Shown: positions 1-46,307 of the stretch, in pieces
How the letters are laid out: each line of letters begins with the position of its first letter
Position numbering within the stretch: the first letter of the stretch is position 1
Assembly (NCBI GenBank): GCA_003140235.1
Contig: PLJN01000144.1
Span: forward strand, 1-46,307
Direction of reading: 5' to 3'
DNA: 46,307 nt
From: Acidobacteriaceae bacterium
Lineage (GTDB): Bacteria; Acidobacteriota; Terriglobia; Terriglobales; Acidobacteriaceae
The notes under the pieces: model-generated
What the model was told of the DNA's origin: nothing
Databases searched by the model: none
Seen by the model: only the letters and a program-made list of their open reading frames with translations
Made by a program: the position numbers and the translations under genes

Positions 1-257
<257 letters not shown>

Positions 258-325
258 CTATTCTCCTATCGATGTCTCGCGATGTTCGCGTTATTTCGTT
301 TCAATTACTGACGAGAGGCTTAGAG

Positions 326-640
326 CTATTTGCCCTTTTTGTGATTGGAGCCGCCCAGAATCCCGAGGATTTCTTCCTCGCGGACGATCAACAGCTCTTC
401 GCCGTCAATCTTGATTTCCGTTCCGGCATACTTGCCGAAAAGGACGCGGTCGCCCTCTTTAACTGCCAGAGGAATGGTCTGACCTTTTTCGAATTTCCCG
501 GTCCCTGCCGCGATCACGATGCCCTCCATGGGCTTTTCTTTGGCTGTATCCGGAATAATGATGCCGCCGCGAACGGTTTCCGCCTCTTCTACCCGGCGAA
601 TCACGACGCGATCATGCAGTGGTGTAAGCTTTTGTGCCAT
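326..640 (-). CDS. groES: Co-chaperonin GroES
   Basis: A 104-residue 10-kDa co-chaperonin, the heptameric lid of the GroEL chamber. It opens with [12 protein letters not shown], contains the mobile-loop region around [13 protein letters not shown] and the [20 protein letters not shown] beta-barrel end typical of the family. Length is slightly above the usual 95-100 residues because of a basic tail (SNHKKGK). The ATG at 638-640 (complement) is preceded by AAGGAG about nine bases upstream. It is the first gene of the groES-groL operon; the start codon lies 70 nt from the CIRCE operator, so HrcA repression and heat induction are expected. Confidence 0.98.
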
Positions 641-709
641 GTTTTCTAACTCCTTTCAGAACTGTGTAAAGTGGTTTCAGCTGGTCAAATCTGAGCTCGA
701 AGGGGCCTG

Positions 710-736
710 CTAGCACTCTTTCCCTTTGAGTGCTAA
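710..736 (-). promoter_or_regulatory. CIRCE operator (HrcA binding site)
   Basis: Inverted repeat CTAGCACTC (710-718), nine-base spacer (719-727), GAGTGCTAA (728-736). This matches the CIRCE consensus TTAGCACTC-N9-GAGTGCTAA with one mismatch, at the first base. HrcA binds this element to repress groE and dnaK operons. It overlaps the -10 box by one base and sits where HrcA would block transcription or mask the early transcript. Confidence 0.96.
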
Positions 737-764
737 GTATAAGACGGCCGTGGGAGCCTGTCAA
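736..764 (-). promoter_or_regulatory. Housekeeping-type promoter of groES-groL
   Basis: On the minus strand TTGACA (759-764) is followed by a 17-base spacer and TATACT (736-741). This is a near-perfect sigma-70-type promoter whose -10 box abuts the CIRCE element, the standard arrangement for HrcA-controlled groE operons. No sigma-32-type promoter was seen. Confidence 0.92.
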
Positions 765-1040
765 TAGGTTGAGCGTAAGTCACTAAACTATTATCGTGGA
801 AAAGCTGCCGTCAGGATATTTACTTATCGTCATATCTATTGAAAATAAAGGGCTTAGCCTAACAAGCCTCCGATTGGCTCTTGCTGAAGTCAAAGACGTA
901 CATCCTTGGGCCGTAAGTCCGCTAGGGGACCGGCAGCGGTGGTACCGTGACGTGGCTGCGGCAGCCCGGCTGGCCGCCTTATGTATAATCACTTCCGCTT
1001 TACACCAAAACCATCTCAACCGCTCGACAAGGCCTAAAAA
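765..1040. other. Intergenic region between groES promoter and the S9 peptidase
   Basis: No convincing gene. A plus-strand open frame from about 796 to 1053 has no recognisable family or ribosome-binding site and is probably spurious. A TATAAT hexamer at 984-989 could be the -10 box for the peptidase gene, but no good -35 lies at the right distance. Confidence 0.4.
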
Positions 1041-3422
1041 ATGTCGCCAATGACCGATCAGACTGCTTTCCTTACGCCCCCGAAGCTCACACTCATCTTT
1101 GCTCTCATCATGGCGTGTTGCTTTTCCGCCAGTCCGCTCATGGCGCAGCAACGGGCGCTGACTTCCGCCGACTATTCCCAGGCTGAAAAGTTCATGGGGT
1201 ACAACGCGAATCCTCTGGTGCTGCATAACGTGCAACCCGCGTGGCTTCCCGACGGACGCTTCTGGTATCGCAACACCACGGCGGAAGGCAGCGAGTTTGT
1301 GGTGTTTGATCCGGTCAAGCTGACGCGAGAACCAGCGTTTGATCACGCCAGACTGGCAGCGGCCCTTTCCACTGCCGCCGGCAGGACCTTTGGCGCCGCG
1401 CGTTTGCCTTTCAACGCCATTGAATACTCGGCGGATGGACAATCGGTTTCGTTCAAAATTGGCCCGCGTCGCTGGACTTGCGACGTAAAAGGCAACGCGT
1501 GCGCGGCCAAGTCGGATGCACCCGGAGGCCGCATGGACGTCTTATCGCCCGACGGCAAGCGTGCGGCATTTCTACGCGATTACAACCTATGGGTCCGGGA
1601 CGTGGCCACCGGCAAAGAAATCCAGCTCACCACCGATGGCGTGAAAGATTACGGTTACGCCACGGACAATGCGGGCTGGGTACACAGCGAAGCGGCTGTG
1701 CTGTTGTGGTCGCCCAATTCGAAAAAGATCGCCACCTATCAGCAGGACCAGCGCAAGGTCGGTGACATGTACCTGGTTGACACCAAAGTCGGACATCCCA
1801 CTCTGCAAGCATGGAAATATCCGTTGCCCGGTGACGACGCGGTGACCATGATCGAGCGGGTCATCCTTGACGTAGACACGCGTACGGTTGTCCGGTTGAA
1901 AATTCCTCCTGACCAGCACAGATCAACTCTTTGCGATGACATTAAATGTCGCGACTGGACCGACGTGCAGTGGAGTCCCGACGCCGCCAACCTGGTGTTC
2001 GTGTCCAGTTCGCGCGACCACAAACAGGCCAATGTGCGAGTGGCTAACGCCGCTACCGGCGCCGTGCGCGAAGTCATGGAAGAGAAAGTCGCCACGCAGT
2101 ATGAATCCGGCTGGCGTCACGCGAACTGGCAATTTCTGGCGAACACCAACGAACTGATTTGGTTTTCCGAGCGCGATAACTGGGGGCATCTTTATCTCTA
2201 TGATTTTGCCACCGGCAAGCTGAAGAGCCAGATCACCAGCGGCGATTGGGTCGTGACGGAAATCGAGCGCGTGGATGAGAAGGCACGTGTCGTCTATTTC
2301 CTGGCTACGGGCCGGGAGAAAGGCCGCAATCCTTATTTCCGCCACTTCTACCGCGTAGACCTCAACGGCAGGAACCTGACTCTGCTCACTCCTGAAGACG
2401 GCAACCACGCGGTTGCGATGTCGCCTTCCGGGCAGTTCTTTACCGATACCTATTCCAAGCCTGACGTGCCCCCGGTCACGGTGTTGCGTGATCTGTCCGG
2501 CAAATTGCTGGCCACGGTGGAAAAGGCTGATATCTCGCGCTTGCTGGCCAAAGGATGGCAGCCTCCGATTTCTTTCACGGTAAAAGCCCGCGATGGCGTG
2601 ACTGATCTTTACGGCCTCATGTACAAGCCCACGCATTTCGATCCCACGAAGAAGTATCCGATCATCAATCACATCTATCCCGGGCCGCAGGGCGGAAGCA
2701 TCGGTACCGCGTCGTTTGTGGCGGCGCGCGGCGATTCGCAAAGTCTGGCCGAGTTGGGATTCATCGTGGTGGAGATTGAAGGCATGGGAAACCCTCTGCG
2801 GTCTAAGAAGTTTCATGACGCCTATTTCGGCAACCTGGGTGACAACACCTTACCCGACCAGATCACCGGCATGAAACAGCTTGCGCAGCAGTATTCGTGG
2901 ATTGATTTAGACCGCGCAGGCATCTGGGGACACTCCGGCGGCGGATACGCAACGGCCGATGCCATGTTTCGCTACCCCGATTTCTTTAAGGTGGGAATCT
3001 CGGAATCCGGCAACCACGACAACCGTGAATACGAAGATGATTGGGGAGAGCGGTACCACGGGCTTCTGGAGCGTAAAGCGGACGGCACAACAAACTATGA
3101 TGACCAAGCCAACCAGAACCTCGCCAAGAATCTAAAAGGCCATCTACTGCTGATGCACGGCACACTGGACGACAATGTGCCGCCCAATAACACCTTGCTG
3201 GTGGTGAATGAACTGATCAAAGCCAACAAGGATTTTGATTTGCTGCTGTTACCCAATCGCCGTCATGGCTATGCTGAGCCTTACGTGATTCGCCGCCGCT
3301 GGGACTACTTTGTGCGCTATCTGATGGGCGCGGAACCTCCGCAAGGCTACGAACTAAAACCGCCGCCACCCACCGAGCCGCGCGGCGGGGCAGGGCCGGA
3401 GGAATTGGACGAGGAGATGTAA
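1041..3422 (+). CDS. Exported S9B (DPP IV-like) serine peptidase
   Basis: A 793-residue prolyl-oligopeptidase-superfamily enzyme. Residues 1-35 look like a signal peptide: a hydrophobic stretch KLTLIFALIMACCFSASPLMA, cut after the alanine, so export is likely. A second ATG at 1050 is an alternative start. Residues of about 80-530 form the DPP IV-type beta-propeller and about 560-790 the catalytic alpha/beta hydrolase domain. The triad is visible: Ser632 in GHSGGG, Asp710 in HGTLDDNVP, His742 in NRRHGY. The propeller segment that in human DPP IV carries the Glu-Glu pair anchoring the substrate amino terminus reads W213-V-H-S-E-A, so only one acidic residue remains. Strict dipeptidyl-peptidase activity is therefore uncertain. 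Convergent with the downstream permease gene. Confidence 0.93.
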   Translation: MSPMTDQTAFLTPPKLTLIFALIMACCFSASPLMAQQRALTSADYSQAEKFMGYNANPLVLHNVQPAWLPDGRFWYRNTTAEGSEFVVFDPVKLTREPAFDHARLAAALSTAAGRTFGAARLPFNAIEYSADGQSVSFKIGPRRWTCDVKGNACAAKSDAPGGRMDVLSPDGKRAAFLRDYNLWVRDVATGKEIQLTTDGVKDYGYATDNAGWVHSEAAVLLWSPNSKKIATYQQDQRKVGDMYLVDTKVGHPTLQAWKYPLPGDDAVTMIERVILDVDTRTVVRLKIPPDQHRSTLCDDIKCRDWTDVQWSPDAANLVFVSSSRDHKQANVRVANAATGAVREVMEEKVATQYESGWRHANWQFLANTNELIWFSERDNWGHLYLYDFATGKLKSQITSGDWVVTEIERVDEKARVVYFLATGREKGRNPYFRHFYRVDLNGRNLTLLTPEDGNHAVAMSPSGQFFTDTYSKPDVPPVTVLRDLSGKLLATVEKADISRLLAKGWQPPISFTVKARDGVTDLYGLMYKPTHFDPTKKYPIINHIYPGPQGGSIGTASFVAARGDSQSLAELGFIVVEIEGMGNPLRSKKFHDAYFGNLGDNTLPDQITGMKQLAQQYSWIDLDRAGIWGHSGGGYATADAMFRYPDFFKVGISESGNHDNREYEDDWGERYHGLLERKADGTTNYDDQANQNLAKNLKGHLLLMHGTLDDNVPPNNTLLVVNELIKANKDFDLLLLPNRRHGYAEPYVIRRRWDYFVRYLMGAEPPQGYELKPPPPTEPRGGAGPEELDEEM

Positions 3423-3465
3423 CCTGGCGCGATCGCGCTTGCTGAGTTGCTTGCGTTAGACGGGT

Positions 3466-6153
3466 TTACGATTCCCGTAGCGCCTGCAACGGATCTATGC
3501 GTGATGCTCTTCGCGACGGCACGTACGCGGCGAGCAGTCCACACAGCATCAGCAAGGCGGTAACTGCGGAGAGCGTCCACAAATCACCCGGTTTGACTCC
3601 GTAGAGAAAGCCCGCCAGCAAACGGCCGGAAACATACGCAAGCGTGACGCCAATGGCCGCGCCCGTGACCAGCAGCCAGAACGCCTGCTTCAACAACATC
3701 CGGACAATATCCGGTCGCTGAGCTCCGAGTGCCAGACGTACGCCCAGTTCCTGCGTTCTCTGTGTGACGAGATACGTGAGCAGGCCGTAGAGTCCGGCCA
3801 GCGCCACCAGCAGAGCGGCTCCGGCAAAAAGCTCGAGCAGATGGGCCGCCAGCAACTGGCTGCCCATGGCGTCTTCCACTACCTGGTTCATGGTCAGAAA
3901 GCTGCTGTCTTTGAGATCAGGATTCAGCCCGGCCATGGCCCGCCTCAAGTCAGGGATCAATTGTTCCGGATCGCGAGCAGTGCGTATAGCCAGTTCTACG
4001 TGGACCTGCAAGACGGGTTGGTAAAAACCGTCAGTCGGGCGCATCTGATTGGTGCAGAAATCGATCTCGGGAACGGAGGGTTCATCGATTGCCGTCTGGT
4101 GAAAATCGTCCATCACGCCAACGATGGTAGCCTGGCGGTCTTTGTCGAGTCCCACGCTGAATTTATCAATGATCTCGCCGTTGGGAGAGAACAGCCTGGC
4201 GAAAGCGCGGTTCACTACCGCCACCGGACGCGAATCGGCCGTATCCTGGTCAGTGAAGAAACGGCCCTGATACATTCTGAAGCCCAGCACGTCTTTCAAT
4301 TCTGGACCGGCAGCTTTAAGTTTAGCGTCGATGCGAGTCGGCGGCGCTGTGGATTTTTCGCCGTGGCCCACGTAGAGAGTGATCTCCGGATCAAAACCCT
4401 TGTGCAGAGGCACAATCGTGGTCAGGCTCGCGGACATGACGCCGTTCATTTGCTGCACCCGTTCCAGCAATGGCTTGTAGACGGCGCGGTTTATGTCCTG
4501 GCCGCGGTACTTGTATCGCGGTAGCTTCGGCTGCACGATCAGCACATGCTCCGTGCGAAAGCCTAACGGGACATGGCGTAACGCGAACACAGTGCGCAAG
4601 AGAAGCCCGCATGAAATCAGCAGCACCATCGACAGTCCGATCTCAGCCGCGACAATGGCCTTCTGCAAGCGATGGCGGTTGCGGCTGGCGCCGGCTTGAG
4701 CCGTTCCCTGGCGCAGAGATTGTTCCAACGGCGTCCGCGCGGCCAGCCAGGCGGGAAGCAATCCAAAAAGCAGTGCGCTCAACACCGTTAAGACGAGTAG
4801 CGCGCCGAGCACAGGCAAGTTCGGTGCAAGATGTTCCGGCAGATTCAATCTTGTGCTGAGTGTTCTGCTGAAAACGTGCAGAGCGATTTGCGCCAACGCG
4901 AGTCCGGCTGTTGCGCCCGCCACGCTGAGCACAAGACTTTCCGTAAATAGTTGCCGCACGACCCGCCAGCGGCTGGCGCCGAGAGCGCCACGCACCGCAA
5001 TCTCGCGTTGCCGGGCCATGCCGCGGGCGAGCATCAGGTTGGCCACGTTCGCGCAAGCAATCAGCCAGATCACGACCACGGCTGCCAGCAGCGCGATCAG
5101 CGCGCCCCGCGAGTCTTTTGTCAGGCTGTCTCGATAGGGAGTTAATTCGACCTGCGAGGGAGCGAGTCCGTTGCCCGTCAAGTGTTGATACAGAGGCGCG
5201 AGACCCTGCTGGATGGTGGTCAATTCTGCGGCCGCTGCGGCTCGTCCCCGGTCATTGCGGACGCGGGCAATCGCCTGATATGGCGGAGTTGAAAAATCTC
5301 GAACATGATGTTTTTCCGTAATCGCAATGGGGACCCAGATCTGCGGTACAGTGTCATCCGCGGGAAACACAAAACGCGGCGGCATGACTCCGATAACCGT
5401 GTGGGGAACATCGTTGAGGCTGACTTGCTTTCCCACAATATTGGGATCGCCTTGAAACATGTTCCGCCAAACGGTCTCCCCCAGCACCACGACTTTGCCC
5501 CGGCCGGGGACTTGTTCGTCCGCGACAAACCCGCGGCCCATCATAGGCGGCACGCCGAGCACGGAAAAAATATTGGAACTTACGAGCGGAGCAGAAACGA
5601 ACTGGTCACCGGCCGGGCTCTTGAGATAAACGCCAATCGGGTTGTAATAACCCAAAGAGGCGAGTGTCTGACTGCGCTGCTGCCACACCTCAATGTCGGC
5701 AAATGATTTCCAGGCTGGTGTGCCCTTGCTGTCCCGGGTGGCCAGGCTCATCAATTCATTCGGGTGCGAGTAGGGAAGCCAGCGCAGAAGGGTTGCATCC
5801 ACAATGGAAAACATGGCGGCGTTCGCGCCAATACCCAGAGCAAGAACGACCAGCACGGTCACGGTAAAAGCGGGGCTACGGCGTAATTGGCGCGCAGCGT
5901 AGCGCAGATCGGCATGGAGATCATCCCATAAGCGCAGGCCCACTGCGGACCGCCAGTTTTCTTTATGCGCAACCGAGGATCCCAGCTCCAGCCGCAGGCG
6001 GCGCAAGGCTTCTTCGCGGCTCATTCCGTGGCGCATCAGGTCTTCAGCGGAAGCCTCCATGTGGAAATTCAACTCGGATTCCAGTTCACTTTCCGTACGA
6101 GTGCGCTGGGCCAGACCTTTCCACCAGGAACGCAGTTTCGCTCTCAGGCTCAT
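3466..6153 (-). CDS. ADOP-family MacB/FtsX-like ABC transporter permease
   Basis: An 895-residue membrane protein. Residues 1-90 are the charged, helical 'permease prefix' region found in this family (ESELESELNFHMEA). A first transmembrane helix lies near 96-118, followed by a MacB-type periplasmic domain, an FtsX three-helix block near 380-500, a second periplasmic domain and a second FtsX block at the end (about 770-890, with TQRTQELGVRLALGAQR). This duplicated architecture without its own ATPase is the 'acidobacterial duplicated orphan permease' type. Substrate unknown; relatives are linked to efflux or lipoprotein handling. I chose the ATG at 6151-6153 because it overlaps the padR stop as ATGA and the prefix motif starts there; the frame is open further upstream but inside padR. 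No ATP-binding partner is adjacent. Confidence 0.9.
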   Translation of the reverse strand: MSLRAKLRSWWKGLAQRTRTESELESELNFHMEASAEDLMRHGMSREEALRRLRLELGSSVAHKENWRSAVGLRLWDDLHADLRYAARQLRRSPAFTVTVLVVLALGIGANAAMFSIVDATLLRWLPYSHPNELMSLATRDSKGTPAWKSFADIEVWQQRSQTLASLGYYNPIGVYLKSPAGDQFVSAPLVSSNIFSVLGVPPMMGRGFVADEQVPGRGKVVVLGETVWRNMFQGDPNIVGKQVSLNDVPHTVIGVMPPRFVFPADDTVPQIWVPIAITEKHHVRDFSTPPYQAIARVRNDRGRAAAAAELTTIQQGLAPLYQHLTGNGLAPSQVELTPYRDSLTKDSRGALIALLAAVVVIWLIACANVANLMLARGMARQREIAVRGALGASRWRVVRQLFTESLVLSVAGATAGLALAQIALHVFSRTLSTRLNLPEHLAPNLPVLGALLVLTVLSALLFGLLPAWLAARTPLEQSLRQGTAQAGASRNRHRLQKAIVAAEIGLSMVLLISCGLLLRTVFALRHVPLGFRTEHVLIVQPKLPRYKYRGQDINRAVYKPLLERVQQMNGVMSASLTTIVPLHKGFDPEITLYVGHGEKSTAPPTRIDAKLKAAGPELKDVLGFRMYQGRFFTDQDTADSRPVAVVNRAFARLFSPNGEIIDKFSVGLDKDRQATIVGVMDDFHQTAIDEPSVPEIDFCTNQMRPTDGFYQPVLQVHVELAIRTARDPEQLIPDLRRAMAGLNPDLKDSSFLTMNQVVEDAMGSQLLAAHLLELFAGAALLVALAGLYGLLTYLVTQRTQELGVRLALGAQRPDIVRMLLKQAFWLLVTGAAIGVTLAYVSGRLLAGFLYGVKPGDLWTLSAVTALLMLCGLLAAYVPSRRASRIDPLQALRES

Positions 6154-6491
6154 GCTCCCTCCGGTTTGCGATCCAGGATGCTGCCCATGACCTGCGTCAT
6201 TCGGTTCCAGTTCGCGGTTTCCGCCTGGAGCTTCCGCTTTCCGGATGCGGTGAGTTGGTAGAACTTGGCTTTGCGGTTGTTGTCCGATTCGCCCCACTCG
6301 CTGCGTATCAACCCCTGATGCTCCAGCCGGTACAGCGCGGGATACAGCGACCCTTGCTGGATCTCAAGCTGGTCGCCGGAAATCTGCTGGATGCGCAGCA
6401 GCACGCCGTACCCGTGCAGCGGGCCGAGAGAAACGGCCTTCAGAATCAACATGTCGAGAGTGCCCTGCAGAAGTTCAAGCGGCTTGCCCAA
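6150..6491 (-). CDS. PadR-family transcriptional regulator
   Basis: A 113-residue winged-helix repressor with the PadR signature: LELLQGTLDMLILKAVSLGPLHGYG at the start, IQQGSLYPALYRLEHQGLI as recognition helix and wing, and a C-terminal dimerisation helix (TASGKRKLQAETANWNRM). I chose the TTG at 6489-6491 (complement) because a strong AGGAGGAAG ribosome-binding site lies just upstream and the family fold begins there; the upstream extension is promoter DNA. The stop overlaps the permease start by ATGA, so the two are translationally coupled. A promoter and palindromic operator directly upstream suggest autoregulation of the padR-permease operon. Confidence 0.93.
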   Translation of the reverse strand: MGKPLELLQGTLDMLILKAVSLGPLHGYGVLLRIQQISGDQLEIQQGSLYPALYRLEHQGLIRSEWGESDNNRKAKFYQLTASGKRKLQAETANWNRMTQVMGSILDRKPEGA

Positions 6492-6499
6492 GGTCTTCC

Positions 6500-6516
6500 T
6501 CCTAGATGGTCTAGGA
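6500..6516. promoter_or_regulatory. Palindromic operator of the padR-permease operon
   Basis: A perfect inverted repeat TCCTAGA-TGG-TCTAGGA. A third copy of the half-site, TCCTAGA, lies at 6531-6537 inside the promoter spacer. The palindrome touches the -10 box (6516-6521) and overlaps the padR ribosome-binding site (about 6495-6503), so it covers the expected transcription start. Its position fits a PadR autorepression site; binding is inferred. Confidence 0.8.
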
Positions 6517-6544
6517 AGATAGCAAGCTACTCCTAGATTGTCAA
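6516..6544 (-). promoter_or_regulatory. Promoter of padR-permease operon
   Basis: On the minus strand TTGACA (6539-6544), 17-base spacer, TATCTT (6516-6521). The spacer contains one TCTAGGA half-site and the -10 box touches the palindromic operator. Confidence 0.85.
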
Positions 6545-6626
6545 GGAGAAGAGAACAAAACGACATCGCAGGCCCCCGAGTCCAAGGGTTGACTCAGGAG
6601 ATCGAAGAATTAATTCTTGCGAGTGC

Positions 6627-9293
6627 TCAAGCGCGCGCTGGATCAATCTTCTCCGCGTCAACGCCCAGATCTTTCAAAGCGGCCTGAGCTTTTTTCGCGT
6701 CGAACTTACCGTCTCGGGCCAGACGTGAAAGCGCCGCCGCAGCGATAGACTCAGCATTCACTTCGAAGTGGCGGCGGAGATGCTGGCGATTGTCGCTACG
6801 TCCGAAGCCGTCTGTGCCGAGGGCCACCAGTCGTCCGCTGAGCCAGGGTGACAGCTGGTCAGGCACGACCTTCATGAAGTCAGTGGCCGCAATGATGGGG
6901 CCTTTCGCCGATGCCAACGCGGTCGTGATGTATGGCGTCTTCTCAGCCTTCGCTGGATGCAGGCGGTTCCAGCGTTCGGTTTCCAGCGCATCACGGCGGA
7001 GTTGGTTGTAGCTGGTCACGCTCCATACATCGGCTGACACGTTGTACTTCTCGGCGAGAATACTCTGGGCACGCACGGCTTCGTTCAGAATGGAACCGCT
7101 GCCGAACAATTGGACGGTTGCCTTGCCGCCGTCCGCTGCCTTGAATTTGTAGATGCCGCGCAGAATGCCTTCCTCGCAGCCTTTCGGCATTTCCGGCATG
7201 ATGTAGTCTTCGTTGTACGCGGTCAGATAGTAGAAAAGGTCTTCGCGTTCCTGATACATCCGCCGGATGCCATCCTGAACGATGACCGCGATTTCATACA
7301 CATACGCTGGGTCGTAACTGGCGCACGTGGGTACGGTGCTCGAAAGAACCAGGCTGTGTCCATCCAGATGTTGCAGCCCTTCGCCGGCAAGAGTTGTTCT
7401 GCCCGCTGTGCCGCCGATCAGGAAGCCTTTACCACGAGCGTCCGCGAACGCCCAAATGAGGTCGCCGACTCTTTGGAAACCAAACATTGAGTAGAAGGTA
7501 AAGAACGGAATCGTCGGCACATGGTAATTCGCATATGCCGTTCCGGCTGCGGTAAACGATCCCATGGACCCGGCTTCCGTGATGCCTTCTTCCAGCATCT
7601 GCCCATCTTTTGATTCGCGATAATAGAGCAGCATGTCTACATCGTGCGGTTTGTAGAGCTGTCCCTGGCTGGCGTAAATGCCCACTTGGCGGATGATGGA
7701 TTCCATACCGAACGTGCGGCCTTCATCTGGAACAATCGGCACAACGAGTTTGCCGATCGTCGGGTCTTTCATCAGGTGCCGCAGCATGGATACATATCCC
7801 ATGGTGGTGGAGACGGCACGGCCCTTCGAGCCTTCGAGCGATTCGGAAAAAGTACTGAGCGCTGGAGCGTCAAAATTCTTAGCCGGGACATCCCGCGTGG
7901 GAACATAACCGCCGAGTTCCTTTCGGCGCGCCTGCAGGTAGACAATTTCGGGACTGTCGTCCGCTGGTTTGTAGGGTATTCCTTGCTTGGCCTCATTTTC
8001 TGGAATGGGGACTTCAAACTTGGTGACAAAAGCAGCCAGCGCGTCGTCAGTAAGCTTCTTTTCCTGGTGGGTGGCGTTGCGTGCCTGCGCTGATCCCAGG
8101 CCGTAGCCCTTGATCGTCTTCGCCAGGATGACTGTGGGTCCGCCGTTGTGCTCGGCCGCGCGCTTGTATGCGTTGTAAACTTTTTGCGGATCGAGACCGC
8201 CGCGGTTGAGATGCCAGATTTCATCGTCGGTCATGTGTTCGACCAATGCCAGCGTCTCGGGGTACTTGCCAAAAAATTCCTTGCGGACAAAAGCGCCATC
8301 TTTGGCCTTGAAAGCCTGGTACTCGCCGTCCACACATTCTTCCATGCGCTTCATCAGCATGCCGGATTTGTCGCGGGCCAGCAGATCGTCCCATCCGCAG
8401 CCCCAGATGACTTTGATCACGTTCCAGCCGGCGCCACGAAACGCCGATTCCAGTTCGTTGATGATTTTTCCGTTGCCGCGTACCGGGCCGTCCAGCCGCT
8501 GCAGATTGCAATTGACTACGAAGATCAGATTGTCTAGCTTCTCGCGCGAAGCCAGTGAAATGGACCCCATGGCTTCCGGCTCGTCCGTTTCGCCGTCGCC
8601 GACAAACGCCCAGACTTTGCGCGGCGTTTTCTCAATGAGGCCCCGATTTTCCAGGTACTTCATAAAGCGCGCCTGATAGATGGCGTTGAGCGGGCCCAGT
8701 CCCATGGAGACGGTTGGGAACTGCCAAAACTTGGGCATCAGCCAGGGATGCGGATACGACGACAGTGCCGGCGCCCCATGCAGCTCGTGCCGAAAATTCT
8801 CCAACTGCTTCTCGTTGATTCGGCCTTCGAGGAAGGCACGCGCGTAAACTCCGGGCGAAGAGTGGCCCTGAAAATAAACGAAGTCGCCGGGCTGATCGCC
8901 ATACGAAGCGCGGAAGAAATGATTGAACCCGACTTCCAGCAGCGTCGCCAAAGAAGAGTAGGTGGAGATATGGCCGCCGATTCCTGCGTCCTTTTTGTTC
9001 TGGCGATGCACCATGGCCATGGCGTTCCAACGAACCAGGCTCTTGATGCGCCGCTCGAGTAAGCGGTCGCCGGGATAAGGCTCTTCTTCTTCCGGCGGAA
9101 TGGTGTTGACGTAAGGCGTGTTCAACTGGACAGGCAAGTCAACGCCCGCGTGCCGCGCTCGCTCGGTGAGGGCCGCAAGAAGCTGGGCGCCCCGGCTGGG
9201 ACCTTCCTGGTCTACTAACTGGTCAAAAGCCTCAATCCATTCGGACGTTTCCTGGAGATCAGGGTCGGCTGGAATTACAAGTTTGGCGTTCAT
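6627..9293 (-). CDS. aceE: Pyruvate dehydrogenase E1 component, homodimeric type
   Basis: An 888-residue thiamine-diphosphate enzyme that decarboxylates pyruvate and acetylates the lipoyl domain of E2 in the cytoplasmic pyruvate dehydrogenase complex. Length is almost that of the E. coli enzyme (887). The TPP/Mg motif is intact: GDGETDEPEAMG starting at residue 232 and N261 in NCNLQRLDGPVRGN. The AGIGGHIS loop with an active-site histidine is at 103-110. I chose the ATG at 9291-9293 (complement) because PDLQETSEWIEAFDQLV then aligns with the usual E1 amino terminus; an in-frame upstream codon near 9350 would add 19 unconserved residues. No E2 or E3 gene is in the window. It lies 108 nt downstream of an E1-alpha-like gene on the same strand and may share its promoter. 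Confidence 0.96.
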   Translation of the reverse strand: MNAKLVIPADPDLQETSEWIEAFDQLVDQEGPSRGAQLLAALTERARHAGVDLPVQLNTPYVNTIPPEEEEPYPGDRLLERRIKSLVRWNAMAMVHRQNKKDAGIGGHISTYSSLATLLEVGFNHFFRASYGDQPGDFVYFQGHSSPGVYARAFLEGRINEKQLENFRHELHGAPALSSYPHPWLMPKFWQFPTVSMGLGPLNAIYQARFMKYLENRGLIEKTPRKVWAFVGDGETDEPEAMGSISLASREKLDNLIFVVNCNLQRLDGPVRGNGKIINELESAFRGAGWNVIKVIWGCGWDDLLARDKSGMLMKRMEECVDGEYQAFKAKDGAFVRKEFFGKYPETLALVEHMTDDEIWHLNRGGLDPQKVYNAYKRAAEHNGGPTVILAKTIKGYGLGSAQARNATHQEKKLTDDALAAFVTKFEVPIPENEAKQGIPYKPADDSPEIVYLQARRKELGGYVPTRDVPAKNFDAPALSTFSESLEGSKGRAVSTTMGYVSMLRHLMKDPTIGKLVVPIVPDEGRTFGMESIIRQVGIYASQGQLYKPHDVDMLLYYRESKDGQMLEEGITEAGSMGSFTAAGTAYANYHVPTIPFFTFYSMFGFQRVGDLIWAFADARGKGFLIGGTAGRTTLAGEGLQHLDGHSLVLSSTVPTCASYDPAYVYEIAVIVQDGIRRMYQEREDLFYYLTAYNEDYIMPEMPKGCEEGILRGIYKFKAADGGKATVQLFGSGSILNEAVRAQSILAEKYNVSADVWSVTSYNQLRRDALETERWNRLHPAKAEKTPYITTALASAKGPIIAATDFMKVVPDQLSPWLSGRLVALGTDGFGRSDNRQHLRRHFEVNAESIAAAALSRLARDGKFDAKKAQAALKDLGVDAEKIDPARA

Positions 9294-9401
9294 GCTAATA
9301 GTATGCCGCGAATCGGCCCTTTCGTGCCAGTGAATTTGATGTTGTCTCATTCAGGACGGAATCGCTGGTCAGGTGGATTCGACCCAGCCGGGAGCACCGC
9401 A

Positions 9402-10211
9402 TTAGCGAGATCGTTTCGCGCTGGCGGCTGCTGTGTCCAGCTTGCGACTGAATGCGCTGGTCATCTTATCCTTCCAATCGTCTGACCAAAGGCGCTTCCG
9501 TTTCAGATAGTTTTCCATGAGCTTGAGAGGATCTCCATTGCCAAGGTTGTGGCAATGAATCAGAGCGGGGCCATGGCCTTCGCGAGCGCGGCGAACCGCC
9601 TCCTGCGACACTCGGTAGACAGCGACCACGTCGTTTCCGTCGACCACGATCGATGGCATACCGTAATCCGACACCTGGGTATTCCTCCTGGTGTTCTTTG
9701 CCGGGGCGTGCTGAATTACGTAAACGACAGGCAATTTGTGCCGACTTGCAAAGCGGAGTACGTGATGGGGAAAATCATCGGATGTCGGGTCGTCCGCTGC
9801 GAAGGCGAGCGCGATTTTAGCCTGCTTATGTCGCTTGAAAGCCAGTGCTGCGCCCGTGGCCATGCTCAGCCGTTCAGCAACGGAACCGGCAGGGCCGATC
9901 ACGCCGGACGGCACACCTACATCCAGGGCGCGCAGCCTTGCAAAGACCGACCGCAAAGGCCCTCCCTTCATGAAATGAAAGACAAACTCGCGTCCCACCG
10001 GCGCAATGAAGTCATCGCGAAGAAGGTCAACCGCGGCGCCGACTTCGGCAGCATCCTGTCCCAAGTCTCCAGCGGCCCGCCGCGAGAAAACTCGGCGGAC
10101 GCGATCCTGGATCATTCGACACTTGAGCATGGTGGAAAAGAGCTGCTTCAATTTGCGGGAGTTAAGCGCGACTTTGCCGGTGGCGTTCTCGCGCTCACTT
10201 TTCTTGGACAT
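9402..10211 (-). CDS. E1-alpha-like dehydrogenase protein lacking the TPP motif
   Basis: A 269-residue protein with the fold pattern of the alpha subunit of branched-chain 2-oxo acid or acetoin dehydrogenase E1. Seen: MLKCRMIQDRVRRVF near the start, the IGPAGSVAERLSMATGAALAFK block, and the PVVYVIQ strand before the diphosphate region. The TPP/Mg motif is degenerate: where catalytic relatives have GDG, residues 139-141 read A-D-D, and the paired asparagines after the strand are replaced by H168-A169. Catalysis by the standard mechanism seems unlikely. The ATG at 10209-10211 follows GGAGAG; an in-frame TTG lies five codons upstream. No E1-beta gene follows; the next gene is homodimeric aceE. 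A regulatory or structural role beside pyruvate dehydrogenase is a guess. Confidence 0.75.
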   Translation of the reverse strand: MSKKSERENATGKVALNSRKLKQLFSTMLKCRMIQDRVRRVFSRRAAGDLGQDAAEVGAAVDLLRDDFIAPVGREFVFHFMKGGPLRSVFARLRALDVGVPSGVIGPAGSVAERLSMATGAALAFKRHKQAKIALAFAADDPTSDDFPHHVLRFASRHKLPVVYVIQHAPAKNTRRNTQVSDYGMPSIVVDGNDVVAVYRVSQEAVRRAREGHGPALIHCHNLGNGDPLKLMENYLKRKRLWSDDWKDKMTSAFSRKLDTAAASAKRSR

Positions 10212-10598
10212 GACTCTCCGAGACAACGATGATCAGGATCAGAGAAGCAATTCTATCGCAAGCGTCTTACCAACCCTGGCCCGGTCGCAAATCTGCGTTT
10301 TAGCCGCGATCATGGTGCAATGTCTGAGATAAAATTCACAACAATCTCACGTTGTGGCGAATCGCCGATGTGTATCCAATTGCTCATCTTTTTCAACACA
10401 AGGCGTGAAAAACCGTGTGGAAAAATCCGCTGTTACTAAGCTAAGCGCTGCAAGAACCGCGCACTTATGACTCTTTGCACTGGAAGAAGGGCGAATGTTA
10501 AAACTGTATGAATTCTTTCTGGCGGTTACTGATCCAAAGGGCTTGGATTGCTTCTAGACCGCCGGCGAGCATAAGATCAGCTCGAACAGGAGGACGCA
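10212..10598. other. Divergent intergenic region
   Basis: No gene seen. Two small inverted repeats are present: CACAAC/GTTGTG at 10337-10342 and 10351-10356, and GGCGA-A-TCGCC at 10356-10366. The region separates two divergent operons and must hold promoters for both, but no clear -35/-10 pair was found. A strong AGGAGG lies just before the MGMT-like gene at its right end. Confidence 0.4.
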
Positions 10599-11096
10599 AT
10601 GCCCTCAAAATTCACCAGTCGGACTACCTGGCGCGAAAAACTTGAGCGCGTGCAGGAACCCAAGGTCGTAGACATTCCTCCGGCGATGCAAGCGCGCTTT
10701 GGGACAGGCAAAATGCTGATTCCCAAGCCGCTGGACGTGGATGCGCTGATCCGTCGGATACCCAAAGGCAAATTAGTGACCTCGGTGCAACTTCGTGAAG
10801 AGCTGGCGCGCAAGTGCAAAGCCAACCTGGCGTGTCCCATGACCACCGGAATCTTCGTTCGCATAGCCGCCGAAGCTGCGGAAGAGGCGCGACGCGAGGG
10901 GAAGAAAACCATCACACCGTATTGGCGTGTCATCACGGGCGAAGGAAGGCTCAATCCCAAGTTTCCCGGAGGTGTGAGCGCACAAGGGCGCAAGCTGACG
11001 GCGGAAGGACACAAGCTGCAGCGTGCGGTAGGGAAGCGGCCTCCGGCAGTCAAGGATTTTGACAAATCCCTGGTGAGACTCTCGCAGAAATCCTAG
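10599..11096 (+). CDS. MGMT-family protein without the alkyl-acceptor cysteine
   Basis: A 165-residue protein. The central part (about 42-130) resembles the DNA-binding domain of O6-alkylguanine-DNA alkyltransferases: IRRIPKGKLVTSVQLREELA as the first helix block and ITPYWRVITGEGRLNPKFPGG in place of the IPCHRVV-DG-LGGY-GG active-site region. The acceptor Cys of PCHR is Tyr108 and the next residue is Trp109, giving PYWR. Alkyltransferase-like (ATL) proteins have PWHR, so this is a different replacement. Alkyl transfer is unlikely; binding of damaged DNA or another ligand is possible. A strong AGGAGG about six bases before the ATG supports the start. First gene of a plus-strand group with tlyA and nadK. 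Confidence 0.78.
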   Translation: MPSKFTSRTTWREKLERVQEPKVVDIPPAMQARFGTGKMLIPKPLDVDALIRRIPKGKLVTSVQLREELARKCKANLACPMTTGIFVRIAAEAAEEARREGKKTITPYWRVITGEGRLNPKFPGGVSAQGRKLTAEGHKLQRAVGKRPPAVKDFDKSLVRLSQKS

Positions 11097-11114
11097 GTCG
11101 CAAGCTGCCATCCC

Positions 11115-11873
11115 ATGAAAGTCCGTATTGACAAGCTTCTGGTGGAGCGCGGTCTGGCGCTCTCCCGCGAACGTGCACACGCTTTGGTGCTGGCTGGACG
11201 CGTTATGGTCAACGGTCAGAAAATAGAAAAGGCCGGCGCCGGAGTGGACCAGGATGCGGAGATCCGACTGCTGGGCGACGACTTGCGCTACGTGGGCCGC
11301 GGCGGTTTGAAACTGGAAGCGGCCCTGGAGCATTGGAAAGTTGGTCTCAACAGCCGGATCTGCATGGATGTTGGCGCCTCCACCGGAGGCTTCACCGACT
11401 GCATGTTGCAGCACGGCGCCGCCGAGGTCGTAGCCGTGGACACGGGCTACGGACAAATTGCCATGAAGCTGCGGTCTGATCCTCGGGTCAAGTTGCTGGA
11501 AAAGACCAACGCACGCTATCTGACGGCCGGACAATTAGAGCAAGCCGGCGTAAGGGGCCAGATCAGTTTTATCGCCATGGATGTATCTTTTATCTCTGTT
11601 ACACTCGTGCTCCCGGCAGTCTTGCAGGCAGCATTTGCTTCATCTTCCGCTGAGAAAAGGGAGTTGGTCGTCCTGGTGAAGCCGCAGTTTGAAGCCGGAC
11701 GCGAATTCGTAAGCAAGGGCGGTATCGTAAAAGATGAACAAGCGCAGCTAGCGGCGGTCGCGAAAGTTCGCAGCAAAGCGGAAGAGCTGGGAGGGCGTTC
11801 CATGGACGTTATCGATTCGCCGATCCTCGGCAGGGAAGGAAACCGCGAGTTTCTCATGCGGGCGGAGTTCTGA
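11115..11873 (+). CDS. tlyA: TlyA-family rRNA 2'-O-methyltransferase
   Basis: A 252-residue protein with an N-terminal S4 RNA-binding domain (about 1-62: MKVRIDKLLVERGLALSRERA, AGRVMVNGQ) and an FtsJ-type Rossmann methyltransferase domain. The SAM loop is DVGASTGGFTDCML, followed by VVAVDTGYGQIA and VLVKPQFEAGR. Family members 2'-O-methylate 16S and/or 23S rRNA; older annotations call them haemolysin A. The stop TGA (11871-11873) is immediately followed by the nadK ATG, so the two genes are probably translationally coupled, a frequent neighbourhood for tlyA. Confidence 0.94.
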   Translation: MKVRIDKLLVERGLALSRERAHALVLAGRVMVNGQKIEKAGAGVDQDAEIRLLGDDLRYVGRGGLKLEAALEHWKVGLNSRICMDVGASTGGFTDCMLQHGAAEVVAVDTGYGQIAMKLRSDPRVKLLEKTNARYLTAGQLEQAGVRGQISFIAMDVSFISVTLVLPAVLQAAFASSSAEKRELVVLVKPQFEAGREFVSKGGIVKDEQAQLAAVAKVRSKAEELGGRSMDVIDSPILGREGNREFLMRAEF

Positions 11874-12731
11874 ATGAAACGAGCAGCCATCATCTCGAAA
11901 CGCGGGAAGCCGGAACTGGGAAGAATTGCCAGTGAGGTCATCAGTTGGTTGAGCGATCATGGCTACTCCGTCCTTGCGGATTCGGTTACCTGTGAACTCT
12001 GCAGCGGATGCGAACTGGCGGAACGCGAACACCTGATCGAGAAAAAGCCGGATTTTGTGATCGTTCTGGGTGGCGATGGCACATTGCTTTCCACGGCGCG
12101 AAGCGTGGCGCAGGCCGGCATCCCAATTTTGGGAATCAACCTGGGATCGCTGGGCTTTCTCACCGAGGTCCGGCAGGACGAAATCAGCCGCGCCCTCACG
12201 GAAATTGACAGCGGCCAATGTGCCCTCAGCCTGCGCTCCATGGTGCACTGCCAGGTGCGGCGTGGCGATGAGTTCTTGAGTCATCATGACGCGCTCAACG
12301 ACATCGTTGTGCACCAGAGCGAACTGGCCCGGGTCACAGATTTTGACGTACTCGTTGACGGCGCCTTTGTGGCCAATTACAAAGCGGACGGCATCATCAT
12401 CGCCACGCCTACCGGCTCGACCGCGTATTCACTCGCGGCGGGCGGACCTGTGCTGTCCCCTGATCTGCCCGGTTTCGTCATCACTCCCGTGGCGCCGCAT
12501 GCACTCACGAACCGTCCCTTGGTGGTCCCAGACAGCGCCAGGATTGAAGTGAAGATGAAGGACAACCGCGAACATGCTCTGCTTACCATCGATGGCCAGC
12601 AAGGAGTGACGCTGGCGGAAGGCGACATTGTCCAATGCAGCAAGTCAGATTTGAAGGTAAAGCTGTTTAACTTGGCGAACAGGTCGTTTTTTGATGTCTT
12701 GCGGACTAAATTGAAGTGGGGCGAGAGGTAA
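11874..12731 (+). CDS. nadK: NAD kinase
   Basis: A 285-residue ATP-dependent NAD kinase making NADP in the cytosol. The GGDG catalytic motif is at residues 66-69 (VLGGDGTLLSTAR), followed by ILGINLGSLGFLTE. The HDALNDIVVHQ segment corresponds to the substrate-binding NE/ND motif and TPTGSTAYSLAAGGP to the conserved glycine-rich block. A C-terminal beta domain follows. The start abuts the tlyA stop with no gap. Just after the stop, GAATT-gagt-AATTC followed by TTTT (12733-12750) could be a weak terminator. Confidence 0.96.
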   Translation: MKRAAIISKRGKPELGRIASEVISWLSDHGYSVLADSVTCELCSGCELAEREHLIEKKPDFVIVLGGDGTLLSTARSVAQAGIPILGINLGSLGFLTEVRQDEISRALTEIDSGQCALSLRSMVHCQVRRGDEFLSHHDALNDIVVHQSELARVTDFDVLVDGAFVANYKADGIIIATPTGSTAYSLAAGGPVLSPDLPGFVITPVAPHALTNRPLVVPDSARIEVKMKDNREHALLTIDGQQGVTLAEGDIVQCSKSDLKVKLFNLANRSFFDVLRTKLKWGER

Positions 12732-12782
12732 GGAATTGAGTAATTCTTTTGATTGGGCAATTAAAGGGGCTACAAAGAATTA

Positions 12783-12972
12783 AGAAGCCCCGAGTTTGGT
12801 GTGTTGACCCATTCGCCTCGACCAGCAGTTCGCTATAGACCCTCGCCGACCTGCGTTCTCCATTTATTTCCTTGCGGAACTTCCTGAAGCGCGATCTTTA
12901 ATCAGCTTGGCTGAAGCTTGGGCTCCGGGCTCACCACCAACCGGGTAAATCGGTCAACACCTCGGGGCTTCT
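12783..12972 (-). ncRNA. Candidate structured RNA, copy A
   Basis: The ends of this 190-nt segment form a long perfect stem: 12783-12794 pairs with 12961-12972 (12 bp) and 12801-12809 pairs with 12952-12960 (9 bp), with only a six-base one-sided bulge. Inside, 12821-12851 is 28/31 identical to 13005-13035 of copy B, and 12920-12944 resembles 13081-13106. A small AGCG/UGCU hairpin in the core uses a G-U pair on the minus strand where the plus strand would have an A-C mismatch, so minus-strand transcription is favoured. After the closing stem the minus strand runs into UUAAUUCUUU, a possible terminator. Class unknown; length and long-hairpin shape recall 6S RNA, which is inference only. Confidence 0.55.
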
Positions 12973-12986
12973 ATTTTGCCAATGAG

Positions 12987-13122
12987 CATTTCATGTTCTT
13001 CTCAACCAGCAGTTTGCTACAGACCCTCGCTGACCCTCCTGACATTTTCAGCTTGCGCTGCTGTCAGGTGATTCTTGCTCGGGCCCCGGCACTCGCCACC
13101 AACTGGAAAAACTTTTGAAATG
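12987..13122 (-). ncRNA. Candidate structured RNA, copy B
   Basis: A 136-nt paralogue of copy A, only 14 nt from it. The closing helix pairs 13116-13122 with 12987-12993 (7 bp) and 13106-13112 with 12995-13001 (7 bp). The second helix has one G-U pair on the minus strand but an A-C mismatch on the plus strand, again pointing to the minus strand. An internal hairpin has CCTGACA and TGTCAGG arms within about 13038-13068. The core shared with copy A is 13005-13035 and 13081-13106. On the minus strand copy B precedes copy A, so both could be on one transcript or arise from separate starts. No coding potential seen. Confidence 0.55.
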
Positions 13123-13134
13123 TCAAAGAACGAG

Positions 13135-13167
13135 GTTGACTTTAATCTATCCATAATCTAAGTCAAC
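13135..13167. promoter_or_regulatory. Inverted repeat with internal direct repeats upstream of RNA copy B
   Basis: GTTGACTT (13135-13142) and AAGTCAAC (13160-13167) are perfect inverted arms. Between and overlapping them are two direct TAATCTA copies at 13143-13149 and 13154-13160. It lies 12 nt upstream (minus-strand sense) of the copy B closing stem. An operator or promoter element for the RNA pair is plausible; no well-spaced -35/-10 pair could be assigned. Confidence 0.45.
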
Positions 13168-13523
13168 ATAATTCTTATGTCTACAAACACAATGGAATCA
13201 ATCGGTTGCAGCCCTTCCACACAGGCGTGCCTTGTACAGTGTGCAACTGTTTTTGGAGTGCAATAACCACGCGGCAAGAATGCTAATTTTTCGATTTTGC
13301 GCGGTGTGTAAATTGTGACAGAAACCGCTATTTATGCGGATTTGACGAGAGCACTTAGCAGCCAGCACTCATCATTCAGCCGTCAAGACTGTGCGTGAAA
13401 CAAACCGCAAAGGACGCGAAGGACGCAAAGGGAATCAGGCAAAAACCCTTCGCGTCCATAGAATTGTGCTCGTCTTGAGCGGAAAGCTTCGGGGCTGAAT
13501 GCTGACTGCTTCCTTGCTGCTCC
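13168..13523. other. Intergenic remainder with hairpin and palindromic repeat
   Basis: No gene. A hairpin with GTTGCA (13204-13209) and TGCAAC (13242-13247) arms is followed by TGTTTTT on the plus strand, a weak terminator candidate. The stretch 13357-13510 is listed separately as an inverted repeat. Confidence 0.4.
13357..13510. repeat. Imperfect palindromic intergenic element
   Basis: Left arm from 13357 and right arm ending at 13510 are imperfect inverted copies: AGCAGCCAGCA...CATTCAGCC against GGCTGAATGCTGACTGCT, then a shared TCAAGAC word, then GGACGCGAAGG against CCTTCGCGTCC. The middle is a short AT-richer loop. The right end lies 13 bp from the stop codon of the 155-aa gene. It resembles the other intergenic palindromes of this window in type, not in exact sequence. 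Confidence 0.6.
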
Positions 13524-13991
13524 CTACGCTGCTCCGGCGCTGCCTGTCCAGTCCCCGAGCAGTTCGACTTCGCCACATGAGTCGGGCTTTTCCTGGGCTG
13601 GTTGAAATACGGTCTGGTCTTCCTGACGGAAGTACGGGCCCATCAGGCTCCAGGTTTCAAACCCGCTGCCGGAAATGGTAACCATGATGGCTTCGGTCGC
13701 GGACTCGCTTAGAGCGCCCCAGCCCGGTCCTTGCAGCCGCGCTGGGGAGCCAGGGCCGTCCAGATGAACATCGTCCACGGTCAGGATGGCGGTGGCATTC
13801 TTTTCCAGTGCAGCCTCAACAATTTCTGAATAGATGTCGTCGCGTTCGGCTTCGTTCTGGTAGGCCACGTCGAATATTAGGTTCTGTGTAGGGGTGATGA
13901 CGATGGCGGTTGGATTCAGATGGCCGTTGGCCTGCAATGACTGCTGCGCCTCATGCAGAAGCTCATGCGCTAAGGCTTTCAGGTCGGTCAT
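13524..13991 (-). CDS. Conserved-looking hypothetical protein
   Basis: A 155-residue soluble protein of unknown family. It begins MTDLKALAHELLHEAQQSL, a helical segment, followed by an alternating strand/helix pattern (TAIVITPTQNLIFDVAYQNEAERDD) and an acidic, proline-containing tail. No signal peptide, membrane segment or catalytic motif is visible. Its ATG (13989-13991, complement) overlaps the lysA stop as ATGA, so it is almost certainly translated from the lysA message. This coupling is the only clue to function. Confidence 0.75.
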   Translation of the reverse strand: MTDLKALAHELLHEAQQSLQANGHLNPTAIVITPTQNLIFDVAYQNEAERDDIYSEIVEAALEKNATAILTVDDVHLDGPGSPARLQGPGWGALSESATEAIMVTISGSGFETWSLMGPYFRQEDQTVFQPAQEKPDSCGEVELLGDWTGSAGAA

Positions 13992-15274
13992 AAACAGGCC
14001 ATCTCCGTTTGCAGGATATCTTTCATCGTTTCGCGCCGACGGACGAGGCGCGTGCGCGCGCCATCGACCAGGACCTCAGCAGCGCGCAAGCGACTATTGT
14101 AATTGGAGGCCAGCGACATTCCATAAGCGCCGGCGTCATAGATACAGAGCAATTCTCCCGGAGTGGCTGGAGACAGCGCAGCATCGCGCGCAAGAAAATC
14201 GCCGCTCTCACAGATGGGGCCCACCACGTCAGCGAGCAAGTCGCGGTCGGTCCGCGTCAGAGAGACCGGTGTGATCTCATGTTTGGCGCCGTAGAGCGCC
14301 GGACGGATCAAGTCATTCATGGCTGCGTCCGCCACGACAAAACGCTTGTTGCCATTTTGTTTTTCGTACAACACCCGCGTGACCACGGCCCCGGCCGGTG
14401 CGATGATGGAGCGTCCCGGTTCCAGCAGCAGATGTGGTTTCAGCTTCTTCAGCCGCAAGAGCGGACGAATGATGGCCTCAGCATATTTACGGGCAACGCC
14501 GGCAAAATCTGCTTGTTCCGCACTGTTGTAGGACACGCCCAGCCCGCCACCTGCGTCGATGAAGCGGATCTGATGACCGTCAGACGCAAGCTGCTGAATT
14601 AGATCGACTGCGCGCTCGATGGCTATGCCGAACGGTGACACATCGGTTATCTGTGAACCGATGTGCAGACTGACACCAGCAACGGTCAGATACTTTCTAC
14701 CTGCCGCTCTCCGGCAGAGTTCACGCGCCGCACTTATGGGAACGCCGAACTTGTGTTCACGCAAACCAGTGGAGATATAAGGGTGGGTCTCAGCCGGCAC
14801 ATCGGGATTAACGCGTAGAGCTATGCGGGCATTTTTCCGCAGCTTGAGCGCGCATTCGGACAGCAACTCAAGCTCGCCTTCACTTTCTACATTGAAAAGC
14901 AGAATGCCGCTGCGCAATGTAAGCCGCAGTTCTTCCGCGGTCTTGCCGACTCCGGAAAATACAACTTTCTTTACCGCCTTTTTGCTCGCTACGCGCACGC
15001 GTTCTAGTTCGCCGCCAGAAACAATGTCAAACCCCGCGCCCAGCCCAGCCAGCAAGCGCAGGATGCTGAGATTGGAATTGGCTTTGACCGAATAGCAAAT
15101 CGTGTGGGGGACGGCACGAAATGCGCGATCCAGAATGCTGTAGCGCTCGCGAATGGTCGCCGCTGAGTAGACATACAGTGGTGTACCGAATTTATCCGCT
15201 AGTTTGCTCAGCGGTACGCGTTCGCAATGGAGCTCTTGCTTCTCGTATTCAAATCCCGGCGGCCGGATGAACAT
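13988..15274 (-). CDS. lysA: Diaminopimelate decarboxylase
   Basis: A 428-residue PLP-dependent fold-type III decarboxylase making L-lysine from meso-diaminopimelate. Lys64 in CYSVKANSN is the Schiff-base lysine. GLGAGFDIVSGGEL, the HIGSQI segment, EPGRSIIAPAG (phosphate/substrate site), CESGDFLARD and the YDAGAYGMSLASNYNSR end are all family signatures. I chose the ATG at 15272-15274 (complement) because FIRPPGFEYEKQELHCE is the usual amino terminus; the longer frame reads into the repeat element upstream. Coupled to the downstream 155-aa gene by ATGA. The upstream region is occupied by a large inverted repeat, so its promoter may lie within or beyond it. Confidence 0.95.
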   Translation of the reverse strand: MFIRPPGFEYEKQELHCERVPLSKLADKFGTPLYVYSAATIRERYSILDRAFRAVPHTICYSVKANSNLSILRLLAGLGAGFDIVSGGELERVRVASKKAVKKVVFSGVGKTAEELRLTLRSGILLFNVESEGELELLSECALKLRKNARIALRVNPDVPAETHPYISTGLREHKFGVPISAARELCRRAAGRKYLTVAGVSLHIGSQITDVSPFGIAIERAVDLIQQLASDGHQIRFIDAGGGLGVSYNSAEQADFAGVARKYAEAIIRPLLRLKKLKPHLLLEPGRSIIAPAGAVVTRVLYEKQNGNKRFVVADAAMNDLIRPALYGAKHEITPVSLTRTDRDLLADVVGPICESGDFLARDAALSPATPGELLCIYDAGAYGMSLASNYNSRLRAAEVLVDGARTRLVRRRETMKDILQTEMACL

Positions 15275-15294
15275 TGACGAATGATAGCAAATCA

Positions 15295-15501
15295 GCAATT
15301 GGCAAATAGCAATTGGCAATTAGCCAAGCGAAACTGAAGTTTAACCGCAGAGTGCGCGGAGTATGCAGAGCGGGAACGCCAGGTAATTCAAGCTGTTGTT
15401 ATATGGAATGAAGATCGGCGCACCACCTTCGATCTCTGCGCCCTCTGCGTTCTCTGCGGTGAAATGCTTTGGCTAATTGCCAATTGCTATTTGCTAATTG
15501 C
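15295..15501. repeat. Large nested inverted repeat (MITE-like) between lysA and phosphatase gene
   Basis: Outer arms 15295-15327 and 15469-15501 are inverted copies with 32 of 33 bases matching. Inner arms 15344-15370 and 15434-15460 are built from CGCAGAG-type words (ACCGCAGAG at one end, CTCTGCGGT at the other) and match at 21 of 27 positions. The element fills nearly the whole gap: the right end is one base from the phosphatase stop codon and the left end is about 20 bp from the lysA start. No transposase is present. Words such as AATTGGCAATTAGC are repeated within each arm. Confidence 0.85.
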
Positions 15502-15502
15502 T

Positions 15503-17245
15503 TCATTTCACCTTCAACACCACAGCCGTCTGATCATCAAACACCGGAGCGCCTGCGGAAAACTCTTCTGCTGCCTGGAAGAGGGCATCGGCGATTTCTT
15601 TCGCGCTCTTGTGGCAATTGCTTGAGATCACGCGCTCGGCGCGGGTCCGTCCAAACTGTTCGTCTTTGGAATTGCTGGCGTCCACAATGCCGTCGCTGAA
15701 GAAAACGAAGACATCCCCGGGGTGGGCGTGGATCGTGATTTCGTCGTATGTAACATCTTCGAACATGCCTAGCGGCAATCCGGCGGCTTCGATCATGTGG
15801 GCATGGCCGTCATGGCAGTAGATAGGACGCGGCAACCCGGAGTTGGACACGCGCATGATCTTTTGTTCGTCGTCCCAGAGGGCGCACGTCATCACGACGT
15901 ACTGTGCGTCCAGGCGGCGCTGGTTGAGCGACTGGTTCACGGCCTTGAGCATCTCCGCGGGCGGGGGCTCGTTGTGCGCCAGACTACGAAGAATTCCGCT
16001 GACCAGTGCCGCATACAGCGCTGCCGGCGCGCCTTTACCACTCACGTCACAGATCACGATACAGGCGCGCGGCGATTTATATTCGAGAAAGTCGTACATA
16101 TCGCCGCCGATGGCGTGGGCCGGGTTGAATCGGGCAGCGAGTTCGGAACCGGGCAGGCTGGGACAAGCCGGTGGCAATAAATGATGCTGGACTTCGCGCG
16201 CCATGGCCAGGTCGCGCTCCATGCGCTGTTCTTCGCGCGCCAGCCGCTCATACAATCGCGCGTTTTCGATGGCTACGGCAACCTGCGCTCCCAGTGTGCC
16301 GATGATGCGCACGTGGTCTTCCGTAAAGTATCCGCGCCGTGTGTGCTCGAGGTCGAGCACGCCAATGACTTCATCTTTATAAATCAGCGGAACGCAAAGT
16401 TCGGAGTGGGTCTCCGGATTGAGCTTGATGTAGCGGTGGTCTTTGCTCACGTCCGGGACCAGAATCGTTTCTCGAAGTTCCGCGGCTGCTCCGACCAGCC
16501 CTCGGCCGAGGGGGATGTCATGCTTGATATGAATGTTTTCTTTGAAGCGCAGGGAAAATCGGTGTACCAGTTTCTGTTTGCTCTCATCCACCAGCAGGAT
16601 GGAAAACATCTGGTAATCAATCACCTTTAGCAGCAGATCGCCGATGCGTTTCAGCAACTGGTCGAGATTCAGGATGGACGTAAACTCGCGGCTGATTTCG
16701 TTCAACAAAGCCAGCGTGTTGGCCTGACGCACAATACGTGTATAGAGCCGCGCATTTTCCAGACTCACGGCAATGCGCGAGGCGATCAGCGTGAGCAGGC
16801 GCGCATGTTCTTCCTTGAAGTAGTCGCGGACAGGGGCTTCAATGTTGATCACGCCGATGACCCGGTTCTTATTGATCAACGGTACGGCGAGTTCGGAACG
16901 TGCGCGCGCCACGCCCTCAATGTAGTGTGATTCCTTGGTGACGTCATTTACCAGGATGGTCCTGCGCTCTTTCACGGCGCGGCCGGTCACTCCTTCTCCA
17001 ACTTTCACGCGCAGACGGTCCGCCACTTCCGGCGGGTAGCCGATTTGGAAGCGAAACCGCAGTTCCTGTGTGCGCTCGTTCAGCAGAAGAATGGAGAAGA
17101 TTTCGTAATCTATGACCCGTTTGACCACCTCCGCCACGCGCTGGAGCAGCGTGTCCATATCCAGCGTGGTGTTAAGCACGTCGGCCACTTCGACGAGAAG
17201 AGACTCAACGTCTACGCGCCGCGGCGATGAAAGAGACTTTGCCAT
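15503..17245 (-). CDS. GAF-GAF-SpoIIE (PP2C) serine phosphatase
   Basis: A 580-residue cytoplasmic signalling protein. Two GAF sensory domains (about 20-165 and 185-335), both with the GEGVTGRAVKERRTILVNDV-like pattern and ending SLENARLYTR / AIENARLYERL, are followed by a short coiled linker (EQRMERDLAMAREVQHHLLPP) and an RsbU/SpoIIE-type PP2C domain (about 365-578). Metal-binding acidic residues are visible in GGDMYDF, CDVSGKGAPAAL, FFSDGIVDA and DDQTAVV. Such proteins usually dephosphorylate an anti-sigma-factor antagonist; none is adjacent. No transmembrane segment. I chose the ATG at 17243-17245; an in-frame TTG lies three codons upstream. Confidence 0.92.
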   Translation of the reverse strand: MAKSLSSPRRVDVESLLVEVADVLNTTLDMDTLLQRVAEVVKRVIDYEIFSILLLNERTQELRFRFQIGYPPEVADRLRVKVGEGVTGRAVKERRTILVNDVTKESHYIEGVARARSELAVPLINKNRVIGVINIEAPVRDYFKEEHARLLTLIASRIAVSLENARLYTRIVRQANTLALLNEISREFTSILNLDQLLKRIGDLLLKVIDYQMFSILLVDESKQKLVHRFSLRFKENIHIKHDIPLGRGLVGAAAELRETILVPDVSKDHRYIKLNPETHSELCVPLIYKDEVIGVLDLEHTRRGYFTEDHVRIIGTLGAQVAVAIENARLYERLAREEQRMERDLAMAREVQHHLLPPACPSLPGSELAARFNPAHAIGGDMYDFLEYKSPRACIVICDVSGKGAPAALYAALVSGILRSLAHNEPPPAEMLKAVNQSLNQRRLDAQYVVMTCALWDDEQKIMRVSNSGLPRPIYCHDGHAHMIEAAGLPLGMFEDVTYDEITIHAHPGDVFVFFSDGIVDASNSKDEQFGRTRAERVISSNCHKSAKEIADALFQAAEEFSAGAPVFDDQTAVVLKVK

Positions 17246-17350
17246 AAAATCCAACTATTTATGATAGCAGCGTTCAGTGTGGCGTTCGGACGGTGAACGA
17301 TTTGTGAATTGTGAATTTCCGGCAACAAATGCTGCGTTGCTGTGCGGTTC

Positions 17351-18064
17351 TCAGAGATGAAACTCGGGCGCACCCAACTCACGCACGATAGCCACGCTGC
17401 TGGTGGCGCCGATGCGGTCAGCTCCGGCGTCGAGTACGGCGTTGGCGGCGGCTGCGGTGCGGATGTCGCCGGAAGCCTTGATCCCCGCCCGGTCGCCCAC
17501 GACGCCGCGCATCAGGGAGACGTCGTCAGCCGCAGCGGCGCCCAGGAAGCCGGGTGCCGTTTTCACAAAATCAGCCCCGCCCGCCAGGCTAAGTTCGAAA
17601 CTTAGGATTTTTTCTTCCAGACTCAGCAGAGGGGTCTCCAGGATTACTGTGAGAAGGGCGCCGCCAGCGTGAACGACATCAGCGACAGCGGCGATATCGT
17701 TCTGCACCGCCACCCGGTCACCTGACTTCAACGCTCCGATGTTCATGACCATTTCCAACTCATGTGCGCCGACACGAATTGCCTCTGCAGCTTCAAAGCG
17801 CTTGACGGTGGTGTGATTGGTGCCCAGAGGGAAGCCGATGGTTGTTGCTACTCGGACTGGTGATCCCCGTAAAACAGCGGAAGCCACGCTGGTCCACCAC
17901 GGGTTTACGCATACGCCGACAAAACCGAAATAGGCAGCCTCTTCACACAGACGGACAATCTGGTCGCGAGTAGCTTCTGATTTGAGGAGAGTGTGGTCGA
18001 TACAGCCGGCTAGCGCCTGCCACCCTCTGACCTGCGGTTGCGGAGGAGAGAGAACCTGGGACAT
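17351..18064 (-). CDS. deoC: Deoxyribose-phosphate aldolase
   Basis: A 237-residue class I aldolase splitting 2-deoxyribose 5-phosphate into acetaldehyde and glyceraldehyde 3-phosphate during deoxynucleoside breakdown. Lys168 in FVKTAPGF is the Schiff-base lysine and Lys196 in GIKASGDIR the second active-site lysine. CIDHTLLKSEAT, VGVCVNPWW and TIGFPLG are typical. The catalytic-relay aspartate of the usual EIDMV-N segment appears as Glu104 (LEMVMNIGALKSG), a conservative change. Located 48 nt downstream of hpt on the same strand, which gives a nucleoside-salvage pair. Confidence 0.94.
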   Translation of the reverse strand: MSQVLSPPQPQVRGWQALAGCIDHTLLKSEATRDQIVRLCEEAAYFGFVGVCVNPWWTSVASAVLRGSPVRVATTIGFPLGTNHTTVKRFEAAEAIRVGAHELEMVMNIGALKSGDRVAVQNDIAAVADVVHAGGALLTVILETPLLSLEEKILSFELSLAGGADFVKTAPGFLGAAAADDVSLMRGVVGDRAGIKASGDIRTAAAANAVLDAGADRIGATSSVAIVRELGAPEFHL

Positions 18065-18112
18065 CCAGAAGTGATTGTACCACCGTCGCAGTTTCGTTTT
18101 AGTAGCGCTTTT

Positions 18113-18634
18113 TTATCCAGCCGCGCCGTCGGGTAGCACACAAACGTCGGGCAGGTTGCGATAGCGTTCATTAAAGTCGAGGCCGTAACCAACCACGAAT
18201 TTGTCGGGAATCACAAAGCCCACATAGTCGGCGCCGATCGGCACCACGCGGCGGGAGGTCTTATCGAGCAGGGCGGCGATCTTCAATGCCTTAGGCTGAC
18301 GCGCTCCCAGGACTTTCTTGAGGAACGTGAGCGTGTAGCCCGTGTCGAGAATGTCCTCCACAAGAATGACGTTCCGGTCCTGTAGACGTGTAGTCACGTC
18401 CTTGATGAGCTGGACCTCTCCCGTGCTTTCTTTCTTGTCGCCGTAGCTGCGGACAGCGATGAAATCAAAGGTGGCGTCCAGCGAGATTTGCCGGGCCAGA
18501 TCACTTAGGAAAAGACATGCCCCTTTTAACACTCCGATCAGGACGACGGACTCTCCGGCAAAATCATGGGTTATCTGCTGCCCCATTTGGGCCACCGCTC
18601 CGGCAATTTGCTCACGGGTAATGAGAGTTTCCAT
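18113..18634 (-). CDS. hpt: Hypoxanthine phosphoribosyltransferase
   Basis: A 173-residue purine-salvage enzyme making IMP/GMP from hypoxanthine/guanine and PRPP. The PRPP-binding motif is NVILVEDILDTGYTL; VLIGVLKGACLFLSDL, the RSYGDKKESTGEVQ flexible loop and DYVGFVIPDKFVVGYGLDFNERYRNLP are standard. The ATG at 18632-18634 (complement) gives the expected amino terminus (METLITREQIA); the frame continues open upstream but into the oppositely oriented hydrolase gene. Followed by deoC. Confidence 0.95.
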   Translation of the reverse strand: METLITREQIAGAVAQMGQQITHDFAGESVVLIGVLKGACLFLSDLARQISLDATFDFIAVRSYGDKKESTGEVQLIKDVTTRLQDRNVILVEDILDTGYTLTFLKKVLGARQPKALKIAALLDKTSRRVVPIGADYVGFVIPDKFVVGYGLDFNERYRNLPDVCVLPDGAAG

Positions 18635-18859
18635 GCTTGGGATTGTCTCATAAGAGTACCGCTGATCGGTGTTACGGACCAAGCTCCGGTACCAATGGAT
18701 CACGGTTGCTGCTAGAATTTCCTTACGTGAGAGCTCTCGGGGCCCAAGGCGGGACGTCCCGAGCAGTTTTCTACTCCCCCGCGGGCTGATCAAAAAACAG
18801 TAATCGTTGCAACCGGGCTGTCCGGTGCATTGAATCTTGCAGTCAAGGAAAATGCGCGC
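18635..18859. other. Divergent promoter region with palindromes
   Basis: Lies between hpt (minus) and the UPF0173 gene (plus). Two perfect palindromes occur close together: GAGAGCTCTC at 18729-18738 and CGGGACGTCCCG at 18750-18761. They also allow a larger GCTCTCGGG/CCCGAGC hairpin. TAGAAT near 18715 is a possible plus-strand -10 box, which would put the palindromes in the leader. No assigned regulator. Confidence 0.45.
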
Positions 18860-19582
18860 ATGAAACTGAATGGAATCAAGCTGACGTGGCTGGGCCATGG
18901 AACTTTTTTGCTGGAGACACCAGGAGGGAAGAAAGTCCTGATTGATCCCTGGGTCATGAATAATCCGTTTACGCCTGCCGACAAGAAAAGCTTCGACAAA
19001 ATTGACGTTATGCTCTGTACGCACGGCCACGGGGACCACATTGGTGACGCGGTGGAATTGGCCAAGAAACACAATCCCAGCGTCGTAGGCGTCTACGAGT
19101 TGTGCCTGTGGTTGCAGAAAAAAGGTGTTGAGCGCGTTGTTCCCATGAACAAAGGCGGGTCGCAGAAAGTTGCCGACATATGGGTGACCATGGTCCATGC
19201 CGATCATTCTTGTGGCATCGAGGACGACGGCCAGATCATTTATGGCGGTGAGGCCTGCGGCTTCGTCATACAGTGTGAGAACGGTGTCAGGATTTATCAC
19301 TCCGGCGACACCAACGTGTTCGGCGACATGCAAATCATCCATGACCTGTACCAGCCCCATGTGGCTATCATGCCGATCGGCGATGTCTTCACCATGGGCC
19401 CACGGGAAGCCGCCTACGCCTGCCGTCTGCTGAAACCCAAGGCGGTCATTCCCATGCACTTTGGGTCGTTTTCCGTCCTCACTGGTGTACCCGAGGAGTT
19501 GGAGCGCCGGATCAAAGATATGGGCATCGAACTCATCACGCTGGAACCGGGCGAGACTTACTCAGGGGAGACGAATTCCTGA
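18860..19582 (+). CDS. UPF0173-type metallo-beta-lactamase-fold metal-dependent hydrolase
   Basis: A 240-residue protein with the zinc-binding signature THGHGDHIGD (HxHxDH), preceded by LTWLGHGTFLLETPGGKKVLIDPW and followed by IYHSGDTNVFGDM and IPMHFGSF, which match the UPF0173 group. Function of the group is unknown; a hydrolase acting on a phosphoester or lactone is the usual guess. The start ATG at 18860 is favoured because MKLNGIKLTWLGH is the family amino terminus; an in-frame TTG at 18830 is possible. Its stop overlaps the next start (TGATG), so it is coupled to the O-methyltransferase. Confidence 0.9.
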   Translation: MKLNGIKLTWLGHGTFLLETPGGKKVLIDPWVMNNPFTPADKKSFDKIDVMLCTHGHGDHIGDAVELAKKHNPSVVGVYELCLWLQKKGVERVVPMNKGGSQKVADIWVTMVHADHSCGIEDDGQIIYGGEACGFVIQCENGVRIYHSGDTNVFGDMQIIHDLYQPHVAIMPIGDVFTMGPREAAYACRLLKPKAVIPMHFGSFSVLTGVPEELERRIKDMGIELITLEPGETYSGETNS

Positions 19583-20214
19583 TGCCCGGAATTATCGATG
19601 CTGCCGTTGAAAAATATCTCTACGACATTCTGCCGGTGCGTGATCCCGTACTGTCCGAGATGGAAGAGCAGGCCGCGAAGCGAAACATTCCTATCGTCGG
19701 TCCAGCCGTAGCCAGGGTGTTTTACCAGTATGCCCGCCTGATCAACGCCAAAAGGGTCTTTGAACTGGGTTCCGCCATTGGGTATTCGACCATTTGGTGG
19801 GCGCGCGCTGTGGGTGATGGTGGTGAAGTTTTCTATACCGACGGTGACAAGAAGAATGCTGCCGAAGCTCGCCAGTACTTCCAACGCACTGGCGTTGAAG
19901 ACCGCATACGCGTCGAAGTCGGTGATGCGCTCGAACTGCTTTCCGAACAAAAACAGGAATTCGACATCATCTTCAACGACGTAGACAAGGAAGACTACCC
20001 GCGTGTTCTGCATCTGGTATGCAGCCGATTGCGGCGAGGCGGATTGTTCATCACCGACAATGTCTTATGGAGTGGACGGGTGGCGCAAGAGAAACCAGAT
20101 TTACTGACCACCCGCGCTATCCAGGAATTTAATCAGCGCCTGTATGCCATGCCAGAATTCTTTACCACAATTCTGCCGCTGCGGGATGGAGTGTCGGTGA
20201 GTGTGAAGCTGTAG
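19582..20214 (+). CDS. O-methyltransferase family 3 (CCoAMT-like)
   Basis: A 210-residue SAM-dependent methyltransferase. The SAM-binding loop is VFELGSAIGYSTIWWA, the second acidic strand is VFYTDGDKKN, and IIFNDVDKEDYPRV supplies the metal-binding Asp-Asn type motif of the catechol/caffeoyl-CoA O-methyltransferase family; GLFITDNVLWSGRV is also typical. Some bacterial members methylate tRNA (TrmR) and others small catechols; the sequence does not decide. The ATG shares one base with the upstream stop codon. Confidence 0.88.
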   Translation: MPGIIDAAVEKYLYDILPVRDPVLSEMEEQAAKRNIPIVGPAVARVFYQYARLINAKRVFELGSAIGYSTIWWARAVGDGGEVFYTDGDKKNAAEARQYFQRTGVEDRIRVEVGDALELLSEQKQEFDIIFNDVDKEDYPRVLHLVCSRLRRGGLFITDNVLWSGRVAQEKPDLLTTRAIQEFNQRLYAMPEFFTTILPLRDGVSVSVKL

Positions 20215-20226
20215 CTTCTTCTGAAA

Positions 20227-20381
20227 CCCCGAGCGCCTGGCGAGGGGTCCCTGTCATCACAAATACTTTTGGCCGGGAATTATCGCGAGTCCGGATTCCC
20301 GAGATTCATCCGCGCTCATTCGCGATAATTCGCGGCTAAGGTTCTTCTTGACGATAGAGACCCCTCGCTAGCCGCTCGGGG
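20227..20381. repeat. Nested inverted repeat between convergent genes
   Basis: Outer arms 20227-20249 and 20359-20381 pair with 21 of 23 bases matching (CCCCGAGCG... against ...CGCTCGGGG). Inner arms 20272-20288 and 20320-20336 pair with 16 of 17 matching, centred on AATTATCGCGA. The element fills the gap between the converging O-methyltransferase and deacetylase genes and may act as a bidirectional terminator, although no long T run follows it. Confidence 0.8.
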
Positions 20382-20392
20382 CTTTGGGAAAA

Positions 20393-21154
20393 TCACACCG
20401 ACTTCACCGGAATAAGCGTAACGTCCTCCACCAGACCAACTTCCTTTTGCAGGAAAGGCTCAGCGTATTTCACTCCGGCGAGCAACCCATACGACATCGC
20501 CATGGTCTCAATCCGCTGTCGAATTTCAGCGGAAGCAGGGAAAAGCTGGTTGCCTGATTCCTGGTCCGCGTATTGGGACTTATAGGCCATCAGCGACTGC
20601 AGGCGTGCTTCGAATTGTTCGGTGATGTCCACAACAAACGTGGGACGAATGTCGTAGTAGAGCGTTGCGTATATCACCTTAAACGGACGATGCGGCGGCA
20701 GCGCGGAGATAGGATGATCTTCTGGGCTGCCGTGCGCCGGCGTCTTGCCCAGTTTCGTCAGCCCAGCCAGGAACACAGCTTCGTAGCCTAAAGTTGAAGT
20801 GTTGTAGTGGTCCGGATGGCGGCCCTGCCAGTACGGCAGTATCACCACGCGAGGTCGCTGCTCACGTATGACATGGGCGATTTTCAGCCGGTTTTCCCAC
20901 GTGTTTTCCACACGGCCGTCCGGAATGTCGAGCGCCTGACGGAAACTCACTTTTAGGATACGGGCCGCTTCCGCTGCTTCGCGGGCGCGGTCGCCGGCTG
21001 TGCCGCGTGTTCCCATTTCGCCCTGGGTCAGGTCAAGAATGCCGGTGCGATGGCCGCGTTCGGCCATTTTGAGCAGTGTGCCGCCGCAGGTCTGCTCCAC
21101 GTCGTCGCGGTGCGCGGCGATGGCTAGCACGTCGAGAAAAGGGTCTCTGCTCAT
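20393..21154 (-). CDS. bshB1: PIG-L/BshB1-type N-acetylglucosaminyl deacetylase
   Basis: A 253-residue LmbE/PIG-L zinc deacetylase. The family motif AHPDD appears as AHRDDVE (His15, Asp17, Asp18), keeping the metal and catalytic residues, and GRHPDHYNTS supplies the third metal ligand. TGILDLTQGEMGTRGTAGDR and AVFLAGLTKL closely match BshB1 enzymes, which deacetylate GlcNAc-malate in bacillithiol synthesis. The ATG at 21152-21154 (complement) is preferred, since DVLAIAAHRDD then sits at the normal distance. No bshA or bshC is in this window, so the pathway is inferred from family similarity only. Confidence 0.82.
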   Translation of the reverse strand: MSRDPFLDVLAIAAHRDDVEQTCGGTLLKMAERGHRTGILDLTQGEMGTRGTAGDRAREAAEAARILKVSFRQALDIPDGRVENTWENRLKIAHVIREQRPRVVILPYWQGRHPDHYNTSTLGYEAVFLAGLTKLGKTPAHGSPEDHPISALPPHRPFKVIYATLYYDIRPTFVVDITEQFEARLQSLMAYKSQYADQESGNQLFPASAEIRQRIETMAMSYGLLAGVKYAEPFLQKEVGLVEDVTLIPVKSV

Positions 21155-21340
21155 GACTACGGATACAACGCTACTGTAAATTACCGGCGGCTGTTCTGAA
21201 TAGCGAACCACCAACCTCGACCGCGGTACAATCAACTAGGAAGGGGCGGTTCCGGACCGCTCGCACGCTCTGCACCATTCATGAGGCAATTGAAGGACTT
21301 GTCAGGTCCTCGGGCCTTGTATATCGTAATAGGCTCGTCT

Positions 21341-22198
21341 ATGTCCTCTGTACCTCAACGAATCCAGCGACTCGCGAACGATTTCTCCAAATCAGTTGCC
21401 AAGCTGAAACATGAGATATCGCCGAAGAGCGTACACCACCTGCGCACCACCATTCGCAGAATGGAAAGCCTGATCGACTATGTCCATCCTGAGCTGGAAA
21501 AGAAGCAGCGCAAGGTCTTGAAAGAGCTGGCCAGCCTGCGCAGGCGTGCGGGCAGAGTCCGAGACCTGGACATTCAAGCCGGCCTTTTGGACGCGATTGC
21601 CAACGGATCAACCGCGGCCGACCGTCGGGTGCTGAAGGACTTGTTGCTCAGAAAACGTGAACGTCAGGCACGTCGGCTCGCAGAGACCGTCGCGACCCTA
21701 CGCCGGCCGAGACTATTTGCCTGGATAAAAGCCAGCGTGATTGCAAAGGAAGTCAGCCCCAATGCCGCCGACGAGGCGGCAAATCCCTTGGACCAGGCCA
21801 CGGCCGCACTCGCCAAACTGGCGACGAAGGTCCACTCGTCGGACCTGAAGCCCAAACGCCTGCATGAAATGCGCATCAAGATGAAGCGTATGCGCTACCT
21901 TGCGGAGGTTGCCGAAGAGTCCGCGGATCAACTGCGCTTTTTGGAACAAATGAAATCAGTCCAGGATGCCATTGGCGAATGGCACGACTGGGAAACCCTG
22001 GCGGAGACCGCGGAAAAACTTTTCGGGGACCGCATGAATTGCGCCCTGCTGGTGGAAATACGGTCTTTATATTCAGCCAGACATTCAGCCGCTGCGTCCG
22101 CCGTTGCGCGTCTGCTTGCGCAGTATGCTCCGCCAGCCGCCAAGAAACAGCCCCGTTCCTCCAACAAGGAACAGAGCGCTCAACAGAGCGCTTCGTAG
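21341..22198 (+). CDS. CHAD-domain protein
   Basis: A 285-residue, strongly basic alpha-helical protein. CHAD domains bind polyphosphate through conserved histidines and basic residues; here VHHLRTTIRRMESLIDY (first repeat) and LHEMRIKMKRMRYLAEV (second repeat) are the two signature helices. The carboxy terminus is a low-complexity Gln/Ser/Lys tail. An earlier in-frame ATG at 21281 would add 20 residues; neither start has a good ribosome-binding site. The exopolyphosphatase gene follows after 10 nt, and ppk1 and sixA lie just beyond, which fits a polyphosphate role. Confidence 0.9.
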   Translation: MSSVPQRIQRLANDFSKSVAKLKHEISPKSVHHLRTTIRRMESLIDYVHPELEKKQRKVLKELASLRRRAGRVRDLDIQAGLLDAIANGSTAADRRVLKDLLLRKRERQARRLAETVATLRRPRLFAWIKASVIAKEVSPNAADEAANPLDQATAALAKLATKVHSSDLKPKRLHEMRIKMKRMRYLAEVAEESADQLRFLEQMKSVQDAIGEWHDWETLAETAEKLFGDRMNCALLVEIRSLYSARHSAAASAVARLLAQYAPPAAKKQPRSSNKEQSAQQSAS

Positions 22199-22208
22199 GT
22201 TGTAAGTC

Positions 22209-23723
22209 ATGCCCGTCTTTGCCGCGGTTGATATCGGTTCCAACTCCGTCCGTTTAAGCATTGCAGAATTAGTGCGCGGCCGGCTGGTCTCGCTGCATCA
22301 GGATCGCGAAGTCACCCGCCTGGGTGAAGGTGTTTTTCGCGATGGCAATCTTGGTCCGCAGGCCATGGCGCACACGCTCAAGGTGCTGCGGCGTTTTCAT
22401 CGTACCGTCCAAAGTTACGCCGTGGACCGCACACGTGTGGTGGCGACGAGCGCGCTTCGCGATAGCAACAACGGCCGCGTCTTTGCCGAGTGGGTGAAGT
22501 CAGCCACCGGCTGGAACACGGAAATTATTTCCGGACTGGAAGAAGGCCGACTCATTCACCTCGCGGTCGTGGCCAACCTTCGCGGGCGTCCGGCTCGCCT
22601 GCTGCTCATGGACCTGGGCGGCGGAAGCTGCGAACTCACACTCTCTGAAAAAGGACATATCAAGGAGATCGTTACGCTTCCCCTGGGCGCCGTGCGCTTG
22701 ACGCAGGAGTTCATCCGGCACGATCCGCCGACCAAAGATGAACTGAAGCGTCTGCACAAGTTCATTGCCGAGGAAGCGGCGCGCATTCCCCGGCAACTGG
22801 CACATGCGGGTGTCCGCGTTGTGGTTGCAACCTCCGGTACGGCGGCGGCGCTGCTCGATGCAGCTCGTTCGCTCAAGCTGGCGCGGACTGACGTTTCGTT
22901 GCTGGCTGTGACCAAGCTTTCAAAGCGGCTGGCCAAACTCACCTACCGCCAGCGCGCCATCATCAAAGGCATCAACGCGAAGCGGGCGGAAATTGTGATC
23001 GCCGGTGCCGCAGTCTACGCGCAAGTGCTGGCGCGTTGTGGACTCAAAGGTTTTCGTTATTCGCCGCTGGGACTGCGCGACGGAATTCTTGCGCAAATGG
23101 CGGCCGAGTATGACCGCCGCACGCGGTCGCACAAGCAGTTGGAGTCTGACCGCTGGGACATTCTGATGACCACCAGCGCGCGCTATCGCATTGACCAGGA
23201 CCACGCCGACCATGTGCGCAAGCTGGCGTTGTCACTGTTTGACCAGACTCGATCCATGCACCGGCTGGATAAAAGTTTCCGTGAATGGATTTCGGCGGCA
23301 GCCATGCTGCATGAAGTTGGCAATTACGTGAACCCAGCGGGGCGGCACCGGCACACGCATTACATTATTTCCCATTCTGAATTGTTCGGTTTCACTCCGT
23401 TGCAGCGGGCCGTCATTGCTACCGTCGCGCGATTTCAAGGCAATTCCAAGCCGCAACTGCGCGACCGCTTGATCAAAGCTCTTCCGGCGCAGGTGCGGTC
23501 AGACGTGATTAAGGCCACCGCCATCCTGCGGGTAGCGCGAGCGTTGAACCAGGGACGCCGTGCTGCCGTCCATTCTTTTCGGACAGCGGCCCGGGATGGG
23601 CAGATCACCATTAGCGTTAAAGCCATCCGCAGCGGAGCAGATCTGGAAATATGGGCCGGTGAAAAAGAAATCCCTTATTTCCGGGAAGTTTTTGGACGGG
23701 AACTCATCTTTAAGCTGGTCTGA
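22209..23723 (+). CDS. ppx: Exopolyphosphatase (Ppx/GppA family) with C-terminal HD domain
   Basis: A 504-residue ASKHA-fold phosphatase. The phosphate-1 loop is AAVDIGSNSVRLSIAE, the middle motif GLEEGRLI and the phosphate-2 loop LLMDLGGGSCEL, as in Ppx/GppA enzymes that hydrolyse polyphosphate or pppGpp. Residues from about 315 form an HD-type helical domain (DQDHADHVRKLALSLFDQT, AAMLHEVGNYV, HTHYIISHSEL). The context of CHAD upstream and sixA-ppk1 facing it favours polyphosphate as substrate. Its last 49 bp overlap the 3' end of sixA on the opposite strand. Confidence 0.92.
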   Translation: MPVFAAVDIGSNSVRLSIAELVRGRLVSLHQDREVTRLGEGVFRDGNLGPQAMAHTLKVLRRFHRTVQSYAVDRTRVVATSALRDSNNGRVFAEWVKSATGWNTEIISGLEEGRLIHLAVVANLRGRPARLLLMDLGGGSCELTLSEKGHIKEIVTLPLGAVRLTQEFIRHDPPTKDELKRLHKFIAEEAARIPRQLAHAGVRVVVATSGTAAALLDAARSLKLARTDVSLLAVTKLSKRLAKLTYRQRAIIKGINAKRAEIVIAGAAVYAQVLARCGLKGFRYSPLGLRDGILAQMAAEYDRRTRSHKQLESDRWDILMTTSARYRIDQDHADHVRKLALSLFDQTRSMHRLDKSFREWISAAAMLHEVGNYVNPAGRHRHTHYIISHSELFGFTPLQRAVIATVARFQGNSKPQLRDRLIKALPAQVRSDVIKATAILRVARALNQGRRAAVHSFRTAARDGQITISVKAIRSGADLEIWAGEKEIPYFREVFGRELIFKLV

Positions 23724-24205
23724 AGCGAGCGCGCAATCTTGGGTGTGACCATCCAGTGCAGCGTTCCGGTGCGGCCGTTCACATCCACTTTGGCCACCGC
23801 GCCCTTCTTGAATTCAATATGCGCAGCCCCGGCGGCCCCGGCGATGGTCTTGCTCAGGAACTCCGTAAAGTTGGGATTGTGTCCCACCACCACGATGGCT
23901 TCGTGCTTCTTGCAGCGCGCAAGCAAAGCTTGAAACTGGTCATACTCGCCGTCCGGACGCAGCGCGTCATCTTTTTGTACCGGACTCTCAAAGGCCAGTT
24001 CATTGGCCAGCAGGGAAGCAGTCTGCATGGCGCGCTTCAAGGGGCTGCTGATGATCTGTTCGACTTGCACGTCGAGGTTGGCAAGCATGCGTCCGATGTA
24101 TCGTGCCTGGAGAATCCCCTCTTCGTCCAGGGGACGGCGCTCGTCTTTCTTGGGACTGAGCAGTTTTTTCCCGGCGGATGCGTGACGCAAGAAATAAAGA
24201 ATCAT
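23675..24205 (-). CDS. sixA: SixA-type phosphohistidine phosphatase
   Basis: A 176-residue histidine phosphatase (phosphoglycerate-mutase-like). The catalytic RHG-type motif is LRHASAG with His8; RPLDEEGILQARYIGRML, ISSPLKRAMQTA and VVVGHNPNFTEFL with the second histidine are clear. Members remove phosphate from phosphohistidine on proteins. Its ATG overlaps the ppk1 stop as ATGA, so it is translated with ppk1, whose product forms a phosphohistidine intermediate. The 3' end overlaps ppx by 49 bp. Confidence 0.92.
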   Translation of the reverse strand: MILYFLRHASAGKKLLSPKKDERRPLDEEGILQARYIGRMLANLDVQVEQIISSPLKRAMQTASLLANELAFESPVQKDDALRPDGEYDQFQALLARCKKHEAIVVVGHNPNFTEFLSKTIAGAAGAAHIEFKKGAVAKVDVNGRTGTLHWMVTPKIARSLQTSLKMSSRPKTSRK

Positions 24206-26358
24206 AAGGTGTTAGCCAGAGCCAGTGTGTCCCTCTTTTTCCCGCGACTCCGCCTGGGTGGAAGCATAACAGGTTCAGGAATTTCAACGCCGGTTGTATT
24301 CTCGGCCAGCGCAATCAGAAAATCCTGCGATGAAAAAGGCCTCTGTTCCTTGCGCCGCGGTAAACGCTTGTATCCGCCGTCGGGGTCCATGAACCGGGCT
24401 TTTACATTATCGGCAAGATAGGCGCCCAGTATCTCATCCTTAACGCGCTGCTTCAGTCCGGGATCCAGCAAAGGACAAAGCACTTCAACGCGCTCATACA
24501 GGTTGCGCGGCATCCAATCCGCGCTGGAGATGTAGACCTGGTCTTCCCCTTCGCCGCCGTTTTCGAAATAGAAAATCCGGCTGTGCTCCAAAAAGCGGCC
24601 TACGATGCTGCGCACTGTAATGTTCTCGCTGATTCCCGCCAGGCCCGGACGCAGCGAACACATGCCGCGCACGATCAGGTCAATTTTTACGCCTGCCTGT
24701 GAAGCGCGATACAGCGCCTGAATTATGTTCTTGTCGAGCAGCGCGTTCATTTTTGCGATGATGCGCGCTGGGCGGCCCTCCTGTGCATGGTCAGCCTCTC
24801 GCTGGATGTGGGCCAGCGTGGTCGAAGCAACGTCTACCGGCGAGATGGCCAGCGGAGCGTACGTGGCAGCTTCCGCATACGCGGTCAGGTAATGGAAAAC
24901 CGAGTGCACAGCCGAGGTGATCAGCGGCGAAGCCGTCAGCAGACTGACGTCGGTGTAGAACCGCGACGTTGTCGGATTGTAGTTTCCCGTGCCAATGTGC
25001 GCGTAGCTGCGGGTCACGCCGTCGGGGTCGTGGCGCACCAGCAGCGCGAGTTTGCAGTGGGTCTTCAGTCCCACCAGTCCGTGATACACCTGCACGCCCG
25101 CGTCTTCCATGCTGCGCGCCCACTCGATGTTGGAGGCTTCGTCAAACCTGGCTTTCAACTCCAGCACTGCAATCACTTCTTTTTCAGCGGCGGCCGCCAT
25201 CAGCGCCTGCACAATTGGAGAATTCTGGCTGGTGCGATAGATGGTCTGCTTGAGCGAGACCACATTGGAATCCTTGGCAGCACTTGCGACAAAGTCGACG
25301 ACGGCATCAAAAGAGTCGAAAGGATGATGCAGCAGAATGTCGCGCTTGCGCAGTTCGTCAAAGATGTTCCCGCTGCTGGCGGGCAGGCGCAATTCGCGTC
25401 CGGAAAAGTTCCGGAACTTCAGGTCGGGCCGCTCCGTAAGTTCATAAAAATGAAACAGCCGCGAGAGGTTTACGGGCCCCTGAGTATAAAACACCTGCCA
25501 GTCTTCCAGTTCAAACGTCTGGCGCAGGCGCTCGGCGATATCGGACTGGGCATCGGCGTCAATTTCCAGACGCACGGCGTCGCCGCGGCGCCTGCGGTGA
25601 AGTTCGGTCCTGACGGATTCCATCAGGTTGCGCGCCTCTTCCTCTTCCAGATAGAGGTTGCTGTTACGTGTGACGCGGAAAGAGGCCACGGAAACAATGT
25701 CATATCCGCGGTACATACTGGCGGCATGGTAGGTGAGCACGTCGGCCAGAAAGATGTAGTCCGTGCCCGATTGCGATGGCAATCGCACCAGACGCGGCAA
25801 TACGCGCGGCACTGTGATTACGCCCACATAAGTGCCAGTAGCGCGCCGCTTGCGTTTGAGCAGCAGTCCGATGCACAGGGCCTTGTTCAAAACGCGCGGG
25901 AAAGGATGCGCCGGGTCAACCGTGACCGGAGTCAGCAGCGGGTCAACTTCTTTTTCACAATAAGCGTCAATGAACGCCTCCTGCTCCGGACTCAGGTCCT
26001 TGAGGTCCAGCACGCGGATGTTCTCGCGCTCCAGAGCAGGCAGCAGCTTTTTGTTCCAGCACTCATATTGTTCCTGGACAAATTCATGCGTCTCGAGGGA
26101 AATCAGCTCACGTTCCTGCGCGGCAGAAAGAGCGTCCGGACCGGAATCGATGAATCCGTCTTCAATCCTCTGCAGCAGTCCGGCGACTCGGACTTCAAAA
26201 AACTCATCCAGGTTGCTGGCACTAATGGCCAGAAACTTGACACGTTCCAGCAGCGGATTCGAGTCATCGCTGGCTTCCTCAAGGACGCGCCGGTTAAAAG
26301 CGAGCCATGAGGTTTCGCGATTGATGTAAAGTGACGGATCGTCAACAGACCTGACCAT
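24202..26358 (-). CDS. ppk1: Polyphosphate kinase 1
   Basis: A 718-residue enzyme making polyphosphate from ATP reversibly, through a phosphohistidine. It starts with the typical YINRETSWLAFNRRVLEEA and NPLLERVKFLAISASNLDEFFEVRV. The autophosphorylated histidine is His454 in YAHIGTGNYNPTTSRFYTD; KQTIYRTSQNSPIV, LKARFDEASNIEWA and GMCSLRPG are further conserved phospholipase-D-like blocks. Length is near the family norm. Coupled to sixA by ATGA overlap. The upstream 219-bp gap holds its promoter; no Pho-box was recognised. Confidence 0.96.
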   Translation of the reverse strand: MVRSVDDPSLYINRETSWLAFNRRVLEEASDDSNPLLERVKFLAISASNLDEFFEVRVAGLLQRIEDGFIDSGPDALSAAQERELISLETHEFVQEQYECWNKKLLPALERENIRVLDLKDLSPEQEAFIDAYCEKEVDPLLTPVTVDPAHPFPRVLNKALCIGLLLKRKRRATGTYVGVITVPRVLPRLVRLPSQSGTDYIFLADVLTYHAASMYRGYDIVSVASFRVTRNSNLYLEEEEARNLMESVRTELHRRRRGDAVRLEIDADAQSDIAERLRQTFELEDWQVFYTQGPVNLSRLFHFYELTERPDLKFRNFSGRELRLPASSGNIFDELRKRDILLHHPFDSFDAVVDFVASAAKDSNVVSLKQTIYRTSQNSPIVQALMAAAAEKEVIAVLELKARFDEASNIEWARSMEDAGVQVYHGLVGLKTHCKLALLVRHDPDGVTRSYAHIGTGNYNPTTSRFYTDVSLLTASPLITSAVHSVFHYLTAYAEAATYAPLAISPVDVASTTLAHIQREADHAQEGRPARIIAKMNALLDKNIIQALYRASQAGVKIDLIVRGMCSLRPGLAGISENITVRSIVGRFLEHSRIFYFENGGEGEDQVYISSADWMPRNLYERVEVLCPLLDPGLKQRVKDEILGAYLADNVKARFMDPDGGYKRLPRRKEQRPFSSQDFLIALAENTTGVEIPEPVMLPPRRSRGKKRDTLALANTL

Positions 26359-26407
26359 AAGCTGAATCCCAAACCTTGCAGGCAGATGCTAGCAAGGGTA
26401 CATAAAA

Positions 26408-26581
26408 ATGACGTTAAAATTGGCGCGCAAGCCGTTGCTGAGGCAGCACCTCCCTGTTTTTACTTGGGAAGCGGGAAGCCAGAAGCTTCCTGCGCATCCC
26501 TATATTGTAGCGTTTGATGGGCGCGATGTTCAGCTCTTGGATATTCTCCGTAAACCATTGAAAACAAAAGGACTGCCTTAA
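26408..26581 (+). CDS. Possible small ORF (57 aa), unrecognised
   Basis: An ATG at 26408 opens a 57-codon frame ending TAA at 26581, with AAGGG about nine bases upstream as a modest ribosome-binding site. The product starts MTLKLARKPLLRQHLPVFTW, has a central KLPAHPYIVAFDGRDVQLLDIL segment and is basic at both ends; no family recognised. It fills the ppk1-msrA gap on the opposite strand and overlaps the msrA stop by four bases. It may be chance. Confidence 0.3.
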   Translation: MTLKLARKPLLRQHLPVFTWEAGSQKLPAHPYIVAFDGRDVQLLDILRKPLKTKGLP

Positions 26582-27108
26582 GTCTTCATCCTCATCGCAA
26601 AAGCCTTCTCGAACTTCTTGACCTTGGGGCCGACCACAAGCTGGCAGTAAGGTTCAGATGCGTTATTGGCATAGTAGGTTTGGTGGTAGTCCTCGGCAAC
26701 GTAGAACCTCTGCGCGGGCTTGACGGCCGTGACAATCGGATTGGACCAGACGTGTTTGGCGTTCAGCTCAGCAATGGCCTTTTCGGCTTCTTTCTTCTGT
26801 TCTTCCGATTCGTAGAAGATTACCGAGCGGTATTGGTCGCCCACGTCGTTTCCCTGGCGGTTGAGTGTTGTGGGATCGTGAGTGGCAAAAAAGACTTCGA
26901 GCAAATCGGCGAAGCTGATTTGCTGCGGTTCGAATGTCACGCGGATAACTTCCACGTGTCCCGAATTACCGCCGCATACTTGTTGATATGTCGGGTTCTC
27001 AACGCGTCCGCCCATATATCCGGATTCAACTGCCGTCACGCCCGCCAGCCGGTCGTAGACCGCTTCCAGACACCAAAAACATCCGCCACCTAATACTGCT
27101 ATTGCCAT
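26578..27108 (-). CDS. msrA: Peptide methionine sulfoxide reductase A
   Basis: A 176-residue enzyme reducing methionine-S-sulfoxide in proteins. The catalytic motif is GGGCFWCLEAVYDRL near the amino terminus; GYMGGRVENPTYQQVCGGNSGHVEVI, FATHDPTTLNRQGNDVGDQYRSVIF and AEDYHQTYY are diagnostic. The start at 27106-27108 (complement) gives the usual short lead before GGGCFWC, with no signal peptide, so it is cytoplasmic. It follows the alcohol dehydrogenase gene by 14 nt and probably shares its transcript. Confidence 0.97.
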   Translation of the reverse strand: MAIAVLGGGCFWCLEAVYDRLAGVTAVESGYMGGRVENPTYQQVCGGNSGHVEVIRVTFEPQQISFADLLEVFFATHDPTTLNRQGNDVGDQYRSVIFYESEEQKKEAEKAIAELNAKHVWSNPIVTAVKPAQRFYVAEDYHQTYYANNASEPYCQLVVGPKVKKFEKAFAMRMKT

Positions 27109-27122
27109 ATCACTTCCTTCTT

Positions 27123-28133
27123 CTACATCTTGACTGCGATGCGTCCGGAGATTTCACCGCGGCGCATCTTGTCCAGCGTCTCATTGATGCTGGTGAGATC
27201 GCAAGTCTCAACCAGGCAGCGGATCGCGCCAGACCCCGCCAGGTCAAGCACGGCCCGTTGATCGTCGCGCGTGCCGGTAGCCACGGATCGGATTCTGATT
27301 TCCCGCATCATGATCGCGGGGAAGACGAGGTCCTCGACCGGTAGTCCCACCACCATCAGCGCTCCCGCTGGGCGGACTGCATAAAAAGCCTGCGCGTAAG
27401 CCGCCTTCGAAGACGAGGTGACAATCCCGGCATGAACACCTCCCATGCCACGGAAAATCTTGGCTACCTCTTCGGTCGATGCGTTGATGGTTTGGTCAGC
27501 GCCCAGGTCGCGGGCCAGCGCGAGCTTGTCGTCTGCGATGTCCACGGCGATCACACGCGCGCCAAATGTCCTGGCAATCTGCACCGCAAGATGACCGAGT
27601 CCGCCAATGCCAAACACCGCCAGCCGCTGGCCAGGTTGAACACCGGAATTCTTGACCGCACGATACGCCGTGATTCCGGCGCAAAAAAGCGGTGCAGCTT
27701 CTTCCGAGCTAAGCTTTTCCGGGACCTTTAGCGCATGGCTTGCCTTGGCTTTAATGAATTCGGCAAAGCCACCATCCACGCTGGCGCCGGTAATGATTTG
27801 TTTCGGGCACAGATTCTCCAGACCCTCCAGGCACAATTCGCAGACGCCGCAGCTCCAGTGGAGCCACGCCACACCGACTCGATCACCGACTGCGAGATGG
27901 CGAACACCGCTGCCGGTTTTGACGATCCTTCCGACGACTTCATGCCCCGGAATGAGCGGCTTCTTGATAAGCCGCTTCAGTTGCGGCCAGCCGCCCTCGG
28001 CAATGGCCAAGTCCGAATGACATACACCGCACGCCTCGACCTTGATCAGGACTTCGTCAATGTCCGGTGTGGGCACGTCTACGTCCTGTAACACCAGAGG
28101 CTGGTTGAATTCTTGAAGTACGGCAGCTTTCAT
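27123..28133 (-). CDS. Zinc-dependent alcohol dehydrogenase (AdhP-like MDR)
   Basis: A 336-residue medium-chain dehydrogenase. Catalytic zinc ligands are in ACGVCHSD (Cys38) and PGHEVVG; the structural zinc lobe is CGVCELCLEGLENLC. The NAD(P)-binding Rossmann motif is AVFGIGGLGHLAVQIA followed by VIAVDIADDK; the acidic residue ending the second strand favours NAD. Closest type is AdhP/AdhT primary-alcohol dehydrogenase; physiological substrate not known. Between an esterase gene 35 nt upstream and msrA downstream on the same strand. Confidence 0.92.
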   Translation of the reverse strand: MKAAVLQEFNQPLVLQDVDVPTPDIDEVLIKVEACGVCHSDLAIAEGGWPQLKRLIKKPLIPGHEVVGRIVKTGSGVRHLAVGDRVGVAWLHWSCGVCELCLEGLENLCPKQIITGASVDGGFAEFIKAKASHALKVPEKLSSEEAAPLFCAGITAYRAVKNSGVQPGQRLAVFGIGGLGHLAVQIARTFGARVIAVDIADDKLALARDLGADQTINASTEEVAKIFRGMGGVHAGIVTSSSKAAYAQAFYAVRPAGALMVVGLPVEDLVFPAIMMREIRIRSVATGTRDDQRAVLDLAGSGAIRCLVETCDLTSINETLDKMRRGEISGRIAVKM

Positions 28134-28168
28134 GAGATGACCACTTTCGAATTAGAAGGTTGACTCGT

Positions 28169-29140
28169 TCAGACCGATGCAAACGTCTCGCGCAGCATGG
28201 CGATGGCTTGCGCGATGGCGCCGCGAGTCGGCGGCGTTGCCGCCAAAACGTTGGCCACGGTGAATCCGTGGATTGCCCCCAGATAACGCGTAGCTGCAAC
28301 GGACACGCCGGCTTGCGTGAGCTTGCGAGCGTAGGCTTCGCCCTCATCACGCAGGACGTCGCACTCGGCGGTGATAATCAGGGCGCGGGGCAGTCCTCGC
28401 AGTTTTTCTACAGAGGCCAGTAGAGGCAGGCACAACGGCTCCAAGCCCTTCGACGGCGTGTCGCCGATGTAGTGGTTCCAAAACCACAGACCGGTTTCCG
28501 CAGTGAAGTAGTAACCATTTGCAAACTGCTGGCGTGAGGGCAAATCTCCAGCGCCTCCAGTTGCCGGATAGAACATTACCTGAGCAGAGATCTTGGGCCC
28601 GCCCCGTTCCTTGGCAAGCAAGGACACAACGGCCGCCATGTTGCCGCCGGCGCTGTCTCCGGCCACGGCGAGCTGATTTGCATTGACGCCGATTTCGCTG
28701 CCGTGTGCGGCCACCCATTTTGTGGCCGCGAAGGCTTCCTCGTTGGCGATCGGGTAGTGTACTTCTGGCGACAGACTGTACTCCACGAACACCACGGCGG
28801 CGTTAACGCCGTTGACAATCTCGCGCACGATGCGTTCGTGCGTCTCAAAGTTTCCGACGACCCATCCGCCTCCGTGAAAATACATCACCACAGGCAGCGG
28901 CGATTTGTTTCCTTTAGGACGGACAATTGTGACTTCCACACTGCCTTTGGGTCCAACCGGCAGCGTGCGCTTTTCAATGTCCGCCGGCAGCAACGCCACC
29001 GGAACCGCTGCCTGGCCTTTGGCAAATTGAACACGCGCTTCCGGAACGGGAAGCGTGTGGAGTTCCGGATACTTTCCGTCTTCCAGGTATTTGAGGAAGA
29101 ATTGGGTGGTGGGATCAAGTACGGGTTGGTTGACGTCCAT
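28169..29140 (-). CDS. HSL-family alpha/beta hydrolase (esterase/lipase)
   Basis: A 323-residue hormone-sensitive-lipase-type esterase. The oxyanion motif HGGGW is at residues 89-93, the nucleophile Ser163 is in GDSAGGN, the acid in ITAECDVLRDEG and the histidine in GAIHGF near the end. No signal peptide, so likely intracellular hydrolysis of short acyl or aryl esters. I chose the ATG at 29138-29140 (complement) because GAGAGG lies about nine bases upstream and MDVNQPVLDPTTQFFL is the expected helical cap start. First gene of a likely esterase-adh-msrA transcript. Confidence 0.9.
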   Translation of the reverse strand: MDVNQPVLDPTTQFFLKYLEDGKYPELHTLPVPEARVQFAKGQAAVPVALLPADIEKRTLPVGPKGSVEVTIVRPKGNKSPLPVVMYFHGGGWVVGNFETHERIVREIVNGVNAAVVFVEYSLSPEVHYPIANEEAFAATKWVAAHGSEIGVNANQLAVAGDSAGGNMAAVVSLLAKERGGPKISAQVMFYPATGGAGDLPSRQQFANGYYFTAETGLWFWNHYIGDTPSKGLEPLCLPLLASVEKLRGLPRALIITAECDVLRDEGEAYARKLTQAGVSVAATRYLGAIHGFTVANVLAATPPTRGAIAQAIAMLRETFASV

Positions 29141-29195
29141 GAAACATCCTCTCAAGTAGGGAATCACAAGAATAAATGGTTTTTGGGTCCGGGGC

Positions 29196-29221
29196 CATGT
29201 TACATAATCATGTTGCATAAT
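29196..29221. repeat. Tandem 13-base repeat in divergent promoter region
   Basis: Two adjacent 13-mers, CATGTTACATAAT (29196-29208) and CATGTTGCATAAT (29209-29221), differ at one base. They lie between the divergent esterase and DegT aminotransferase genes, about 50 bp before the latter, and include -10-like CATAAT words. Could be a regulator binding pair or a duplicated promoter element. Confidence 0.6.
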
Positions 29222-29271
29222 AAAGACACAGTGGCTGCTCCAGATCGGGCGACTGACTAGAAACGATTTCT

Positions 29272-30438
29272 ATGAATGCAAAAGCAGTTGAAGAGACAGC
29301 AGTGGTGGCCCCGACCGTCCGCGAGCCGCTGTTTCCCTTCTTCGATCTAAAGGCGCAGTATGCGCAGATTCGCGATGAAGTCCAGGCGGCTGTCACGCGC
29401 GTGTTTGAGAGCCAGCACTTCATTTACGGTCCCGAAGTGGCCGCGTTCGAAGAAGAAATCGCTGCCGTAGCCGGCACAAAGTTTGCGATTGGCTGTGCCT
29501 CAGGGTCTGACGCGCTCTTGCTCGCGCTGATGGCGCTGGATGTCGGCCCTGGCGATGAGGTAATAACGCCGCCATTCACGTTTGTCGCAACGGCTGGGTC
29601 AATCGCCCGTCTTGGCACGCGCCCGGTATTCGTGGACATCGAACCCGGCACATTCAATCTTGATCCGCAAAAACTCGAGCGCGCGATTACCTCGCGCACA
29701 CGCGCCATCATGCCCGTGGATTTATTCGGATTGATCGCGGACATGGACCCAATTGTCAGCCTGGCCACGCGCCATGGCGTTGCCGTAATCGAAGACGCGG
29801 CGCAGAGCATTGGCGCCGCCTATCACGGGCGTGCGGCGGGTGGCATGGGGCCGATGGGCTGTTTCAGTTTTTATCCCACGAAGAACCTAGGCGGGGCCGG
29901 CGATGGCGGACTGATTACGACCAACGATCCGAAGCTGGCCCAACGCCTGAAATTGCTGCATGAGCACGGCAGCCCCAAGCGCTACGAGTATGAGGTACTG
30001 GGGATGAACAGCCGTTTGGACGCATTGCAGGCCGCGGTGCTTCGCGTGAAGTTGCGTCACCTCGAAGAGTGGACGACGGCGCGCATACGCAATGCTGAGC
30101 GATATCGTGCGCTGTTCGCAGAAAGCAGCTGCCGCGAGCACGTTACTGTTCCGGAAACAGTGGCCGATTGCCGTCACGTCTACAACCAATATGTCATCCG
30201 CGTTCCACAGCGCGACGAATTGCGGCAGCACTTGCAGCAAGCCGGAATCCAGACGGAGATTTATTATCCCTATCCGCTTCATTTGCAACCGGCCTTTGCC
30301 GGGCTTGGCCACAAGCGCGGAGAATTTCCAGAGACGGAGCGCGCCTGTGCCGAAGTGCTGGCTCTACCCATCTACCCTGAACTCAGGGCAGAGCAGCAGG
30401 AATGCGTGGTTGCGGGTATTGCTGATTTCTACAAGTAG
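29272..30438 (+). CDS. DegT/DnrJ/EryC1/StrS-family PLP aminotransferase
   Basis: A 388-residue fold-type I aminotransferase of the sugar-aminotransferase family. Lys204 in [15 protein letters not shown] is the PLP lysine; [11 protein letters not shown] holds the aspartate contacting the pyridine nitrogen; [46 protein letters not shown] and the C-terminal [13 protein letters not shown] loop are typical. These enzymes usually aminate a keto-sugar nucleotide such as UDP-3-keto-GlcNAc derivatives. No sugar nucleotide epimerase, dehydrogenase or glycosyltransferase is nearby, so the substrate is open. Converges on the hydrolase gene with a five-base gap. Confidence 0.92.
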
Positions 30439-30443
30439 TGCGC

Positions 30444-31106
30444 TCAGCTCTTCAAAAGAAGAAATTCTGAAAACGCGGACACGATTTGCGCCGGCAAATC
30501 GATAGAGCCGCCTTTGGGCAGCAGATCATGTCCAGCATGCTCCACTTCGTACAACATCGTTCGTGCAGGAATCGCTCCCAGCGCAGCGTGCATTTCTTCG
30601 TGTGAACCAAACGGATCACGAGAGCCATGCACAAACAGTGCCGGTGTAGTCAGCGCGGGAAAATGGGTGGTCCGCAGTTGCTCGGGCTTGCGCGGCGGAT
30701 GCAACGGATAAGAGAGCAACAGCAAACCGTCAACTAACCTCGGCGGTTCCGCAGCCAGCATGGTCGCTTGCCGGCCTCCGTACGAATGGCCGCCGAGAAA
30801 CACGCGGCCAGAGGCTCGCTGCTTCATGACGGCTACAGCCCGCGCCAGTCCTTCTCGATCACGAGCAGCCATTGCCGGAAACGGCGGTCCATGGGGCCGG
30901 GTCTGCCGAAAAGGAAGATCACATCGCAAAACAGAAAATCCAGCTTCGCCGAACGCGTTGGAGACAGCCACCAATAACTTGGATTGGCAGTTAGCGCCGG
31001 CGCCGTGCGTGAGCACCAGCGCATCGCCAGTTGCGTTCTCGGGTGTGTGCAGAAATCCGCAGACCACGGGTTCTGCGGTCCGGTCTTCAAATCGCTCGAC
31101 GCGCAC
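30444..31106 (-). CDS. Alpha/beta hydrolase, KANL3/Tex30-like
   Basis: A 220-residue small alpha/beta hydrolase. GAGAN after VLTHGAGANCQSK forms the oxyanion region, Ser108 in FLGGHSYGGRQATML is the nucleophile, the acid is probably in VHGSRDPFG and the histidine in HAGHDLL. This pattern matches the dienelactone-hydrolase-like KANL3/Tex30 group; substrate unknown. It starts with GTG (31104-31106, complement) directly after a G-rich stretch, and lies nine bases downstream of the M20 amidohydrolase stop, so it is the last gene of a minus-strand operon. Confidence 0.85.
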   Translation of the reverse strand: MRVERFEDRTAEPVVCGFLHTPENATGDALVLTHGAGANCQSKLLVAVSNAFGEAGFSVLRCDLPFRQTRPHGPPFPAMAARDREGLARAVAVMKQRASGRVFLGGHSYGGRQATMLAAEPPRLVDGLLLLSYPLHPPRKPEQLRTTHFPALTTPALFVHGSRDPFGSHEEMHAALGAIPARTMLYEVEHAGHDLLPKGGSIDLPAQIVSAFSEFLLLKS

Positions 31107-31115
31107 CCCCCAGCC

Positions 31116-32465
31116 CTACTTCGGCGCCGACTGCGCAGTAATCTTGCGAACGTCCGCCGCGTTGCCGCGCAGCAAGTCCCGTAGAATGGCTACTTCAGCG
31201 GCGATGCCGGTGTGGAGCGCTGGCGCCTCATCGGGCGCGAACAACGGCGAGTGATTACTTGGCAAGTCTTTGCCTGCCGCCTTGGCTTCTGCGAATTTCT
31301 GCGTGTTGGCCACGCCCAGCGTAAAGTAGAACGAAGGCACGCTCTGGTCAACGAAGTAGGAGTAGTCTTCCGACGTCATGATAGGTGGCTCTGTCTCCAC
31401 GGTGCCTCTGCCCAGCGTGGCTTCAAGAACACTGGCCAGATGCTGCGTCAGAACTGGATCGTTATAAACGGCTCCGGTAGATTCATACTGCTCAATCAAC
31501 GGCATTTTCTCAGCGCCACCAGCTTCCGCTTCGGCTTTTGCAACTCGCGCAATCGAGGCCAGCAGATGACGACGCACTTCCGGCGTGTACGAGCGTACCG
31601 TCAATCCCATTTGCGCTTCGTCGGGAATGATGTTGTTCTTGGTCCCTGCTTGAAGATAACCAATGGTGATCACCGCCGCGTCACCCGGCTTGATTTCGCG
31701 CGAAACAATGGACTGGAGCGTTAACACAATCCTTGCGGCGATCACGATTGGGTCTACCGTTTTTTCCGGCGTGGCTCCATGGCCGCCTTTTCCATAGACC
31801 GTGATCTTCAAAGAATCCGCATTGGACTTGGAATACCCCGGCGTGATGCCAACCATTCCGGTCGGAAGCAGATTTGTATCATGCAGCGCTACTCCAATGT
31901 CCGGCTTGGGGAAGCGCGTGAACAGACCATCTTCGATCATCTTCTTGGCGCCGGTAATGGTTTCTTCTGCCGGTTGGCCAATGAGCATCAACGTCCCATG
32001 CCATGTGTCCCGAGTGTGAGCCATGATGGCGGCTGCTCCAAACAACGACGCCATGTGCACGTCATGCCCGCAGGCATGCATCACTCCGACGTCGCGTCCG
32101 GAATCGTCTTTCGCGCGGACTTTGCTGGCATAGGGAAGACCGGTCTTTTCTTCCACCGGCAGCGCGTCCAATTCCGTGCGCAGCATGACCGTGGGGCCGG
32201 CGCCATTTTTCATGATGGCCACAACGCCGGTGCCGCCAACGTGCTCCGTTACGTCGTAGCCCAGCGCCCGCAGACGGTTCGCAAGTTCCGCCGCAGTCCG
32301 GGTTTCATGGGACGAAAGCTCCGGGTGTTGATGCAGGTCAAGATAAAAAGCCTGCGCGTCTGGAAACACGGACTCAACCTGACTGGTGAGCGGCCCAGCC
32401 TGTGCGGCGCAAGCCATCGCGGAAAGCAGTAGAAAAAGTAGTGATCTCATCATGCGCGGAATCAT
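31116..32465 (-). CDS. Exported M20-family amidohydrolase
   Basis: A 449-residue metallopeptidase of the M20D (IAA-amino acid hydrolase/HipO/AbgB-like) group. Residues 1-23 form a signal peptide (MMRSLLFLLLSAMACAAQA). Metal-site motifs are HQHPELSSHE, MHACGHDVHMA (Cys132, His134, His137) and GQPAEE (Glu167/168), with YGKGGHGA from the lid domain and MTSEDYSYF near the end. It probably hydrolyses N-acyl amino acids or dipeptide-like amides outside the cytoplasmic membrane. Alternative start at the second Met. Downstream of the beta-lactamase-like gene by 29 nt. Confidence 0.92.
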   Translation of the reverse strand: MIPRMMRSLLFLLLSAMACAAQAGPLTSQVESVFPDAQAFYLDLHQHPELSSHETRTAAELANRLRALGYDVTEHVGGTGVVAIMKNGAGPTVMLRTELDALPVEEKTGLPYASKVRAKDDSGRDVGVMHACGHDVHMASLFGAAAIMAHTRDTWHGTLMLIGQPAEETITGAKKMIEDGLFTRFPKPDIGVALHDTNLLPTGMVGITPGYSKSNADSLKITVYGKGGHGATPEKTVDPIVIAARIVLTLQSIVSREIKPGDAAVITIGYLQAGTKNNIIPDEAQMGLTVRSYTPEVRRHLLASIARVAKAEAEAGGAEKMPLIEQYESTGAVYNDPVLTQHLASVLEATLGRGTVETEPPIMTSEDYSYFVDQSVPSFYFTLGVANTQKFAEAKAAGKDLPSNHSPLFAPDEAPALHTGIAAEVAILRDLLRGNAADVRKITAQSAPK

Positions 32466-32494
32466 AAATGTGATTACCTCGGTTCGACAACAGC

Positions 32495-34003
32495 CTATCG
32501 CAGCTGCTGGTGAAATGTTCGCGGATCGCCATCGCCAACCCGTTCTCCTGACAACGGAACACCAAAGCCTGAAGGGTCCATTTTTATCGCCGCAACGCGG
32601 CCATTTTGCAATGTGAAAGTGATGTGGTCCGCAGGGGACGAACGAATGGAAAAGCTGCCGTCATCTTGTTTAAGCAAACGCTCCGGCCCCTCACCCAGGG
32701 CTTCGATCATGAGCCTGCCGTTTTCGTCAAAAACGCGGAACGTTCGGCGATATTGAGCAAAAGAATCGTGCAAGCCAGGCGACAAGCGGTCGAGTTTCAA
32801 TACAAATGTTCCGGCGAGTTGATTGCGTTCCGCCGCGGTAACCGGCTGGTCGGAGAGTGTCCGCTCCGGTACGGGTGTAGGCGATGAGAGCGCAGGCAAT
32901 CCAAGTGCGGCACGGGCCAGCGCTCGCGTGATAGCGTAAGCGTTCTGGTCTTCGGTGTTGGTCAGCACGATGATCGTCAACTGATCTTCGGGAAAATCGT
33001 AGAGGCTGCCGCTGTAGCCGAGTAACGACCCATGCTGGCCGATGCGGCGATGATCATCCTCATGATTCAGAATCATGGCAAAGCCGTATTGCGCTTTGGG
33101 ATCCGTAGGGCTCATCTGGGCGGCAGCGCTTTCAGCCGTGGTCATCATCTTGAATGTTTCCGGACGGATGAGCTTCTTCTCCTGAATCGCACGCCACAAC
33201 TGGTAGAGGTCGCCCACGGTGCTGCAAAAGCGCAAATCGGAGTTGTAGGCCATGTCGTTTTCATGCGCGACCACATAACTCTTACCGAACTTGCGATACG
33301 CGTGCGAGAGGCCGTGGACGAGTGTAAAGTCATCGCAATACATCGTGGACTTTACTCCGGCAGGCACAAAAATATTCTGCTGCACGTAGTCGGGAAAGCT
33401 CTGGCTGGTCACGCGTTCCACGATCGTGACCAGCAGCTGAAAGCCGGAGATGGACCAATCCCATTTCTTTCCCGGCTCATTCACCCAATTCTTGCCTGCG
33501 TAGAGCGCCATCACTTCGTCCAATGCTTTGGGCTGGCGGCTGGTGGCCTCGATGGGGTCGCCGAGATAGTGGTAATCGACAATCCCGGAAGTGTGATTGA
33601 GCAACTGGCGAACGCTCACGCGATGCCCTTGCATGGGAAATTCCGGAATGAATTTGGAGATATCGTCATCCAGCGACAGTTTGCCGCGCTCCACTTGTTG
33701 CAGCACGGCGATGCCGGTGAAAGGCAACATGGGGCCAACTACGTGATAAACCGTCTCATCTTTCGCAGGCGCTTCCAGTCCCAAATCGGCAAATCCATAT
33801 CCTTTGTGCAGGATGATCCGCCCACCGCGCGCAACCAGGACAGATGCTCCGACCACGCGGTATTGCGCTATGCTGCGCTGTGCAACGGCGTCAAGATCAG
33901 CGGCCGTGATCGGCGTCTTTGGCCCTTGAGCGTACGTCGGGCAGGCGATGGTTGCGCAAGTGACAAACAGCAGGATTGTCAGAATGGGAGGTCGAAGATT
34001 CAT
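32495..34003 (-). CDS. Exported class C beta-lactamase-fold protein with degenerate active site
   Basis: A 502-residue protein with a signal peptide (MNLRPPILTILLFVTCATIACPTYAQ). The S12-family frame is clear: VARGGRIILHKGYGFADL, LQQVERGKLSLDDDISKFIPEF, VRQLLNHTSGI and a C-terminal lipocalin-like region. However, the catalytic SxxK of family members is replaced by G90-P-M-L93, and the YxN motif by W183-S-I185. The late HGS/G segment (QHGSLLGYSG) remains. Hydrolysis by the serine mechanism seems impossible, so a binding role or a new mechanism must be considered. It sits between an 85-aa protein and two hydrolases on one strand. Confidence 0.88.
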   Translation of the reverse strand: MNLRPPILTILLFVTCATIACPTYAQGPKTPITAADLDAVAQRSIAQYRVVGASVLVARGGRIILHKGYGFADLGLEAPAKDETVYHVVGPMLPFTGIAVLQQVERGKLSLDDDISKFIPEFPMQGHRVSVRQLLNHTSGIVDYHYLGDPIEATSRQPKALDEVMALYAGKNWVNEPGKKWDWSISGFQLLVTIVERVTSQSFPDYVQQNIFVPAGVKSTMYCDDFTLVHGLSHAYRKFGKSYVVAHENDMAYNSDLRFCSTVGDLYQLWRAIQEKKLIRPETFKMMTTAESAAAQMSPTDPKAQYGFAMILNHEDDHRRIGQHGSLLGYSGSLYDFPEDQLTIIVLTNTEDQNAYAITRALARAALGLPALSSPTPVPERTLSDQPVTAAERNQLAGTFVLKLDRLSPGLHDSFAQYRRTFRVFDENGRLMIEALGEGPERLLKQDDGSFSIRSSPADHITFTLQNGRVAAIKMDPSGFGVPLSGERVGDGDPRTFHQQLR

Positions 34004-34036
34004 AAGCCCGGATTATATCCGTGCCGAGCGTCGTGG

Positions 34037-34294
34037 CTACGAGTGATCGTTATCGAGCTTCTGGATTTTCTGATCAATATCGGCCAACGCGCTCCGCAGA
34101 GATTCTTTGTAGCGTTCGTTAGAGGCGGCCTCAATCTGGCGAAGGAGGTAAGTGCGCGTCAGGACCAGGCCCGCGCGAGCGCGCCGACTTTCCAACTCGG
34201 CGCTTGCGACGGCCGCTGCCGGGTCTCCCGGTTTCTCGCGTTCCGCCGCGTCCATCTGCGATTCAACTGACTTGCTTTCCCACCCACGCGCCAT
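34037..34294 (-). CDS. Small charged helical protein (85 aa), unknown function
   Basis: An 85-residue, highly charged, mostly helical protein. It starts MARGWESKSVESQMDAAERE and continues with LESRRARAGLVLTRTYLLRQIEAASNERYKESLRSALADIDQKIQKLD, a coiled-coil-like pattern. Small proteins starting MARGWESKSVE are familiar to me from Acidobacteriota genomes; that is memory, not a search. No ribosome-binding site precedes the ATG (34292-34294, complement), but a TATAAT box lies only eight bases upstream, so a leaderless message is possible. First gene of the minus-strand operon leading to the beta-lactamase-like gene 33 nt away. Confidence 0.75.
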   Translation of the reverse strand: MARGWESKSVESQMDAAEREKPGDPAAAVASAELESRRARAGLVLTRTYLLRQIEAASNERYKESLRSALADIDQKIQKLDNDHS

Positions 34295-34302
34295 ATATTG
34301 AA

Positions 34303-34308
34303 ATTATA
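34303..34308 (-). promoter_or_regulatory. -10 box placed for a leaderless transcript
   Basis: TATAAT on the minus strand ending eight bases before the ATG of the 85-aa gene. A start about seven bases downstream would fall on or next to the ATG. No good -35 hexamer was found. A second TATAAT on the plus strand at 34354-34359 may serve the opposite operon, again without a clear -35. Confidence 0.5.
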
Positions 34309-34422
34309 AGAAGTTATTGGGAAATGCAGCAGCTTTTTTTGTTGATACGAATTTATAATTCCGTCACGTCATTGGTCACTATTGGCCCATGCCCAAATGG
34401 CGAGCAACTCAAGGAGCGTTTG

Positions 34423-35343
34423 GTGCCGAATTCGCAGCAGCAAGCAGATCGAGATCTCACGGTGCGCCGCAGTGAGCTTGCATGCCCCGCAAGCTCCGCG
34501 GAGAAGATGGCCAAAGCCGCAGCAGGCGAAGCCGATGAAGTTATTTTCGATCTGGAGGACGGATGTGCTCCGTCACAGAAAATAGCTGCCCGCAAGACGC
34601 TGATTGAGGCGTTCCATAAGCTTGACTTCAGAGGCAAGGTCCGCGCCTTCCGTCCCAATGGCCTTCACACGAGTCTTTTTTATCGTGACGTGATTGAGGT
34701 CGTGGAAGCCGCAGGCGCGCGGATTGACGCCATCATCCTGCCCAAAATAGACGAAGCTTCCGACGTGCTTTTTGCCGACCGCCTCTTGACCCAGATTGAG
34801 CAGCATGTTGGGCTGACCGTGGGCGGGATCAAACTGGAAGTAGTGATTGAGACGCCCAAAGCCGTGCTGCACGCCGAACAGATCGCCGCTTCCACGCCGC
34901 GTATGGCTGCATTGATTTTTGGGGTGCTCGACTATGCAGGCGCGATCGGCGCCCGAGGGCAGTTGAAGGAGCAATTTGCGCTGTACCACTATCCCAAAGC
35001 CAGAATTCTGGCCGCTGCCCGCGCCGCGGGCATTGACGCCATCGACAGTGTTACGTTGCAGTTCCGTGATCTGGAACTGTGCGAGCGCGACGCACGCTCA
35101 GCAGCGGAAATGGGTTTTGACGGCAAATGGACCATCCATCCCGATCAGGTCAAGATCGTCAATCGCGTGTTTACGCCCTCGGAGCAGGAACTGGTTCGCG
35201 CACGGGAACTCCTGGAGATGTACGAGAAGGCGGACACCGGCGGTGCTGGCGTTTTCGTCTATCACGACGAAATGATCGACGCCGCCAGCCTGCACATTGA
35301 GCGCAAGAAGCTGGCAATCGCTAAGAAAACAGGATCGGCCTAA
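34423..35343 (+). CDS. CitE/HpcH-type CoA-ester lyase (citramalyl-CoA lyase-like)
   Basis: A 306-residue HpcH/HpaI aldolase/citrate-lyase-beta family enzyme. Seen: RSELACPASSAEKMAKA, the metal/CoA-site FDLEDGCAPSQK (DLED at 43-46), RAFRPNGLHTS (arginine contacting the carboxylate), KLEVVIETPKAVLHA and FGVLDYAGAIGA, plus the KWTIHPDQVKIVN end block. Such enzymes split malyl-, methylmalyl- or citramalyl-CoA. I chose the GTG at 34423-34425 because AAGGAG lies six bases upstream; an earlier ATG near 34323 lacks such a site. First gene of a six-gene plus-strand operon whose families match itaconate-degradation clusters, hence citramalyl-CoA lyase (Ccl) is the preferred guess. Confidence 0.88.
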   Translation: MPNSQQQADRDLTVRRSELACPASSAEKMAKAAAGEADEVIFDLEDGCAPSQKIAARKTLIEAFHKLDFRGKVRAFRPNGLHTSLFYRDVIEVVEAAGARIDAIILPKIDEASDVLFADRLLTQIEQHVGLTVGGIKLEVVIETPKAVLHAEQIAASTPRMAALIFGVLDYAGAIGARGQLKEQFALYHYPKARILAAARAAGIDAIDSVTLQFRDLELCERDARSAAEMGFDGKWTIHPDQVKIVNRVFTPSEQELVRARELLEMYEKADTGGAGVFVYHDEMIDAASLHIERKKLAIAKKTGSA

Positions 35344-35350
35344 GCATTCC

Positions 35351-36142
35351 ATGAGCGATCTGCTGAATCTGTTGCTAACGGCCAAGGTCTACGATCTGGG
35401 ACAACCTTATTTCACCGGCATGCCGCATCATCCGGCACATCCACCGTTCTTATACAGCCTGACCAAGAAGCACGGCGATTACGTTCTTCCCGGCGGGGGA
35501 AGCTCCGCGTCTGATGCGCTGGCCCTCGGCAGCCACTTAGGAACACACATTGATGCGTTGTGCCATTTTTCCTGCGGCGGCAAACTCTTCGGCGGCCATG
35601 AAGTGGCGGAGATGCAGTCGTATAGCGGAGGCATCCAGCAGCACTCCGTGGATACGCTTGCGCCCATCGTGCGCCGCGGGGTATTGCTCGACATTGCCGG
35701 CCATCAGAATGTCGAAGCTTTGCCTGACGACTGGGAAATCACACCTGCCCAAATGGAAGCAGCCGCCAGCGCGCAAGGCGTGGCAATCAAGCGCGGAGAC
35801 GTTGTGCTGTTGCGGACCGGTTGGGGCCGATTCTTTGAAGATTCAGCCCGGTTCGAAGCGCAACTGAAGGGCCCAGGTCCGGCGGAGCAGGGCGCGCGCT
35901 GGCTGAGCGGACATGAAATCTTTGCAGCCGGGTCGGACACCATTGCTTTTGAGCGAATGCCCGCGCGTTCCATGACGGTGCACGTACATTTGCTTGTAGA
36001 GAGTGGCATTCACATCATCGAATGCTTAAATCTGGAGCAACTGGCGGCCGATCGCGTGTATGAATTTGGTTTTGTCGCGGCGCCGCTGAAAATCCGCGGC
36101 GGCACCGGATCGCCGATTCGTCCGATCGCCCTCCGGAGTTGA
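35351..36142 (+). CDS. Cyclase-family (kynurenine formamidase-like) metal-dependent hydrolase
   Basis: A 263-residue member of the cyclase/KynB family. The metal motif is GSHLGTHIDALCHF (HxGTHxD), preceded by YDLGQPYFTGMPHHP and followed by VVLLRTGWGRFF and VHVHLLVESGIHIIECLNLEQL, all typical. Members hydrolyse N-formylkynurenine, isatin or other cyclic amides, or lactones. Its ATG is seven bases after the lyase stop codon. Inside a CoA-ester degradation operon, it may open a cyclic precursor or an anhydride/lactone by-product; that is speculation. Confidence 0.88.
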   Translation: MSDLLNLLLTAKVYDLGQPYFTGMPHHPAHPPFLYSLTKKHGDYVLPGGGSSASDALALGSHLGTHIDALCHFSCGGKLFGGHEVAEMQSYSGGIQQHSVDTLAPIVRRGVLLDIAGHQNVEALPDDWEITPAQMEAAASAQGVAIKRGDVVLLRTGWGRFFEDSARFEAQLKGPGPAEQGARWLSGHEIFAAGSDTIAFERMPARSMTVHVHLLVESGIHIIECLNLEQLAADRVYEFGFVAAPLKIRGGTGSPIRPIALRS

Positions 36143-36191
36143 AGCCGCGTTTGCCGCCTGTCCGCAGGGCAATTACAATCGCCAGTCTGCC

Positions 36192-37352
36192 ATGGGACCT
36201 AATCACGAATTACACGCCGAATTGAAGAACGCCGTTGCCGAGTTGTGCCGCAATTTTCCCGACACCTACTGGCGGGAACTGGACGCCCAGCGTGCGTATC
36301 CCGGCGAGTTTGTTGACGCGCTGACCAAAGCCGGTTACCTGGCCACGCTGATCCCGGAAGACTTTGGTGGAGCAGGACTAGGCGTTACTGAAGCCACAAT
36401 CATCTTGGAACAGATCCATCGCTCGGGCGGAAATGCCGGCGCGTGCCATGCACAGATGTACATTATGGGAACGCTTCTGCGTCATGGCTCGTCTGAACAG
36501 AAGAAACAATATCTTCCTCAAATCGCTCGCGGCGATCTCCGACTGCAGGCGTTTGCCGTCAGCGAACCCACAACTGGTTCGGACACCACGCAACTGAAGA
36601 CCTTCGCTGTCCGCAAAGGTGACCGCTACGTGGTCAAAGGTCAGAAGATTTGGATTTCTCGCGCCGAGCATTCCGATCTGATGTTGTTACTCGCCCGCAC
36701 CACACCGATCGAAGAAGTAAAGAAACGCACGGAAGGCCTGTCCATACTTCTCGTGGATTTGCGTACGTCCGTTGGACACGGCCTCACCATCCGCCCGATT
36801 CGCACCATGATGAATCACGCAACCACCGAAGTCTTCTTTGACGATCTCGAAGTCCCCGCCGAAAATCTGGTCGGAGAAGAGGGGCAGGGCTTCCGCTATC
36901 TGCTCGACGGTCTGAATGCAGAGCGCATCCTGATTGCATCAGAATGCATTGGCGACGGCCGCTGGTTTCTCGACCGCGCCTGCCGCTATGCCAAAGAGCG
37001 CGTCGTGTTTAACCGGCCCATTGGACAGAACCAGGGCGTGCAGTTTCCGCTGGCCCGCGCTTATGCAAACGTCGAAGCGGCTTCGCTGATGGTGTCGAAC
37101 GCCGCAGGATTATTTGATTCGCACCAGCCTTGCGGTCCGCAGGCCAATATGGCCAAGCTGCTGGCAGCGGACGCGTCGTGGGAATCCGCTAACGCCGCCA
37201 TTCAAACGTACGGCGGCTTCGGCTTTGCCGAGGAGTACGACATTGAGCGCAAATTCCGCGAGACGCGTCTCTATCAAGTCGCGCCCATTTCCACCAACCT
37301 GATTCTCGCTTACCTCGCCGAGCACGTGCTCGGTCTGCCGCGGTCTTATTAA
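36192..37352 (+). CDS. Acyl-CoA dehydrogenase
   Basis: A 386-residue FAD-dependent acyl-CoA dehydrogenase. Motifs: LIPEDFGGAGLGVTEA, FAVSEPTTGSDTTQLKT, GQKIWISRAEHSD (flavin and substrate loops), ERVVFNRPIGQNQGVQF and the C-terminal IQTYGGFGFAEEYDIERKFRETRLYQVAPIS, where the catalytic base glutamate is in FAEEYD. It oxidises an acyl-CoA to the 2-enoyl form, passing electrons to ETF. Its TAA overlaps the CoA-transferase ATG (TAATG). P. aeruginosa's itaconate cluster also carries an acyl-CoA dehydrogenase whose role is not settled. Confidence 0.94.
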   Translation: MGPNHELHAELKNAVAELCRNFPDTYWRELDAQRAYPGEFVDALTKAGYLATLIPEDFGGAGLGVTEATIILEQIHRSGGNAGACHAQMYIMGTLLRHGSSEQKKQYLPQIARGDLRLQAFAVSEPTTGSDTTQLKTFAVRKGDRYVVKGQKIWISRAEHSDLMLLLARTTPIEEVKKRTEGLSILLVDLRTSVGHGLTIRPIRTMMNHATTEVFFDDLEVPAENLVGEEGQGFRYLLDGLNAERILIASECIGDGRWFLDRACRYAKERVVFNRPIGQNQGVQFPLARAYANVEAASLMVSNAAGLFDSHQPCGPQANMAKLLAADASWESANAAIQTYGGFGFAEEYDIERKFRETRLYQVAPISTNLILAYLAEHVLGLPRSY

Positions 37353-38530
37353 TGCTGCCGCTGAAGGGCATCACCGTGGTTGCCCTGGAACAGGCTGTGG
37401 CTGCTCCTTTTGTGAGCCGCCATCTCGCCGACCTGGGCGCGCGAGTCATCAAGATCGAGCGGCCGGAAGTTGGCGACTTTGCGCGCGATTACGACACGAC
37501 CGTACGCGGAATGGCCAGCCACTTCGTCTGGGTCAACCGGTCGAAGGAATCGCTCACGCTGGACGTTAAACAGTCCGCCGCCAAAGACGTGCTGCATCGC
37601 TTGCTGGCTAAAGCGGATGTCTTTATCCAAAACCTTGGCCCAGGTGCTTGTGACCGTCTGGGATTGGGCACCGCGGAACTCCGAGAGCGTTATCCGCGAT
37701 TGATCATTTGCAATCTCTCCGGATACGGATCGACCGGGCCGTACCGCGACCGCAGGGCCTACGACATGCTGGTCCAGAGCGAAGCTGGGTTGGTTGCGCT
37801 GACTGGCACGGAGGAAACGCCGTCGAAAGTTGGCATCTCGATTTCTGATATTGCAGCAGGCATGTACGCTTACTCCGGCATTTTGACCGCCTTACTGGTA
37901 CGCAAGGAATCGGGCAAGGGAACAGCGATTGAGATCTCACTCCTGGAATCGATTGGCGAGTGGATGGGCTATGCCGCTTACTACACAGCCTACGGCGGCA
38001 CAGCGCCGCCACGCGCTGGCGCAAGCCATGCTGCTATTGCGCCTTACGGTCCTTTCAAGAGCGGTGATGGCAAGGAAATTATCCTGGCAGTGCAGAATGA
38101 ACGTGAATGGGCCCGGTTCTGCGATAAAGTTCTGTGCCGGCCCGAACTCAAAAGTGATCCGCGTTTTATTTCCAATCCCAGGCGCGTGGAAAATCGCTCC
38201 GCTGTCGATGGAACGGTTGGCGCAGTCTTGCAAACGCTCACTACGCAAGAGATCATTTCCCGTTTGGAAGACGCGCAGATTGCCTATGCCCGATTAAACT
38301 CGGTGCAGGAATTTGTAGACCATCCGCAACTGGCCGCGCGCGACCGCTGGCGTGACGTAGACTCGCCAGTCGGGCCGTTGCGTGCTCTGATTCCTCCGGT
38401 GACGATGGAAGGCGTCGAACCAGTAATGGGTGCGATTCCCGCTCTGGGCGAGCACACGGACGCGATCCTGCAGGAACTTGGATTTGATCGAGATACGATT
38501 GTTGCGTGGCGAAAAGGAAAGATCATTTAG
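37352..38530 (+). CDS. CaiB/BaiF family III CoA-transferase (itaconate CoA-transferase-like)
   Basis: A 392-residue family III CoA-transferase. Typical blocks are LKGITVVALEQAVAAPFVSRHLADLGARVIKIERP, FVWVNRSKESLTLDVK, NLSGYGSTGPYRDRRAYDMLVQ and ISISDIAAGMYAYSGIL, where Asp166 should be the residue that becomes the acyl-anhydride/CoA thioester carrier. GPFKSGDGKEIILAVQNEREWARFC follows. It moves CoA from a donor such as succinyl-CoA to a carboxylate. Coupled to the upstream acyl-CoA dehydrogenase by TAATG; a MaoC hydratase gene follows after 18 nt. Position suggests it activates the substrate of this pathway. Confidence 0.92.
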   Translation: MLPLKGITVVALEQAVAAPFVSRHLADLGARVIKIERPEVGDFARDYDTTVRGMASHFVWVNRSKESLTLDVKQSAAKDVLHRLLAKADVFIQNLGPGACDRLGLGTAELRERYPRLIICNLSGYGSTGPYRDRRAYDMLVQSEAGLVALTGTEETPSKVGISISDIAAGMYAYSGILTALLVRKESGKGTAIEISLLESIGEWMGYAAYYTAYGGTAPPRAGASHAAIAPYGPFKSGDGKEIILAVQNEREWARFCDKVLCRPELKSDPRFISNPRRVENRSAVDGTVGAVLQTLTTQEIISRLEDAQIAYARLNSVQEFVDHPQLAARDRWRDVDSPVGPLRALIPPVTMEGVEPVMGAIPALGEHTDAILQELGFDRDTIVAWRKGKII

Positions 38531-38548
38531 GAAACGAGGGACCAACGC

Positions 38549-39052
38549 ATGGCACTCAAACAAGGCTGGACTGGACGCGTGTATGAAGACTTTGAAGTGG
38601 GTGACATTTATCAGCATCCGCTCGGCCGCACCATTCTGGCCGCGGACAACGTCTGGTTCACACTGCTCACGCAAAATACCAATCCCATTCATTTTGATAG
38701 CGCGTATGCGGCGCAGACCGAGTACAAGCGCCCGCTGGTGGATTCCACGTTTACGCTTGCGCTGGTGACCGGCCAATCCGTCACCGACATCTCGCAAAAC
38801 GCCATGGCCAATCTGGGATGGGACGAAGTACGCCTGCCCAATCCACTGTTTGAAGGCGACACTGTCTACTCGCGCAGCGAGGTGCTCGAAAAACGAGAAT
38901 CCAAATCGCGGCCGAATGTCGGCATTGTTCGCTTCAAGACGACTGGCTTTACACAAGACGGAACCATCGTCATCGAGTTCAAACGTACTGCGCTCATTTA
39001 CAAGCGAGGCCATGTTCCGCAACAACATATTCCTACTCCCAAAGAGAGCTAG
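38549..39052 (+). CDS. MaoC-family enoyl-CoA hydratase (itaconyl/mesaconyl-CoA hydratase-like)
   Basis: A 167-residue single hot-dog domain. The hydratase-2 motif is LTQNTNPIHFDSAYAA, with the catalytic Asn/His region N45-P-I-H48-F-D50. YEDFEVGDIYQHPLGRTI at the start and PNPLFEGDTVYSRSEVL and VEFKRTALIYKRG-like end blocks match MaoC dehydratases acting on branched dicarboxylic CoA esters. A GAGGG ribosome-binding site precedes the ATG. With the CoA-transferase and CitE-type lyase it completes a transferase-hydratase-lyase trio, the same logic as Ict-Ich-Ccl for itaconate. Confidence 0.9.
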   Translation: MALKQGWTGRVYEDFEVGDIYQHPLGRTILAADNVWFTLLTQNTNPIHFDSAYAAQTEYKRPLVDSTFTLALVTGQSVTDISQNAMANLGWDEVRLPNPLFEGDTVYSRSEVLEKRESKSRPNVGIVRFKTTGFTQDGTIVIEFKRTALIYKRGHVPQQHIPTPKES

Positions 39053-39067
39053 CAAAGAAGCCTTTCA

Positions 39068-40417
39068 ATGACCGCGATCGCGTCACTCTCTAAATTCGTT
39101 ACTGCAGCGAGCGTTCCTAGCGAAGCGCTCGACGTTGCTCAAGGCGCATTTCTTGATACCGTCGGCGTCACGCTCGCTGGATCGGTGGAACCGGCCGCGC
39201 GCGCTATGCAGAAAGTAGCGGTGTCTCAGGCAGGCGCCGGCTCGTGCCACATTTTCGGGACTGATTTGTCCGCGAATGCCGGATGGGCAGCTTTGGCCAA
39301 TGGGACGGCTGCTCATGCTCTCGATTACGACGACATGTGTTTCGTCTCGCTGGCGCATCCCAGCGCGCCGCTCGTGAGTGCGCTGCTGGCGCTCGGCGAG
39401 CAAACGTCCGCATCGGGCAAAAACATTCTTGAAGCGTATGTCATCGGCTTTGAAATCGAAGCCGTGCTCGGGCGCTTGATGAATCCCAAACACTACCAAA
39501 ACGGATGGCACTGCACTTCTACCATCGGAACGATTGGAGCAGCGGCGGCTTGCGCGTGTCTACTGGAACTTGACGCCAGCACCACGGCTAACTGTCTTGC
39601 GATTGCCGCTTCCGAGGCATCCGGTCTGAAAGAAAACTTTGGCACCATGACCAAACCGCTGCACGTCGGACTCGCAGCGCAAAATGCTGTTCACGCCGCA
39701 TTGTTTGCGCAGGCTGGTCTCACTGCTTCCGACCGCGCTTTGGACGGTCCGCAAGGTTTCCTGATCGCCATGAACAGCGAGCACCTTGACTGCGGCAATG
39801 CCTTCGACACTTTGACGCAACGCTGGGAAATTCTTGAGACTGGAATTACCGTCAAGCTCTATCCTTCGTGCGCTGCTACGCATCCTGCGCTGGACGCGGT
39901 GCTCGATCTGCGGCGGCAGAATCAATTGACTCCGGAACTGATTGAGAGCGTGGAGATTGAAGTTGATACCGTTACTCCCAACTTGCTGATTTACGACCAC
40001 CCGCAAACCGGCCTCGAAGGGAAGTTCAGCATGCCGTTCTGCGTGGCTGCGGCCCTGGTTGATGGCGGTGTTGGACTGGAGACATTTGAGTCTCGCGTCC
40101 ACGATCCGCGCATTCGCGAACTGCTGCCTCGTGTTGCGATGCGTGCGAATCCTGACATTGGTCAAGGCGCGCCTGCACTCACCCAAGCCCAGGTGACCTT
40201 GCGGCTTCGCGATGGTTGCGTTCTCAGCCAAAGGGCAAACGGCGCGCGCGGATATCCGGAACACCCTGCAAGCGCGGCCGAGCTGGAGAAAAAGTTTACG
40301 ACTTGCGCACGTCGCGCAATCTCCTCAACTGCGGCGAGCGCTGCGCTTGGTCACTTGCGTGTGCTGGAGTCTTTGTCTGACGTTCACGAACTGACGAAAC
40401 ATCTTGTTCCCTCTTAG
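39068..40417 (+). CDS. MmgE/PrpD-family protein (cis-aconitate decarboxylase superfamily)
   Basis: A 449-residue MmgE/PrpD protein, the superfamily of 2-methylcitrate dehydratase, cis-aconitate decarboxylase (itaconate-forming) and iminodisuccinate epimerase. Conserved positions are visible: HALDYDDMCF and SLAHPSAPL (active-site Asp and His), NGWHCTSTIGTIGAAAA (His), GTMTKPLHVGLAAQNAV (Lys) and VKLYPSCAATHPALDAV (Lys/Tyr), then KFSMPFCVAAAL. Last gene of the operon, 15 nt after MaoC. In P. aeruginosa an MmgE/PrpD gene also sits in the itaconate cluster. It could interconvert or form the pathway's entry acid. Ends three bases from the convergent kinase gene. Confidence 0.9.
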   Translation: MTAIASLSKFVTAASVPSEALDVAQGAFLDTVGVTLAGSVEPAARAMQKVAVSQAGAGSCHIFGTDLSANAGWAALANGTAAHALDYDDMCFVSLAHPSAPLVSALLALGEQTSASGKNILEAYVIGFEIEAVLGRLMNPKHYQNGWHCTSTIGTIGAAAACACLLELDASTTANCLAIAASEASGLKENFGTMTKPLHVGLAAQNAVHAALFAQAGLTASDRALDGPQGFLIAMNSEHLDCGNAFDTLTQRWEILETGITVKLYPSCAATHPALDAVLDLRRQNQLTPELIESVEIEVDTVTPNLLIYDHPQTGLEGKFSMPFCVAAALVDGGVGLETFESRVHDPRIRELLPRVAMRANPDIGQGAPALTQAQVTLRLRDGCVLSQRANGARGYPEHPASAAELEKKFTTCARRAISSTAASAALGHLRVLESLSDVHELTKHLVPS

Positions 40418-40420
40418 CGT

Positions 40421-43261
40421 TTAGTGATGGTGATGTTCCGGTGCAGCGGTGGTCACCGTGAGCGGACTTGCCGCTGGCGGCGGATAATCCAGCGCCAGGC
40501 GAAATCCGATCGTAGGATGGAAATAGCCCGGTTGGCCGGATGTGCGGAACGCGCACTCTAGTCCCACCGGAGGCAGCGACCAGGCGTTTCCACGAATGGC
40601 CAATTGGCCGTACTCAGCGTCGCCGATTTTCGCAGACGAATTGTATGTGGAAGCCGTCCATTCGGCCACGCCGCCGGCCAGATCGTGTACTCCCCACGGC
40701 GATTCGTCCTTGAAGTCCTCCCATTTCCAGCTTCGGTCTCCGCCGGTATCGTTGTAGCCCTGCAAGATGAAAGCAAAATCTCGCGAGTACTGATTGCCCC
40801 AGGAGTAACGCCGTCCATCGGCGCCGCGGCAGGCGCCTTCCCACTCCTCTTCGGTGGGCAAGCGATAAGGCAATCCATCGCGCTGCCCGCGCCACTGAAT
40901 GTATGCCTGCACGTCGTTAAAAGAAATTCCGCGTACCGCAGATGCTAAAAACCACGCCGGATGTTTGACGTTGATTCCGCTTAGCGATCCGTCATTGCCC
41001 ATGATGGCCATCTTCTTTCCGAAGTCCCTGGGCGCGCGCGAGTCCGCTTCCTTGCGTTTGCCTCCCGCGACCAGCGCTTTCAGAAATTCGGAATATTCGC
41101 CCATGCTGATTTCGTCATGGAACATCAGGAATGGGGCCAGCGAGACCGAGCGCTCCGATAAAGCGTTCGCGGAATCACCGCCGATGCGCGCCGTGCCTCC
41201 GGCAATATAGAAAAATCCAGCGGGCATTTCCTCCACTGTCGGCAGATGGATGGTCTGATCCAGGCGCCCAAATCGTGGGACCAAAATGGGAACGCGGGTC
41301 TCAACTCTGTTTGTGCTCCTGGCCACGACCAGATAACTGCCCGGTGGAAGATGAAGATCACCAGCGTCAGCGGGCGGAATTGCGGACTGCTCGGCTGGCT
41401 GAAGATTAAAGATTGTGTGTGCGCCCGGCAGGACCGCCGGTCCGGACTGGGCGCGGGCCGTTTCAGATTGCAGACTCGCCGCTACTACGTCACGCTTGCT
41501 CAAGTCATAAGGAATGGGGACCAATCGTGATCCCGATGCGCCGCTGGCGGTGCGCGTCTCAATGGGCACAAACTTGAAAAGGTAAAGCTGTGAGTTCATG
41601 GGCTCCGGTAGAAGGGCCACCACGGCGGACCCATTGAGTTCAGACGAATATCGATTGGGCTCGCCACCTTCCTGGCGGATCACCTCGCGCCTCGCGTTTT
41701 CGGCGAGAGGGAAGTTCTCTTTGGACATCGCCAGTCGCCACTGTTCCATGTAAGTATCGGACAAGAGCGCCCTGGCCGAACTGCGTCCGGGCTGCAGGTC
41801 AAGCGCGCGCTGCAGGTCGAGAAGCACCAGATTCAGCGCGTCATAACCTGGGGTTGGATCAGCGCTTCTCCCAGCGGCCACCGGGCTGTGGCGATAAGCC
41901 GCGAGTTTCTGCTCCGCGTCCCGCAGGATGCCACGCACGCGCCATTCGCGAAAACCGTAATAGGCAGCGGACAGTAGAACGATGGCCGTCACGGCCGTCA
42001 CCGACACGATTTTCGCCTGCGTGCGGTTTCGCTTAAGCCATTTGCGGAATCTCTGCCAGCCCCCGTCAGGGCAGGCGACCACCGGACGGTTTTCCAGATA
42101 AGCCTGAAGATCGTCGCGCAACTCAGCAGCGGAGGCGTAGCGTGACTGCGGTTCGCGCTCCATGGCCTTGGTGCAAATCGCTTTGAGTTCACGCGGGACC
42201 GTCTCGAACCCCACAGTCCCCGCTCCCAGAGGCCGCGGCGGGCGCTGTTGCACCTGCCGCAGTACATCGAAGGCGTTGCCTCCTTCGTACGGAGTACGGC
42301 CGGAGATGATGTGGTAAAGCACAGCCCCAAGCGCGTAGACGTCCGTGCGCTCATCAATGCTGCCCACCTGGCCCGACGCCTGCTCTGGCGACATATACGC
42401 GGGTGTTCCAGAAACTGCTCCCTCGAGAGACTTTTCCGGCGCAACATCCTTGAGGGCGATCATCGGGAGCGTTGCCTGGTCCGGATCCGGCTCTTGTTCG
42501 CGGACGACCTTGGCGATGCCCCAATCCACCACCAGCACCTCGCCGTATCGGCCCAGCATGATGTTTTCCGGTTTGAGGTCGCGATGAATAATTCCCTTGG
42601 CGTGCGCGTAAGCCACGGCCTGGCAGATGGAAATGAAAATCTCGATCATTCGCAGCGGCGTGTAAACATCAAGACACTTCACCCCGGGAGACAACTCGGC
42701 ATTGGTCTTGCGCTTTTCAATGATGCTGCGGAGTGATTCGCCTTCAATCAGCTTCAGGGAAAAATAAATCCGTCCCTGGGAATCAATCCCCAGGTCATGC
42801 ACGGGAACAATGTTCGGATGTTCCAGTAATCCGGTGATTTGGGCTTCCTGTACAAAACGCAGCACGGCGTCCTGCGAACTTGGTTCATTCTTGAGTCGCT
42901 TGACCGCGACAAAGCGCCGCAAATCGCGGTCCCATGCGCGGACGACCTCGCCCATGCCTCCGGCGCCGAGCGTTTGCAAATACTCATACTTGTCCGGAGA
43001 CGATTCGGGCTGCGCTGACGCTTCAGTACTTCCCAAGCCGAGCCCCGACAACACAGAATGCGTTCGCGTAGACGGCGGTGCCAGCACACGGGCCGTGACC
43101 GCTTGCGCGCTCCGCGTGGTGGCCTGCTCCCTCCACGTGGAGATTTCCGCCGGTGTGGCCTGGCTCAGGATGGTCTTTTCCGTTGAGCACGGACACACCA
43201 CCTCGTCGCCTTTACTGCTCAGTTCGTGTAAGCGACCACAGTTTGTGCATTTCAAGATCAT
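40421..43261 (-). CDS. Membrane Ser/Thr protein kinase with C-terminal FGE-like domain
   Basis: A 946-residue protein. Residues 1-30 are a small zinc ribbon (LKCTNCGR, VVCPCS). The PknB-type kinase domain spans about 92-390: GAGGMGEV glycine loop (99-106), Lys121 in VAVKRL, HRDLKPEN (226-233) and DWG (246-248) in place of DFG, then GTPAYMSPEQ. A single transmembrane helix lies near 417-436. Residues of about 450-530 are helical, TPR-like; about 690-930 is a sulfatase-modifying-factor (FGE) domain (RLPTEEEWEGACRG, GVHDLAGGVAEWTAS, TIGFRLA). The cysteine pair of active FGE is absent (Ala and Pro occupy those positions), so a binding module is likely. The protein ends in four histidines. Confidence 0.92.
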   Translation of the reverse strand: MILKCTNCGRLHELSSKGDEVVCPCSTEKTILSQATPAEISTWREQATTRSAQAVTARVLAPPSTRTHSVLSGLGLGSTEASAQPESSPDKYEYLQTLGAGGMGEVVRAWDRDLRRFVAVKRLKNEPSSQDAVLRFVQEAQITGLLEHPNIVPVHDLGIDSQGRIYFSLKLIEGESLRSIIEKRKTNAELSPGVKCLDVYTPLRMIEIFISICQAVAYAHAKGIIHRDLKPENIMLGRYGEVLVVDWGIAKVVREQEPDPDQATLPMIALKDVAPEKSLEGAVSGTPAYMSPEQASGQVGSIDERTDVYALGAVLYHIISGRTPYEGGNAFDVLRQVQQRPPRPLGAGTVGFETVPRELKAICTKAMEREPQSRYASAAELRDDLQAYLENRPVVACPDGGWQRFRKWLKRNRTQAKIVSVTAVTAIVLLSAAYYGFREWRVRGILRDAEQKLAAYRHSPVAAGRSADPTPGYDALNLVLLDLQRALDLQPGRSSARALLSDTYMEQWRLAMSKENFPLAENARREVIRQEGGEPNRYSSELNGSAVVALLPEPMNSQLYLFKFVPIETRTASGASGSRLVPIPYDLSKRDVVAASLQSETARAQSGPAVLPGAHTIFNLQPAEQSAIPPADAGDLHLPPGSYLVVARSTNRVETRVPILVPRFGRLDQTIHLPTVEEMPAGFFYIAGGTARIGGDSANALSERSVSLAPFLMFHDEISMGEYSEFLKALVAGGKRKEADSRAPRDFGKKMAIMGNDGSLSGINVKHPAWFLASAVRGISFNDVQAYIQWRGQRDGLPYRLPTEEEWEGACRGADGRRYSWGNQYSRDFAFILQGYNDTGGDRSWKWEDFKDESPWGVHDLAGGVAEWTASTYNSSAKIGDAEYGQLAIRGNAWSLPPVGLECAFRTSGQPGYFHPTIGFRLALDYPPPAASPLTVTTAAPEHHHH

Positions 43262-43298
43262 GGGGTTGAGCTCTTAGTTCGAATTGCATCCTTTCGGA

Positions 43299-43367
43299 TT
43301 GAGTAATTTGGTAATTGAGTAATTGTCTAAGTTTTCGAAGCAATTACCCAATTACTAAATTACCCAA
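43299..43367. repeat. AT-rich inverted repeat between coxG and the kinase gene
   Basis: Arms 43299-43325 and 43341-43367 are inverted copies with 24 of 27 bases matching, separated by a 15-base loop. The arms are made of AATTGAGTAATT / AATTACCCAATT-type words. The word AATTGAGTAATT also occurs at 12735-12746. The right arm ends five bases before the coxG stop. Probably a mobile palindromic element or a strong transcript hairpin. Confidence 0.8.
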
Positions 43368-43372
43368 TGGCC

Positions 43373-43810
43373 TTAGCCCTTCGTCTCTGCTTCCAGCGTG
43401 CTGAAAAACTTTCCCGCCAGCATGTTGGCCGTTGCTTGCAACATGCGCTGACCCACGCTGGCCAGCATGCCGCCAACATTCACGTCACCGGTGTAATTGA
43501 TCTCCGTGCCCCCGTCTTTCTCGGCCAGGTCCAGGCTTCCGGTGCCTTTCACAAACCCCGGCTGGGCCTTGCCTTCCACCACCAGTTTGTAGTGCGTTGG
43601 TGGCGTGACTTCTTCCAGGCAGACCGTAGCAGTAAAAACCGCCTTGATGGAACCCACGCCAGCGGACAGTTTCGCGCTGTACTGATTGTCCGCAGTCTTC
43701 TGGAGTTCTTCACAGCCAGGAATACATTTCTGCAGGACGTCAGGATCGGTCAGCGCCGCAAAGACGCGATCACGTGGAGCCGGGATTGTGTGGGAGCCTT
43801 CGATTTTCAT
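43373..43810 (-). CDS. coxG: CoxG-like SRPBCC protein
   Basis: A 145-residue START/SRPBCC-fold protein. It begins MKIEGSHTIPAPRDRVFAALTDPDVLQKCIPGCEEL, the CoxG signature, followed by KGTGSLDLAEKDGGTEINYTGDVNVGGMLASVGQRML. In carboxydotrophs CoxG helps anchor or mature the CO dehydrogenase; the membrane-binding C-terminal extension of some homologues is absent here. Third of a compact coxL-coxM-coxG run, 11 bases after coxM. Confidence 0.92.
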   Translation of the reverse strand: MKIEGSHTIPAPRDRVFAALTDPDVLQKCIPGCEELQKTADNQYSAKLSAGVGSIKAVFTATVCLEEVTPPTHYKLVVEGKAQPGFVKGTGSLDLAEKDGGTEINYTGDVNVGGMLASVGQRMLQATANMLAGKFFSTLEAETKG

Positions 43811-43821
43811 GATGACTTTGA

Positions 43822-44685
43822 CTACGCCCTGGAAGCCGCCTGCTCCAGCGCACGGCGTGTGTAAATCTCTGCCAGATGCTTGCGATACTCGGCAGAGGCA
43901 AACAAGTCGGAATTTACAGTCACTCCGTCAGCGGCATGCGCTGCGGCGGCGCGCAGGGACTTATCGTCGAGCGCGGCGCCCTTGAGCGCGTTCTCCACTC
44001 CGGTTGCCTTGTAAGCTTTGGCTGCTACTCCGGTGATACCGACGCTGGCTGACTGGCACTTGTCGGCCGCATCTTTAGTCAAGCTGACGGCAACACCGAC
44101 CACGGCAAAGCCCGACGCGGGATGCCGGAACTTCACATAGCTTTGCCCGGCTTTTCCCTTGGATACGGCAAAGCGTATTTCACGTAAAATCTCGCCCGGC
44201 TGCAGCGCGGTGGTCAGCAGATCAACAAAGAATTCTTCTGCTTTGATCACGCGCTCGCCTTTGGCCCCGCTCACTACCATCTCCGCGCCGAGCGCAAGAA
44301 TCGGGGCAGGCCAATCGGCTGCGGGGTCGGCATGTGCCAGACTTCCTCCGAGTGTGCCTTTGTTGCGGACCTGGACATCGCCCAGGTGAGGAGCGGCGTC
44401 TGTCAACAACGGGCAGACGCGGCGGAGCAGATCAGAAGACTCAATCTGATAATGCGTGGTCATCGCGCCAATGCGCACCTGGCCGCCTTCTTCGCGGATG
44501 TATGCGAGGTCTTTGATCTTGCTGATATCAATCAGCACACCGGGCTGCATCAAGCGCAGCTTCATGGCGGGAATCAGGCTGTGACCACCGGCCAGGATTT
44601 TGGCGTTGTCTTTATGCTGGGCCAGGAGTTGCAGAGCTTCGTCCAGGTTTTTTGCGGCAATGTAATCAAACTGTGCTGGAATCAT
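43822..44685 (-). CDS. coxM: FAD-binding medium subunit of a xanthine-dehydrogenase-family hydroxylase
   Basis: A 287-residue CoxM-type flavoprotein. The FAD motifs are KILAGGHSLIPAMKLR (AGGHS) and GTLGGSLAHADPAADW (GGS-HADP). MIPAQFDYIAAKNLDEALQLL at the start and the C-terminal CO-dehydrogenase flavoprotein domain complete it. It carries electrons from the iron-sulfur small subunit to an acceptor. It sits 15 bases downstream of the large subunit gene. The small [2Fe-2S] subunit is not in the window and could lie beyond its right end. Confidence 0.93.
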   Translation of the reverse strand: MIPAQFDYIAAKNLDEALQLLAQHKDNAKILAGGHSLIPAMKLRLMQPGVLIDISKIKDLAYIREEGGQVRIGAMTTHYQIESSDLLRRVCPLLTDAAPHLGDVQVRNKGTLGGSLAHADPAADWPAPILALGAEMVVSGAKGERVIKAEEFFVDLLTTALQPGEILREIRFAVSKGKAGQSYVKFRHPASGFAVVGVAVSLTKDAADKCQSASVGITGVAAKAYKATGVENALKGAALDDKSLRAAAAHAADGVTVNSDLFASAEYRKHLAEIYTRRALEQAASRA

Positions 44686-44700
44686 GATGATGGTCCTCGA

Positions 44701-46307
44701 TTATGCGGCCCCTGCTGATTTTTTTCTGATGATGCGCCAGACGTCTTCCGGCTTGATCGGCATGTCCATGTGACGCACGCCCCAAGGCGCCAGCGCGTCA
44801 ATCACCGCGGACACGATGGCCGGAGTCGCGCCAATCGTTCCGGCTTCGCCCACGCCTTTCACGCCCATGGGATTCACCGGGCTCGGCGTCTCCGTGCGGT
44901 CCAGTTCCATCCAGGGAACCATGCCGGCCTTGGGCACTGCGTAATCCATGAGCGTGCCGCTGACCAGTTGGCCTTGATCGTCGTACACCACTTCTTCAAA
45001 CAGCGCCTGGCCGATGGATTGCACAATCCCGCCATGCAACTGGCCATGGACCAGCAGTGGATTGATGACTTTGCCGCAATCGTCCACGGCAACGTACTTC
45101 TGGAAGTGGATTTCGCCGGTATCGCGGTCAATTTCCACGACCGCGATGTGGGTGCCGAAGGGAAACGTAAAATTCTTGGGCTCGAAGAACGACGTTGCGG
45201 AGAGCCCCGGTTCCATATCCGGTGGCAGGTTCTTGGCCATGTGCGCGGCCAGAGCGACTTCCTGTATGGTTACGCTTTTTCCACTGCCTGCCACCGTAAA
45301 TTTGCCGCCCTCGAATGTAACGGGCGCGGATCCGGCTTCCAGCATGTGGGCCGCCAGCTTGGTCGCTTTGTCTTTCAATTTTTCGAGCGCCATGTAGACG
45401 GCTGTTCCGCCAACCGCCGTTCCGCGGCTGCCGAAAGTGCCGATGCCGTACTGAACGATGGCCGTGTCACCGTGAATTACCGTGACGTCGTTGATATCGA
45501 CGCCGAGATGGTCGCCGGCGAGTTGCGCGAACGATGTTTCCTGTCCCTGGCCGTGCGGAGAACAGCCGGTAAGGATCGTTACTTTTGCCGTGGGCTCAAT
45601 CCGGACGGTTGCGCTCTCCCAGCCTCCTGCCGGAGTCGCCGCCGAAGGGCCAATCGCGCAGATTTCAACGTAAGTCGACACGCCGATTCCCACGATGCGT
45701 CCCTCGCTGCGTGCTTTCTTTTGGTCCTCGCGCAGCTTCGTATAGTTGGACATTTCCAGCGCTTTGTTCAGCGTGAGCTCGTAATCGCCGCTGTCATAAA
45801 ACAATCCGGTTGCGGTCTTGAACGGCTTGTCGCCGCCAAAAGGAGCAGGGAAGTTCTTGCGCCGGACGGCAATGGCGTCCAGGCCGAGTTCCGCCGCCAC
45901 CAGGTCAAGCGCGCGCTCAATCACGAACGTTGCTTCCGGCCGTCCCGCGCCGCGATATGCGTCTGTAGCCACCTTGTTCGTGAAGACGCCGGTAGCATTC
46001 ATTTGGATTGCAGGGATTTTGTAGCAGCCCGAAAGCATCAGCCCGGTCAGCGTGGGAATGGCCGGCGTGAGCAGTTGGAAATACGCGCCCATATCGGCGT
46101 AGACGTTGTAGCGCAGGCCGGTGATCGTGCCATCTTTCATGCAGCCAACTTCAATGTAGCCAGTTTGGCCGCGGCCGTGGATGGTCGCCTGCATGTTCTC
46201 GCGCCGCGTTTCAATCCACTTTACCGGACGGTTGAGCTGCATGGAGATCCAGCCCATCAGCGCTTCTTCCGCGTAGACGTTCAGCTTGCTGCCGAAGCCG
46301 CCGCCGA
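44701..46307 (-). CDS. Molybdopterin-binding large subunit, form-II CoxL type (5' end missing)
   Basis: At least 535 residues of a molybdenum hydroxylase large subunit; the frame continues past the window edge (it enters at GGGFGSKLNVYAEEALMGW, the pterin-binding GGGFG loop). At 45940-45960 (complement) the active-site loop reads AYRGAGR, the form-II signature, not AYxCSFR of true CO dehydrogenase. The catalytic glutamate is in GVKGVGEAGTIGA near the end. SPHGQGQETSFAQL is another molybdopterin block. Oxidation of CO is therefore doubtful; a purine, aldehyde or heteroaromatic substrate is as likely. First of the coxL-M-G order seen here. Confidence 0.93.
   Translation of the reverse strand, partial: GGGFGSKLNVYAEEALMGWISMQLNRPVKWIETRRENMQATIHGRGQTGYIEVGCMKDGTITGLRYNVYADMGAYFQLLTPAIPTLTGLMLSGCYKIPAIQMNATGVFTNKVATDAYRGAGRPEATFVIERALDLVAAELGLDAIAVRRKNFPAPFGGDKPFKTATGLFYDSGDYELTLNKALEMSNYTKLREDQKKARSEGRIVGIGVSTYVEICAIGPSAATPAGGWESATVRIEPTAKVTILTGCSPHGQGQETSFAQLAGDHLGVDINDVTVIHGDTAIVQYGIGTFGSRGTAVGGTAVYMALEKLKDKATKLAAHMLEAGSAPVTFEGGKFTVAGSGKSVTIQEVALAAHMAKNLPPDMEPGLSATSFFEPKNFTFPFGTHIAVVEIDRDTGEIHFQKYVAVDDCGKVINPLLVHGQLHGGIVQSIGQALFEEVVYDDQGQLVSGTLMDYAVPKAGMVPWMELDRTETPSPVNPMGVKGVGEAGTIGATPAIVSAVIDALAPWGVRHMDMPIKPEDVWRIIRKKSAGAA

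Follow-up and report, generated by a model that had tools for sequence, protein, structure and literature searches.

The predicted RNA gene beside nadK

The window, i.e. the whole stretch of 46,307 nucleotides that was analysed, belongs to a 4.9-Mb draft genome that is 89% complete. According to the list of open reading frames, 792 bases (12732-13523) separate nadK, a plus-strand gene identified by Pfam that ends at 12731, from a minus-strand frame of 155 amino acids (13524-13991), which lies upstream of the RNA described below and is without any Pfam match. Inside this gap the list contains short frames only, e.g. 12918-13118. A repetitive AAGGACGCGAAGGACGCAAAGG stretch was seen at 13405-13430, in the part of the gap upstream of the RNA.

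The original prediction had placed in this gap two segments with a common core, a second similar block, and a separate closing helix for each segment. All of these were found again: the two copies of the core (12821-12851 and 13005-13035) differ at three of 31 positions, each time by a transition, and the second block and both helices are present as described. Judged by models, folds and covariation, positions 12783-13122 are most of a predicted structured-RNA gene on the minus strand with two long hairpins, the upstream module U and the downstream module D (Table 1). The covariance-model matches extend over 12983-13123 for U (116.8 bits) and 12799-12961 for D (122.7 bits). The closing helix of D is predicted to double as the stem of a terminator.

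Table 1. Features of the predicted RNA gene (window coordinates; CM, covariance model)
Feature	Position	Strand	Basis or remark
Module U (upstream hairpin), including the closing helix starting GTTCTTTGACA	12987-13131	-	CM, fold, covariation
Module D (downstream hairpin)	12783-12972	-	CM, fold (z -5.8), covariation
U core, 5' strand	13077-13112	-	Conserved alignment columns; coordinates placed by hand
U core, 3' strand	12993-13035	-	Conserved alignment columns; coordinates placed by hand
D core, 5' strand	12916-12949	-	Conserved alignment columns; coordinates placed by hand
D core, 3' strand	12808-12854	-	Conserved alignment columns; coordinates placed by hand
Linker separating the modules, assumed to be unpaired; homologues read GGCARRATAGA or similar	12973-12986	-	
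Predicted sigma70-type promoter: TTGACT, 16-base spacer, TAAAGT	13139-13166	-	Start expected near 13132
Conserved block preceding the promoter (TGTGGA-N5-TGCA... GATTGA...), possible regulator site	13175-13221	-	
Predicted intrinsic terminator, formed by the closing helix of D (3' arm) and a T-rich stretch	12774-12794	-	

Most of the loci used for comparison were the top scorers of the respective searches. In all 42 loci of the promoter count, from which L019 was left out because its upstream sequence is too short, U is preceded by a TTGAC box and, 15-18 bases on, by a hexamer starting with TA. This test was passed by 14 of 7,428 60-mers that were taken from these loci as controls. Forty of the 42 loci have a 16-base spacer and 6-7 bases before GTTCTT; the second box is mostly TAAAAC or TAAAAA, a poor match to TATAAT. 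At the other end, at least seven T occur in the 14 bases after the closing arm of D in 42 of 43 loci, compared to 270 of 11,011 14-mers taken at random and 13 of 683 flank stretches with a similar anchor. In the window's genome the T run of the terminator is interrupted.

Upstream of the promoter, a block is conserved in f1, the window's own family, where it reads TGTGGA-N5-TGCA followed by GATTGAAAA. Combined with TTGAC, this pattern was matched 20 times across 37 genomes. Twelve matches directly precede the RNA; the remaining eight are about as many as the seven of a reversed control. Many RNA loci deviate from the exact pattern, and it was found in none of the 14 searched genomes of f2, a second family of the same order. 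The block at 13175-13221, like its homologues, has a TGTGGA(C) box with TGCAC repeats on either side; we take this box to resemble a high-GC DnaA box.

The predicted product is one RNA of about 358 nt that would start near 13132 and end near 12775. Because of the placement of the promoter-like and terminator-like sequences, one RNA with both modules is likelier than two. Within flanks of about 1.5 kb, no flanking gene is shared by more than six of 43 loci when frames of at least 70 amino acids, read from stop to stop, are clustered; two larger clusters, with 21 and 12 of the 43 loci, are mostly made up of frames that run across the RNA itself. A lysA-like decarboxylase gene (Pfam) seems to be kept upstream in a few close relatives. 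With covariation (see below), promoter- and terminator-like sequences and no conserved downstream gene, the element has, as far as its sequence tells, the features of a stand-alone structured non-coding RNA.

Folding, covariation and the conserved core

On the minus strand, D folds with -87.7 kcal/mol (z -5.8 versus dinucleotide shuffles) and U (12987-13122) with -51.7 kcal/mol (z -4.1). The plus-strand folds are weaker, with z values of -3.5 for D and -1.6 for U. All 36 homologous modules reach a lower energy in RNA sense than as their reverse complements, the smallest margin being 1.7 kcal/mol (L018_D), and the consensus energies in RNA sense and in reverse are -73 versus -40 for U and -132 versus -118 for D. 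Moreover, two U-G pairs are kept in all 41 aligned D sequences; the minus-strand sense is favoured because the opposite strand would have A-C mismatches in their place. Shuffle scores, homologue folds and conserved U-G pairs thus agree with the minus-strand RNA structure that had been proposed.

For a first alignment, 36 of 40 f1 modules were used (A1), both modules of L004 and L006 being omitted. Left out beforehand were L031, L033 and L034, which are the same as L005, L004 and L002 by their match figures, as well as L007_U, L012_U, L015_U, L017_U and both modules of L024, after which the 40 modules remained. Separate alignments hold 37 of 43 U modules (A4) and 41 of 43 D modules (A5); L016 and L023 were excluded from these U and D counts.

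Covarying pairs in homologues, on which the original prediction had staked its case beforehand, were found in both modules. Of the 61 pairs of D, 28 changed on both sides (177 such cells), and 94.4% of the cells are paired. For U, 22 of 52 pairs changed on both sides (129 such cells) and 91.3% of the cells are paired. None of 500 shuffles reached any of five covariation measures, neither for D nor for U; these figures are to be read with the caveat that these very alignments also served to predict the structure and that kinship among the sequences inflates the counts. When the partner column was slid by 1-3 columns, pairing fell to 34-46% (D) and 39-53% (U). Double changes occur in eight of the 12 pairs of the D closing helix; in the outermost helix of U they affect two of eight pairs, and five more show one-sided changes. 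The covariation seen in these alignments is strong enough to define a predicted RNA family, and we regard it as virtually certain that the element belongs to a real family of structured RNAs.

In both alignments the columns of the core are constant while the stems vary. This nearly invariant core consists of CCGGUUGG / CUGGYCGAG, GGAGCCC or GGGGCUC / GGGUCU, and RA/RA internal loops. The consensus structures contain small internal loops only and, by eye, most conserved unpaired letters are located in the short internal loops. GNRA-type tetraloop motifs occur in the tip region, apex position not implied, of 32 of 37 U and 39 of 41 D sequences.

Distribution and module architecture

A DNA search matched 30 of 61 genomes, 24 of which, all from f1, hold modules. 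The six weak ones (G002, G010, G024, G028, G040, G056; E 0.0035-0.095) contain no modules and were rejected; in their loci (L025-L030), one of which (L025) looks coding, a covariance model gave one match only (14 bits, L026). This model, R1, represents 36 f1 modules and was built without f2. It matched 30 of the 61 genomes, namely the same 24 from f1, four from f2, and two weak ones (G024 and G059, E 0.033 and 0.044) that were discounted. On f2, R1 scores range from 19.6 to 36 bits, with up to four matches in one locus. Because R1 was built without f2, these matches are independent, which does not hold for the f2 scores of a second model, R2, that includes f2. The credible carriers found by R1 are 24 of 37 f1 genomes and four of 14 f2 genomes. 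The RNA is patchy, and its function is therefore dispensable or replaceable.

Applying R2 to the order, 92 of 248 genomes (90 from f1, two from f2) in 41 of 63 genera were matched. Five weak matches (G071, G097, G188, G211, G267; E 9e-4 to 6e-3) were not trusted and were removed, leaving 87 of 248, a number that still includes the doubtful G233 (28.5 bits). Among 247 genomes of the phylum nine were matched, six of them from f1 (G071 weakly). The loci L104, L105 and L106 (19.7-22.5 bits) of the three others have no module fold and look like coding sequence by eye; they were rejected. As far as searched, the family appears to be restricted to a single order of the class Terriglobia, and there to f1 and f2.

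In the window's own genome, the DNA search found one locus and the covariance models match these two modules only. The dispersed DNA repeat of many copies, named in the original prediction as the finding that would speak against it, is therefore excluded. Several f1 genomes have two loci. Comparing nine named nadK loci, the RNA lies 1.9-2.9 kb from nadK in three, which stem from 'Candidatus Angelobacter', Terriglobia and Acidobacteriaceae assemblies (71, 67 and 65% nadK identity). The NCBI taxonomy lists Angelobacter in the class Terriglobia without an order; we take its order to be Terriglobales.

In 43 of 45 f1 loci there is exactly one U followed by one D; the matched ends are 20-26 nt apart, corresponding to coordinate differences of 21-27. 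The two others are L023, which starts at a contig end, and L016 (G029), in which D is accompanied by a U match of 473 nt versus the usual 136 nt or so. The U tip of L016 folds into about 12 small hairpins, and a U with a multi-hairpin tip is also present in L137 (G244). In L135 of the single-contig 5.7-Mb genome G102 there are three matches, which are read as D plus two halves of an enlarged U; a single fold showed no clean U rod. Counted by eye, the arrays of short hairpins that replace the U tip comprise about 12 (L016), nine (L137) and four (L135) members. Several of these hairpins carry C-GGCA-G, C-GGCG-G or GNRA-like loops. The array hairpins may be binding sites of their own.

Two f2 loci, L079 (G041) and L076 (G043), contain five matches in a row each, within about 770 nt. 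The weakest of the five score 23.1 and 14.9 bits with R2 and are meaningless on their own. L077 and L078, likewise from f2, are cut by contig ends. The matches of L076 and L079 are closed by palindromic GC-rich clamps, such as GGGGTTCAGTGAATCCC between the modules, and the first hairpin of this five-module RNA looks unlike the rest.

Known RNAs and possible modes of action

A comparison with Rfam had been suggested at the outset. No Rfam family reaches its threshold anywhere in the window. At E 10, a search across 12732-13523 left the element without match and returned a sole hit in the flank, SNORA70 (20.1 bits, cut-off 40), which is attributed to chance. Five homologous loci gave two sub-threshold hits only, STnc430 (27.3, cut-off 47) and MIR8622 (28.4, cut-off 197; overlapping part of the f2 RNA in L079), and these are attributed to chance, too. 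Because there is no Rfam relative and the modular build is unusual, the element very probably represents a new family of RNAs.

Soils are rich in acidobacteria, and a structured RNA can lack an Rfam entry even though about 87 of the 248 searched genomes of one order carry it. Its nearly invariant core probably contacts something, and the number of modules differs between families; consensus, models and predicted ends offer a handle for finding the partner.

No description of such an RNA was found in the available parts of the open-access literature, and a term search in the accessible portion of a 2024 survey of 50 genomes gave no match. On acidobacterial non-coding RNAs, the same literature yielded little beyond riboswitches and two Acido motifs. 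The latter, Acido-1 (RF01686) and Acido-Lenti-1 (RF01687), are given in PMC2864571 as acidobacterial candidates for non-coding RNAs, as the element is, and are marked as not cis-regulatory; neither model matches the element at E 10. The same paper describes the pan motif, which lies upstream of pantothenate genes and for which its authors suggest dimeric protein binding, and the STAXI motif, which is mainly a pseudoknot. Both resemble the element in having modules repeated in tandem, but they differ from it in the pantothenate-gene position and the pseudoknot fold, respectively, and have no Rfam match to it.

In our estimate, the chances are evenly balanced that the element is a stand-alone trans-acting structured RNA which offers repeated core binding sites to a conserved partner. 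The comparison supports one predicted transcription unit with promoter-like and terminator-like sequences of its own and two hairpin rods, each with the same nearly invariant two-strand core; relatives show either five core modules or a U tip with hairpin arrays. Repeated binding sites are proposed because the repeated, nearly invariant cores lie in long rods, the transcript is apparently independent, and no neighbour is conserved. The cores would serve one conserved partner, probably a protein, and because they are repeated, the RNA would hold several copies of this partner and act as a titrating decoy or as a scaffold. Tentatively, and with doubt slightly prevailing, we suggest a new class of modular rod RNAs in one acidobacterial order, with two or five invariant cores and sometimes a crown of hairpins, that would bind several copies of a conserved partner, as a decoy or assembly scaffold for which no counterpart is known.

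The element might instead be a base-pairing sRNA dependent on Hfq. Its mRNA targets would then pair with the linker GGCARRATAGA or with an internal loop, and the rods would merely keep the RNA stable. Such a role is conceivable given the conserved linker and the Hfq found in 59 of 61 genomes, and the T-rich end would suit it. However, the very frequency of Hfq makes its presence uninformative. Moreover, the most conserved letters lie inside the rods and not in open seeds, and five-module relatives are ill-suited to a simple seed RNA. Since the conserved unpaired positions are mostly found in short internal loops, the element is better suited to partner binding than to a role as antisense seed; we consider the base-pairing sRNA unlikely.

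It is similarly unlikely that the modules build an assembly instead of titrating a protein, i.e. that the element is a structural or catalytic RNA such as a particle scaffold or a ribozyme. The invariant internal loops, the GNRA-type motifs of the tip regions and the existence of very large versions would fit such an RNA, but no Rfam family matches at threshold.

The original prediction had noted a resemblance to 6S RNA, which binds RNA polymerase and templates product RNAs. A promoter mimic of this kind would share with the element the comparable unit size, the long imperfect hairpin and the stand-alone bacterial gene. In contrast to the single rod of 6S RNA with its large open central bubble, however, the element has tandem modules and small internal loops only. 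RF00013 is silent at E<=10 in 12732-13523, a 6S RNA of the genome's own is encoded on another contig (C95:998-1182, 68.4 bits), and R1 is silent in five 6S loci. The resemblance is not supported, and a 6S-like function is very improbable.

No more credible is a cis-acting element (riboswitch, attenuator or 3' UTR), linked for example to nadK, which adjoins the RNA in the window and is near it in the three of nine named nadK loci mentioned above. A parallel would be the NAD+-I (nadA) riboswitch, which according to PMC10702441 has two tandem similar stem-loops and is known from acidobacteria. That riboswitch precedes nadA in cis, whereas the element has neither an Rfam match nor a conserved downstream gene; nadK lies convergently on the opposite strand, the frames around the element vary from locus to locus, and the element has its own promoter-like and terminator-like sequences. 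An element acting as DNA (cruciform, protein-binding repeat or mobile element end) is practically negligible, in spite of the tandem inverted repeats and the second locus of several genomes, given the one locus in the own genome, the strand-specific retention of G-U pairs (two D pairs are U-G in all 41 sequences) and the lack of any matching plasmid or phage record, by which a plasmid or phage origin was rejected as well.

For the mode preferred here, repeated sites for a partner, known parallels exist. CsrB/RsmY-type sponge RNAs carry repeated protein-binding sites on one trans-acting RNA, as is proposed for the element, whose conserved sites are, in contrast, two-strand cores in long rods. 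A Csr/Rsm sponge was rejected with CsrA in none of the 51 f1 and f2 genomes and in three of 61 overall, and a ProQ client with ProQ in none of the 61. A bacterial Y RNA was rejected, too: Ro/TROVE occurs in ten of 61 genomes and does not track the RNA, being present in two of the 21 credible carriers outside the window's genus, and two of the ten TROVE genomes (G002, G031) are without the RNA. Seven of the ten genomes with TROVE (Ro-like) matches, which are weak but above the cut-off, belong to the window's genus; one of the matches lies at G000:C170:7616-7882.
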